Source of the DNA: an uncultured Verrucomicrobiales bacterium
GTDB taxonomy: Bacteria; Verrucomicrobiota; Verrucomicrobiia; Verrucomicrobiales; Akkermansiaceae
Direction: 5' to 3'
Assembly: GCA_937969495.1 (NCBI GenBank)
Contig: CALBVY010000047.1
Coordinates: forward strand, 1-51,932
Length of the DNA stretch: 51,932 nucleotides
The notes under the pieces were generated by a model. The model was given only the letters and a program-made list of their open reading frames with translations, searched no databases and had not been told where the DNA came from. A program made the position numbers and the translations under genes. Shown here in pieces: positions 1-51,932 of the stretch. The first letter of the stretch is position 1; each line of letters opens with the position of its first letter.

Positions 1-11
1 TTAAACCCCAG

Positions 12-46
12 AAAAAAGACCGCCATACCTTGTGGGAATGGCGGTC
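12..46 (-). terminator. Intrinsic terminator of tRNA-Pro
   Basis: On the reverse strand a perfect 9-bp stem (GACCGCCAT / ATGGCGGTC) is followed directly by six T residues. It starts a few bases after the encoded CCA end of the tRNA-Pro gene, as expected for a monocistronic tRNA transcript. Confidence 0.9.
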
Positions 47-52
47 ATAAAG

Positions 53-129
53 TGGTCGGGACTACAGGATTCGAACCTGCGACCTCTTCACCCCCAGCGA
101 AGCGCGCTACCAAACTGCGCCAAGTCCCG
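53..129 (-). tRNA. tRNA-Pro (anticodon GGG)
   Basis: The reverse strand folds as a full cloverleaf. The acceptor arms are CGGGACT and AGTCCCG, the anticodon stem is CTTCG/TGAAG with loop CTGGGGG (anticodon GGG), and the T arm carries the GTTCGAAT-type loop. The 3' CCA is encoded in the DNA. It reads CCC and CCU proline codons. An intrinsic terminator follows immediately. A reverse-strand promoter must lie in 130-227, but I see no clear -35/-10 pair there. Confidence 0.95.
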
Positions 130-227
130 GTCATTATTATCCAGCGGAATGAACGCCCACTGAACAGGGCGCGCAATAAACCTGATGAGTTCAGGGTCTA
201 CCTTATTAATAGAATGCACAAGCAATC

Positions 228-275
228 AAAAAACGCCCTCCAACTTGGTTACACACAAAAACCAAGTGGAAGACG
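228..275 (-). terminator. Intrinsic terminator of the PEP-CTERM gene
   Basis: On the reverse strand a stem of about 16 bp with one bulged T and a few G-T pairs closes on a loop of about 9 nt and is followed immediately by TTTTTT. It lies about 50 bp past the stop codon of the PEP-CTERM protein gene, so it should end that transcript and insulate tRNA-Pro. Confidence 0.8.
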
Positions 276-323
276 CTATTGATTCCCCCCTTAACCAGAC
301 ATAGGGGAATGAAATCCGTGCAA

Positions 324-1013
324 CTATACTCTGCGGCGACGCAGGAAACACATCACAGCACCTAAAGCTATCAGCGCGGAACTTGACGGCTCAGGCACGG
401 CATCGACTAGGGCTGGTCGGAAGTTCACGTTATCTGTATAAGATGATGATGCTAACTCGATGTTTCCAGAGGTTGAGAACAAGGCAAATCCATGATTGCT
501 ACTACCATCGTTAATCCACCCATTCACCTCATCGGTGACATCCACATACTCAGTGCCTTGGTTGGTAAAATTAACGGTTCCTACCACGGGTACTAAGCCA
601 TTTTGCACATAGGTATCATACCATGTTTGTTTGTTAGCCGCGCTACTATAATCGGAGAAAGATGCTCCAAGTGCTACGATTTGCACCACGGCACTCCCTG
701 TAGTTGATGCCGAAGAAATGGGCGGCCCTCCAACAGTTGGAGTGGAGGTAATATATTCCACAGCACTCAGACTGAGGTATTTATCTCCTGAGGTGTTCAA
801 ACCACTCACATCAAAGCTAACAATACCAAAGTTGAAGTGATATGTAGGGGATCCTTGTAAGGATTGACCTAGAGTGATTTGTGGATCAAATGCATTATTG
901 GTTCCAAAAGTAATGTAGCTATCGGTGTCAAAATCGGGGGTGGCAATAATCGTCGCATTAGCAATCATGCACAAGCTCCCTCCGGCAATTATTGTTAGAA
1001 ATATCTTTTTCAT
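324..1013 (-). CDS. PEP-CTERM sorting domain protein
   Basis: A 229-residue secreted protein of unknown specific role. It has an N-terminal signal peptide (residues 1-20, MKKIFLTIIAGGSLCMIANA) and a beta-rich middle with features of DNRLRE-type or carbohydrate-binding-like domains, for example a D-V-T-x-x-V-N-G-W-I-N-D stretch near residues 160-170. The C-terminus is a classic PEP-CTERM signal: VPEPSS near residue 206, a hydrophobic helix, then RRRRV. In bacteria with exosortase such tails direct proteins through the inner membrane and are removed, usually for surface or matrix display. No exosortase gene is in the window. The gene is monocistronic, ends at a strong terminator and diverges from the TonB receptor gene. 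The domain assignment of the middle part is uncertain; the sorting tail is clear. Confidence 0.85.
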   Translation of the reverse strand: MKKIFLTIIAGGSLCMIANATIIATPDFDTDSYITFGTNNAFDPQITLGQSLQGSPTYHFNFGIVSFDVSGLNTSGDKYLSLSAVEYITSTPTVGGPPISSASTTGSAVVQIVALGASFSDYSSAANKQTWYDTYVQNGLVPVVGTVNFTNQGTEYVDVTDEVNGWINDGSSNHGFALFSTSGNIELASSSYTDNVNFRPALVDAVPEPSSSALIALGAVMCFLRRRRV

Positions 1014-1222
1014 TCTATCTATTTTTTGTAATTAAGTTAATGGGTCATGAGCGCTCGTGTGTGCCCGCTGACATGGAGAAACTTACTATCATATAATTTC
1101 TCTCGCTAACGCAGCCTTGTCATTGATTGGCGGTGTCCTGCAAAAGCCCCGCAGCAAACAAAAGCTAATCAATGTCAATGCATCGATAGCACTCTATGCA
1201 GACTTTGTGGATAATCTTCAGC

Positions 1223-3472
1223 ATGTTTAAAAAGAACGGCTTAGCTCTCTCATCGTTTCTCATAATGTGCCATCCAGCATCATCAGAGGAAACCAATGCA
1301 GATGCTTTGAAAAATTTACCAGAAACCTACATCACCGCTACTAAGAACCCCACGACTTGGCTTCTCACCCCTGGTTCAGGTATTCAGCTAGCGCGTGACT
1401 CTTTTATTCAGCGCGGCGGTTCTGATTTGGGTGATGTCGCAAGATATGATCCCACGATTTCTGCTCCATTTAACTTTGCGAGTTCAGACGGCACCTTTGG
1501 CTATGGGCAGACTGGTTACAGCGGCTACAATATCCGTGGTATTGAAGGAAATAGAATCCTCTTACTTGTAGACGGCATTAGGCAGCCAGAGCAATTTATC
1601 TCTACATCCTTTACGCAAGATGAGGGCTCAGAGGGCGGCGCGGGGCGTGATTATTATGACCCTGCTATGTTCGAAACCACAGAAATACTCAAAGGCTCCG
1701 CGAGCGCGCTCTACGGTAGTGATGCTCTAGGTGGCGTAGTAGCTTTCCGCACACCTGATCCAGATGACTTCCTCCAAAATAGTGATAATAACTACGCTGG
1801 CATGTTACGCGGACAGCACTTCAGTCATAACGATAGCTTTGCTAAACAGGCATTCTACGCCTTTCGTCAGAATGATTTCTCCATGCTATTAGGATATGCT
1901 GGACGTACCGGACATGAGACCGAAAACAATGGCCATACAGCGCCTAACCCATCCACATTCAACAGCGATAACTATTTACTGAAGTTAGACTGGGAAGCCA
2001 ACTCTGAGCATCGCTTTGGCTTTACTTACGAATATTTTAAACGCGAACGGGATCTTGAAATACTGAGCGCGACGGGTTTCATTAATATATTCGACAAGAA
2101 AATTCTCAACTGGGAAACACAACAGCGTAGCCGCTACAGCCTTAGCTGGGATTACACCCCCCCATCCTCTCCGTGGTATGATTCCATTGAATCGTTATTC
2201 TATTTCCAGAACACAGAGAACAATAGCAGTAATCACAGCGAATCCACTTTTGGTAGAATAAGAGATCAGGACATCTCTTTCACTACACGCAGCACGGGAT
2301 TACAGTCTAACTTGCGTAAGGATCTGGGAAAACACCAGCTCACCTACGGATTAGATTTCTCTCTGAGTACAAGTGAAAATAGATTTTTCCGTGAAGACAA
2401 TGGCCTACTCCCCCCCTTGGCCAACCTTGTTTCCTTTGCCCCCTCAGAAACATTGCGAGGAGCTTTATTCTTACAGGATCAATTTTCCCCCTCAGAGGAT
2501 AGCCCATGGATCATCATAGGAGGTCTACGTCTGGATTATTATCAAATCTCCCCCAACCTAACAGATGAATACCTTGAGCGTATCAATAAAATCAATCTTA
2601 GCACCTCTCAAATTCTACCTGCGGAGGATCATGAGATACTGACGATCACACCTAAGTTAGAAGTCATTTATAAGCTTAATGAAGAAACTTCTGTCTACGC
2701 GCAATATTCTCGGGGTATCAGAAACCCCACCGCCGAAGAAATCTCTATGATTTTCGACCACCCAACATCCAACGGGAACCCCGCAGGTAACATCACAATA
2801 CCAAATACCTCACTAGAAGAGGAAAAAAGCCATGCGTTTGAGCTAGGATACAAACACCAAAGTAACCACAAACGACTGCATGCCACTGCATTCTACACAC
2901 ACTATTCAAACTTCATCGAAAACGCTGTAGATACCGGTGAAGATAGCTATGACGGTAAGGACATCCTTACTACGATGAATCGAGGGCGTGTGGATATTTA
3001 TGGCTTTGAAGTTGGTAGCTCATGGCAGCTTGGGCATTATCAAAATGCTCTTGATGGATTTGAAGTTGGATTTTCCACAGGCCGCACTTGGGGCATAGAT
3101 CGAGAGGAAGATAAATGGCTTAATTCCATTGAACCATGGAAATCCGTGGCATGGCTTGGCTACACATCACCAGAAGAAACTGCAGGAGTCCGCCTCACAG
3201 GAACCTATGTAGGATCGGTCAAACACATAGATGACAGTAATGGTGAATTATTCCTCCCCCCCTCTTACTTCTCTCTCGATGTCAGTGGTTTCTGGAAAAT
3301 CAACGACAACCTAACTCTTCAAGCCGGGATCAACAATATCCTTGATGAGCAATACTGGCAATGGAGCAGCACTCGCCGCAATGGTGGGCACTCAAGTAAC
3401 GCCTCCAGTGTGGATGACCGTAACACCGCACCTGGAATGAACGGATTTATATCACTCACTTATCAATTCTAA
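1223..3472 (+). CDS. TonB-dependent outer-membrane receptor (heme/transferrin type)
   Basis: About 749 residues, a TonB-dependent outer-membrane transporter that most resembles the hemoglobin/transferrin/lactoferrin receptor group. I place the start at ATG 1223 (MFKKNG...), because this gives a normal signal peptide ending near the SSEE segment; an in-frame ATG at 1196 would add nine residues. The plug domain holds the NIRGIEGNRILLLVDGIRQ segment and the EILKGSASALYGSDALGGVV segment. The barrel has degenerate FRAP/NPNL-like boxes (RGIRNP...PNTSLEEEKS) with a histidine between them, where heme receptors often keep a functional His. It ends in Phe, the usual barrel signature. It is followed after about 90 bp by a DUF6607 gene and then a convergent AraC regulator, which suggests an iron or heme uptake unit. 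The substrate is inferred. Confidence 0.92.
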   Translation: MFKKNGLALSSFLIMCHPASSEETNADALKNLPETYITATKNPTTWLLTPGSGIQLARDSFIQRGGSDLGDVARYDPTISAPFNFASSDGTFGYGQTGYSGYNIRGIEGNRILLLVDGIRQPEQFISTSFTQDEGSEGGAGRDYYDPAMFETTEILKGSASALYGSDALGGVVAFRTPDPDDFLQNSDNNYAGMLRGQHFSHNDSFAKQAFYAFRQNDFSMLLGYAGRTGHETENNGHTAPNPSTFNSDNYLLKLDWEANSEHRFGFTYEYFKRERDLEILSATGFINIFDKKILNWETQQRSRYSLSWDYTPPSSPWYDSIESLFYFQNTENNSSNHSESTFGRIRDQDISFTTRSTGLQSNLRKDLGKHQLTYGLDFSLSTSENRFFREDNGLLPPLANLVSFAPSETLRGALFLQDQFSPSEDSPWIIIGGLRLDYYQISPNLTDEYLERINKINLSTSQILPAEDHEILTITPKLEVIYKLNEETSVYAQYSRGIRNPTAEEISMIFDHPTSNGNPAGNITIPNTSLEEEKSHAFELGYKHQSNHKRLHATAFYTHYSNFIENAVDTGEDSYDGKDILTTMNRGRVDIYGFEVGSSWQLGHYQNALDGFEVGFSTGRTWGIDREEDKWLNSIEPWKSVAWLGYTSPEETAGVRLTGTYVGSVKHIDDSNGELFLPPSYFSLDVSGFWKINDNLTLQAGINNILDEQYWQWSSTRRNGGHSSNASSVDDRNTAPGMNGFISLTYQF

Positions 3473-3562
3473 TATCATCATCTAACCATGACAATTCACC
3501 GCTATATTTATGCAATCAACCAGCAGCAGCCTGACATCAAGAGATCTATATAAACGCCTGTT

Positions 3563-4540
3563 ATGATGAAAAACAAATCCATTCTCTCTCTCCTATCTAT
3601 TTTAGGTATAGCAACACTCTCATGCCCTCTGGGCTACGCGGATGAACCTCAATCTCCCTCTTCTGAAGAGTTAGCCACATTCAAAAAAGACCGTGCAGCC
3701 ATCCTTGCGATGGTGGGTGAATTTAAGGTTTCATTCAAGTTTCACGAAACTTATGGCATCAAGGATGATTACAAACTCAAGGAAAAGATCTACAATGAAA
3801 CGGCCCACGAGATCGTCAAAGTAGTGGAGGATACAGAAAACAGAATCGTTCTTCAGCATCTACTCTTAGTTGATCACGGACTGGAGGAAATGGTAGTCAA
3901 ACACTGGGGACAAGTCTGGACATTTGAAGATACCGAAGTCCTCGAATACCAAGGTGGCACAACATGGAAAAAACGTCAGATCACCCCTACCGAAGCGAAA
4001 GGCACATGGACTCAGTATGTCACCCAGACAGATGACAGCCCGCGCTATGAAAGCCAGGGCACATGGAATCACGATGGCGGCTCTAGCATCTGGATATCGC
4101 AGGAAACACCACGCCCCTTACCTCGCCGCGAATATAAAAAACGTAAAGATTACGATGTCCTCATGGGGATCAACACCCACGCCATCTCAGCCAATGGCTG
4201 GATCCATGCACAGGCTAACAGAAAGCTCGTAAAGCGAGATGGGAAAATGGAATACCTCTGTGCCGAGCGTGGGTATAATACCTACGAGCGTATTGAGAGC
4301 CACGATTTTTCCGCCGTTCATAAGTACTGGGAATCCACCGCTCCTTTCTGGAGTAACATGCGTACATTTTGGAACGGACAGATTAAGAAGTCTGATACAC
4401 TGAGTTATCATAGTAAGATCAAATCAAAAAGCCTCGGTAAAACAATCCGCAGCCTCGCCCCCAGCAAAGATAAAAAATCCACTGCTACTCTCGAAGAAAT
4501 CACCACCGCCGTAGAGCCCTTTGTGCATCAAAAATCGTAG
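3563..4540 (+). CDS. DUF6607 family secreted protein
   Basis: 325 residues with a signal peptide (ADEPQ after a hydrophobic stretch ending near residue 27), so probably periplasmic. The body is rich in aromatic and charged residues, with conserved-looking blocks such as DRAAILAMVGEFKVSFKFHET, a WNHDGG segment and RPLPRREYKKRKDYDVL. These match what I remember of the DUF6607 family, whose biochemical role is not known. It sits 90 bp after the TonB receptor in the same direction and shares a terminator at 4591. The position suggests it helps the receptor handle its ligand (binding, release or sensing), but that is inference only. No catalytic motif is obvious. Confidence 0.8.
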   Translation: MMKNKSILSLLSILGIATLSCPLGYADEPQSPSSEELATFKKDRAAILAMVGEFKVSFKFHETYGIKDDYKLKEKIYNETAHEIVKVVEDTENRIVLQHLLLVDHGLEEMVVKHWGQVWTFEDTEVLEYQGGTTWKKRQITPTEAKGTWTQYVTQTDDSPRYESQGTWNHDGGSSIWISQETPRPLPRREYKKRKDYDVLMGINTHAISANGWIHAQANRKLVKRDGKMEYLCAERGYNTYERIESHDFSAVHKYWESTAPFWSNMRTFWNGQIKKSDTLSYHSKIKSKSLGKTIRSLAPSKDKKSTATLEEITTAVEPFVHQKS

Positions 4541-4590
4541 CAATTTTAACCCAGAGCATCACCTAGGTTAAAACCCTGCCACACCAATAA

Positions 4591-4626
4591 ACGAGGCCTG
4601 CTTTGCGTGTAGGTCTCGTTTTTTAT
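4591..4626 (+). terminator. Intrinsic terminator after DUF6607
   Basis: A GC-rich stem (ACGAGGCCTGC with GTAGGTCTCGT, two G-T pairs) around a short loop is followed by TTTTTT. It ends the receptor-DUF6607 transcript and overlaps the stop codon of the convergent AraC-family gene. Confidence 0.85.
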
Positions 4627-5522
4627 CGTTCTGTCACCAGATACTCAGAGGGTTTCATCCCTTTCTCTATCGTAAACGCTTTGGTAAAGTGGCTGAGACT
4701 ATTATACCCTACCTCAAAGGCTGCTTCCGTGACATTAAACCTCCCAGAGTCCATGAGCTCCGCCGCTTTTTCTACCCGCAACGCACGTAGCTGCTGGGAG
4801 ATTGTTTTCCCTACTTCTTTGGAAAAAAGACGGCTCAGATAATGCGGCGCACAGCCTACATGAGAAGCTAATTTTTTAAGATCTAACGATTCCTCAAGAT
4901 TCGTCTCTAACCACTGATTCACCTGATCAACACGTTCGTTAAGCACTCTTTTCCGACTTAAGCAAAATGGCTCACCTACAGCTGTATTATGAATATCCAC
5001 AGGCCGGAATAGATGCAGCGCAATAATTTCTGTCACCTTCGCCACATACCAAAACCCTAGCGCATCCCCTTCCACGGGCGGATCAGCCAGCTGATGAGCC
5101 ATATTTTTCTCAGCCAGAGTCATGGATCTAATATGCCCCACTGGTTTACTCTCATCTACCTCCGCACTGACAGATTCCCAAAGAGCGGTGAAGATACTCT
5201 GCCTCCTGTCACCAAGAGTTTTTTTCAGCCAATCTGCCTTGATGGATAGAATGATAAACTCATGACTCCCACTACCAGCCAAACGCGAGGCTGTGATAGC
5301 CTGACGGGGAAAACACATCGCAATCGTCGAGTCAGAAAGACCTATTCTCGTGCGCTCACCCATGATGATCCCCTGTCCACTGAGATTAAAAATAAGGTGT
5401 AGTTTCTGAGGTGACAGGAGCTGACTACAATCCAGAGCCCCTTCCTTCAAGCCATACCAGCTCATCGACCAGCCTTCCTCGGCCTGATCAATCCACAAAT
5501 TTTCGTGTTCCAAGAAAGCCAC
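4623..5522 (-). CDS. AraC-family transcriptional regulator (PchR-like)
   Basis: 299 residues. The C-terminal ~100 residues form two helix-turn-helix units typical of AraC/XylS proteins (SLDLKKLASHVGCAPHYLSR and FNVTEAAFEVGYNSLSHFTK, then the GMKPSEY end). The N-terminal ~200 residues are a ligand-sensing domain similar in layout to PchR-type regulators, which respond to ferric siderophores. The start is a GTG at 5522; no better ATG is in frame. It is convergent with the receptor/DUF6607 pair and is probably its regulator. Its ligand cannot be told from the sequence. Confidence 0.88.
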   Translation of the reverse strand: MAFLEHENLWIDQAEEGWSMSWYGLKEGALDCSQLLSPQKLHLIFNLSGQGIIMGERTRIGLSDSTIAMCFPRQAITASRLAGSGSHEFIILSIKADWLKKTLGDRRQSIFTALWESVSAEVDESKPVGHIRSMTLAEKNMAHQLADPPVEGDALGFWYVAKVTEIIALHLFRPVDIHNTAVGEPFCLSRKRVLNERVDQVNQWLETNLEESLDLKKLASHVGCAPHYLSRLFSKEVGKTISQQLRALRVEKAAELMDSGRFNVTEAAFEVGYNSLSHFTKAFTIEKGMKPSEYLVTER

Positions 5523-5571
5523 ACAGCCTTTTAATGAAAATGAGTCTCAATAGCAATTAAAACTTGCGCGA

Positions 5572-5778
5572 GTGGGAAAAGACCGTAGTCTTAAAGGCAG
5601 TAAGAAACACCCCATTAATATGCAAATTAACAACAATAACCTAAGAGTCAATAAGCGCAGTCTTCCAGAATCCACCATGGCGCGGATCGCCAAGATCAAG
5701 GAGTTATTTAAAAACGCCCGCACTATGGCGGAGAAACAAGCCATCGCTAAGATGCTGTCAAAGCAATCTGCGATCTAG
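5572..5778 (+). CDS. Small basic hypothetical protein
   Basis: An ORF of 68 codons from a GTG at 5572, or 52 codons from the ATG at 5620, which I think is more likely. The product is Lys/Arg-rich. Its C-terminal half is a likely amphipathic helix pair with the pattern ARIAKIKELFKNARTMAEKQ then AIAKMLSKQSAI. I recognise no family. It lies between the divergent AraC gene and the convergent 3' end of rnpB, in a gap with no better reading. Codon use looks natural, and the strand and frame are not the shadow of a known gene. Whether it is expressed is uncertain. Confidence 0.45.
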   Translation: MGKDRSLKGSKKHPINMQINNNNLRVNKRSLPESTMARIAKIKELFKNARTMAEKQAIAKMLSKQSAI

Positions 5779-5804
5779 CACCTTGTAGCGATAATAAGAG
5801 GAAA

Positions 5805-6198
5805 TTGCCGCTCCCCTGTAAGCCGGATTCTGTCCACCTCACTTGCATGAGACTGTACGATCATTTATCTTACCCAGCCTAAGCTAGGAACCTTCCTTGC
5901 GGAATGGTGCAACTAATACCCGGAGATTCTGATCGGGCGGGCACCCTTCTCCTGTTGTGTCTTGCGCCGCGCGGGGTTTACCGTGCCTCCTCAGTTACCC
6001 TTGGAGCGGTGGGCTCTTACCCCACCTTTTCACCCTTACCATCCGGAGATGGCGGTTTATTTTCTGCTGCACTGTCCGTCCAGCTGGTTTGAATCAGCTG
6101 TCCCTCGTTATTCACGAGGCGCGCTGCCCTATGGCGTCCGGACTTTCCTCGATTTTACTAGAAAACTAACAAAACCGCGATCGTCCAGGGAGCGGCAA
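5805..6198 (-). ncRNA. rnpB: RNase P RNA, bacterial class A
   Basis: On the reverse strand the ends pair as the P1 helix (TTGCCGCTCCC with GGGAGCGGCAA). The hallmark conserved blocks are present: GAGGAAAGTCCGGAC near the 5' side, an internal AGGGTGAAA segment, and GGACAGAATCCGGCTTA near the 3' end. Together these identify the catalytic RNA of RNase P, which matures tRNA 5' ends. Its length of roughly 394 nt is normal for class A. The transcript runs away from argD; the region 6199-6300 must hold the promoters of both. Several forward ORFs here are only shadows of this RNA. Confidence 0.96.
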
Positions 6199-6301
6199 AG
6201 ACATTCTACGTAGAAAACTTCAGTTTCCAATCTCCAAATACGTGAAAAGTGCTGTAATCGGAACTTGGAATTTACAATTTAGAAATTAGAACAGCCGCAT
6301 A

Positions 6302-7537
6302 ATGTCTTACTTACTCCCCACTTATGCCAACTTCCCGCTCACCATCGTTCGCGGTAAGGGCGCTCGACTGTGGGATGATGAGGGGAAATCTTACCTCGAT
6401 TTCTGTTCTGGTATCGCCACGTGCAGTATTGGCCACTGTCACCCCGCACTCACTGAGGCGATCAGCACTCAAGCCGCTACTCTGATGCACTGCTCGAATT
6501 TGTATCTAACCGAGCAGAAACAGGACTTGGCGCAGATACTCGTGGAGGACTTTGTAAAAACACCAGGTAAGATATTTTTTGCCAACTCAGGTGCGGAGGC
6601 TAACGATGGCATGATCAAAACTGCTCGGCGTTTCGGACATGCCAAGCCTAACCAACACGGAACACCTCGCTATGAGGTGATCACATTCAGTAACTCCTTC
6701 CACGGCAGAACACTAGGCTCCATGGCTGCCACCGCGCAGCACAAAGTCCATGAGGGCTTTGACCCTCTACTCCCTGGCTTTTGCTATGTGCCCTTCAATG
6801 ACATTGAAGCGCTCAAAGCCGCGATCAATGACACCACAGTGGGCATTATGATCGAGCCGATCCAAGGTGAAGGCGGCGTCAATGAAGCCAGTGCTCATTT
6901 CCTCAAAAACATCGATGCCCTTTGTAAAGAACATGACCTTCTCCTCATGCTGGATGAAATTCAGTGCGGACTAGGGCGGACCGGCACCCGCAATGGCTGG
7001 CAATCTATCTACCCTGAACTCAAGCCTGACACCATCTCCTGGGCCAAGGGGCTGGGTGGAGGTTTTCCTGTGGCGTCTTTTTACGTCAGTGATCGCATCA
7101 TCGATCACACTGGCACCGAGCTATCATCCATTATGAGTGCTGGCTCTCACGGCTCCACGTATGGAGGAAATCCACTTGCATGTGCTGCGGCTCTTACTGT
7201 GCTTAAGGAAATCCAAACATCCGATTTGTTTGCTAACGTCACTGACCGAGAGCAGCAGATACACACCACAGTTAGAGCATGGGAAAACTCCGTCATTAAA
7301 AAAATCAAAGGCAAAGGACTCCTGTTAGGTATCGAGATCGAAGCAGACACCATAAAGCTCCCCCAAGGAGCCACCCCTGCCCTCCACCTCTGTAATCAAC
7401 TCATGGCCAACGGTCTCCTCACCGTACCAGCAGGCCCAGAGACACTACGCTTGCTTCCACCACTTAACGTTACCGAAGCAGAGGTAACAGAAGCACTTAA
7501 AATACTTAAAAAGACTCTCGATTCTCTCGTAGAATAA
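6302..7537 (+). CDS. argD: Acetylornithine aminotransferase
   Basis: 411 residues, a class III PLP-dependent aminotransferase. It converts N-acetylglutamate 5-semialdehyde and glutamate to N-acetylornithine in arginine synthesis. Visible features are the FCSGIATCSIGH start of the fold, FFANSGAEANDGMIKTAR (cofactor phosphate binding), the LDEIQCGLGRTG segment, and the SWAKGLGGGFP motif with the Schiff-base lysine at about residue 249, then GSHGSTYGGNPLACAA. Length is typical. It is followed after 34 bp by argF, which supports the arginine role over the related ornithine or GABA transaminases. Confidence 0.95.
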   Translation: MSYLLPTYANFPLTIVRGKGARLWDDEGKSYLDFCSGIATCSIGHCHPALTEAISTQAATLMHCSNLYLTEQKQDLAQILVEDFVKTPGKIFFANSGAEANDGMIKTARRFGHAKPNQHGTPRYEVITFSNSFHGRTLGSMAATAQHKVHEGFDPLLPGFCYVPFNDIEALKAAINDTTVGIMIEPIQGEGGVNEASAHFLKNIDALCKEHDLLLMLDEIQCGLGRTGTRNGWQSIYPELKPDTISWAKGLGGGFPVASFYVSDRIIDHTGTELSSIMSAGSHGSTYGGNPLACAAALTVLKEIQTSDLFANVTDREQQIHTTVRAWENSVIKKIKGKGLLLGIEIEADTIKLPQGATPALHLCNQLMANGLLTVPAGPETLRLLPPLNVTEAEVTEALKILKKTLDSLVE

Positions 7538-7571
7538 TCGATACTCCATCACTTACATTGAAATCATCGCC

Positions 7572-8504
7572 ATGACGCATCTACTTTCTATAGAAGAACT
7601 CTCCAAGGAACGCATTTGGAAAATAATCGACAAAGCCGTGTCGTTAAAAACCGAACGTAAACAAGGCCCCCATGAAGAACTCCCGCTCCAAGGTCAGACT
7701 TGGGCCTTGATGTTCTCAAAGTCATCCACCCGCACACGTGTCTCCTTTGAGGTAGGTATCCGCGAACTAGGAGGCTCTGTGATGTTTCTTTCATCCAATG
7801 ATATTCAGCTAGGCCGCGGAGAACCAATCAAAGATACTGCGAGAGTCTTAGGCCGTATGGTCCACGGCACAATTATCAGGACATTTGATCAACAAGACGT
7901 CATCGACTTTGCCCATTTCTCCGGTATCCCTACCATCAATGCTCTCACTGATGATGCGCACCCCTGCCAAATTCTAGCAGATCTTTTAACCATCCGTGAA
8001 CGTCTCGGCACCTGGGAGGGTAAAAAAGTAGCCTTTGTTGGTGACGGCTTTAATAACATGTCTCGCTCTTGGATGTGGGCAGCTAAAGAACTAGGCTTCG
8101 AGTTTACCATCGCAGCACCTCAGGGCTGCCTTCCCACTGAAAAGTATATCGAGAGACTCAATGCACCTAACGTAAGCATCACAACAGACCCCATAGAAGC
8201 GGTCAAAGATGCCGATGTCATCAATACCGATGTCTGGCTCTCCATGGGCGAAGAAGGCCAAACAGCTAAAGAAGCCCTCTTCAAAGACTATCAGGTAAAC
8301 TCCGAGCTCCTCAAACACGCGCACTCCGCACACATCGTCCTCCACTGTCTGCCAGCTTACCGAGGTAAAGAAATCACTAACGAGGTATTAGAAGCCCATG
8401 CCGATACAATTTTCCAGCAAGCCGAAAACAGGCTCCACGCACAAAAGGCCGTGCTCTGCCGCCTAGCAGCTCATGGACAAACGTTCCGTGGAATGTTTTC
8501 TTAA
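7572..8504 (+). CDS. argF: Ornithine carbamoyltransferase
   Basis: 310 residues. Forms citrulline from ornithine and carbamoyl phosphate in the cytoplasm. The carbamoyl phosphate loop SSTRTR lies at about residues 50-55, HPCQILADL near 135, the ornithine-side FVGDGFNN near 156, and the catalytic HCLPAYRG motif with its Cys near 259. Length fits the anabolic trimeric enzyme. It is the second gene of an argD-argF pair and is followed 24 bp later by the GH3 gene, so the three are probably co-transcribed. Confidence 0.96.
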   Translation: MTHLLSIEELSKERIWKIIDKAVSLKTERKQGPHEELPLQGQTWALMFSKSSTRTRVSFEVGIRELGGSVMFLSSNDIQLGRGEPIKDTARVLGRMVHGTIIRTFDQQDVIDFAHFSGIPTINALTDDAHPCQILADLLTIRERLGTWEGKKVAFVGDGFNNMSRSWMWAAKELGFEFTIAAPQGCLPTEKYIERLNAPNVSITTDPIEAVKDADVINTDVWLSMGEEGQTAKEALFKDYQVNSELLKHAHSAHIVLHCLPAYRGKEITNEVLEAHADTIFQQAENRLHAQKAVLCRLAAHGQTFRGMFS

Positions 8505-8528
8505 CACCTCTGTCATCCATCCAGAAAC

Positions 8529-9626
8529 ATGCACGGCCAGCTCTTACTTCTCGGTGTCCCCGGCACAGAACTAACGGCTAATGATGTATCTCTCTACCAG
8601 TCTATCCAGCCCGGTGGATTTGTTCTTTTTGGTAGAAATGTAGAATCTCCTGAGCAGCTACGTAAGCTCACCGATGACTTAAGGGAGGTTGTTGACCTCA
8701 CCCCCATCATAGCCATCGATCAGGAAGGTGGCCGTGTCACCCGCACTCGGGAGATCGGCGCAGAGCCACCATCGGCACAAGAGCTGAGGGAAAAAGGCGA
8801 CCTTGGAATGATCGCTCGCCACGGACTTATCACAGCCGATGTCTTACGTGTGTTAGGATTTAACATGAACTTCGCACCCGTGTTAGACATCTCCTATGAT
8901 GACGATGCAGATAATGCACTCCGAGGCCGCTGCTACGGTACAGATGCACAAGAGGTCATTACCAATGCAGGGATTTTTAATCGCAACCTCCGCCATAGAA
9001 AAATTCTCTCCAGCGGTAAACACTTCCCCTCCTGCGGTCTTGCAGATGCAGACCCACACCATGACCTCCCCCACGTTCATAAAAGCGTGCAAGATATGCT
9101 AAGTAGTGATCTCCTTCCCTACACCGCACTCATGCCAGAGATGGATTCACTGATGAGCTGTCATGCGCATTTCTCTGCTATTGATCCAGACAGCCCCGGC
9201 CTCCCAGGCTCACTTTCACACAATCTCATCACCAAACTACTTAGAAATCAGTTAGGCTATAAGGGTGTGGTCATGACCGATGACATGGACATGGGCGCTA
9301 TGTTAAACACCTATGGCCGTGGTCCAGATGTCAAGCTCGCCATCGAAGCAGGAAATGACATGGCTATGATCTGTCACCAGACACACACAGCCAAAATCGC
9401 CCTCGAACATCTCCAAGAGCTATCACTTCATACAGTAGATGATGCCCTAAAGAGGATTGGGAAACTAAAAAAACGCCTCCAAGACCCACTGAAGTTCAGC
9501 CAAAGTCTATGGGAAAAACTCGACGCAGAAACCATGCAGCTCCGTATCGATGTCTTAGGAGAAGAGCGCGCCAGAGAAAAACGTGACTACACTGGTGTAA
9601 AACGCTCCCCTGTAGAGGATTATTAA
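8529..9626 (+). CDS. nagZ: Glycoside hydrolase family 3, beta-N-acetylhexosaminidase-like
   Basis: 365 residues, a single-domain GH3 enzyme of the NagZ type. It probably removes N-acetylglucosamine from muropeptides during cell-wall recycling. The AIDQEGGRVTRT segment (substrate site) is near residues 73-84 and the nucleophile region VVMTDDMDMGAM is near 246-257. The usual KH(F/I)PGHG loop carrying the acid-base His/Asp reads KHFPSCGLADADPHHDLP: the first Gly is replaced but the Asp-His pair is kept. There is no signal peptide, so it is cytoplasmic. It follows argF closely. The family call is firm; the exact substrate is inferred. Confidence 0.88.
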   Translation: MHGQLLLLGVPGTELTANDVSLYQSIQPGGFVLFGRNVESPEQLRKLTDDLREVVDLTPIIAIDQEGGRVTRTREIGAEPPSAQELREKGDLGMIARHGLITADVLRVLGFNMNFAPVLDISYDDDADNALRGRCYGTDAQEVITNAGIFNRNLRHRKILSSGKHFPSCGLADADPHHDLPHVHKSVQDMLSSDLLPYTALMPEMDSLMSCHAHFSAIDPDSPGLPGSLSHNLITKLLRNQLGYKGVVMTDDMDMGAMLNTYGRGPDVKLAIEAGNDMAMICHQTHTAKIALEHLQELSLHTVDDALKRIGKLKKRLQDPLKFSQSLWEKLDAETMQLRIDVLGEERAREKRDYTGVKRSPVEDY

Positions 9627-9800
9627 ACTCAGAATAGACATTGGATTTTGAAGGAAATACATCACCTAGGATAACATCACCCTCAGTGATAGTAGAATAA
9701 AAATAATCGATCCTCTATTTTCTCCAGTTATGCTAGTATTGCCATTATCAATCCTGCCAATCATCTGAAAAAACCTTCCACCAATCTCCGCCACCTCGGT

Positions 9801-10475
9801 GTGCTCCGCCTACCCATGCCCTGGCATCAGCCACGCATCCGTGCAGGCAATGGTGATAGCGTCATTCTTCTCCATGGTCTCTGGCGCAGTATGTGGGCTA
9901 TGGACCCCATGGCACACTTTTTAAACAAACAAGGCTTTTACACCATCAATGTGCCCTACCCTTCGTTCCGCAAATCAATCACCGAAATCGTCGATCAGAT
10001 CCTCGCTATTATTGATCAACATAGCCACCGTGGCCCAGTCCACTTTGTCACCCACTCACTAGGAGGCATCATCACACGGCAGCTCCTCGCAGAGCTACCC
10101 ACCACTCAGATGGGGAGAGTGGTCATGCTCGCTCCCCCCAATCAAGGAAGTGAAATTATCGATTGGTTAGAGCGCTGTAGACCATTAAAAAAGACACTCG
10201 GCCCAGCTGGAGCAAAACTCAGCAGTGCACAAATCGACGCCCCATCCCTACCAAACGCTCTGGACTCCGCTGTTATCATGGGGAAACGAAGCACCATCCC
10301 ATTTTTCCGTTGGCTATTAGATTCAGAGAACGATGGCATCGTCTCCGTGGAGCGAGGAAAAATCGACGGTCTCAATGAATTCCACATCGTCGATTGCGAT
10401 CACACCTTCATACCCACAGCACCAGAGGTGATGGCTAAGACGCACCAGTTCCTCGTTCATGGGAAGACCACCTAG
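9801..10475 (+). CDS. Alpha/beta hydrolase, lipase/esterase-like
   Basis: About 224 residues with an alpha/beta hydrolase fold. Motifs are VILLHGLWRS (oxyanion strand-loop), the nucleophile elbow THSLGG with Ser at about residue 86, and a likely catalytic His in VDCDHTF near the C-terminus. It resembles the family of small triacylglycerol lipase/PGAP1-like esterases; the substrate is unknown. The start is uncertain: GTG at 9801 or ATG at 9816, with no upstream ATG lacking a stop. No signal peptide is seen. The 174 bp before it hold no recognised feature. glnS starts 55 bp after it. Confidence 0.85.
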   Translation: MLRLPMPWHQPRIRAGNGDSVILLHGLWRSMWAMDPMAHFLNKQGFYTINVPYPSFRKSITEIVDQILAIIDQHSHRGPVHFVTHSLGGIITRQLLAELPTTQMGRVVMLAPPNQGSEIIDWLERCRPLKKTLGPAGAKLSSAQIDAPSLPNALDSAVIMGKRSTIPFFRWLLDSENDGIVSVERGKIDGLNEFHIVDCDHTFIPTAPEVMAKTHQFLVHGKTT

Positions 10476-10529
10476 ATGACAAGAATCTGCTTTCTCTTTT
10501 GCTCATGGGTGACTAAAAAAACGCCGAAC

Positions 10530-12200
10530 ATGAGTAAGGAAAAAAAAGCAGACTTCATCCGTGAAATCATCGCCAAAGATCTGGCTAGTGGAAAACACAA
10601 CACCGTCATCACCCGTTTCCCTCCCGAACCCAACGGCTACCTCCACATCGGCCACGCCAAGGCAATCTGCTTTAACTTCGGTATCGCCCAAGAAAATCAA
10701 GCCGTCAACGCGCGCTGCCATCTTCGATTTGACGATACCAATCCTGCCAAGGAAGAGGTAGAATACGTTGAGAGTATCAAAAACGATGTCAGCTGGTTAG
10801 GATTCAGCTGGGATGAGCATCTCTACTTCGCCAGTAATTACTTCGATTTCTTCTACGATTGCGCCATCCACCTCATCAAAGAAGGTAAAGCCTATGTCGA
10901 TGAACAATCACTGGAGGAAATCCGTGCAACACGCGGTAATGTCACCACTCCCGGCACACACTCCCCTTACCGAGATCGGCCAGCCGAAGAGAGCCTTGAT
11001 CTTTTTACCCGCATGAAAGCTGGTGAATTTAAGGACGGCGCCATGGTGCTCCGCGCAAAAATCGACATGAGCTCATCAAACATGAACATGCGTGACCCAG
11101 TCATGTACCGCATCATGAATACCCCTCACCACAATACTGGAGAGACATGGTGCATCTACCCAATGTATGATTTCGCACACCCCCTTGAAGATGCCTTAGA
11201 ACACGTGACACATTCACTCTGCACCTTAGAATTTGAAAATCACAGACCTCTCTATGATTGGGCGATCGAGCACTGCCCAGTCCCCGCTACACCACGCCAG
11301 ATTGAGTTCTCACGCTTAAATCTCAGCTACACCGTGATGAGTAAGCGTAAACTACTCCAGCTCGTCGAAGAGGGACACGTCGATGGCTGGGATGACCCTC
11401 GTCTACCTACCCTATCCGGCATGCGCCGCCGCGGCTATCAGCCTAACGCCATCCGCAACTTCTGTCATCGCGTCGGTATCACCAAGGTAAATAGCGTAAC
11501 TGATATGTCCATCCTTGAGGCCGAAGTTCGTGATGAACTCAATCAAAATGCAGAACGCCGCATGGGTGTGTTAGATCCACTTAAGGTGATAATTACCAAC
11601 TGGCCATCTGATGATTATTCAGAGACCGTCACTGTACCCAATAACCCAGCCAAAGAAGATACTGGTAGCCGTCCGGTATCTCTCGGAAAGGAAATCTGGA
11701 TCGAACAAGATGACTTCATGGAAGCCCCCCCGAAGAAGTTTTTCCGCCTCGGCCCAGATCGCTCCGTTCGCCTCCGTGGTGGCTACATCATCACCTGCAC
11801 TGGCTATGAAAAAAATACCGAGGGTAAAATCACCGAGGTTCACTGTGAATTCATTCCTGACACCATCGGCAAAGACGCACCAGAAGGAATACGCTGCCGC
11901 GCCGCTATCCATTGGGTAGATGTAGCTACAGCTATTGACGCAGAGATCCGCCTCTACGATCGCCTCTTCAGCGAGGAAAACCCAGACGCTGCCGAAGGAG
12001 GATTCCTCACATGCCTCAATAAAAACTCCCTCACCGTCGCCACTAACAGCAAGCTAGAAGCATCTCTAGCAGACACCCGAGCAGGTGACATCTACCAGTT
12101 CGAACGCGTTGGCTACTTCTGCGCAGATAGCGTCGATCACATAACGGGTGAAAAAACCGTCTTTAATCGCACCGTCGCTCTAAAAGATTCTTGGAAGTAG
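10530..12200 (+). CDS. glnS: Glutaminyl-tRNA synthetase
   Basis: 556 residues from ATG 10530 (MSKEKKADFIREII). A longer in-frame ORF from 10476 adds an implausible Cys/Phe-rich leader, so I chose the internal start. Class I synthetase with the FPPEPNGYLHIGHAK signature (HIGH) near residues 28-43 and a KMSKS-like VMSKRK near residue 270. The C-terminal anticodon-binding beta-barrels continue to the end. The presence of a dedicated GlnRS means tRNA-Gln can be charged directly in this organism, without needing the transamidation route. Length is standard. Confidence 0.97.
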   Translation: MSKEKKADFIREIIAKDLASGKHNTVITRFPPEPNGYLHIGHAKAICFNFGIAQENQAVNARCHLRFDDTNPAKEEVEYVESIKNDVSWLGFSWDEHLYFASNYFDFFYDCAIHLIKEGKAYVDEQSLEEIRATRGNVTTPGTHSPYRDRPAEESLDLFTRMKAGEFKDGAMVLRAKIDMSSSNMNMRDPVMYRIMNTPHHNTGETWCIYPMYDFAHPLEDALEHVTHSLCTLEFENHRPLYDWAIEHCPVPATPRQIEFSRLNLSYTVMSKRKLLQLVEEGHVDGWDDPRLPTLSGMRRRGYQPNAIRNFCHRVGITKVNSVTDMSILEAEVRDELNQNAERRMGVLDPLKVIITNWPSDDYSETVTVPNNPAKEDTGSRPVSLGKEIWIEQDDFMEAPPKKFFRLGPDRSVRLRGGYIITCTGYEKNTEGKITEVHCEFIPDTIGKDAPEGIRCRAAIHWVDVATAIDAEIRLYDRLFSEENPDAAEGGFLTCLNKNSLTVATNSKLEASLADTRAGDIYQFERVGYFCADSVDHITGEKTVFNRTVALKDSWK

Positions 12201-12276
12201 CAAAGATCCGTATCCACCGATCAAAAAAAATCACCATGGCAAAAAGATCTAAAGGCTCATAATCTATCCACTGATT

Positions 12277-12642
12277 ATGAAAATTGTCACCATCTCACTC
12301 ATTAGCCTCATCGCACTACTCCACCTTTTTATCATGTGGTTTGAGATGTTTCAGTGGTCATCAATGGGGCCTCAAGTATTTACCAGCCTACCTCCGGAAA
12401 TATTCCCCTCTACCAAATCAATGGCGGCAAACCAAGGCCTCTACAACGGCTTCCTAGCCACCGGTCTTATCTGGTCACTTTTGATCACAGAGCACAAGTG
12501 GCAGCAAAAAATCGCCACCTGCTTCCTCATCTTCGTCGCCATAGCAGGTATCTATGGAGCGTATACTATTTCACCAAAAATTCTGATCATTCAAACCCTC
12601 CCCGCACTAACAGCCCTGGGAACCCTCTGGTTAAGGAAATAG
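12277..12642 (+). CDS. DUF1304 family membrane protein
   Basis: 121 residues with four predicted membrane helices (about 5-25, 48-68, 78-97 and 100-117). The pattern of LHLFIMWFEMFQW in helix 1 and NQGLYNGFLATGL in helix 2 fits the DUF1304 family, small integral membrane proteins of unknown function. It is alone between glnS and nrdR; the 218 bp after it are AT-rich and hold the nrdR promoter region. Confidence 0.85.
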   Translation: MKIVTISLISLIALLHLFIMWFEMFQWSSMGPQVFTSLPPEIFPSTKSMAANQGLYNGFLATGLIWSLLITEHKWQQKIATCFLIFVAIAGIYGAYTISPKILIIQTLPALTALGTLWLRK

Positions 12643-12779
12643 ATAACACCCCCTCTCTCACCAGCTCTTTTTCCCAGCTACTGGCACAAGGAATTTGTAA
12701 TGAGAGATGAGACGAGTTCTTCTTTTTGGACACTTTTTTAAAAAGAACCACCCGTAGTTTGTTCACCTGTGCTTGATAT

Positions 12780-12795
12780 CAACTAAATATAGTAT
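12780..12795. promoter_or_regulatory. Weak NrdR-like box before nrdR
   Basis: The 16-mer CAACTAAATATAGTAT agrees with the NrdR-box consensus acaCwAtATaTwGtgt at 12 of 16 positions, including the central C-W-A...ATATWG core. It sits about 70 bp before the nrdR start codon in an AT-rich promoter region. I see no second box 31 bp away on either side, so it is a candidate for weak autoregulation only. Confidence 0.35.
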
Positions 12796-12860
12796 GTTTT
12801 TTTCTTTCACACCCCCACATTTGCTGTTTTAGGTTTGTTTTCACAATCTGAAAAAATCTT

Positions 12861-13352
12861 ATGCGTTGTATACAGTGCGGATCACTCAAGGACAAAGTCA
12901 TTGACTCTCGAATGTCGAAGGACGGCACCACTACGCGGCGTAGAAGGTTCTGTCTCGCCTGCGATTACCGCTACACGACCTACGAGCAAATTGAGCGCAC
13001 CGAGCTACAAGTGGTGAAGAGAGACGGCACACGGGAATCCATTAACCGCGAGAAAATTTTCCGAGGCTTGGTCAAAGCATGTGAAAAGAGACCTGTATCC
13101 ATCGATCGCCTAGACCGTGCCGTCGATGAAATTCTCGCCGAGCTACACAAAGATCACCTCTCCGAAGTGCCCTCTAGCAGCATTGGCCCTAAGGTGATGG
13201 CAAAACTCCATGAGATCGATCCCGTAGCCTATGTTAGATACGTATCCGTTTACCGTCAGTTCGATAATGTCGGTGAGTTTATCCGTGAAATTCAAGCACT
13301 CGAAACACGCGCTTCCAGAGATCCTCACCAGCGCAAACTTTTTAAAGAATAG
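12861..13352 (+). CDS. nrdR: Transcriptional repressor NrdR
   Basis: 163 residues. NrdR senses ATP/dATP and represses ribonucleotide reductase genes by binding paired 16-bp NrdR boxes. The N-terminal zinc ribbon has Cys pairs at 3/6 and 31/34 (MRCIQCG and CLACDYRYTT), followed by an ATP-cone domain from about residue 50 to 140 (VVKRDGTRESINREKI...). Length and motifs are canonical. Candidate target boxes are at 38939-38985 and, weakly, upstream of this gene. The next gene is 30 bp downstream. Confidence 0.97.
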   Translation: MRCIQCGSLKDKVIDSRMSKDGTTTRRRRFCLACDYRYTTYEQIERTELQVVKRDGTRESINREKIFRGLVKACEKRPVSIDRLDRAVDEILAELHKDHLSEVPSSSIGPKVMAKLHEIDPVAYVRYVSVYRQFDNVGEFIREIQALETRASRDPHQRKLFKE

Positions 13353-13382
13353 ACTCTCCTAGGACTCTCTCACAACTCCAGT

Positions 13383-13946
13383 ATGATTTGTATTGTAGGT
13401 AATCGCCCTGTTATCCAAATCGGCCGTCATCAAGTGACTGGCTACGATACTGGGTGGCTGCGTGAGACCATCCTCCGTGGGGCACAAGCCGCAGAGCGAG
13501 ATGACTTCCCTTTTATTGACGATCTATTAGGGGGAATCCTTTATTACTTGGAAACTAAATGTCCGCTCCGTGTCCTCACCATTGAAGAGCTCCATACCCG
13601 TGTGCGAAGAATGTTAGAACGAATAGGTTGTAACGCCATCGCACGCACACTCCCCTTACTGGCACCACCAGTTACCCTCAGCCTAACACGCGCAGCAAAA
13701 GAAGCTGGAAATGGCTTCGAGCTAGCATTTTTTAATCAAATCAACGATGAGATTCAGGATTTGAAAATGCATGGCGTCGAAGAACTCTACTTCACCGGCA
13801 CCCGTGATTGCGTCAAACTCCTCCGTGGAGTAACTCGCTGGACAACAAGGTGTGAACAGCTGCATGAAGAGATCATCACCTTTCTTACTACGCATGGAAA
13901 ATCTACCCTCTCGAACCCCCGTGAAATCAGGCTCACCTTGGCCTAA
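13383..13946 (+). CDS. Unrecognised protein with possible ATP-cone-like core
   Basis: 187 residues; I do not recognise a named family. It begins MICIVGNRPVIQIGRHQV. Residues about 10-92 then follow the helix pattern of an ATP-cone: an R-E-T-I-L-R-G-A-Q-A-A helix, a second helix FIDDLLGGILYYLE, a turn, then LTIEELHTRVRRMLERIG and NAIARTL. This parallels the ATP-cone of NrdR encoded 30 bp upstream, but there is no zinc ribbon and the VxKRDG strand is missing. The C-terminal half (about 95-187) is unlike NrdR. It is probably co-transcribed with nrdR and the HIT gene. The ATP-cone link is an inference from pattern only. Confidence 0.75.
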   Translation: MICIVGNRPVIQIGRHQVTGYDTGWLRETILRGAQAAERDDFPFIDDLLGGILYYLETKCPLRVLTIEELHTRVRRMLERIGCNAIARTLPLLAPPVTLSLTRAAKEAGNGFELAFFNQINDEIQDLKMHGVEELYFTGTRDCVKLLRGVTRWTTRCEQLHEEIITFLTTHGKSTLSNPREIRLTLA

Positions 13947-13960
13947 GCAACCACTTCATC

Positions 13961-14308
13961 ATGATTGAAAAGACCTTATTTCAAAAAATCTCTGATCGCG
14001 AAATACCCGCAAGCATCGTCTACGAAGATGACCTCTGCCTGTGCTTCAAAGACATCAATCCGCAAGCACCTATCCATTTACTCATCGTGCCTAAAAAACC
14101 CATCGTCCGCATCTGTCAGGCAGAAGTAGAGGATGCACAAACGCTGGGACACCTCCTCCTAACAGCCAAGAAAGTCGCCGAGCAAGAAGGCTTCGCCGAA
14201 ACAGGCTTCCGCACCGTGATCAACAATGGTAAGCATGGCGGTGAGGAAGTGCCACACCTCCACCTTCATATCCTCGCTGGTCGCCAGATGAACTGGCCTC
14301 CGGGCTAA
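13961..14308 (+). CDS. HIT-family (HINT-like) nucleotide-binding protein
   Basis: 115 residues with the histidine triad HLHLHILAG near the C-terminus (around residue 98) and the [19 protein letters not shown] lead-in, here [20 protein letters not shown] proteins hydrolyse purine nucleoside phosphoramidates and adenylates. Length is typical. It sits 14 bp after the preceding gene and 23 bp before xth, in the same forward run. Confidence 0.93.
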
Positions 14309-14331
14309 ACTTCCCTCTTCGTTTCCAATCT

Positions 14332-15090
14332 ATGAAAATCATCTCCTGGAATGTCAATGGCATCCGCGCCGTCATTAAAAAGAACTTTGCCGAGTTCCTC
14401 TCCGAGCACCAACCTGATATCCTCTGCCTACAGGAAACCAAAGCACGGGCAGAGCAAGTTGACCTCCCTCTTGAAGCTACAGGTTACCACACTTACTGGA
14501 ACTCTGCAGAAAAAGCAGGCTACTCTGGTACCGCCATTTTCACCAAGCAGGAACCCCTCAACGTAAGTTATGGTATCGGTATCGATGAACATGATACGGA
14601 AGGCCGTGTCATTACGGCTGAGTTTACTAACTATTTTCTAGTGACCGTCTACACGCCAAATTCCAAGAATGAACTTCTCCGCCTACCATACCGCCAGCGC
14701 TGGGATGCTGATTTTCTGGCCTATTGTAAAACATTAGAAAAAAGCAAACCTGTTATTTTCTGTGGAGATCTCAACGTAGCTCATCAGGAAATTGATCTCG
14801 CAAGACCTAAGCAAAACCGCAGAAACCCTGGCTTCTCAGACGAAGAACGTACCGGCTTTGATCATATTATAGCAGCTGGCTTCATCGATACATTCCGCCA
14901 TTTCCAGCCTCATACCACCGAGGCCTACTCATGGTGGAGCTACCGTGCAGGAGCGAGAGGAAAAAACATCGGCTGGAGGATTGATTACTTCTGTGTCAGT
15001 GAAAACTACATGGACCATGTCAAAAAAGCTGAAATCCTCCCTGATATACTAGGCTCAGATCACTGCCCTGTGCTCATTGAGCTTGGATAA
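14332..15090 (+). CDS. xthA: Exodeoxyribonuclease III
   Basis: 252 residues, a class II AP endonuclease and 3'-5' exonuclease for base excision repair. Motifs are [12 protein letters not shown] at the start (Asn ligand), LCLQETKA (metal-binding Glu near residue 34), [16 protein letters not shown] (Asp/Asn pair), a WRIDYF segment and the terminal GSDHCPV with the catalytic Asp-His pair. Length is standard. Confidence 0.96.
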
Positions 15091-15133
15091 TTTCGCCCTT
15101 CCCCACACTGTATTTCTGAACCAAACTCCGCAC

Positions 15134-15664
15134 ATGCCTGATAACTTTTACTCTCTGGAGACAGGGAAGCCATTTACCCACTGCTGTGCCTGTGACTGCC
15201 AGCTCTCTGAAGCAGGCATGCACATCATTAATAAATCCTACGTCGCTGGTGAATGTATCTTCGAGCTCGCCATGTGTATAGAGTGCAGGGAGGACATGAA
15301 TGCCCAGCTTTCTGAAGAATCCCGTGTAGCGATATTTGATTTCATGCACGATCATACTGACATGGATCAGCGTGAACAGGAGTTAGGAACAGACTCTAAC
15401 ACAGAAGCCTATCTACAATCCTGCATCACCTGCGGCACCGATGCGCATGGCCTAACAAACTACAGCACTGGAGCCATGTTTAGTCATACCACCTTAGTGA
15501 AAGGGCCTTTCCCCATGCTCATCTGCTCTGCTTGCGAGGAAAAATTAGGTGAGACCATCTCTGATGAAACACGTGACGTGTGGGACAAATTCATCGGCGA
15601 GCATTTCCCAGGTCCACCATCCGAGATCGAGCTACCTAATGGCAATAAGCCTCTACTCATGTAA
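15134..15664 (+). CDS. Duplicated CxxC (zinc-ribbon-like) protein, unknown function
   Basis: About 176 residues from ATG 15134; an earlier in-frame start at 15077 would overlap xth and is less likely. I do not recognise a family. It has two similar modules, each with two Cys pairs. The first runs HCCACDCQ...AMCIECREDMNAQLSEESR; the second runs SCITCGTD...LICSACEEKLGETISDETR. The matched tail after each second pair (CxxCxE then S/D-E-x-R and a helix) points to internal duplication of a zinc-binding unit. No signal peptide. It lies between xth and prmC in a packed forward run. Zinc binding is inferred. Confidence 0.8.
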   Translation: MPDNFYSLETGKPFTHCCACDCQLSEAGMHIINKSYVAGECIFELAMCIECREDMNAQLSEESRVAIFDFMHDHTDMDQREQELGTDSNTEAYLQSCITCGTDAHGLTNYSTGAMFSHTTLVKGPFPMLICSACEEKLGETISDETRDVWDKFIGEHFPGPPSEIELPNGNKPLLM

Positions 15665-15679
15665 ATTTCACAACAATAC

Positions 15680-16567
15680 ATGACCACCGTACTCGACATC
15701 ATCGAAAAAGGCACTGTCTACCTAGAGAAAAAGGGTATTGATGAAGCACGCCGTCAGATGCAGCTCATGGTAACCCATCAGCTGAGCTGCTCACGCGTAG
15801 AGCTCTACATGCAGTTTGATCGTCCCATGACCGAAGAAGAGCTCATCCCCCTGCGTGAGAATTTAAAACGCCGTGGTGAAGGAGAACCACTCCAACACAT
15901 TCTCGGCACCGTAGAATTCTACCGCCGAGAATACAAAACAGACTCAAGAGCACTTATTCCACGCCCTGAAACTGAGGAATTAGCGAGCCTCATCCTCAAT
16001 AACGTTGCAGGTGATGAGCTACGCATACTTGATATGGGAACCGGCTCTGGAGTCCTTGGCCTGACTCTTGCCGCGGAGTTAGGCGGCCGCTGTAAAGAAG
16101 TCGTATTAGCCGATATCTCCACTGATGCACTCTCACTTGCTGAAGAAAATGCTATCCTCATAGGGCTAGGCCGTTACACACTCTGTGAAACAGATCTTTT
16201 CCACTCTCTGAAGGATGAAACTTTCCACATTCTCGCAGCTAATCTCCCCTACATCGCAGAAACAGATCGAGCAAAGCTCTCCACAGAAGTCCTCAGAGAC
16301 CCAGACAGTGCTCTATTTGGAGGGAAAGATGGGCTGGACATCTTACGCCATTTCATTCAGCAAGCTCCTTCGCATTTACATTCAGGTGGCATAATCGCAT
16401 TAGAAATCGGCTACGATCAAGCAGATGCGGTGGAAAAAATGCTCGCAGAAGCTGGCTTTTCTAACATTCACACCCACAAGGATCTCAACGGCATCGCACG
16501 CTTCCCCATCGCTACACTCTCTGATTCATCAGAATCTCCAACCTCTTCTTCATCAACCTCATCATAA
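15680..16567 (+). CDS. prmC: Release factor glutamine methyltransferase
   Basis: 295 residues. Methylates the GGQ glutamine of release factors 1 and 2. It has the helical N-terminal domain (about 1-80), the LIPRPETEEL segment near residue 95, the SAM-binding DMGTGSGVLGL motif near 117-127, and the catalytic tetrad at 188-191. The tetrad reads NLPY instead of the usual NPPY. The C-terminus ends with an unusual Ser/Thr-rich tail. The stop codon is one base before the murA start. Confidence 0.9.
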   Translation: MTTVLDIIEKGTVYLEKKGIDEARRQMQLMVTHQLSCSRVELYMQFDRPMTEEELIPLRENLKRRGEGEPLQHILGTVEFYRREYKTDSRALIPRPETEELASLILNNVAGDELRILDMGTGSGVLGLTLAAELGGRCKEVVLADISTDALSLAEENAILIGLGRYTLCETDLFHSLKDETFHILAANLPYIAETDRAKLSTEVLRDPDSALFGGKDGLDILRHFIQQAPSHLHSGGIIALEIGYDQADAVEKMLAEAGFSNIHTHKDLNGIARFPIATLSDSSESPTSSSSTSS

Positions 16568-16568
16568 T

Positions 16569-17846
16569 ATGGACAAACTTCTCGTTCGAGGCGGCAAACA
16601 CCTCCAAGGCACCGTCAATATCTCAGGCTCTAAAAACGCCTCACTCCCTATTTTAGCAGCCACCCTCCTCACCGGTGAAACCTGTATCATCCGCCGTGTC
16701 CCTGATGTCTCGGATACCAATTACATGATTCAAATCTTAGCCGCTCTCGGTGCTGAGGTAGAACGCTCCAGCGGCACTGTCCGCATCACCGCCGCAGAAA
16801 TCAGCCATGATGCTCCTTATGAAATCGTTCGGAAAATGCGCGCCTCTATCTGCGTCATGGGGCCTCTTCTCTCCCGCCTGCACAAAGCCAGTGTCTCACG
16901 CCCCGGCGGCTGTGTCATCGGTGACCGCCCCGTAGACCTTCACTTCAAAGCAATGGAAGCTCTCGGTGCCCACATTGATATGCAGGGAGGTAACATGCAC
17001 ATCACTGCCGAAGATGGACTCCACGGCACAGAAGTAGACCTCCGTGGCAAACATGGCCCCACCGTACTCGGCACAGACAATCTCATGATGGCTGCCGTTT
17101 TAGCAGAAGGAACCACCATCATCGAATCCGCCGCTGCAGAGCCAGAGGTCATCGATCTTGCTAATTTCCTCAATAAAATGGGTGCCAAAGTTACCGGTGC
17201 TGGCACGCGCCGCATCGTCATCGAAGGCGTAAAAAAACTCCACGGTGTAGAGCATACCGTAATACCAGATCGCATCGAAGCTGGCACCTTTATGGTCGCC
17301 GCCGCCATGGCAGGCTGCCCAGATAAAGGCGTCACCCTCAACCGCATCTGCCGCGAACATCTTGAGCCTTCTACAGAAAAACTCCTCGAAGCTGGACACA
17401 GTATCGAATTTAACGAAGAGGGAACTTCCTGCACCGTCACCCCCGGCAAAACCCCCACGGGAGTCAACATCGTTACCGCTCCATTCCCAGGCTTCCCCAC
17501 CGATATGCAAGCGCAGTTCACCGCTCTACTTGCCGTCACTCCTGGTATCTCTGTGGTAGAAGACACTATTTTCCCTCAGCGCTTTATGCACTGCGCAGAA
17601 ATGACACGGATGGGGGCTGATATCAAGGTGGACAATGGCACCGCCATTATCCAAGGCGACACAAACATGTCAGGAGCACCCGTCATGGCATCAGACCTGA
17701 GAGCCTCAGCAGCACTCGTTCTCGCAGGCTTATGCTCCACGGGGACCACAGAAATTAACCGCCTCTACCATATCGACCGTGGCTACGAAAACATCGATGA
17801 TAAACTCATCATGATCGGCGCAGACATCGAGCGTGTTAGAGAGTAA
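16569..17846 (+). CDS. murA: UDP-N-acetylglucosamine 1-carboxyvinyltransferase
   Basis: 426 residues from ATG 16569 (MDKLLVRGGKHLQGTVNISG). The longer in-frame ORF from 16425 lies inside prmC and is rejected. Transfers enolpyruvate from PEP to UDP-GlcNAc, the first committed step of peptidoglycan synthesis. Key features are SGSKNASLPILAA (catalytic Lys), the active loop RPGGCVIGDRPVDLH with Cys at residue 115, the position used by fosfomycin, and RAGAA-like repeats. A cysteine here predicts the fosfomycin-sensitive form of the enzyme. It is probably translationally coupled to prmC. Confidence 0.96.
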   Translation: MDKLLVRGGKHLQGTVNISGSKNASLPILAATLLTGETCIIRRVPDVSDTNYMIQILAALGAEVERSSGTVRITAAEISHDAPYEIVRKMRASICVMGPLLSRLHKASVSRPGGCVIGDRPVDLHFKAMEALGAHIDMQGGNMHITAEDGLHGTEVDLRGKHGPTVLGTDNLMMAAVLAEGTTIIESAAAEPEVIDLANFLNKMGAKVTGAGTRRIVIEGVKKLHGVEHTVIPDRIEAGTFMVAAAMAGCPDKGVTLNRICREHLEPSTEKLLEAGHSIEFNEEGTSCTVTPGKTPTGVNIVTAPFPGFPTDMQAQFTALLAVTPGISVVEDTIFPQRFMHCAEMTRMGADIKVDNGTAIIQGDTNMSGAPVMASDLRASAALVLAGLCSTGTTEINRLYHIDRGYENIDDKLIMIGADIERVRE

Positions 17847-18005
17847 TTCAATTTTCCCTTGACCTAGATCGATCCCTCACAGAGATTCACGCCTCGTTGG
17901 TTTTCAACCTCCGGGCCATAGAATAGGTGGAATGTATCCACACTGCAGTAGCACCCACTCTGATCTCGCAAAGTTTTATCCCAACACAATCTCCCACACA
18001 CTCAT

Positions 18006-19943
<1,938 letters not shown>

Positions 19944-20015
19944 TAAACATCATTAGGTAGAAACCACAGCGTAAAGGAAAGCAGCTACCCTATTGCTGCC
20001 AAGATATCTATCATT

Positions 20016-20153
20016 GTTAAAAAAGGCCACAATCCTAATGGTAATCTGCGTGGACAGAAGGCGGACATGTATGAAGGAGGCCACCGCGTTCCATTCATCA
20101 TCCACTGGCCAGGTAAAACCGTAGTAAATGCCAGCATAACACGCACTAGATAA
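20016..20153 (+). pseudogene. Sulfatase relic
   Basis: A short open stretch that translates as [20 protein letters not shown], then [14 protein letters not shown], then a stop. This is the conserved C-terminal catalytic-domain segment of arylsulfatase-type enzymes, with the [24 protein letters not shown] signature. No start codon, no upstream FGE (CxPxR) motif and no downstream part are present, so it is a decayed fragment. Sulfatases are abundant in Verrucomicrobiota that degrade sulfated polysaccharides, so loss or a deletion scar is likely. The flanks (19944-20015 and 20154-20196) show nothing else. Confidence 0.85.
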
Positions 20154-20196
20154 AAAAATACGTGCTTACCTCTCCTTTCGCACGTATTAAAAAGTC

Positions 20197-21174
20197 ATGA
20201 TCCGTCCTCGCCGTAATCGCAAGTCCCCCGCTGTCCGTGCTCTTGTGCGTGAGACCACGCTTTCGGTCTCTGATTTTATCTATCCCTTGTTTGTTCATGA
20301 CAAAGAATTAGATGAGCCCATTGATTCCATGCCTGGCTGTACTCGCTGGTCAGTGAATGGTCTCGTGAAGGAAGCTGGAGAGGCATACTCTCTTGGAATC
20401 CAAGCAGTTGTCCTATTTCCCGCCATTGCAGAAAGCATCAAAACTCCAGATGCCAAAGAATGCGCTAATGATGATGGCCTTGTTCCTCGTACCATTCGGG
20501 CACTTAAAGAAGCTTACCCAGAACTTTGTGTCATCACGGATGTCGCCCTTGATCCATATAATTCAGACGGCCACGATGGCATTGTTCGGAAAAATGGTGA
20601 AGCTCTTGAAATCCTAAACGACAAAACAGTAGAAACCCTCTGTCAGCAAGCACTCTGCCATGCTAAAGCAGGGGCAGACATGGTATCTCCCAGCGATATG
20701 ATGGACGGCCGTGTAGAGGCCATCCGTGAGACCCTTGATCTAAACGATTACGATCAGGTATCAATCATGGCCTACACAGCAAAATATGCCTCCGCCTTCT
20801 ACGGCCCCTTTCGTGGGGCACTAGAGTCAGAGCCTAAGTCAGGTGATAAAAAAACCTACCAGATGGACCCTGCTAACTCACGAGAAGCTATTCGTGAAAC
20901 TTTATTAGATGAAGAAGAAGGCGCTGATATCATCATGGTAAAACCCGCTGGCCCGTATCTCGATATCATCTCCGAGGTGCGTAATACCACCACTCTACCC
21001 GTAGCTGCCTATCAAGTGAGTGGTGAATACCTCATGATCAAAGCGGCATGCAAAGACGGCTGGCTAGATGAAAAAGCAATCATCTTAGAGTCCCTAACAG
21101 GCATAAAACGTGCAGGTGCAGGGATCATCCTCACCTACTTTGCTAAACAGGCCGCACAATGGCTCGCGGAGTAA
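20197..21174 (+). CDS. hemB: Delta-aminolevulinic acid dehydratase (porphobilinogen synthase)
   Basis: 325 residues. Condenses two 5-aminolevulinate molecules to porphobilinogen in heme synthesis. The Schiff-base lysines are at about 196 (AYTAKYASAFYGPFR) and 249 (MVKPAGPYLD), the normal spacing. The metal loop reads DVALDPYNSDGHDG: the zinc cysteines of the E. coli type (DVCLCxYTxHGHC) are replaced by Ala/Asp, so it should be the zinc-independent, magnesium-type enzyme. It is convergent with pgsA with only 6 bp between. Confidence 0.96.
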   Translation: MIRPRRNRKSPAVRALVRETTLSVSDFIYPLFVHDKELDEPIDSMPGCTRWSVNGLVKEAGEAYSLGIQAVVLFPAIAESIKTPDAKECANDDGLVPRTIRALKEAYPELCVITDVALDPYNSDGHDGIVRKNGEALEILNDKTVETLCQQALCHAKAGADMVSPSDMMDGRVEAIRETLDLNDYDQVSIMAYTAKYASAFYGPFRGALESEPKSGDKKTYQMDPANSREAIRETLLDEEEGADIIMVKPAGPYLDIISEVRNTTTLPVAAYQVSGEYLMIKAACKDGWLDEKAIILESLTGIKRAGAGIILTYFAKQAAQWLAE

Positions 21175-21180
21175 GTGGCT

Positions 21181-21768
21181 TTATTCTTGATCCAGAAGAA
21201 TAGCCCTCGAATTCCATAAATAAGAAAGACCTGAAATTACGGTAAGCGCCACAGCAGGCCACAGTGATAGAGGAAATAGCCAGCCGGCTTTATCAGAGAG
21301 AGATTGTAAAAATCCCACTATAGGGTTAGCGGACTGCACGGTTTCCAAAGTGAGGTAAACCAATGCCGTGATGATAAAAACAAGCTGGAAGGTGGTTTTC
21401 CATTTCCCCAAGCCATCTGCCGCGATGACTTGACCTTTTTCCACAGCAATCTGGCGAATTCCCGTCACCAGAAACTCACGGCAGATAATCAGCGCTGTCA
21501 CCCACACAGGGCAAAGCCCCTTGGCGGAGAGATACACAAATCCAGAGCACACGAGGATTTTATCCGCAAGAGGATCTAGGAGCTTCCCCAAGGAGGTGAC
21601 GAGATTCATTTTTCTCGCAAGGTATCCGTCTAGCCAATCAGAAATCGCCCCCAACACAAACGCCCCCAATGCAATGGCATAGCCAACGACACCTTCAGCC
21701 GATGCAGCTGCACAAAAAACAGCCGTCAGCACCAGACGGAACAAGGTAATAGTATTAGGTAGATTCAT
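21181..21768 (-). CDS. pgsA: CDP-diacylglycerol-glycerol-3-phosphate 3-phosphatidyltransferase
   Basis: 195 residues, an integral membrane enzyme. It forms phosphatidylglycerophosphate, the precursor of phosphatidylglycerol and cardiolipin. The CDP-alcohol phosphotransferase motif DG..AR........G...D...D is visible in DWLDGYLARKMNLVTSLG followed by KLLDPLADK. Several hydrophobic helices follow. It starts MNLPNTITLFRL, typical of PgsA. Convergent with hemB; divergent from gnd. Confidence 0.93.
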   Translation of the reverse strand: MNLPNTITLFRLVLTAVFCAAASAEGVVGYAIALGAFVLGAISDWLDGYLARKMNLVTSLGKLLDPLADKILVCSGFVYLSAKGLCPVWVTALIICREFLVTGIRQIAVEKGQVIAADGLGKWKTTFQLVFIITALVYLTLETVQSANPIVGFLQSLSDKAGWLFPLSLWPAVALTVISGLSYLWNSRAILLDQE

Positions 21769-21881
21769 GAATAAGAGCGTCCCCCCTTTTTAGCGGATCA
21801 CTCTATACCCGCAAGCATTCATCCTACAGGAAGGTTATTTTTCATGCTCTACGAGCTCAACGCGGAAAAATGCATACTTCC

Positions 21882-21941
21882 GATATAAGTTCCTATTGAT
21901 TGCACATCATTCTCATGGTAGCTCCCGTGCGAACTTATATC
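21882..21941 (+). promoter_or_regulatory. Long-range inverted repeat in the gnd leader
   Basis: Two perfect 11-bp arms, GATATAAGTTC (21882-21892) and GAACTTATATC (21931-21941), flank a 38-nt loop. The 3' arm ends 7 bp before the gnd start codon. As RNA this could fold and hide the ribosome-binding region; as DNA it could be an operator pair. Confidence 0.55.
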
Positions 21942-21948
21942 ACTATCT

Positions 21949-23379
21949 ATGGAAAAATCTGATTTTGGCCTCATTGGCCTAGCTGTCATGGGGCAAAACC
22001 TTGTCCTGAACGTGGAAAGCCGAGGCTTCCAAGTCTCCGTCTACAACCGCACAACTTCTACAATGGAAGAGTTTATCGCGGAAAATCCCAACAAGAAATT
22101 AGTAGGTTGTGAGACATTAGAAAAATTTGTCGATTCTCTCGCTTCACCGCGTAAGATTCAGATCATGGTCAAGGCTGGTGGCCCAGTGGACGCGGTTATT
22201 GACTCCCTCATCCCTTTACTTGATGAAGGCGATATCATCATTGATGGTGGTAACTCGCTCTACACAGATACTGAGCGTCGTGATAAATATTGTGCCGAGG
22301 CTGGTATGAGATTTATTGGTGCCGGTGTTTCCGGAGGTGAAGAAGGTGCGCTCAAGGGCCCCTCCATCATGCCTGGTGGACCAGCAAGCACCTGGGAAGT
22401 CATGAAGCCTATCTTTGAGAGCATCTCAGCTAAGGTAGACGGTGAGCCATGCGTTGTTCACATCGGTGAAGGTGGTGCAGGCCACTTCGTGAAAATGGTG
22501 CACAATGGTATCGAATACGGTGATATGCAGCTCATTTGCGAGGCTTACAACATCTTTAAAGCTGCTGGATTTTCCAATGAAGAACTCGCAGATATCTTCA
22601 CCCAATGGAACGAGGGCGACCTCGAGTCCTTCCTCATTGAAATCACGGCCAATATTTTCAAACAAAAAGATCCAGAAACAGGGCAAGACATCGTTGATCT
22701 CATCGTCGATAAAGCTGGCCAGAAAGGAACAGGCCGCTGGACAGTCATGGGTTCTGTCGAACAGGCTGTGCCATTTTCCACCATCGCAGGTTCCGTTGAG
22801 GCACGTATCCTCTCATCTATGCGCGATCAACGCAAAGTAGCATCAAACATTCTGGAAGGCCCTAGCAACTGGGACTTTAATCTAGAAATGAGCAAAGACG
22901 AGCTGGTAAAAAAAGTCCGCAACGCACTCTACACATCGAAGATCGTCTCCTACGCACAGGGGCTCGACCTTATCACCAAAGTCGGTGACGACAAGGGATG
23001 GAATCTCAATCTAGGTGAAATTGCCAAGATCTGGCGTGGTGGCTGTATCATCCGTGCACGTTTCTTAAATCGTATCACAGAAGCCTACACCGCTGACACA
23101 CCACCAACCAATCTGATGCTCGCTCCATTCTTCACGGAGATCCTCAATCAAGGACAAAGCGACTGGCGTGAGGTAGTAGCACTTGCTGCCACCAATGGTA
23201 TTCCCGTACCATCCTTTGGTGGATCACTAGCTTACTACGATGCCTACCGTGCCGAGCGACTACCAGCAAACCTCCTGCAAGCTCAGCGTGACTTCTTTGG
23301 TGCCCATACTTATGAACGCACCGATAAACCTGAAGGTGAATTCTTCCACACCGAGGACTGGCCTGATCTTATCAGCTAA
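21949..23379 (+). CDS. gnd: 6-phosphogluconate dehydrogenase, decarboxylating
   Basis: 476 residues. Oxidises 6-phosphogluconate to ribulose 5-phosphate with NADP in the pentose phosphate pathway. Visible are the N-terminal nucleotide fold GLIGLAVMGQNLVLNVESRG, the IDGGNSLYTDTERR segment, the FIGAGVSGGEEGALKGPSIM signature, and the catalytic HFVKMVHNGIEYGDMQLI segment (Lys and Glu). Length fits the long dimeric form. A strong bidirectional terminator follows. The leader holds an unusual inverted repeat. Confidence 0.97.
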   Translation: MEKSDFGLIGLAVMGQNLVLNVESRGFQVSVYNRTTSTMEEFIAENPNKKLVGCETLEKFVDSLASPRKIQIMVKAGGPVDAVIDSLIPLLDEGDIIIDGGNSLYTDTERRDKYCAEAGMRFIGAGVSGGEEGALKGPSIMPGGPASTWEVMKPIFESISAKVDGEPCVVHIGEGGAGHFVKMVHNGIEYGDMQLICEAYNIFKAAGFSNEELADIFTQWNEGDLESFLIEITANIFKQKDPETGQDIVDLIVDKAGQKGTGRWTVMGSVEQAVPFSTIAGSVEARILSSMRDQRKVASNILEGPSNWDFNLEMSKDELVKKVRNALYTSKIVSYAQGLDLITKVGDDKGWNLNLGEIAKIWRGGCIIRARFLNRITEAYTADTPPTNLMLAPFFTEILNQGQSDWREVVALAATNGIPVPSFGGSLAYYDAYRAERLPANLLQAQRDFFGAHTYERTDKPEGEFFHTEDWPDLIS

Positions 23380-23400
23380 GCACTCAGCAAGCATTCCAAT

Positions 23401-23436
23401 AAAAAGGCGAAACGGATGATACCGTTTCGCCTTTTT
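23401..23436 (+). terminator. Bidirectional intrinsic terminator between gnd and pyrC
   Basis: A perfect 15-bp stem AAAAAGGCGAAACGG / CCGTTTCGCCTTTTT around the loop ATGATA. The A/T ends give a T-run on both strands, so it can end gnd on the forward strand and pyrC, which stops at 23456, on the reverse strand. Confidence 0.95.
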
Positions 23437-23455
23437 GGTTAGGTTAATATTTTCA

Positions 23456-24733
23456 CTAACGTTCCAGAAGAACCTGATCTCCGAGCACAACGAGATCAAT
23501 ACTCCCATTCAATGTTTTATCAAGAAATGGCGTATTCTGACTCTTCGACTGCATGAACTCCTTGCTAAAAGTTGTTTCCCCTTCGGGATCAAAAAGCAGG
23601 AAATCAGCTACACCACCTTCACAGATAGGAACGGCATCTAGCCCCATCATACGGCGCGGTTGGGCAGAGTAACGATTAACAACAAGCCCCCAGCCAAACT
23701 CTCCTTTTTGAACAAAATGATGATAAAGAGAGACTAATGCCGTCTCCAGCCCAGTGATCCCGTTGGGGGCATTGACAAAGTCCTGTGACTTTTCAAACGC
23801 AGTATGGGGTGCGTGATCTGTAGCAATAATATCAAAAACACCCTCTTTTAAACCCTCTAACAATGCCCGATTATCCTCAGCTGTCCGCAACGGTGGATTC
23901 ATCTTATAGTGGGTATCGTAATCACCAATATCTTCATCGGCAAACAGTAGATGGTGTGGTGAAACCTCCGCTGTCACCTTAGCTCCCATTTTCTTCCACC
24001 AGCGAATAGTTTCCATACCGATCTTACTAGAAACATGCTGAATGTGCAGCCGCGCTCCAGTAGCATGCGCCAAGCGAATATCTCTATCCATACAGATTTC
24101 CTCACTGCAAGCAGGAGTGCCAGGAATACCTAGACGGTGGCTAACTACACCTTCATTGAGAGCACGTGGACCCGAAAGCTCTAATACCTCACAGTGACTC
24201 GCAAAAAAACAATCAAACTCAGAAGCATACTCCATAGCATGCTTTAACAGCAGTAAGTCCGGCACCGCATCACCATCATCAGTGAGCATCTTAACCCCTA
24301 AGTTAAGCATACCATCTATTCCTGCTAGCTCTTTACCCTCACGCCCTTTGGTAATACACCCAGAGGTATAAACAGGAATACGAGAATCACGCTCAGCAAT
24401 ATCATAGATCGTGCGCACCATAGCAGCAGAGTCAATTGCTGGAGATGTATTAGGCATAAGCACCACACCAGTAACACCACCATTGATAGCGGCCTCAGTT
24501 CCACTCTTAATTGTTTCCTTTGCCTCCTGCCCAGGTTCGCGCATATGAATATGTGTATCAAACATCGCAGGCATCAGAATTTTCCCTGATGCATCAATAA
24601 CCTTCGCCCCTTCTAAGACCTTAATCCGCCGCCCTACTTGAGTGATCTTACCATTTTCAACCAGCACATCAGATGGTGTTAGATCATCATTATCTTCACT
24701 GGCAATGCGGGCATTTTGAATAAGTAAAAGCAT
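23456..24733 (-). CDS. pyrC: Dihydroorotase (class I)
   Basis: 425 residues. Cyclises carbamoyl aspartate to dihydroorotate, step 3 of pyrimidine synthesis. It is an amidohydrolase with the zinc HxH motif in DTHIHMREPGQE near residue 60, a second metal His in the HIQHVSS segment, and the catalytic ATDHAPH segment near residue 305. Length matches the class I (bacterial monofunctional) type. It starts 6 bp after pyrB stops, in a pyrR-ORF-pyrB-pyrC operon. Confidence 0.96.
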   Translation of the reverse strand: MLLLIQNARIASEDNDDLTPSDVLVENGKITQVGRRIKVLEGAKVIDASGKILMPAMFDTHIHMREPGQEAKETIKSGTEAAINGGVTGVVLMPNTSPAIDSAAMVRTIYDIAERDSRIPVYTSGCITKGREGKELAGIDGMLNLGVKMLTDDGDAVPDLLLLKHAMEYASEFDCFFASHCEVLELSGPRALNEGVVSHRLGIPGTPACSEEICMDRDIRLAHATGARLHIQHVSSKIGMETIRWWKKMGAKVTAEVSPHHLLFADEDIGDYDTHYKMNPPLRTAEDNRALLEGLKEGVFDIIATDHAPHTAFEKSQDFVNAPNGITGLETALVSLYHHFVQKGEFGWGLVVNRYSAQPRRMMGLDAVPICEGGVADFLLFDPEGETTFSKEFMQSKSQNTPFLDKTLNGSIDLVVLGDQVLLER

Positions 24734-24739
24734 AAAATT

Positions 24740-25663
24740 TTAAAGTTGAGTATGAGGTTTTAGCCAATAAAGAACGGCCATACGCGCAGCAATTCCGTTT
24801 TCCACCTGTTGATTAATCAAGCAGCGGCTGTAGTCCATCACCGCATCACAGAGCTCGACACCTCGGTTCACAGGCCCAGGGTGCATGATATAAGTGCCTT
24901 GATCTGCTAGTTCTCGGAAGCGCTCATCAGTGACTCCATAAAGCTTGGTATACTCTCTTAGACTTGGGAAATATTGCACCGCTTGGCGCTCCATTTGCAC
25001 ACGTAAAAGGTAAACACAGTCCGGCCCCCAGCGCATGGCCTCAGCGTAGTCTGTAAAGCGTTGAATATCTTTAGGACCATGTTTAGGAACTAACGAACCT
25101 GGACCTAACCAGGCCACCTCTACTCCCAACTTCCTCATCAAAGTAGAAGTGGAGCGCGCCACACGGCTGTGTAGGATATCTCCTACAATCAGGATTTTTT
25201 TTCCTGTGAGATCAGGAAATACCTCACGTAGCGTAAAGCCATCTAAAAGAGCCTGAGTAGGGTGTGCATGAGCACCATCACCAGCATTCACCACGCAGGC
25301 TTTTGTTTCACGCGCAATCATTTGCGGTAATCCAGGCATTTTGTTACGCACAATGATGTAGTCCGTACGCATCGATTGCAGGGTATCGATGGTATCCTTC
25401 ACCGTTTCCCCCTTCACCACCGAGGAATGAGGTACATCAAAGTTCGTCACATCCGCTGAGAGCCTCTTAGCCGCCACTTCAAAGGATGAGAGCGTGCGTG
25501 TACTGGGTTCGTAAAAAAGCGTCAGCACGGACTTCCCCTTTAACGCCGGCACTTTCTTCACCGAGCGTGTGAATAAATCTTTAAACGGCCCAGCCTGATC
25601 AAGCAGTAGCTCGATTTCCTCACGGCTGAGGGATTCAATATCTAATAGGTCCTTGCGGGTCAT
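24740..25663 (-). CDS. pyrB: Aspartate carbamoyltransferase catalytic subunit
   Basis: About 307 residues from ATG 25663 (MTRKDLLDIESLSREE). A longer frame to 25705 adds a non-conserved leader inside the upstream gene. Forms carbamoyl aspartate. The carbamoyl phosphate loop is PSTRTLSSFE near residue 53; HPTQALLDGFTL and the terminal HPGPVNRGVEL are also present. No regulatory pyrI gene is adjacent. Its 5' end overlaps the 3' end of the membrane ORF by about 29 bp, suggesting coupled translation. Confidence 0.95.
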   Translation of the reverse strand: MTRKDLLDIESLSREEIELLLDQAGPFKDLFTRSVKKVPALKGKSVLTLFYEPSTRTLSSFEVAAKRLSADVTNFDVPHSSVVKGETVKDTIDTLQSMRTDYIIVRNKMPGLPQMIARETKACVVNAGDGAHAHPTQALLDGFTLREVFPDLTGKKILIVGDILHSRVARSTSTLMRKLGVEVAWLGPGSLVPKHGPKDIQRFTDYAEAMRWGPDCVYLLRVQMERQAVQYFPSLREYTKLYGVTDERFRELADQGTYIMHPGPVNRGVELCDAVMDYSRCLINQQVENGIAARMAVLYWLKPHTQL

Positions 25664-26009
25664 TGGTAGGCTGCTCGAACTGAGCGAAGTAATACACAGA
25701 ACCAAACACTAGCACAAGCAATGATATAATGATCATTAAGGTCGCATGGTGTCGGGATCTTGGTTTTTTCCAGAAAATAAATAGAGCACTCAGTAATCCT
25801 AGCCCTGCACAGCTAAGACAAGGTATCGTAAACTGATAATAACATAGCCCCACACTAACTACGCAGATCAGGTAGCAGAGGCTGAGAAAAACGGGACGCA
25901 ACGCCTGATTTTTAATCGCCTGCACTGGAGGGCGAACAGAAAAAGCGTTACGCATACGGAGCTCACTGAGCTCCTCTTTGCCATGCCTTTTTTCCGGAAT
26001 TTTAGCCAT
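25635..26009 (-). CDS. Small two-helix membrane protein in the pyr operon
   Basis: 124 residues from ATG 26009; the TTG one codon earlier is less likely. I recognise no family. A basic N-terminal ~38 residues is followed by hydrophobic segments at about 40-58, 64-78 and 90-108, then a short polar tail. The ATG overlaps the pyrR stop codon by one base (TGATG), and its own end overlaps pyrB, so it is translationally locked into the operon. A link to nucleobase uptake is conceivable, but it is too small for a known uracil permease. No function is claimed. Confidence 0.8.
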   Translation of the reverse strand: MAKIPEKRHGKEELSELRMRNAFSVRPPVQAIKNQALRPVFLSLCYLICVVSVGLCYYQFTIPCLSCAGLGLLSALFIFWKKPRSRHHATLMIIISLLVLVFGSVYYFAQFEQPTNDPQGPIRY

Positions 26010-26536
26010 CAATCTTTATTTTCGATAACTACCACAGAATCCTTCCCATCATTGATCCTTAGCTTTACATCCACGTAGTCCATCCTCTGAGTTTGCAAAT
26101 GCACTCCTACATAGTCAGGAGCAAACGGCAGTTCACGATGGCCTCGGTCAATGAGCACAGCGAGCTCGATCTTCGCCGGCCGGCCGTAATCAGTTAAAGC
26201 ATCGATCGCAGATCGCACCGTGCGACCCGTAAATAACACATCGTCTACCAGAATGATATGCGCACCGTCCACCGCAAAGGGAATTTCACTACCCTGAAGC
26301 TTTGGATTAGATTTTAAATGTGCCAGATCATCACGATAGAGAGAAATATCCAATACCCCCATAGGCACCTTCGTCCCTTCAGATTGTAACTGCTGAGCAA
26401 TGCGCTCTGCCACCTCATCACCTCCGCTGCGTATCCCCACGAGCACAAACTCTTTCCCTGCATTGCGCTCGAGAATGTCTTGAACCAACTGAGAAACAGC
26501 CTGTTCAACATCATCTTCTGTTAAATTTTGAGACAT
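26009..26536 (-). CDS. pyrR: PyrR: pyrimidine operon regulator / uracil phosphoribosyltransferase
   Basis: About 175 residues from ATG 26536 (MSQNLTEDDVEQAV); the upstream in-frame extension to 26614 looks like leader. The PRPP-binding loop is HIILVDDVLFTGRTVRSAID and the flexible-loop region is RSGGDEVAERIA. PyrR binds pyr leader RNA with UMP and causes attenuation; it also has UPRT activity. Its place at the head of pyrB and pyrC fits both roles. A leader hairpin is at 26636-26669. Confidence 0.94.
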   Translation of the reverse strand: MSQNLTEDDVEQAVSQLVQDILERNAGKEFVLVGIRSGGDEVAERIAQQLQSEGTKVPMGVLDISLYRDDLAHLKSNPKLQGSEIPFAVDGAHIILVDDVLFTGRTVRSAIDALTDYGRPAKIELAVLIDRGHRELPFAPDYVGVHLQTQRMDYVDVKLRINDGKDSVVVIENKD

Positions 26537-26546
26537 CGTCTTATAC

Positions 26547-26630
26547 TTATACTCCTGCGCGATGCAGAGTTTTTTGAACGGTATCAATGAGCTTATCGGA
26601 TGCAACCTCATCATGTAATACCATTTGCAT
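26547..26630 (-). CDS. Possible leader peptide upstream of pyrR
   Basis: A 27-codon ORF with the product MQMVLHDEVASDKLIDTVQK then TLHRAGV, ending 10 bp before the pyrR start in a different frame. It has an ATG and a sensible composition, and could be a short leader that influences pyrR translation. It has no SD-like sequence that I can see and may be chance. Confidence 0.25.
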   Translation of the reverse strand: MQMVLHDEVASDKLIDTVQKTLHRAGV

Positions 26631-26635
26631 TAATG

Positions 26636-26669
26636 CCTTGCCTATCGACTTCCTCCTCTATTGGCAAGG
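26636..26669 (-). promoter_or_regulatory. pyrR: pyr leader hairpin, candidate PyrR-binding site
   Basis: On the reverse strand CCTTGCC pairs with GGCAAGG around a 20-nt loop that reads AATAGAGGAGGAAGTCGATA. The loop has a GAGG core reminiscent of the PyrR-binding loop (UCCAGAGAGG), but the match is partial. It lies about 100 bp before pyrR. I see no T-run terminator after it, so control might act on translation. Confidence 0.35.
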
Positions 26670-26752
26670 GAGATTGGTGATAAATTTCATCAAGCTCACA
26701 CCACACTTTTCCATTTGCCACAATAACCTAATTTCGATAGCTTCCGCAGGCC

Positions 26753-28987
26753 ATGAATGATCATCACCTACCGATCCATGCCTCCAGACCTCTGTGGTTG
26801 GTGATACGCCTTATCTTCTTCTCCATTACGCTTGGCTCACTCACACCACAAGTAGCTGCAGAACCAGACCAACGCGCCCTTGATCCTTCCGATATCTTTT
26901 TTCAAGCATGGCTAACCATCCGCGATGCAGAAAAACTCGAACAAGAAAAAAAATACAGTGATGCATGGCGTAAATACAACCAAGCGGCAAAATACTACGA
27001 TGTCCTGTACCGCCTCCACACAAACTGGAAACCCCATCTCGTGGCAAGCCGGATTAAGAGCACCGCAGCATCCATCAAAGAGATAGAACCCAAGGTCACC
27101 GCCGAATTAAAGGGGAAAGAAACTAAAACCCACGATCTCGTAGAAGGCGGCACGAAGCCTAATAACAATCAAGCTGGCACAGCCAGTGGCAATGCTAGAA
27201 TACCAGCTCCTACCCACACCCCAAAAGCCCCCATAGCCACACCCCGTATTGCTCAAAACCCTGCCGATAAGGCAGTTCAACACCGCTTACAAACCTTAGA
27301 AACTGATAATAAGCGGCTCCGTGAACAGCTAATCAAACTTCAACAACAGCCTAGCAGAAAAGGCAGCACAGCTGAGGAAAAGCGCCTTGTCGATAAAATC
27401 GCTCAAAGAGACCAAGAGCTAAACACACTCCGCAATATTCTCGCCCGTGCACCTTTACAGCAGGATATGGATGATCTGACTAGGCAGAACCGTACCTTTA
27501 AAGCTGAAATCGACATCACCGCACGCACGCTAAAAAAAGCTCAGACAGCACTCAGCGCAGCCAATAAAACCAAAAAACAACTTCAGGAAAAAGCCGATCT
27601 AGCAACTAAACGTGCCGAGGAAATCCAGAAAAACATGGATACCCAGAAAAAAATTGATAATCAGGTGGTAGCCCAGCTGCGCAAGGAGTTAGATTCAATA
27701 ACTAGTATGCTTCAATCCACCCGCCAAGAGCTTAGGAGCGCTAATGAGAAAGCTGTTCTTATGCAGCGCACTTTGGAAGAATCTCAGGCCACCATCCAAG
27801 AACTCACCGAGGAGCGTAACGCCCTCCGCACCGAGCGAGACGCCCTCGCCAATATTCTTAAGCAAAACGGTTCTAGCGGTATCCAAAAACTCATCGCCGA
27901 GAACATGCGCCTAGGTAAAGAGCTCAAAGAAACTGAAGCTCGCCTAGACTTGCTCAAACGTGATAACAATAGCACCAAAGACGAACTCATAGAGGCCAAG
28001 CGCGACCTCGCAATCGCCAAGACTCGCATCATAAACTACCAACAAGAACGCTCAAACAATAACAATAGAATCAAAACTCTGGAACGACGACTTCGTGACG
28101 CAGAAGCAGATCTCCTCACAGCTCGGTCCAGTTCAAAAGGCACCTCAGAAGTCGCCGCCAAATCTGAAGAAACAGAAATCCTCAGAGCCACGGTAAAGCG
28201 GCTCATTACCATGCAAGAACGCCAGCGCACAGCTACCCAAATCCTCTGGGAAACTTACCAGCAGTCACAGGCAAAAATCCCCGGATTTGGTAAGATCATT
28301 GATGAAATACGCAACGCAAAGGTAAAACTCACCAAGGAGGAGCAAGTACTGATGGCCTCTCGCAGGCCTGACAGTGAATTCACCAGCCCAGAGCGTGTTT
28401 CACTCTCCCATGCCCGCACTCATGCCACTGCTTTGGAAAAGGAAATCACCACTTACAACCCACTGATGAAACGCGCCTTTGAAAAGGGACGCTTCGAAGC
28501 TGCCCGCCAGATCCTTCAGGACATGGATGAGCGGTTTCCTGGACACTTCCCCACGCTCTGTAATCGCGGTGTGGTCGAGTTAAAAACAGAGCAGTATGAT
28601 AAAGCATCTGAGTTTTTCAGTGAAGCAATTACCATGCGTGAGAATAGCAGCTATGCTCACCATATGTTAGGACTTTCACTCTACGAGCAAAAAGATTGGG
28701 ATGGTGCACGGAACTCATTCCAGCGCTCACTTGAGCTCCAGCCTGATAATGCTAAAGCACACCTCTACTTAGGAAACTTAGCTGGAGCAGGTAGACGCTA
28801 CCAGCAAGCAGAGCAGCATTTTCTCACTACCATCAAGCTAGACTCCACACTCACTGAGGCGTATTACAACCTCTCAGTAATCTATCTCCAGCAGAAGAAA
28901 AAAAAGAAAGCTAGTGACTACTACACCAAGGCTCTAGAAAACGGCCTATCATCTCGACCTGAGTATGAGATGAAGCTTGCTAAGTAA
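26753..28987 (+). CDS. Exported coiled-coil and TPR protein
   Basis: 744 residues. A hydrophobic export signal ends near residue 36 (PQVAAEPDQ). A short helical segment (about 48-110) with a TPR-like YSDAWRKYNQAAKYY pattern is followed by a Pro/Thr/Asn-rich linker, then a long coiled coil (about 170-480) rich in Glu, Lys, Gln and Leu. The last ~150 residues form TPR repeats (PTLCNRGVVELKTEQYDKA, AHHMLGLSLYEQKDWDGA, AHLYLGNLAGAGRRYQQA, AYYNLSVIYLQQKKKKKA). It probably acts as a periplasmic or envelope scaffold; I know no specific role. It diverges from pyrR with its promoter in the shared 200 bp, and ends at a hairpin at 28996. Confidence 0.85.
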   Translation: MNDHHLPIHASRPLWLVIRLIFFSITLGSLTPQVAAEPDQRALDPSDIFFQAWLTIRDAEKLEQEKKYSDAWRKYNQAAKYYDVLYRLHTNWKPHLVASRIKSTAASIKEIEPKVTAELKGKETKTHDLVEGGTKPNNNQAGTASGNARIPAPTHTPKAPIATPRIAQNPADKAVQHRLQTLETDNKRLREQLIKLQQQPSRKGSTAEEKRLVDKIAQRDQELNTLRNILARAPLQQDMDDLTRQNRTFKAEIDITARTLKKAQTALSAANKTKKQLQEKADLATKRAEEIQKNMDTQKKIDNQVVAQLRKELDSITSMLQSTRQELRSANEKAVLMQRTLEESQATIQELTEERNALRTERDALANILKQNGSSGIQKLIAENMRLGKELKETEARLDLLKRDNNSTKDELIEAKRDLAIAKTRIINYQQERSNNNNRIKTLERRLRDAEADLLTARSSSKGTSEVAAKSEETEILRATVKRLITMQERQRTATQILWETYQQSQAKIPGFGKIIDEIRNAKVKLTKEEQVLMASRRPDSEFTSPERVSLSHARTHATALEKEITTYNPLMKRAFEKGRFEAARQILQDMDERFPGHFPTLCNRGVVELKTEQYDKASEFFSEAITMRENSSYAHHMLGLSLYEQKDWDGARNSFQRSLELQPDNAKAHLYLGNLAGAGRRYQQAEQHFLTTIKLDSTLTEAYYNLSVIYLQQKKKKKASDYYTKALENGLSSRPEYEMKLAK

Positions 28988-28995
28988 ACGCCCCC

Positions 28996-29022
28996 CATCC
29001 TCCTTATTTTTTAAGGAGGATG
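28996..29022 (+). terminator. Hairpin after the TPR gene
   Basis: A perfect 11-bp stem CATCCTCCTTA / TAAGGAGGATG with a T-rich loop of about 5 nt, 9 bp past the stop codon. No strong T-run follows, so termination may be partial or need Rho; it could also protect the mRNA 3' end. Confidence 0.6.
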
Positions 29023-29167
29023 CGTCATCATATTTTCTAGCGACTTGATCCTTATCACATAGCGTAAGTTTCTATTTCGCCACACTCATGAAAACCTAAG
29101 TTGAGGCTCAACAAGACAAGATGAGCAAAGTACTTCGCTATATCATTCAGTTTTACACTTTATCCTC

Positions 29168-32100
29168 ATGATACCACGCACATTTACTCACAAGGCATTA
29201 GCTGCCCTATCATTATTGACGATCATTACAGCACACGCACGTGAGACCATCCGCATGGCACACCATCCAAGTATTTCACCAGATGGTTCCTCGATCGTTT
29301 TTTCTTGGCGAGGTGATATCTGGTCTGCTGCTTCAGATGGAGGACAAGCACGGCGTCTAACCACGCACCCAGCTATGGATTTCTCCCCGCACTTTACACC
29401 CGATGGTAAGTCCATCTGTTTTACCAGTAATCGCGATAGTAAGTATCAGGTATTTATCATGTCTAGCAGTGGCGGCACAGCGCGGCAGCTTACATTTCAC
29501 TCTGAGGGTTCATTACTTCAAGACATTACGCCGGACGGTCAGTCCATCCTCGTGCAAGCAATACGTGATCACAGCGGAGCTAAACCATACCGCCTCTATC
29601 AGGTGGATATTAAAAAAACATCGCGCGAACAGTTACTTTTCAATGCTTATGCCATGAACGGAAAATATTCCCCCAATGGTAAATCGATCATCTTCACACG
29701 CGAAAGTGGAAAAAAATATCGCAAGGGATACTACGGACCCCAGGCGAGTCAAATCTGGACATGGACTCAGAACGATGATGGCACCGATAGCTTCTCACAA
29801 CCAGTAGCCAGTGACTATGGCTGCCGTATTCCGATGTATGCTCCAGACGGAAAGGGCTTCTACTACACCGCCGGCAGCACCAATGGCTTTAATCTCTGGC
29901 ATCATAACACCACCACCAAGACTAACCGCCAAATCACTTTTTTTGACGATGATAGTGTAATGGATAGCTCCATCGCACGTAATGGCTCAGCACTCGTATT
30001 CAGACATCTTTTTGATCTCTATTTACTCACCCTCAATCAACCTGAAAACAAACCTAACCAACCTCAAAAAATCAACCTCTGGCATCAAGAAGATCTGGCT
30101 CCAGATAAGTCCAATGAACTTGTTATTAAAACCACCAAGGACGCCAGCTTTTCACGCAGCGGATTAGAAATCGCCTTCACCGCTGAGGGTGACGTCTGGG
30201 CCATGGATACCGTGCTCCGCAAACCTAATAGACTCACCGCAACACCAGGCTACGAAAAAGACGTGTGGTTCTCTCATGATGGAAAATCCTTATTTTATCT
30301 CTATGATGATGGCTTAAAAACCGAGATCCGTAGACTGCAAAAATCCAACACCAACCAATACTGGTGGGAAGCTGAAAACCCTAAGCACACCACCATTGTC
30401 AAAGCCAGCGCTCGCCCACTCAGTGTAACACCAAGTCCACAGGGGAAAAAGATCGCCTACACCACCTTCCCTGGGAACCTCTGGGTATCCGCAGCAGATG
30501 GCAGTGATCCCATACGCCTGCTAGAGTCTTGGAACGCCCCAAGATTAGAATGGTCACCCGATGGCAAGTGGCTAGCCTACTCTGTGAAGGATGATTATTT
30601 TAATTCTGATATCTACATCATCGCCGTAGATGGATCTTCCCCACCGGTTAACATCAGCCGCCATCCAGATAATGACCTTATGCCCTCATGGTCACCAGAT
30701 GGTAGACGGCTCGCGTTTATAGGACGTCATCACAAGGAGAAATATGATCTTTTCTACTTAGATCTCTATCGCTCAGATGAGGCTAAGGATAAAGACGGAG
30801 AAGCCCGTGAGCGCGCACGAAAAGCGATGAAAAAAGATCCTACTTATCAATCGACCACCAAAAAAGCCGTCAAAAAAGCGATCGATACTTTCACCAAGGG
30901 AAAAAAAGCCGCTAAGAAAAAAGAAACGTTTAACTTCGAGAACATCACACAGCGACTTAAACGCGTGGAGCTAAAAGAGCTAACCCCCAATCAGATCCTC
31001 TGGAATAGCGAGTCCAAACGTATCATCTTCCAATCAAAAACAGCGAAAGTCACTTACTCCGTCGAAGCCAAGCCAGGAGCAAAGCCCATCAAGTTCGCAG
31101 ATGCTACCGGCACCCATCTGCACATGAGCTCCAAGGGCAAGCTCTACTGGATTTCCTCTGGGGTACCCGCCGTTCTTTCAGCCGGTAAAAACACCAAGTA
31201 TCCCTTCACCATCTACACCCACCGTCAACCAAAGGACTGGAAGCGCATGATGTTCCGCGGAGCATGGAGCACCATGCGAGACAGCTTCTATGATCCCGCC
31301 ATGAATAACCGTAACTGGGAAAAAATCCGCAAGAAGTATGAGGACATGGCTGCCATTGCGCCTGATTCAATGGTTTTTGATCGTATCACCAACATGATGC
31401 TTGGTGAGCTTAATGCCTCTCATATGGGTTTCCGCTCTAAGCCATGGCCTACACCATGGAAACCTCGGACACTCTGGAAAGAGGAAACCGTCCACTTAGG
31501 ACTAAGCTTTGATCCTCAGCATCAGGGTAAAGGCTGGCGTGTGACATCGGTAATCCCCGATAGCCCTGCGTCACATCCTATTTCCGAAATCAAAGTGGGT
31601 GAGATAATCACCAAAGTTGGAGAGCAATCTATCTCCGCAGATACCCCACTGCACTCCGTGCTAAACCGCCGCATTTCAGACCCTATCTGGCTCACCGTTC
31701 TCAATGAAAAAAAGAAAGAGCGCGAAGTGAAAATCCAGCCAATTAGCTACTCCGCCGCTCGTGCGCTGGCTAAAAAAGCTCGGATTGATACTACGGAAGC
31801 CACCGTGGAAGAGCTCTCTGGAGGAAAGCTTGGTTACATTCACGTAGCACGCATGATGTGGGATGAGTTTGAAAAATTTGAACACCACCTTTACGAGCAA
31901 GGCACTGGTAAAGAAGGTATCGTGATTGATGTTCGTGATAATGGTGGCGGCTTTACCACGGACCACCTCCTAACAGCCCTCTGCCAACCTCGCCACGCCA
32001 TCACTATCCCCCGTAACGGAGGGCTAGGATACCCACAAGACCGCATCGTTTACGCCACATGGAATAAGCCAATCATCGTCCTGTGTAATCAAAACAGTTT

Positions 32101-32482
32101 CTCCAATGCCGAGATCTTTGCCCATGCCATCCGTAACCTTGGTAGAGGCAAGCTCGTGGGCGTGCAAACCGCTGGAGGTGTGATTTCTACTGGAATGGTG
32201 AGCATCATGGATGCCAGCATGCGTATGCCATTCCGCGGTTGGTTTGACACCACCACAGGCAAAGATATGGAGCTAAATGGAGCCATTCCTCATTACAAAA
32301 TCTGGAATAAACCCGGTGAACTCAGTCAAGGCATTGATCATCAGTTAGCAAAAGCCGTATCAATCCTGATGGAGGAGAGTGCTCAGGCCACACAGGACCC
32401 ACGCACCAGATACCGCAGCACAGAGCAAGATCCTCCCTCAGCCACTCCCACTACCCCAGCTAGTCATTATACCAATCGTTAA
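29168..32482 (+). CDS. Tricorn-like S41 family protease
   Basis: 1104 residues with a signal peptide (to about residue 24, ITAHA). An N-terminal TolB/WD40-like beta-propeller (about 30-330, repeated SPDGxxIxF and DGKSLxF units) and a second propeller (about 330-560) precede a Lys-rich linker. A tricorn core helical domain with the His of LNASHMGF follows, then a PDZ domain (about 775-860) and the S41 catalytic domain with DVRDNGGG and the Ser region NQNSFSNAEIFAHAI. Such proteins degrade peptides or proteins. The extreme C-terminus (the last four residues and the stop) is supplied by the edge of an IS630-type element, so the native end may be lost. The 180 bp before it hold only the TPR hairpin. 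Confidence 0.93.
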   Translation: MIPRTFTHKALAALSLLTIITAHARETIRMAHHPSISPDGSSIVFSWRGDIWSAASDGGQARRLTTHPAMDFSPHFTPDGKSICFTSNRDSKYQVFIMSSSGGTARQLTFHSEGSLLQDITPDGQSILVQAIRDHSGAKPYRLYQVDIKKTSREQLLFNAYAMNGKYSPNGKSIIFTRESGKKYRKGYYGPQASQIWTWTQNDDGTDSFSQPVASDYGCRIPMYAPDGKGFYYTAGSTNGFNLWHHNTTTKTNRQITFFDDDSVMDSSIARNGSALVFRHLFDLYLLTLNQPENKPNQPQKINLWHQEDLAPDKSNELVIKTTKDASFSRSGLEIAFTAEGDVWAMDTVLRKPNRLTATPGYEKDVWFSHDGKSLFYLYDDGLKTEIRRLQKSNTNQYWWEAENPKHTTIVKASARPLSVTPSPQGKKIAYTTFPGNLWVSAADGSDPIRLLESWNAPRLEWSPDGKWLAYSVKDDYFNSDIYIIAVDGSSPPVNISRHPDNDLMPSWSPDGRRLAFIGRHHKEKYDLFYLDLYRSDEAKDKDGEARERARKAMKKDPTYQSTTKKAVKKAIDTFTKGKKAAKKKETFNFENITQRLKRVELKELTPNQILWNSESKRIIFQSKTAKVTYSVEAKPGAKPIKFADATGTHLHMSSKGKLYWISSGVPAVLSAGKNTKYPFTIYTHRQPKDWKRMMFRGAWSTMRDSFYDPAMNNRNWEKIRKKYEDMAAIAPDSMVFDRITNMMLGELNASHMGFRSKPWPTPWKPRTLWKEETVHLGLSFDPQHQGKGWRVTSVIPDSPASHPISEIKVGEIITKVGEQSISADTPLHSVLNRRISDPIWLTVLNEKKKEREVKIQPISYSAARALAKKARIDTTEATVEELSGGKLGYIHVARMMWDEFEKFEHHLYEQGTGKEGIVIDVRDNGGGFTTDHLLTALCQPRHAITIPRNGGLGYPQDRIVYATWNKPIIVLCNQNSFSNAEIFAHAIRNLGRGKLVGVQTAGGVISTGMVSIMDASMRMPFRGWFDTTTGKDMELNGAIPHYKIWNKPGELSQGIDHQLAKAVSILMEESAQATQDPRTRYRSTEQDPPSATPTTPASHYTNR

Positions 32483-32780
32483 ATTTTTCTGGTATTTTAG
32501 GTGGAGATTAGATGTTTGCTTGATGACGCATCCAGCCATCACCATCCAAGGAGAGAATTTTCTCAGGGGTAGCCCAAAATTTCTTAAGCCAATGTGTTGC
32601 TGCCTCCAAGAGTTCATCAAGCGAACCTCACCGACGATTACAGAGCCAGTCTCGTAACATGTCCCAGAGCTTTTCTACTGGGTTAAGTTCAGGACTATAT
32701 GGGGGCTGACGTAGCACCACTACATTCTCAGGGATTCTTGCATCGGTATTTTTAACGTTTGGTAGAATAGTAATACCCAC
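32469..32780 (-). mobile_element. IS630-family element relic (copy A)
   Basis: The 184 bp from 32469 to 32652 are repeated at 51749-51932 with three mismatches and the same orientation. The repeat starts ATACCAATCGTTAAATTTTT, probably the terminal inverted repeat end. Only the 3' part of the element remains; the 5' end and the other terminal repeat are missing. It fills most of the gap between the tricorn gene and proC. Confidence 0.85.
32508..32780 (-). pseudogene. IS630-family transposase, C-terminal fragment with stop mutation
   Basis: Reverse-strand translation gives RIPENVVVLRQPPYSPELNP, then VEKLWDMLRDWLCNRR, a TGA stop, and GSLDELLEAATHWLKK up to GDGWMRHQANI. PPYSPELNPVE with its Glu is the last DDE element of IS630 transposases. 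The stop replaces the Trp that the second copy keeps (TGG at the same site). A further stop precedes the readable part, so this copy cannot make transposase. Confidence 0.88.
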
Positions 32781-32838
32781 CTGTCATAAATCACTCTCAG
32801 GCCTTGCCAAAGTGGCTATTACCACCCTAGATCAAGGC

Positions 32839-33645
32839 ATGAAAATTGGTTTGATTGGTTGCGGCAGAATGGGAGGAGCTCTTATTGAAGGAGCTATTCA
32901 GATGGGAGTCGTCGAAGCTCAGAATGTCCTCGTCCATAGCAAAAGTAGTGAGTCTGCTACTCGATTAGCCAATCAATGTGGTGCTGCCATCGCACGAGAC
33001 AATAGCCAGGTAGCCCGTGAATGCGGCTTAGTTTTACTCGGATGTAAGCCCTACCAAGTGCTCGATGTCCTTGTAGAAATTCGTGATGAACTGCCTGGAA
33101 ACACCGCCATCATCTCCGTAGCCGCCGGTATCACCTTGGCAAAAATGGAGTCCTCTACCCCAGAAGGCACACGCATCATCCGCGCCATGCCTAACACACC
33201 ATCACTCATCGGTCTAGGTGCCACTGGCCTCTCGAAGGGTCAAAACGCTACAGCAGAAGATTTTGCAATGGCGCAAGATCTCCTAGCATCCGTGGGGATA
33301 GTCATAGAAACCTCTGAAAGCCAGCTCGATGCTGTTACAGGGCTATCTGGCAGTGGCCCAGCTTATGTTTATACCTTTATTGAAGAACTCGCTGCGCAGG
33401 CAGAAAAAGAAGGGCTAAGTGCAAATGATGCTCTAACTTTAGCTACACAAACAGTCATCGGAGCGGCACATATGGTAAAAAGCTCCCCGATGTCACCAGC
33501 CGAGCTGAGAAATCAAGTCACCTCACCGGGAGGCACGACTCTAGCGGGATTAAAAGCTCTCACCGAACACGGGTTTGAATCCAGTATCGCGGCAGGTGTG
33601 CACGCTGCCACTGAGCGCTCACGAGAAATAGCCGCAGAATCTTGA
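32839..33645 (+). CDS. proC: Pyrroline-5-carboxylate reductase
   Basis: 268 residues from ATG 32839 (MKIGLIGCGRMGGALIEGAI). The GTG at 32812 would place extra residues at the IS boundary and is less likely. Last step of proline synthesis. It has the N-terminal Rossmann fold, the AAGITLAKMES segment, RAMPNTPSLIGLGATGL, and the family signature ELRNQVTSPGGTTLAGLKAL near residue 226. Its promoter may have been altered by the adjacent IS remnant. Confidence 0.95.
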   Translation: MKIGLIGCGRMGGALIEGAIQMGVVEAQNVLVHSKSSESATRLANQCGAAIARDNSQVARECGLVLLGCKPYQVLDVLVEIRDELPGNTAIISVAAGITLAKMESSTPEGTRIIRAMPNTPSLIGLGATGLSKGQNATAEDFAMAQDLLASVGIVIETSESQLDAVTGLSGSGPAYVYTFIEELAAQAEKEGLSANDALTLATQTVIGAAHMVKSSPMSPAELRNQVTSPGGTTLAGLKALTEHGFESSIAAGVHAATERSREIAAES

Positions 33646-33758
33646 TAAGATCCAGTGCGCACTGACGTAATGTGCGCAAGGCGATTACATTTGCCAAATC
33701 GTCATTCAAAGATTACATTCTATTTATAAATTCAATTACTTCAATTTCAATTCACCTC

Positions 33759-33989
33759 ATGACTAAATTTGACACACTGGCTTTCGTAAATGTTGGCCCA
33801 CAGGAAATGATGATCATTCTTGTGATTCTACTTTTACTCTTCGGAGCCAAAAAACTTCCTGAACTTGCACGAGGAATGGGAAAAAGTATGGGCGAGTTTA
33901 AAAAAGCCAGAGAAGAATTTGAACACGAAATCACACGTGGCGAAGACGAAGCAAAAGAAACTAAACCTCGTCTTGAGGAAGAAAGCTAA
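33759..33989 (+). CDS. tatA: Sec-independent protein translocase TatA
   Basis: 76 residues from ATG 33759 (MTKFDTLAFVNVGPQEMM); the longer frame from 33672 adds non-conserved residues. One membrane helix (MMIILVILLLLFGAKKLPEL), the FGAKKLPELARGMGKSMGEF amphipathic segment typical of TatA, and a Glu/Lys-rich tail. Forms the pore of the twin-arginine pathway. No tatB or tatC is adjacent. Confidence 0.93.
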   Translation: MTKFDTLAFVNVGPQEMMIILVILLLLFGAKKLPELARGMGKSMGEFKKAREEFEHEITRGEDEAKETKPRLEEES

Positions 33990-33998
33990 ATCTGCCTT

Positions 33999-35027
33999 AT
34001 GCACTTAATGACATTTTCTGTAAAACATGCCTCGATTTTCTTCGGGGCATTTTTCTGCCTCATGAGTTCCGCTTGTGGTGAGAAAAAGCCTGCCGCCACG
34101 GCTGATTGGGAAAACCAACCTAGCACATCGCCCCAAAATCAGGAGGAAGCTGCAACGGCAATCAGTAAAAATAACACACCTGCCACAGAAAAAAACACCG
34201 AGTCACAAGAAGAGGTTAGATTTCTCTCCTACAATCTCCGGAACTATCTCACCATGCGGCGGTATTCCGATGGAAAATCTTCCTACACCAGTAAACCAGA
34301 AGTAGAGATAGAAGCTCTGCTCAGCGTCATCACCGCAAGTAAGCCAGATATCCTCGGTATCTGTGAGATTGGCAGTGAAAAAGACCTTGCAGACTTTCAG
34401 CAGCGTCTTGCCGCACAAGGTGTTAAACTCCCATACACGCATCATATCCAAGGATCAGACAGCGTGCGTTCACTCGCTATTCTGTCCAAGTATCCCGTCA
34501 AAGCACACCCCAAGCCTGCGGACAGCGACTACATCCTTGAAGGGAAACAATTTTTTATTGGTCGAGGTATTCTCGATGCCAGTATTCAAGTAGCAGGAAA
34601 AGATATTCGCTTTCTTGGTGTCCACCTAAAGTCCAAACGCCCTATCAAAGAAGCTGATCAGGAAATGATGCGCCGCAATGAAGCCGCACTCCTGCGCAAA
34701 CATATCGATCAAATTCTCAAAGCAGATAAAAAAGCCCACCTCGTGGTCTATGGAGACTTTAACGACACCAAACGCACCAAGACGGTTTACAGTATCAAAG
34801 GCAGGTCAAACAGTAGCATCCGGCTTGAAATGTTAGACCCCGCAGACTCTCGTGGTGAATTATGGACGCACCACTGGAAGCGTGAGGACATTTACTCACG
34901 TATTGATTTCTGTATGGTCAGCCTGGCCTTAGCGCCACACATTAACCGAGAAGCAAGCTGTTTACTTGATCCCGATAATTGGGCGGTGGGCAGTGATCAC
35001 CGTGCTATGCTGGTGGTTATCCGCTAG
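33999..35027 (+). CDS. Lipoprotein of the endonuclease/exonuclease/phosphatase family
   Basis: 342 residues. An N-terminal lipobox (CLMSSAC, acylated Cys near residue 26) is followed by a low-complexity linker, then an EEP domain from about residue 72: VRFLSYNLRNY, the metal Glu in ILGICEIGS, LGVHLKSKRP, VVYGDFNDT (Asp/Asn) and VGSDHRAML (Asp-His). The fold cleaves phosphodiesters or phosphate esters; the substrate (extracellular nucleic acid or a phospholipid, for example) is unknown. Attached to the cell envelope. It starts 9 bp after tatA and is convergent with smc. Confidence 0.88.
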   Translation: MHLMTFSVKHASIFFGAFFCLMSSACGEKKPAATADWENQPSTSPQNQEEAATAISKNNTPATEKNTESQEEVRFLSYNLRNYLTMRRYSDGKSSYTSKPEVEIEALLSVITASKPDILGICEIGSEKDLADFQQRLAAQGVKLPYTHHIQGSDSVRSLAILSKYPVKAHPKPADSDYILEGKQFFIGRGILDASIQVAGKDIRFLGVHLKSKRPIKEADQEMMRRNEAALLRKHIDQILKADKKAHLVVYGDFNDTKRTKTVYSIKGRSNSSIRLEMLDPADSRGELWTHHWKREDIYSRIDFCMVSLALAPHINREASCLLDPDNWAVGSDHRAMLVVIR

Positions 35028-35042
35028 TGCCTTTATCCCAGA

Positions 35043-38000
35043 TTAGGCATCAAGCTCTAAGGCTGCCTTCTGTGCCGCAGTCTTAGCTTCACCTTTTTTA
35101 TGCTGCCCATCCTCAGATGCAGTTAGACGCATACCTACTGGCTTGGATACCCCAAAGTCCTCCATGGTGACACCATACATCATATCAGCACGTGCCATTG
35201 TCCGCTTACTATGTGTTACAATGATAAACTGCGAGTTATCAATAAACTTATCAAGCACACGTAGGAAACGTCCAATATTTGCTTCATCCAGTGGCGCATC
35301 AAGCTCATCCAATACACAAAATGGGCTAGGCTTGATCTGGTAGATGGAAAATAGCAGCGCAACCGCGGTCATCGAGCGTTCACCACCAGAAAGCAAACTA
35401 ATGGACTGTAGCTTTTTACCGGGAGGCTTAGCGATGATATCAATACCGCTTTCGAGCGGGTCATCCTTATCAACAAGCACGAGATTCGCGGTGGCTTTAT
35501 CACCAAAGAGCACTTTAAACATACCGGTGAAGTTCTTAGCTACCTGATCGAAGGTCTCTGTGAAACGTTTTTTGGTCTCTATATTAATACGCTCAATTAC
35601 CTCAACGAGTTCTGTTTTCGAGTTAACAAGATCATCGTGCTGGTTACGGAGATTGTTGTGAAGGTCTTCAAGTTCGTCATACTCCTCAATGGCATCTACG
35701 TTAACAGGTCCCATGGAGTCGATCTTACGTTTGAGATCGGTAACTATCGTATCCACAAGATCCCAGTCCGGACCAACATCTCCTGGGAGATGATCGATAT
35801 CCACCTTAGCTGCCTCATCGTTCGGTGCAGGAGCCGCTACAACGGCTTCACCATCACTATCCTGACGGCGTCTCTCCTGACGTTCATGCGCTTTTGCACG
35901 CTCTTGCAAACAACTAAGGAGAGCATGGGAGTCTGGGCGGAAATGTTTAAGCTCCAGCTGATGACGCTCCATCACCATTTCATTCAGATTTTCTAACCTC
36001 AGGCCAATCTTAGTGGCAGCTACTTCCTCGCGTCCTTTCTGCTCGGTGATTTTTGAACATTCACGGCGTAGTTCAGAGAGTTCTTTTTCACTGATTTCAA
36101 TCGCCTGATGAAGCCCCCCACGGCTAGCTGAAGTCTCTTCCAACAACGTCTCAAGATCCTGAGCCTCAGCAGTGTGAGTTTCGATGGTATCTTCTAACGT
36201 GGCATTTTCAGTAAGAGCTGCCTGCATACGCTCATTGAAATTAGCGATTTCTTCATCACGCCGATGACTAATCTGGCGCAGCTCTTCAAGCCGTGCCGCC
36301 ATTGGCGAGCGTTGCTGCTCGGCAGCCTCCAATGCCTGACGTTCTACGGCAAGGCTGGTGCGGAACTCTTGAAGCTGCGCAGTGGCCTCATTCTCACGGC
36401 GGCTAGCTTCCTCAAGCTCACCAGCTAGCTTGACTTGATCTGCCTCTAAACGCTCCATACGTGAACGCGCACTAGCAAGATCTGCCTCAAGTTCCTCTCG
36501 CCCACTGAAGGCACTTTCCTCACGTTGGCGGATGTCATTACGCTCCCATTCCACACTAGAAATCTTAGTCTCTAATGATTCCACTTCACGGTTTGCCAAA
36601 GTGAGCTGACCTTGCAAAGTGGACTCCTCCACACGCGCTTGCTGGAGACGGTCTCTGGCTGCCTCTGTAGCTTCACGCTGCTCCGCCACCTGCGTCTCTA
36701 ATCCTGCTAGATGAGCACGGGCAGCTTCATCAGCAGATTCTAACTCCGCCACGGTAAGCTCGAGCGCACGAACTTCATTCTGCCGTTCTAAGACAGAATT
36801 CTGATCACCGCTACTCACCCCGCCACGTACCGCTCCTTCAGGGCTACAGACTTCACCACGCAAAGTAACCAAAGTGACATCAGGCAGCTCCTTACGCATA
36901 TCTAACGCTAGACTGAGATCACGGACGATAAGCACCTTTCCTAATAAATGCTCCACCACCGATGTGACTTTGGAGTCTGCTTTGACTCGATCCATCGCCC
37001 AGGTCTCTGCGCCATCAGGCACGGTCATCATCTGGCCGGAGGATGAAGGCGCTACAAAATCTGCTGGGATAATGGCTGCTTCACCAAGCTTTTTCTCGGT
37101 AAGACGATCAATGATCGCTTGGGTGTAACTCTCGTCCGTGACTAGTACAGACTGCAAGTGACTCCCCAGAGCAGCTTCTACCGCAACGGTATACTCTGGC
37201 TCTACTTCAATCAGCCCTGCGAGTACCCCGCTCACACCATTACTAAAAAATTCTGGTTCATCAAGTCCCTTGAGAACAGCTTGGGTTCCTTTCTGAAAAC
37301 CTTCTCCACTATCCACTAACTGCTTCAGCACATCAAGACGTGAGGAAGCGTTTGCCAGCTCTTTATGTGCACTCGCGGTATTATCTCTTGCCGCATCCAG
37401 ATCACCACGAGAGTGCTGAAAATTACGCTCTGTGTGATCTTTTTCCTCTTCGAGTGAAGTAAGCTTACTACGGCGGCTCTCAAGATCAGAGGCAATATTC
37501 CCCTGCTCTAATAAAGCTTGTTCATGCTCAGCCTGGAGTCGCTCATTCTCTTCAGTGAGCTTACGTGAACGCTCACGGCTATTTTCCATCTGAGTCATCG
37601 CACTCTCGATTTTTGCCTGTCCGGCAGCGATGACACTCTGAGTGCTATTAGCCTCATTACGCAAACTGCGGAGAATACCTTCTTTTTCCTCACGTGCAGC
37701 ACGCTCGGTGGCTACGCGGCTTTCATGCTCGGCGAGGTGTATCTGCTGAGATTCTATTCTCCCCGTGAGCTCCTCGAGCATTTTCTCCGCTTCGGCAAAG
37801 TCAAATTGCTGCTGCTGAAGTTTATCCTGAGCATCTTCAATATCGCTTTGGTTCTGAGTAACACGTGCTTCTAACTCACTCTGGCGTTCTTTATTAAACG
37901 CTATACGGCTTTCAGCAGCATTGGCGGCATTAGTATGTTCATTCAGCTGCTGACGGATATCAGAAAGTTCTGACTCAAGACTCTGAGCCGCATCACGTGC

Positions 38001-38834
38001 ATCTACTACGGCTTGTTCTTTTTCTGGCAAACCAACTTCCAGCTCTGTCTCACGAACCTCTAACGAATGGATAGAAGTCTCTAGCTCTGAAAGTTCTGCA
38101 CTGTATTCGGTAAACTTTCGGTGAGCTAAATGAGTATCGAGCACCCTTACATCTGTAGCGAGTTCTTGATAACGACGTGCCTTAGCGACCTGCCGTTTCA
38201 GAGAGTTCATTCGGCGTTCCTGTTCGGCAAGTACGTCTGAGACGCGAAGGAGATTGGCCTCTGTATACTCAAGCTTTCTCAGGGCTTCTTTTTTTTCCTT
38301 TTTAAACTTAGTGATGCCAGCTGCTTCCTCGAACACTGTACGCCTATCCTCAGGCTTGGAGCTAAGCAGCATATCGATCTTACCTTGCTCCATAATGGAG
38401 TAAGACGTCCGGCCAATGCCTGTATCCATAAATAGCTCATGAATATCTCGAAGCCGACACAGTGTGCCATTGATCCGATACTCTGATTTTCCATCGCGAT
38501 AGACGCAGCGGGTGATCGCCACTTCGTTATAGTCCACCTTCAACGTCTCTTCACAATCTGCGAGCGTCATCGTCACCTCGGCCATACCAAGGGCGGCACG
38601 CGCACGGCTGGTGCCACTTTTATCCGTGCCATTAAAAATAACATCCGCCATTTCTCCCCCACGCAATGCCTTTGCGGAAGTTTCACCCAGCACCCAGCGA
38701 ATCGCATCCACTACATTCGATTTCCCACAGCCATTTGGTCCCACAATCCCAGTGACGCCTTGTGGATGAAATTCAAATTTAGTTTTGTCAGCAAAGGACT
38801 TAAAACCGTGGAGATCGAGAGATTTGAGATACAT
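35043..38834 (-). CDS. smc: Chromosome segregation ATPase SMC
   Basis: 1263 residues. Walker A GPNGCGKSNVVDAIRWVLGE lies at the N-terminal head (about 32-52), followed by a long coiled coil, the hinge (about 510-660), the second coiled coil, and the C-terminal head with the signature LLSGGERSMTAVALLFSIYQ and Walker B FCVLDELDAPLDEANI. SMC with ScpAB compacts and resolves the chromosome. A Pro/Asp-rich insertion near residue 990 (DSDGEAVVAAPAPNDE) is unusual. scpA and scpB are not adjacent. Upstream, at 38939-38985, are two phased NrdR boxes. Confidence 0.97.
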   Translation of the reverse strand: MYLKSLDLHGFKSFADKTKFEFHPQGVTGIVGPNGCGKSNVVDAIRWVLGETSAKALRGGEMADVIFNGTDKSGTSRARAALGMAEVTMTLADCEETLKVDYNEVAITRCVYRDGKSEYRINGTLCRLRDIHELFMDTGIGRTSYSIMEQGKIDMLLSSKPEDRRTVFEEAAGITKFKKEKKEALRKLEYTEANLLRVSDVLAEQERRMNSLKRQVAKARRYQELATDVRVLDTHLAHRKFTEYSAELSELETSIHSLEVRETELEVGLPEKEQAVVDARDAAQSLESELSDIRQQLNEHTNAANAAESRIAFNKERQSELEARVTQNQSDIEDAQDKLQQQQFDFAEAEKMLEELTGRIESQQIHLAEHESRVATERAAREEKEGILRSLRNEANSTQSVIAAGQAKIESAMTQMENSRERSRKLTEENERLQAEHEQALLEQGNIASDLESRRSKLTSLEEEKDHTERNFQHSRGDLDAARDNTASAHKELANASSRLDVLKQLVDSGEGFQKGTQAVLKGLDEPEFFSNGVSGVLAGLIEVEPEYTVAVEAALGSHLQSVLVTDESYTQAIIDRLTEKKLGEAAIIPADFVAPSSSGQMMTVPDGAETWAMDRVKADSKVTSVVEHLLGKVLIVRDLSLALDMRKELPDVTLVTLRGEVCSPEGAVRGGVSSGDQNSVLERQNEVRALELTVAELESADEAARAHLAGLETQVAEQREATEAARDRLQQARVEESTLQGQLTLANREVESLETKISSVEWERNDIRQREESAFSGREELEADLASARSRMERLEADQVKLAGELEEASRRENEATAQLQEFRTSLAVERQALEAAEQQRSPMAARLEELRQISHRRDEEIANFNERMQAALTENATLEDTIETHTAEAQDLETLLEETSASRGGLHQAIEISEKELSELRRECSKITEQKGREEVAATKIGLRLENLNEMVMERHQLELKHFRPDSHALLSCLQERAKAHERQERRRQDSDGEAVVAAPAPNDEAAKVDIDHLPGDVGPDWDLVDTIVTDLKRKIDSMGPVNVDAIEEYDELEDLHNNLRNQHDDLVNSKTELVEVIERINIETKKRFTETFDQVAKNFTGMFKVLFGDKATANLVLVDKDDPLESGIDIIAKPPGKKLQSISLLSGGERSMTAVALLFSIYQIKPSPFCVLDELDAPLDEANIGRFLRVLDKFIDNSQFIIVTHSKRTMARADMMYGVTMEDFGVSKPVGMRLTASEDGQHKKGEAKTAAQKAALELDA

Positions 38835-38938
38835 GGTTGTGCTATAAAAAAATTAAAAGGACAAAGGCGAGACACGCTCGGTGAGTTCCTGCCACTCTAA
38901 TGAGGAATTATTCTCCCACCAAGTGAAATCCTTCATTT

Positions 38939-38985
38939 ACAGCATATATAGTGTGTTTGAAATATTATTACACAATATATTGTGT
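38939..38985. promoter_or_regulatory. Tandem NrdR-box operator
   Basis: Box 1 (38939-38954) is ACAGCATATATAGTGT and matches the NrdR-box consensus acaCwAtATaTwGtgt at 14 of 16 positions. Box 2 (38970-38985) is ACACAATATATTGTGT, a perfect palindrome and an exact match. Their centres are 31 bp apart, about three helical turns, as in known NrdR operators. They lie in the 296-bp gap between smc (start 38834, reverse) and lipB (start 39131, forward), so either or both could be repressed. A TATATA-like -10 candidate for smc overlaps box 1. NrdR is encoded at 12861 in this window. The rest of the gap shows no other feature. Confidence 0.8.
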
Positions 38986-39130
38986 GTTTAGGTAATTAAG
39001 GAAAATGAACTAATAAGCGAATATGGGCGAAAAACGCTTCTGCTCACGGCCTTCATCGCCGTAACAAAAAAGGCAGAACTCATGATGATTCCCTCTTGTT
39101 TCCTTGAGTATCTATCTCTAGCAATGCGCT

Positions 39131-39775
39131 ATGCAACTGACGCATCGCTGGCTGGGACAAGGCGTGGATTTCCAAAAAGGATTGGAAATCCAGCAGCAGG
39201 TAGTGCAAGCGATCCTTGATGGGAAATCAAAAGATCAGCTACTCTCTCTGGAACACACACCAGTTTATACGATTGGGCGCACCCGTGATCAAAGCTCCCT
39301 AGGCCCCCAAGCAATGATGCTTCCCCATCCTACCGTTGAGATTAATCGCGGAGGGCAGGCAACTTACCATGGCCCAGGACAACTCGTAGGCTATCCTATT
39401 CTTGATCTGAAACCGCTCGGAAAAGATCTCCATGCTTATATCCGAGCGATTGAAGAAGCCCTCATTAAAACCTGTGCGGTCTATGATGTGATTGCCTCCA
39501 GACGCGAGGGACTGACTGGAGTTTGGGTAGACAACAGAAAATTAGCGAGTATTGGTGTGGGTGTTAGAAAGTGGATTAGTATGCATGGCTTTGCCATAAA
39601 CATCAGCAAGGAATCGCTAACTGGATTCCTCTCCATTACCCCTTGCGGTATTGATGGTGTGGCAATGACAAGTCTGGAAAGCGAATGCGGCCATAGCGTT
39701 CAAGTAAAAGAGTTTGCAGATCTCTGTGCTGAGCACTTGGCTAGCTCCTTAAAAAACCTCCAGATCTCATCCTGA
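39131..39775 (+). CDS. lipB: Octanoyltransferase (lipoyl synthesis)
   Basis: 214 residues. Moves octanoyl groups from acyl-carrier protein to lipoyl domains. Motifs are the EINRGGQATYHGPGQLVGYPI signature (about 75-95), the NRKLASIGVGVRKW segment with the catalytic Lys, and ITPCGI with the catalytic Cys near residue 174. Length is typical. lipA is not adjacent. The gene is convergent with the AI-2E permease gene and shares its upstream region with smc. Confidence 0.94.
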   Translation: MQLTHRWLGQGVDFQKGLEIQQQVVQAILDGKSKDQLLSLEHTPVYTIGRTRDQSSLGPQAMMLPHPTVEINRGGQATYHGPGQLVGYPILDLKPLGKDLHAYIRAIEEALIKTCAVYDVIASRREGLTGVWVDNRKLASIGVGVRKWISMHGFAINISKESLTGFLSITPCGIDGVAMTSLESECGHSVQVKEFADLCAEHLASSLKNLQISS

Positions 39776-39793
39776 AAGATCGAGGAAGTCGTT

Positions 39794-40999
39794 CTAAACC
39801 CCCTCTGAACTGGCTACAGCAGGCTTTCCAAGGTTCTCGGAATCACCCTCCGTGCTGTTTTCGTCTTGCACAGAACCAGCCTGTTTCGCTTTGGCAGATT
39901 CACTGATAATGCGGCGCTCCTGCTCATGGTTAACTGTTTTCCCCTGGCTCATAGCCACACCGAGCCAGCGGAGTTCATAGCTATTATCCATGGCTACTTT
40001 CACCATCATCGTAAGTGGGACGGCAAGAAGCATACCCAAAGGACCCCAAACATAACCCCAGAACAACACCGAGATCACAATCACCACAGTGGACAGACCA
40101 AAACGCCTGCCTAATAGAGCTGGCTCAATGAAATTCCCCAGAAAACCATTAATCAGCAGATAACCAAATGCCACCGCGATCGCATGCCGCATATCATGAA
40201 TTAACAAAGCGAGAATCACTGGCGGAATCCCAGCAATAATCGAGCCTACAGCGGGAATGTAGTTTAACGCAAAAGCAAGGATACCCCAGAGTAGAGGGAA
40301 ATCAATTTCAGCTGCCCAGCAAAGCAATCCTGCCAGACCACCGGTAGCGATACTAATCATCGTCTTAATACCTAGATACTTCTGGATATCACGTGTGGCA
40401 CTAAGCATCCGCTGAAGGTTCGGGCCTTTGGCATCGATAATAGCCTCAAAACGCCGGCTAAACATCCGTGCCTCGCTGAGCATAAACACAAGAAGGATCA
40501 GAACAATAAATGATACCTTAATCGTATCTAAAACTTTACCCAACAATGACGCGATATTTTCCTTGAAGAAGGCACCAATTTTTTCTGCCGTTAGGAATTT
40601 TTTCACCTCTTCTTGTGCCCCTTCCACCTGCCACTCTTCAAGCTGAGCTCCACCAGATAGGGCTACTTCATACATCTTCGCTCCATATTGCTCAAGCCTG
40701 TCACCCTCAGCCAAATCATTAATCAACAAGGCTCCCACCACCATGATTCCAGAAAGAAATGCAAACACGACCATCACTGTGGTCAGCACGGCAAAAAACC
40801 GTGGCACCTTATGCACACGTAGCCAGTTGGTGATTGGGAAGCTCACCGCCGCGATAAAAAATGCGAGAAAAACTGGGAGAAAAAATGTTTGCGCCAACTT
40901 CAAGCCTGTCACCACCAATACCACTGATGCAAGCAACAGCATAACTTTATAGGCTTCAACAGGTTTAGCAGGCACAGCGGGAATAATTACAATGGTCAA
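39794..40999 (-). CDS. AI-2E family transporter (PerM-like membrane protein)
   Basis: About 401 residues from a TTG at 40999, or 382 from the ATG at 40942; no earlier ATG is in frame. Seven to eight predicted membrane helices follow the AI-2E/PerM pattern: early hairpin helices, a large soluble loop near residues 75-140, then the ALNYIPAVGSIIAGIPPVILAL segment and a C-terminal GPLGMLLAVPLTMMVK. A polar Ser/Glu-rich tail follows. Substrates in this family vary and AI-2 export should not be assumed. Confidence 0.9.
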   Translation of the reverse strand: MTIVIIPAVPAKPVEAYKVMLLLASVVLVVTGLKLAQTFFLPVFLAFFIAAVSFPITNWLRVHKVPRFFAVLTTVMVVFAFLSGIMVVGALLINDLAEGDRLEQYGAKMYEVALSGGAQLEEWQVEGAQEEVKKFLTAEKIGAFFKENIASLLGKVLDTIKVSFIVLILLVFMLSEARMFSRRFEAIIDAKGPNLQRMLSATRDIQKYLGIKTMISIATGGLAGLLCWAAEIDFPLLWGILAFALNYIPAVGSIIAGIPPVILALLIHDMRHAIAVAFGYLLINGFLGNFIEPALLGRRFGLSTVVIVISVLFWGYVWGPLGMLLAVPLTMMVKVAMDNSYELRWLGVAMSQGKTVNHEQERRIISESAKAKQAGSVQDENSTEGDSENLGKPAVASSEGV

Positions 41000-41163
41000 A
41001 AATCGTTTATCTTACAGCGGAAAATACTACCGTCAAATGATCAACAGACACAACATACCCGTACTGAGACGTGCAAGCAATGGAATCATTCAATTATTCG
41101 ATAAAAAAATCCTCTCTCCTCAATGAAGACTCCGCCAGCTGAGGCTTGCTAGTTTTTTAAAAA

Positions 41164-41685
41164 ATGCCTAACGTATACGACATGAAATCTCACGAGGTGC
41201 TAAAGAAAGCCTTTGACCAGAGCAGCCCTAAGGCAATCGCAGCTGATTTAGGCGTCTCCTTATCGTTAGTTTATAAGTGGGCACAGGAGCAGTCAGAAGT
41301 AGGATCGGGCAGCAGGAATCCATTAGATAGAATTCTTGAAATTCAAAACCACACACAAGATCATGGCATGATCGAGTGGTTATGTGAGCAGACTGGAGGA
41401 TACTTCGTCAGAAACCCAGCGAGCGACTGCGAGCAAGGCTATGAGGTATTACCTGCCACTACTGAAATTGTGGGGCAGTTCTCAGGCCTCCTCGCGCGGA
41501 TCTCTCAGGCCGCCTTGGATAACTCCATCACCCCTGACGAAGCGGAGGAAATCCGGCAGTGTTGGGATAAGCTAAAGAGCTTCGGTGAAGGCTTTGTTCG
41601 CTGCTGTGAAGAAGGAGACTTTGAGCTCATGCAGCAGGACAAAGAAGAGACCGAGGAAAAAAAACCTCGCTCGACTTTATATTAA
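41164..41685 (+). CDS. Phage CII-like regulatory protein
   Basis: 173 residues. The N-terminal ~40 residues contain a helix-turn-helix (SPKAIAADLGVSLSLVYKWA) and the whole resembles the phage regulatory CII/CP76 family, here as a chromosomal gene. The C-terminal part is helical and acidic (EETEEKKPRS). No other phage gene is nearby, so it is probably a domesticated regulator. pyrD starts 30 bp downstream in the same direction. Confidence 0.75.
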   Translation: MPNVYDMKSHEVLKKAFDQSSPKAIAADLGVSLSLVYKWAQEQSEVGSGSRNPLDRILEIQNHTQDHGMIEWLCEQTGGYFVRNPASDCEQGYEVLPATTEIVGQFSGLLARISQAALDNSITPDEAEEIRQCWDKLKSFGEGFVRCCEEGDFELMQQDKEETEEKKPRSTLY

Positions 41686-41715
41686 TCAAGCTGCACATTT
41701 CTTCATCTCAACCTG

Positions 41716-42753
41716 ATGACCCCACGCCAGTATCTTTTCGCCCGTAATCTGCTATTTCGTCTCGATGCCGAAAAAGCTCACCACCTGTCATTGGATGCCC
41801 TCCGCCAGCTTGAAAGACTAAACCTGTTAGGATTACTCACTGGCAATAACCCTACCAGCACACCAGTCCAGTGTATGGGACTTACATTTCCTAACTGCAT
41901 AGGCTTGGCCGCAGGATTGGATAAAGAAGGCAACTGCATTGATGCTCTTGGCAGACTTGGGTTTGGCTCTGTGGAAATAGGCACCATCACTCCAAAACCT
42001 CAGGAGGGAAACCCTCAACCTCGGCTATTTCGTATCATTGATCGAGAGGCGATCATTAACCGCATGGGGTTTAACAACCCAGGTATTGATAGCGGAGTCA
42101 GTAATGTAGCCGCCTCTCATAGCTTTCGCAAACAAGGAGGCATCGTAGGATTTAATATTGGTAAAAATAAAGTCACCCCCAATGAAAACGCAGTGGATGA
42201 CTACCTCAAGTGCCTACGTGGCGCATGGGATGTGGCAGACTATATCACGGTGAATCTATCCTCACCTAACACCCCAGGATTACGTGACCTCCAGGCGGCA
42301 GATGAAACTGCGCGACTATTAGAAACCCTCAAACATGAGCAGGAGAAACTCACAGCAGCAAGTGGTAAGCACGTCCCCATTGCGCTGAAAGTAGCTCCTG
42401 ATCTTGAGCCACAGCACATCGCTGACCTCTCTCAAGTCTTTCTCGATGGAGGACTTGATGGACTTATTGCCACTAACACCACCATTAGCCGTAGCGAAAT
42501 AGCGGACTGCGATTTTGCATCACAAGCAGGTGGCCTCTCAGGAGCCCCACTCACACCACGAGCCACAGATGTCATTGCAGACTTCTACAGCCATCTAGGC
42601 GATCAGGTCCCCATTATCGGAGTAGGCGGCATCATGACGGCGGAACATTCGCAGGCCAAACTCAAAGCGGGTGCCAAACTCATTCAGATCTACACGGGCT
42701 TTATCTACAAAGGCCCGCCACTGGTGCGTGATATCTTAAAAGCTGTGAAATAA
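41716..42753 (+). CDS. pyrD: Dihydroorotate dehydrogenase (quinone), class 2
   Basis: 345 residues. Oxidises dihydroorotate to orotate with a quinone acceptor at the membrane. The N-terminal helical extension of class 2 (about 1-45) is present, followed by the FMN barrel: GLAAGLDKEGNCIDALG, the NRMGFNNPGI segment, VNLSSPNTPGLRDLQ (catalytic Ser) and IIGVGGIMTAEHSQAKLKAGA. Not linked to the pyrRBC operon in this window. Follows the CII-like gene by 30 bp. Confidence 0.95.
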   Translation: MTPRQYLFARNLLFRLDAEKAHHLSLDALRQLERLNLLGLLTGNNPTSTPVQCMGLTFPNCIGLAAGLDKEGNCIDALGRLGFGSVEIGTITPKPQEGNPQPRLFRIIDREAIINRMGFNNPGIDSGVSNVAASHSFRKQGGIVGFNIGKNKVTPNENAVDDYLKCLRGAWDVADYITVNLSSPNTPGLRDLQAADETARLLETLKHEQEKLTAASGKHVPIALKVAPDLEPQHIADLSQVFLDGGLDGLIATNTTISRSEIADCDFASQAGGLSGAPLTPRATDVIADFYSHLGDQVPIIGVGGIMTAEHSQAKLKAGAKLIQIYTGFIYKGPPLVRDILKAVK

Positions 42754-42779
42754 CACTCCTCGTGAATTGATAGAACATC

Positions 42780-44006
42780 TTACGCACCTATGCCTGGCAT
42801 CTCCTCCGCCACTTGCAGGGTGCGGTGTTTACTCAGTCTTGCCTCATTGGCGAAGCTCGGCCAGTCATTGATTGCTGCGATCACATTTTCAATCGTCTGG
42901 TTCACTTGGCGCACACCTTGAGATTCACCAAGGCGCTGTAAATCAGCACGCGTTACATCCATACTTTTGCCATTCACAGAAGCTGCACGCATACCACTTA
43001 CCAGTGGATTCGATGTCCGCGTAAGATCATACGCAGGTGATACGAGCCACCGCCCATCAGGCTGCATGAGAAAGGCGTGGTTCTTTGCATGATCATCATC
43101 ATTACCAGCTAGTATGTTAAAACATGCACGCCGGAAAATCTCCTCCACCTCTGACTCACTACCAGTAAGCACTCGGGTCAAATCCATTAAATCTCCATAC
43201 TCCAGCCCGCCCCTAACAGGAGTATGACTAATACCCGAATAGGTATGGATATGTCTACGCGTCTTCCCTGGACGATCAAATCTCTTGGAAAGAAAATGAT
43301 GCGTTCCGTCCTTACCTTCAAGCAAGTGGGTGTGTGCCATATGGATACCTGCTGCACGGGCCATAAGTGAGTATGCGTATTCTTCTTTGCCATTTTCATA
43401 CTCTGGATCCAAATCAAACTTCAACAACCAGCGTGTATAACCTGATGGAAGCAGCCCCCCACCAGCCACAGATTCGGTAAAGTCGTCATTAAAACCTAAT
43501 AATACTTTCGGCTGCGCACCTCCTGGAGAAAGCCCAGATCTCAGTAAACCAGGGAGCATATCCCCCGTTTCACCATAAATAAAAGAATGTGCATTACTCA
43601 CCAGCTCCGCCACCTCCACAGTGAGCTCATCTCTAAAGCTATCCGTACACGCAGATGGTAAATAACCTATTGCCCCCATCGCATGCCTGCCAGTGCACGC
43701 AAGCTTCTGTAAGGATGTCACCTGATTCCAAGGAATACCTTTATCACCAAAAAACCGCCTCATCATCTGCTCTCCCCACCAGTCCGGCAGACTATCTGAA
43801 AAAAGCCCAAAAAGCCCATCATACTGCGGCGTAGGAGTGGTTACTGAACCCTGCAGCGAAGTAGGCAGGTAAACTGGTGAGAGCTCGATGCCTCTTTTCA
43901 CCCAGTCCTGATTGTATTCAAAAAAGATTCTTCCATCTTTCGCCTCAGCAAGTGCTCCAATCACTTTCCGCTCACCGCCGCCCAAATATAATACCTCCAC
44001 TCTCAT
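42780..44006 (-). CDS. hipA: HipA-family kinase (type II toxin)
   Basis: 408 residues. HipA Ser/Thr kinases phosphorylate translation targets such as glutamyl-tRNA synthetase and can cause dormancy. The N-terminal subdomain has the GLFSDSLPDWWG motif, the nucleotide loop region is LSPGGAQPKVLL, and the catalytic core NDDDHAKNHAFL plus the metal segment SPAYDLT follow. The start codon overlaps the end of the antitoxin gene by four bases, the usual coupling. Convergent with pyrD. Confidence 0.92.
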   Translation of the reverse strand: MRVEVLYLGGGERKVIGALAEAKDGRIFFEYNQDWVKRGIELSPVYLPTSLQGSVTTPTPQYDGLFGLFSDSLPDWWGEQMMRRFFGDKGIPWNQVTSLQKLACTGRHAMGAIGYLPSACTDSFRDELTVEVAELVSNAHSFIYGETGDMLPGLLRSGLSPGGAQPKVLLGFNDDFTESVAGGGLLPSGYTRWLLKFDLDPEYENGKEEYAYSLMARAAGIHMAHTHLLEGKDGTHHFLSKRFDRPGKTRRHIHTYSGISHTPVRGGLEYGDLMDLTRVLTGSESEVEEIFRRACFNILAGNDDDHAKNHAFLMQPDGRWLVSPAYDLTRTSNPLVSGMRAASVNGKSMDVTRADLQRLGESQGVRQVNQTIENVIAAINDWPSFANEARLSKHRTLQVAEEMPGIGA

Positions 44007-44350
44007 AATGAACTATGTAAGCTGCCAGAATGCATGGCTGTTGATTTCCGAGGGGCGCGTTGCCTTTGGGTCCGCTCAACATCATCAAGTGAATCATAAC
44101 TTTTTTGCTCTGCAAAAAGAAAACGTAGCTCGCCATCCAGATCGAGAGCCACAGCTACCTTAGCCAGCCGCTGCAACGAGCCCTTACCTTCATGCTCCAT
44201 AAGCTTCAGCGTGGAAATACTAAGCCCTGCCCGCATGGCTAGCTCCTCCTGCGTCCAGCCCTTAGCCAGCCGCTGCCGCCGAAGCCGACGACCAATCGCC
44301 CCAATGAGGGTATTAGGATTCCTTAACTTAAGAGATGATATTTTATCCAT
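44003..44350 (-). CDS. hipB: XRE-family antitoxin (HipB-like)
   Basis: About 115 residues from ATG 44350 (MDKISSLKLRNPNTL); a longer in-frame start at 44386 is less likely. The helix-turn-helix is QRLAKGWTQEELAMRAGLSISTLKLMEHEGKG (about 30-60). A basic C-terminal tail follows. HipB proteins bind the operon promoter and neutralise HipA. Overlaps hipA by four bases. The 154 bp upstream, towards engB, hold its promoter; I see no clear operator repeat. Confidence 0.88.
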   Translation of the reverse strand: MDKISSLKLRNPNTLIGAIGRRLRRQRLAKGWTQEELAMRAGLSISTLKLMEHEGKGSLQRLAKVAVALDLDGELRFLFAEQKSYDSLDDVERTQRQRAPRKSTAMHSGSLHSSL

Positions 44351-44504
44351 AAAATATAAATCTGCCACTTTCAGACAAAATAACAACTATTAAATCAATC
44401 TTAACACTTCATGGAACAAATCCACAAACCGTTTTCTAGACCTATTTGTAACAATGAATCACAAGCAGTTTGCCAGCGTTCTTAATTCGATGTAGTCAGA
44501 GGGC

Positions 44505-45104
44505 ATGCAGATTCAGAGTGCCACATTCGAAACCAGTAGCCCAGACCTTGAAAGCTGCCCAGAGTCCACACTTGCCGAGTTTGCATTCATTGGTAGATCC
44601 AATGTCGGTAAGTCATCGTTAATCAACATGCTGACTAAAAAGAAAGATCTCGCGATAGTTTCCAGCAAACCAGGTCGCACACGTTTGATTAATTTTTTCC
44701 TTATTAACAAAAAGTGGACATTAGTTGACCTCCCCGGCTATGGCTATGCCAAGGCATCAGGCAGTGCTCGTAAGAAGTTTCAGGAGTTAGTGACAGACTA
44801 TTTACTGCACAGGCCCAATGTCAGCTGCGTGTTTGTACTGATCGACTCCCGCCTAACACCGCAAAGGATCGATTTAGAATTCACCCAGTGGTTAGTGAAG
44901 TGCGAAGTTCCTTTTGTTCTTATTTTCACCAAGACAGACAAAAGTAAGCCACGCGTAGTGGAGCAGAATATCGAGCTATTTAAAGAAGGTATGAGTGAAT
45001 TCTGTAATGGGCTCCCGAGAATTTATCAATGCTCAGCGAAAACCGATCATGGCCGTGGTGAGGTGCTGCATTTCATCGATGAAGCTGTCCGGCTACGCAG
45101 TTAA
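44505..45104 (+). CDS. engB: Ribosome biogenesis GTP-binding protein EngB (YsxC/YihA)
   Basis: 199 residues. The G1 P-loop is GRSNVGKSSLI near residue 30, followed by a GRTRLINFF segment (G2), DLPGYGYA (G3), TKTDK (G4) and CSAKT (G5). This order and the short length fit EngB, an essential GTPase for large-subunit assembly. Convergent with purC, 8 bp apart. Confidence 0.95.
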   Translation: MQIQSATFETSSPDLESCPESTLAEFAFIGRSNVGKSSLINMLTKKKDLAIVSSKPGRTRLINFFLINKKWTLVDLPGYGYAKASGSARKKFQELVTDYLLHRPNVSCVFVLIDSRLTPQRIDLEFTQWLVKCEVPFVLIFTKTDKSKPRVVEQNIELFKEGMSEFCNGLPRIYQCSAKTDHGRGEVLHFIDEAVRLRS

Positions 45105-45112
45105 TCAGCCTA

Positions 45113-46216
45113 TTATTCCACGATGCCAAAGGCAGCTAGTGCATCTAGCATTTCCTGACGTGCATCACCCACTTCAGGGATGACCTTGCCAGTGATCTCT
45201 TCTGATTTTGACTTATAGAGATCACTAACAGCCATCATCGCATCCACCGGCACTTTAAAAATCCTCCCCACTTCATCACGCTCATCCATACGCTCTTTAT
45301 TCAGCAGGACATCGGCATCAGGCACAGCTTCACAGAGAAACTTACGGAACATCTCCTTGGAGTTCTCCACGATACGGCCTTGCTCATAGGATGATTTCTC
45401 CCAGTAGCGAGATGAATCCAAGGTTCCTACTTCATCGATATAAATCATCACATGACCATCGCCAGCAGCATCAGGCACGTAGCCAAACTCAAACTTCGTA
45501 TCTACCAAGAGCTGCCCAGCAGCCTCAGCCTGATTAGCAATGATTTGAAATCCCTCAGAGAGAAGTTTTTCATACTGACTAACGTCTCTCTCTGCACGAA
45601 AGGCAAAAGCCTGATAGTTCTCCAAAATCTGCTCACGGCTTACATCGACATCATCTTTTTCCGGCACACCCGCAACACCGGTTAACACACCCTTCGTAGA
45701 AGGAGTGATCAGAAGTTCACTGAGACGCTGGCCATTTTCCAAACCTTCAGGGAGCGCAATACCACAGATACTGCGCTGGCCTTGCTGGTAGCCACGCCAC
45801 ATGCTACCCGTCATATACTGGCGCGCAATCCCCTCCACCATCACTGGCTGCGCTTTTTGCACAATCCAGACCAAGGGATGGGGTGACTCCAGAATATGGT
45901 TACCCGCCAGCCCTGCTTGTTCAAATTTTTCAAACCAATGCAGCGCGGTAGCATTCAGTGCTGCCCCTTTACCAGGCACACCTAACAACCCATCTTCACC
46001 TTGCCAGATAATCTCATAAGCAGAGATTCGATCACTAATCACCATCACCGCTAGCTGAGTCCCCGGTGCTACTGGGTAGCTGCGCTCTTCACAGAGCCTA
46101 GCGCTGTCCTCTTTTGTTAGCCAGTAGACTGAGCGAACTTTTCCACTATGCACACTGCCTTCATGTCTAATAGGGAGATCATCTGTCTTGGCGATGGCGA
46201 GGTGTGATAAACTCAT
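45113..46216 (-). CDS. purC: Phosphoribosylaminoimidazole-succinocarboxamide synthase (SAICAR synthase)
   Basis: 367 residues. Joins aspartate to CAIR in purine synthesis. Motifs are GKVRSVYWL (ATP loop), VMISDRISAYEII, the TPSTK segment, and the signature VDTKFEFGYVPD with the downstream IDEVGTLDSSRYW. It is the longer bacterial form, as in some gamma-proteobacteria and yeast-like enzymes, not the ~240-residue form. No other purine genes are near. Confidence 0.94.
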   Translation of the reverse strand: MSLSHLAIAKTDDLPIRHEGSVHSGKVRSVYWLTKEDSARLCEERSYPVAPGTQLAVMVISDRISAYEIIWQGEDGLLGVPGKGAALNATALHWFEKFEQAGLAGNHILESPHPLVWIVQKAQPVMVEGIARQYMTGSMWRGYQQGQRSICGIALPEGLENGQRLSELLITPSTKGVLTGVAGVPEKDDVDVSREQILENYQAFAFRAERDVSQYEKLLSEGFQIIANQAEAAGQLLVDTKFEFGYVPDAAGDGHVMIYIDEVGTLDSSRYWEKSSYEQGRIVENSKEMFRKFLCEAVPDADVLLNKERMDERDEVGRIFKVPVDAMMAVSDLYKSKSEEITGKVIPEVGDARQEMLDALAAFGIVE

Positions 46217-46429
46217 AATTGTTCGTGGTATATCTTAGATCTGCGGCGGCATGGAAAAAACCTCCCCTCTCCGAGAGTTCAAACTTTATGGTAAAGCACG
46301 GTTTTACAGAGAGTTTTTCTAGGCGAGCCACGTTGAGCGGTCAATTGAAACCCTCCATGGTGTGGAAAAACACCTTACTTCCACTCAGTTTCGCTCGACA
46401 TATCAGCAATTGGATTTCAACTTAACCTC

Positions 46430-46753
46430 ATGCGAGAAACCACTGACAACATCAAAGCATTTCTCGAATTTATTGCTCTGCAATTCATCGATCACCCCGA
46501 AGAAGCCCAGCTGCGCGTAGCCGAAGTGGATGAAAACCATGTCCGCTTCAGACTCATTGTTGCACAAAGTGACGTTGCCATGCTTATAGGCCGCAATGGT
46601 TTCACCGCCAGTGCTATCCGTAATGTCATGAAAGCTGCAGCTCTCCGTGAAGGTATGCATGCTAGCTTACAGATCCATTCTCACGAAGAGGAACGCCAGC
46701 GCATGGCTGCTATTGAGGCAGGTGAGATTATCGAAGACGGCAAAGATCTATAA
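46430..46753 (+). CDS. khpA: KH-domain RNA-binding protein (KhpA-like)
   Basis: 107 residues, a single KH domain. The GxxG loop is in AMLIGRNGFTASAIRNVMKA near residues 52-70. KhpA proteins bind small RNAs and mRNAs. The usual neighbours (rpsP, rimM) are absent, so the ortholog assignment is moderate. A short Glu-rich C-terminal tail follows. The 213 bp before it hold a GTGT...ACAC hairpin (about 46360-46376) and nothing else obvious. Confidence 0.85.
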   Translation: MRETTDNIKAFLEFIALQFIDHPEEAQLRVAEVDENHVRFRLIVAQSDVAMLIGRNGFTASAIRNVMKAAALREGMHASLQIHSHEEERQRMAAIEAGEIIEDGKDL

Positions 46754-46834
46754 TCAGCTCATTGTGGGAAAACCTGCACGCCATCCTTAATTTCCACTTT
46801 CGTAGTTCGTTTTTCCTTATACATTAACGACATC

Positions 46835-49330
46835 ATGCCAAGTAAGCGTCTCTTTCACCATCTACGCTTGCTGCTTGTTATTACTTTCGGTGTCATCATT
46901 GGCACCCTGGTAGGTGGAGTGTATTACATTAACCAAACTGGCATGAACGCTCAATGGCGCGGAAAAATCGCCCAAGAGTTAGAAAATATCGGCATCATCG
47001 CAGACTTTCAAAGTTTAAGGATTGAGCCCACTCGCGGCTTGGTAGCAGGAGGTGTCTGCATTTATTCCGATAGCAGCCGGAAAGATATCATCGCACAACT
47101 CGAACACCTCGTCATCGATGTGGATAAAACCAAGCTTATGCGTGGTAAATTGAGAGTGAACAAAGTTTCACTAAGAACAGCAAACATCTCCCTCCCCATT
47201 GATCCTGATGATCCAGAAGGACCAAGAATCCTCATGAACGAACTTCAGGGCGATCTGAGACTCCCTGATAAAAAAACCATCGATGCCCGCAATGTCTCTG
47301 GTAGGGTTGCAGGTATTCAACTTGAGTTAGATGCACGTATCTGGAGCGAACACCTCGTTAAAAAACAGCCAGAAACCATGAAGGACATGCGCATTGCTCG
47401 AGTAAAAACCATCGCTCGCATCATTCAAGAAATTCAAGCATGGCAATGGCCTGATAACTCTCCACCTATCCTTCAACTCTATCTTGAAGGAAATATGGAC
47501 AATCCTGACTCAGCCCGGCTCGACTTCACCCTTACAGCCACTGAACTTGAGCGCGATGGAGTGGTGCTCAACGACATCGAAATCCGCGGTGACTACAAAA
47601 ATAAATTAATCACACTCGATGAAATCAAACTCGGAGACGGCGCTGGGAAAATAGACGCCCAAGCAGACTTCCACACCACCACCCGCAGTGGTCGTTTTTC
47701 CGCAGATTCATCGCTTCATATTCAGATGCTAGCGCGCAAAGTCTTTGGTGTTGGTATTCTCCAACAAATCACCTTTTCCACACCCCCGAAAATTCAATGC
47801 CTTGGCACCATTAAGCTAAATGAAAAGCTCCAGCCTCAAATACAAGTCACTGGCCAGGCACACGTGAAAGGCTTTAGCTGCCTTGGCACACACTACACAC
47901 AGCTCGATACTAACTTCTCTGCACAAGACAATGACTTTTTTCTAACAGGACTTCATATTACACATCCCAAGGGTGAGCTCAAGGGACGCATCCTTCTCAA
48001 AAAAGACAACATCCGCTATGAAGCTGACTCCACACTACCACCAGCCGCCTATCTAGCATTCATCAGGGATTCTCCCATCGCCAATGCTCTGAATAATGCG
48101 GACTTCCACCCAGATGCCACCATCCACATCACTTCAAAGGGCACGATGAACCGTAGTGACATCACAGACTGGGCTGCCAGCGGCACCGCCAAAATCGAAC
48201 ATTTCTCCTACTTGGATGTTCCTATACACAGCCTCAGCGGCAACTATGAAATGAGTACTCTGCATTCACATTTCACCGATATCGATGCCCTCTTAGACTA
48301 CACAAACTACTGGCTCCGCAAACGTCACGGAGGCTCTCCCTCTGCACGCGCCAGTGTAGATGCCATCACCATTGATCGCACCGAGGAAACGGTCCGTCTA
48401 TCCAATATTAAAACCACTGCTTGGCCAGCACCTATCGTCCAGCTCTTCGTTCCCAAGGTGGCCAAACATATCGAAACCTACCGCTTCCACAGACCCCCTA
48501 ACCTCACCGCCAGTGGTGTATTCGGCCTACGGAAAAATGATCCACGCACGGACTTTAAAATCAATGCGAACTCCCCTGGAAATATGAACTACGATTTTCT
48601 AGGCAAAGCGCTCAAACTCCAGCGCCTCAAGGGCAAAGTGCGGATCAAATCTGATCGCGTAGAAGTTAGCAACCTCTCATTTAGCACCTTTAAAGGCACC
48701 AGTAAGGGATTTATAACCGTCCTCACCTCCTCAAAAAATAAATCTAAATACACTGGAGGCTTCCAGTGGTCACGGCTTCATTTAAAGGAAATAGGCAAGC
48801 TTTATCAATTTGAAAAAGCTGAACGCGGCCTCCTAACAGGACGACTCGATTTCACTGGCCAGGCCGATAATATCGCACGCTTTAATGGCAAAGGAAATAT
48901 TGCACTAGAGCGTGGTAATCTTTTCTCCGTTCCCATGCTCGGCCCACTATCTCCGATCATCGGAACAGTGTTAGGAAAACGCAACCCTACACAGCAGCAA
49001 GCAGAAGATGCCTCTTGCTCCTTCCTGATCCGTAACGGAGTAGTGCACTCTAATAATTTCTTAGCCACCACTCGCTCATTGAAGTTTACCGGTGAGGGTA
49101 AAATCGATCTCAAACAAAAAAACATGGATCTATTAGTCCGTATGAACGCACGAGGCCTCTTTAGTGTGCTCTCCTTACCACTAAGGCCATTTATGGGGCT
49201 GTTTCAATTCCAAGGCACTGGCTATGTCATGAAGCCTCAATGGCGCACTGTGATTTTTACCAATCCCCAACGTGGCAAAAATGATCCCATTTTCAGAAAG
49301 CCACCCAAGGCTAGATTAATCAGGGAGTAA
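46835..49330 (+). CDS. AsmA-like large envelope protein
   Basis: 831 residues. One N-terminal membrane helix (about 13-33) anchors a long periplasmic region of repeating beta-strands. The last ~180 residues match the AsmA C-terminal pattern: GLLTGRLDFTGQADNIARFNGKGNI, LERGNLFSVPMLGPLS and RSLKFTGEGKIDL. AsmA-type proteins help carry phospholipids between the two membranes. It lies after the KH gene in the same direction. Substrate is inferred from the family. Confidence 0.85.
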   Translation: MPSKRLFHHLRLLLVITFGVIIGTLVGGVYYINQTGMNAQWRGKIAQELENIGIIADFQSLRIEPTRGLVAGGVCIYSDSSRKDIIAQLEHLVIDVDKTKLMRGKLRVNKVSLRTANISLPIDPDDPEGPRILMNELQGDLRLPDKKTIDARNVSGRVAGIQLELDARIWSEHLVKKQPETMKDMRIARVKTIARIIQEIQAWQWPDNSPPILQLYLEGNMDNPDSARLDFTLTATELERDGVVLNDIEIRGDYKNKLITLDEIKLGDGAGKIDAQADFHTTTRSGRFSADSSLHIQMLARKVFGVGILQQITFSTPPKIQCLGTIKLNEKLQPQIQVTGQAHVKGFSCLGTHYTQLDTNFSAQDNDFFLTGLHITHPKGELKGRILLKKDNIRYEADSTLPPAAYLAFIRDSPIANALNNADFHPDATIHITSKGTMNRSDITDWAASGTAKIEHFSYLDVPIHSLSGNYEMSTLHSHFTDIDALLDYTNYWLRKRHGGSPSARASVDAITIDRTEETVRLSNIKTTAWPAPIVQLFVPKVAKHIETYRFHRPPNLTASGVFGLRKNDPRTDFKINANSPGNMNYDFLGKALKLQRLKGKVRIKSDRVEVSNLSFSTFKGTSKGFITVLTSSKNKSKYTGGFQWSRLHLKEIGKLYQFEKAERGLLTGRLDFTGQADNIARFNGKGNIALERGNLFSVPMLGPLSPIIGTVLGKRNPTQQQAEDASCSFLIRNGVVHSNNFLATTRSLKFTGEGKIDLKQKNMDLLVRMNARGLFSVLSLPLRPFMGLFQFQGTGYVMKPQWRTVIFTNPQRGKNDPIFRKPPKARLIRE

Positions 49331-49449
49331 GCCTACACATTACAACATTAGATTTTGAAGGCCATGTTGTCAGTGCAATCAACACAAGCTCTCAACTCTT
49401 ATTTTTCAATGAAAGTAATGGCAGTATTTCGAGAAATCTAAATATATAT

Positions 49450-49932
49450 TCAGGGTTTAAACGCACCCCATATCATTCCTACTCCACCGATAACAATCAC
49501 CGCAGGAAACCAAACTGTATACCCAGCGGCCTTGGTATCATGCTCAAGAATAGCACGTTCAGGCTGCTCAGGATTTACCCACGCAATGTGCTCAGATCCA
49601 GCTGCATATTGCTTCGCAAGCTCCGCCACAGCCTCAGCTTCTCTAGTCCATTTCGCACCACGGGGTGAGATAGTATCTGAGGTATATTCTGTACCTTGGT
49701 AGTTGTATCCAAAAAGAATATTCAGCCTAAACTCACGTGCTGCACCTGAGAACTGACGTTCATCAATAACCGAGCGTAACACCAGTGCCTCAGTCTGGGG
49801 CCACGTACGGCTCTCTTTGGCATTCTGATAACTCCGGATCATTAACCAACTAAATGTCCCTGCTACCAAAATCAACATCACACCGATCAGGCAGAGAAAA
49901 AGTTGACCTGCACGGCTATCAGAACGTTTCAT
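49450..49932 (-). CDS. DUF3592 family membrane protein
   Basis: 160 residues with two membrane helices (about 12-32 and 135-155) around a soluble beta domain (TWPQTEALVLRS, FGYNYQGTEYTSDTISPRG, AWVNPEQPERAIL). This matches DUF3592, a family of unknown function. It follows pyk by 41 bp on the same strand and is probably co-transcribed. The 119 bp after it hold a weak ACAACAT...ATGTTGT repeat and no clear terminator. Confidence 0.87.
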   Translation of the reverse strand: MKRSDSRAGQLFLCLIGVMLILVAGTFSWLMIRSYQNAKESRTWPQTEALVLRSVIDERQFSGAAREFRLNILFGYNYQGTEYTSDTISPRGAKWTREAEAVAELAKQYAAGSEHIAWVNPEQPERAILEHDTKAAGYTVWFPAVIVIGGVGMIWGAFKP

Positions 49933-49973
49933 AGCACATCAGCTACCTTGGAACAGCTACAAGATCAAGCGCT

Positions 49974-51395
49974 TCAAGCATGAACAAGAAGAACAGAATC
50001 CACAACAGCCCCTTTTTGAGTCATATCTGAAATCACCACCAAGGGAGTGCCAGCATCGATATCATGTTCGTTTTTTAACATTTCCACCGCAGTAGCCAGC
50101 GTATCTCCAGGCTCTTCACTGAAGTCAATCCTACGAGCAGTCACCCCTCTCCCTAGATTAACCTGACGACAAATAACGGCCTCTGGCGCAAACGCATAAA
50201 TAGGCGAATGAGGCCGTAGTAAAGCCGTCTGCACAGGCATAAACCCACGCCGTGTAAATACCAAGATCCGTGCATCAGGAATAGAATCCGCTAACTGCAC
50301 CGCAGCACGCACCGTCTTCTGACGTTCCGTTCGCAGCAACGCCTCCGCCCCATACCCCATCCCTCCACTACGCTCAATTCTGGTAGCGATACGATCCAAT
50401 ATTTCCACACACTCCACAGGGTATTTCCCCACACTCGTCTCCCCACTAAGCATCACAGAATCTGCCTCTTCAAAAACAGCATTAGAAACATCCGTCACCT
50501 CCGCACGTGTAGGCAGAGGATTAGCAATCATCGATTCTAACATATGTGTAGCCACAATCACACGCGTCCCAAGCCGTAAACAACGCTTCACAATCTTACG
50601 CTGAATAATCGGAAGCTCCTCAATATTAACCTCAATACCAAGATCCCCCCTAGCCACCATAACCACATCAGACTCAGAAATAATATCGTCAATATTCCTA
50701 ACAGCTTCCTGATCTTCTATTTTCGAAACAATTTGTGCATGTCCACCACCTTCCACCATAGCAGCCCTCAGCTGCCTCACATGATCTGCATCACGCACAA
50801 AGGAACCAGCAATAAAATCACACCCCACATCACATGCCAGTGCAAGATCAAGCCGGTCTTTTTTTGTTAGCGCAGGAAGATTTAACCTCACACCAGGCAG
50901 GTTAATATGCCGCCGACTTCCCATCATGCCCCCAGTCTTTACTTCACACAGAATATTGGATGCATTCACTTCTTTAATCAACATCAAGAACCCTCCATTA
51001 TCCACGATCAAACGATCACCCTCAGATACATCCCCCATTAAACCCGCATAATTAACCGTAGTAGAAAGCGGTAGGGTAGCTTCAGCATCCTTTTTGCGAA
51101 ATTCCACCATGTCTCCCTTTTTTAAATCCAAATCTTCCTCTAAATCCCCCGTCCGGATGGAAGGCCCCTGCAAGTCACAGAGAATGGATGTATGACTGCT
51201 TAACCGATCCGAGATCGCCCGAATCCGCGGACAAATATCACGCACCCACTCATGCTTTGCGTGGCTCATATTAAGCCGGAAAACATTAGCACCAGCTAGG
51301 ATCAGAGCTTCGAGAACTTCATCTGATTCCGTAGCAGGGCCGAGGGTACAAATAATACGCGTCTTGCGGTGTTTCCGATTCATATTCGAGAACAT
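49974..51395 (-). CDS. pyk: Pyruvate kinase
   Basis: 473 residues from ATG 51395; an alternative start is ATG 51383 (MNRKHRKTRI). Last step of glycolysis, making ATP and pyruvate from PEP. Motifs are RKTRIICTLGPATESDEVL, VFRLNMSHAKHEW, the catalytic ARGDLGIEV segment with IDEADVVMVARGDLG-like order, and THMLESMIANPLPTRAEVTDVSNAV. The C-terminal allosteric domain is present. Length is standard. The upstream 200 bp (51396-51598) show no clear promoter. Confidence 0.95.
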   Translation of the reverse strand: MFSNMNRKHRKTRIICTLGPATESDEVLEALILAGANVFRLNMSHAKHEWVRDICPRIRAISDRLSSHTSILCDLQGPSIRTGDLEEDLDLKKGDMVEFRKKDAEATLPLSTTVNYAGLMGDVSEGDRLIVDNGGFLMLIKEVNASNILCEVKTGGMMGSRRHINLPGVRLNLPALTKKDRLDLALACDVGCDFIAGSFVRDADHVRQLRAAMVEGGGHAQIVSKIEDQEAVRNIDDIISESDVVMVARGDLGIEVNIEELPIIQRKIVKRCLRLGTRVIVATHMLESMIANPLPTRAEVTDVSNAVFEEADSVMLSGETSVGKYPVECVEILDRIATRIERSGGMGYGAEALLRTERQKTVRAAVQLADSIPDARILVFTRRGFMPVQTALLRPHSPIYAFAPEAVICRQVNLGRGVTARRIDFSEEPGDTLATAVEMLKNEHDIDAGTPLVVISDMTQKGAVVDSVLLVHA

Positions 51396-51598
51396 AGAGG
51401 ATATCCGAGGTAACTTACAATTTACAAATTCCCCGAATACAAATCAATCTCCTCCTCCTGACCGTTTACCAAAATAGCGCCCACAATCACGCCACAAAAA
51501 AACGCATTCAATTATTTTCATTTCACACATCATCATCGCTTGACGAAAGCCATCCGATATGTTCCAACTACGCCCGTCGCCCGCCGACACATCGTTTA

Positions 51599-51689
51599 GG
51601 ACCGATGGCTGAGTGGTCGAAAGCGCTCCCCTGCTAAGGGAGTATACCCCAAAAGGGTATCCAGGGTTCGAATCCCTGTCGGTCCGCCA
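51599..51689 (+). tRNA. tRNA-Ser (anticodon GCT)
   Basis: A long-variable-arm cloverleaf: acceptor arms GGACCGA/TCGGTCC, anticodon loop CTGCTAA in the stem TCCC/GGGA region, a large variable arm (TATACCCCAAAAGGGTATC), the T arm AGGGTTCGAATCCCT, and an encoded 3' CCA. It reads AGC and AGU codons. An IS630 fragment starts about 60 bp downstream, separated by an 11-C tract. Confidence 0.95.
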
Positions 51690-51748
51690 TTTTACCCACA
51701 TTGCAAATTTGTGATACGGGATCCCCCCCCCCCAATAGACCTCTTATA

Positions 51749-51932
51749 ATACCAATCGTTAAATTTTTCTGGTATTTTAGGTGGAGATTAGATGTTTGCT
51801 TGATGACGCATCCAGCCATCACCATCCAAGGAGAGAATTTTCTCAGGGGTAGCCCACAATTTCTTAAGCCAATGTGTTGCTGCCTCCAAAAGTTCATCAA
51901 GCGAACCCCACCGACGATTACAGAGCCAGTCT
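51749..51932 (-). mobile_element. IS630-family element, right end (copy B, cut by window edge)
   Basis: The end of an insertion sequence, repeated at 32469-32652 with three mismatches and in the same orientation. It starts at the ATACCAATCGTTAAA end. The element runs off the window, so its full length and the other terminal repeat cannot be seen. Confidence 0.9.
51788..51932 (-). CDS. IS630-family transposase, C-terminal part (partial)
   Basis: The open reverse frame from the window edge gives DWLCNRRWGSLDELLEAATH, then WLKKLWATPEKILSLDGDGW and MRHQANI before the stop. It keeps the Trp where copy A has a stop codon, so this copy may be functional. It is only partly visible. Confidence 0.85.
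   Translation of the reverse strand, partial: DWLCNRRWGSLDELLEAATHWLKKLWATPEKILSLDGDGWMRHQANI

Follow-up and report, generated by a model that had tools for sequence, protein, structure and literature searches.

The smc-lipB intergenic region

The window, which is the whole stretch of 51,932 nucleotides analysed here, contains smc and the divergently oriented lipB, and the intergenic region between the two genes carries two predicted boxes for the regulator NrdR followed by a predicted promoter facing smc (Table 1). The window also holds its own nrdR gene. The original prediction had already named these three genes, and profile matches confirm the names.

Table 1. Coordinates of genes and predicted regulatory features in the window
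Feature	Position	Strand	Remarks
Outer (promoter-distal) NrdR box, smc operator	38970..38985	(-)	ACACAATATATTGTGT, perfect palindrome, predicted site
Inner (promoter-proximal) NrdR box, smc operator	38939..38954	(-)	minus-strand reading ACACTATATATGCTGT, one of its half-sites degenerate, predicted site
Predicted -35, smc promoter (TTGGTG)	38917..38922	(-)	16 bp past the inner box; hand-derived coordinates
Predicted -10, smc promoter (TAGAGT)	38894..38899	(-)	17-bp spacer, weak in this genome
smc, chromosome segregation ATPase	35043..38834	minus	inferred target; TIGR02168, 1050 bits
lipB	39131..39775	plus	divergent neighbour, not the conserved target
nrdR	12861..13352	plus	TIGR00244, 176 bits
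Second NrdR-like box pair, weaker, shortly before nrdR	12780..12827	(+)	32-bp spacing; at 15.7 bits, second among the independent pairs of the window

The consensus of NrdR-binding sites is the 16-bp palindrome acaCwAtATaTwGtgt (PMC4009431), with which the outer box agrees in 16/16 and the inner box, read on the minus strand, in 14/16 positions, while the centres of the two boxes are 31 bp apart and the spacer amounts to 15 bp. Recounting and remeasuring thus gave the values originally stated, an exact palindromic match next to a 14/16 match in tandem at a centre spacing of 31 bp. An NrdR operator requires two boxes with a spacer of 14-17 bp (PMC12051234). Five matches to the consensus within three mismatches occur in the window versus a mean of 0.51 in shuffled versions of it, and in the whole assembly (2.47 Mb, 98 contigs) just two further loci match the outer box within three mismatches. 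Scored with a position weight matrix (PWM) built from the nrd promoters of relatives only, the smc box pair reaches 33.7 bits and the next independent pairs of the window 15.7 (just 5' of nrdR) and 8.2 bits; box-like matches of this genome were also seen on contigs C59 and C30, the one on C59 having no partner box by the nrd matrix.

The G-C pairs at positions C4 and G13 of the box are critical for NrdR binding (PMC9110341). Three of the four are present in the smc box pair of this genome, position 13 of the inner box (minus-strand reading) being C and not the critical G. In relatives, the outer boxes at smc have kept C4 in 33/33 and G13 in 32/33 cases, and the inner boxes C4 in 32/33 and G13 in 20/33. 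This one-sided degeneration of the inner box affects the same place in the nrd inner box, where position 13 is not G in 18/19 sequences of the family.

Two additional candidate elements were discarded, a small open reading frame between boxes and smc (positions 38853-38936), which has no counterpart in relatives, and an RNA element in the smc leader, for which a fold z-score of -1.0 and no Rfam match were obtained. Elsewhere in the window, a HipA-like kinase (42780-44006, minus strand; PF07804, PF13657) is a possible component of a toxin-antitoxin system.

nrdR and the ribonucleotide reductase genes

The NrdR protein encoded in the window has all its zinc-ribbon cysteines intact, as well as D15, R17 and R26-R29, the residues that contact DNA (PMC9110341). 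Relatives have one nrdR copy per genome; nrdR was not found in the 96% complete assembly G027, yet both operators are present there, and G010 (83% complete) equally shows both operators with nrdR not found. The weaker box pair in front of nrdR, which the original prediction had not mentioned, probably serves autoregulation of this gene; nrdR-upstream sites are also present in five relatives (G004, G012, G036, G041 and G050).

As had been claimed, no ribonucleotide reductase (RNR) gene lies near the boxes at smc. The class I RNR operon is located outside the window on contigs C26 and C94 and consists of two small-subunit genes followed by nrdA, the product of which has an ATP-cone at its N-terminus. 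The tandem arrangement of the class I small-subunit genes nrdB' and nrdB before nrdA (L008:2090-3801, contig C26) is found throughout the genus and in G026, with a single match in most other genomes of the family.

Conservation of the box pair in front of smc

The assembly belongs to the Verrucomicrobiota and most likely to the family Akkermansiaceae of the order Verrucomicrobiales, judging by the nearest named locus (L040), which is 96% identical over the SMC N-terminus. Conservation was assessed by searching for the SMC N-terminus in 58 genomes and reading the DNA upstream of the matches; a matrix derived only from outer boxes at nrd promoters scored the pairs present there far above dinucleotide shuffles. 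Upstream of smc, a box pair with a spacing of 31-32 bp is present in 14/14 genomes of the genus, and most members of the family and the order possess a pair with 31-32 bp between the centres, a few with 30 or 33 bp. The pairs are mostly located about 100-200 bp ahead of the start codon, and their sequences drift between genera. Among the Verrucomicrobiales, 50/54 genomes have a pair upstream of smc that scores above the 99% shuffle level; the figure is 38/62 for the remaining Verrucomicrobiia and 6/47 for other phyla. Roughly one in three class members from outside the Verrucomicrobiales is without the smc pair, and in families f10 and f17 it is absent from every genome read. The survey of related genomes proposed with the original prediction did not refute its smc part, as the boxes are kept at smc from the genus up through the family and the order and across much of the class.

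In near-complete genomes of the same-family genus g3 (possibly Akkermansia) and of the class genera g44 and g66, no convincing match to the SMC N-terminus was obtained, which suggests that SMC has been lost or replaced there.

Relation to the nrd operators of the lineage

The nrdB promoter of the family carries the boxes CCACAACATGTTGTAT and ATACTATATGAGCAAA, which are 32 bp apart. Reciprocal searches with two models were performed. Model R2, trained only on the smc-upstream pairs of relatives with this genome left out, ranked the smc site first in 14/14 genomes of the genus and also retrieved the upstream sites of nrdB, nrdD/G, nrdJ and nrdR. Model R3, for which only the outer boxes of nrd served as training set, was run on 58 whole genomes at E<=0.1 and retrieved approximately 54 distinct sites (counted by hand from the listed places), comprising 31 at nrdB(A), 5 at nrdD/G, 3 at nrdJ and 3 at nrdR (together 42), 10 at smc and 2 others, so that smc is the sole recurrent target besides RNR genes and nrdR. 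By these reciprocal searches, the operator at smc and the nrd operators of the lineage share one motif.

Paired boxes with no obvious target gene were observed right after mnmG at L220, L222 and L223 (genomes G007, G009 and G005), and in G006 a model match lies at a contig end beside mnmG (L221).

Promoter architecture

The -10 element of the predicted smc promoter reads TATATT or TATACT in relatives. From the inner box to the predicted -35/-10 promoter the gap is 16-17 bp in 33/44 distinct Verrucomicrobiales sequences, compared to at most 6/44 in 200 shuffles; among the 31 sequences listed after those of the genus, the same gap occurs in 22/31 versus at most 5 in shuffles. We read this constancy as NrdR being held on one helix face relative to RNA polymerase, as far as predicted promoters can indicate. 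At nrd genes, which have a conserved TTGACC-type -35, the gap from the inner box to the predicted -35 is 6-7 bp in 19/22 cases, and the smc gap and the nrd gap thereby differ by about one helical turn. At smc itself, a gap of nrd-like length (6-8 bp) occurs in family f6 (two genomes) and in the deltaproteobacteria-like order described below (15/20 genomes).

A second, distant occurrence

Box pairs before smc are also present in an Auribacterota metagenome-assembled genome (MAG; L065) and in two MAGs of Proteobacteria (L089, L112); in none of the three do the open reading frames neighbouring the smc pair include an nrd gene. The SMC protein of L112 is nearest to deltaproteobacterial SMCs, and in its order the pair precedes smc in 20/30 genomes, usually followed by a CTTTACA-type -35. 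Furthermore, nrdR is present in 9/9 outlying genomes tested. In the L112 order, R3 retrieved sites at nrdJ and nrdD and a single one at smc, though together with more unexplained matches, wherefore the case for this order rests mainly on position and spacing. The predicted link to smc, originally put forward as a trait of one lineage, is thus conserved, but not confined to that lineage, as it recurs in a distant proteobacterial order.

In three genomes of the L112 order (L297, L298 and L310), an R3 match lies upstream of a response-regulator-like open reading frame of 119-123 amino acids.

Proposed regulation and alternative readings

Taken from sequence comparison, the two boxes very probably constitute an NrdR operator of which the smc promoter is the conserved target, and smc is most likely co-regulated by NrdR together with ribonucleotide reductase. 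As NrdR becomes a tetramer with dATP and ATP and then binds to two boxes (PMC9110341), a rise in dATP would let the dATP/ATP-loaded tetramer bridge the two boxes three helical turns apart, placing it just upstream of the -35 of smc and in fixed phase with it, upon which smc transcription would be altered together with that of the RNR operons and nrdR. If the effect is repression, SMC and RNR would both be made while dNTPs are consumed, and both would fall as dATP accumulates. We consider repression of smc rather likely; co-repression is favoured because the sites match the nrd operators and because the gap at smc is nrd-like in two lineages.

The same operator could also act with the opposite sign, NrdR at about -60 and -91 activating smc when dATP is high. 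The 16-17 bp gap does put the box centres where we would expect an upstream activator to sit, and topA has been reported to be activated by NrdR in Pseudomonas aeruginosa (PMC4409342). However, nrd is the classical case of repression, and the nrd operators of the same genomes are likewise situated just upstream of a predicted -35, which leaves the sign not fixed by geometry and weakens geometry as proof of activation, the conserved nrd -35 following the inner box after 6-7 bp; moreover, in family f6 and the deltaproteobacteria-like order the gap is as long at smc as at nrd. Activation is regarded as the less likely sign, though worth keeping in mind beside co-repression.

A regulator other than NrdR recognizing a similar palindrome might act at smc, a reading into which the drift of box sequences between genera would fit. 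It is quite improbable, as the nrd-trained and the smc-trained model each retrieve the other's sites and those of nrdR genome-wide, spacing and critical bases agree with NrdR, and there is one nrdR per genome.

Still more improbable is an operator that serves lipB with smc as a bystander. In this genome and in 12/13 others of the genus, lipB does diverge from the intergenic region that it shares with smc, but it adjoins the boxes only inside the genus; at loci outside, the boxes remain at smc with no lipB, and they keep a fixed distance from the predicted promoter facing smc. The partner conserved beyond the genus is thus smc; lipB as the target is rejected on grounds of neighbourhood, and the suggested tie of lipB to dNTP status is left unsupported.

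That AT-rich palindromes arose by chance in an AT-rich intergenic region can practically be dismissed, as the observed pair score was reached by no shuffle in 29/30 smc loci and by 1/200 in the remaining one, the median across the order is 21.6 bits versus a shuffle maximum of 8.1, and 10 of the approximately 54 sites of the R3 whole-genome search lie at smc.

With NrdR acting on smc as the preferred reading, a physiological meaning can be envisaged. Bacillus subtilis without smc is rescued by hydroxyurea, an RNR inhibitor that slows replication forks (PMC3919155); as slowing of forks compensates for the loss of smc, SMC would be most needed when replication is fast. On balance, we favour NrdR as a common dNTP sensor that, in no fewer than two bacterial groups distant from each other, sets SMC dosage together with RNR output and thereby might match the capacity for sister-chromosome resolution to fork speed. 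If true, the conserved smc operator would tie dNTP sensing to chromosome segregation via one transcription factor.

Relation to known NrdR systems

NrdR has been described as an RNR-specific repressor (PMC9110341), and its targets in the accessible literature are RNR genes, often nrdR itself, and topA. A link between NrdR and smc was not found in the accessible literature, an earlier prediction in subscription papers or RegPrecise tables being possible. The smc operator resembles the nrdRJ operator of Streptomyces coelicolor (PMC9110341) in its two 16-bp palindromes, the 31 bp between their centres and the largely conserved C4/G13 (three of the four G-C pairs in this genome), and it shares the degenerate inner box with the family's own nrdB operator. 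Unlike nrd operators such as that of S. coelicolor nrdRJ (PMC9110341), its target would be a chromosome-organising gene and not RNR, and the distance between boxes and -35 in Verrucomicrobiales is greater at smc than at nrd by about one helical turn. A closer parallel in kind of target is topA of P. aeruginosa (PMC4409342), equally a non-RNR DNA-maintenance gene under NrdR, which is predicted here for smc; topA, however, has a single box and reported activation (PMC4409342), whereas at smc a conserved, phased pair is found in other phyla.
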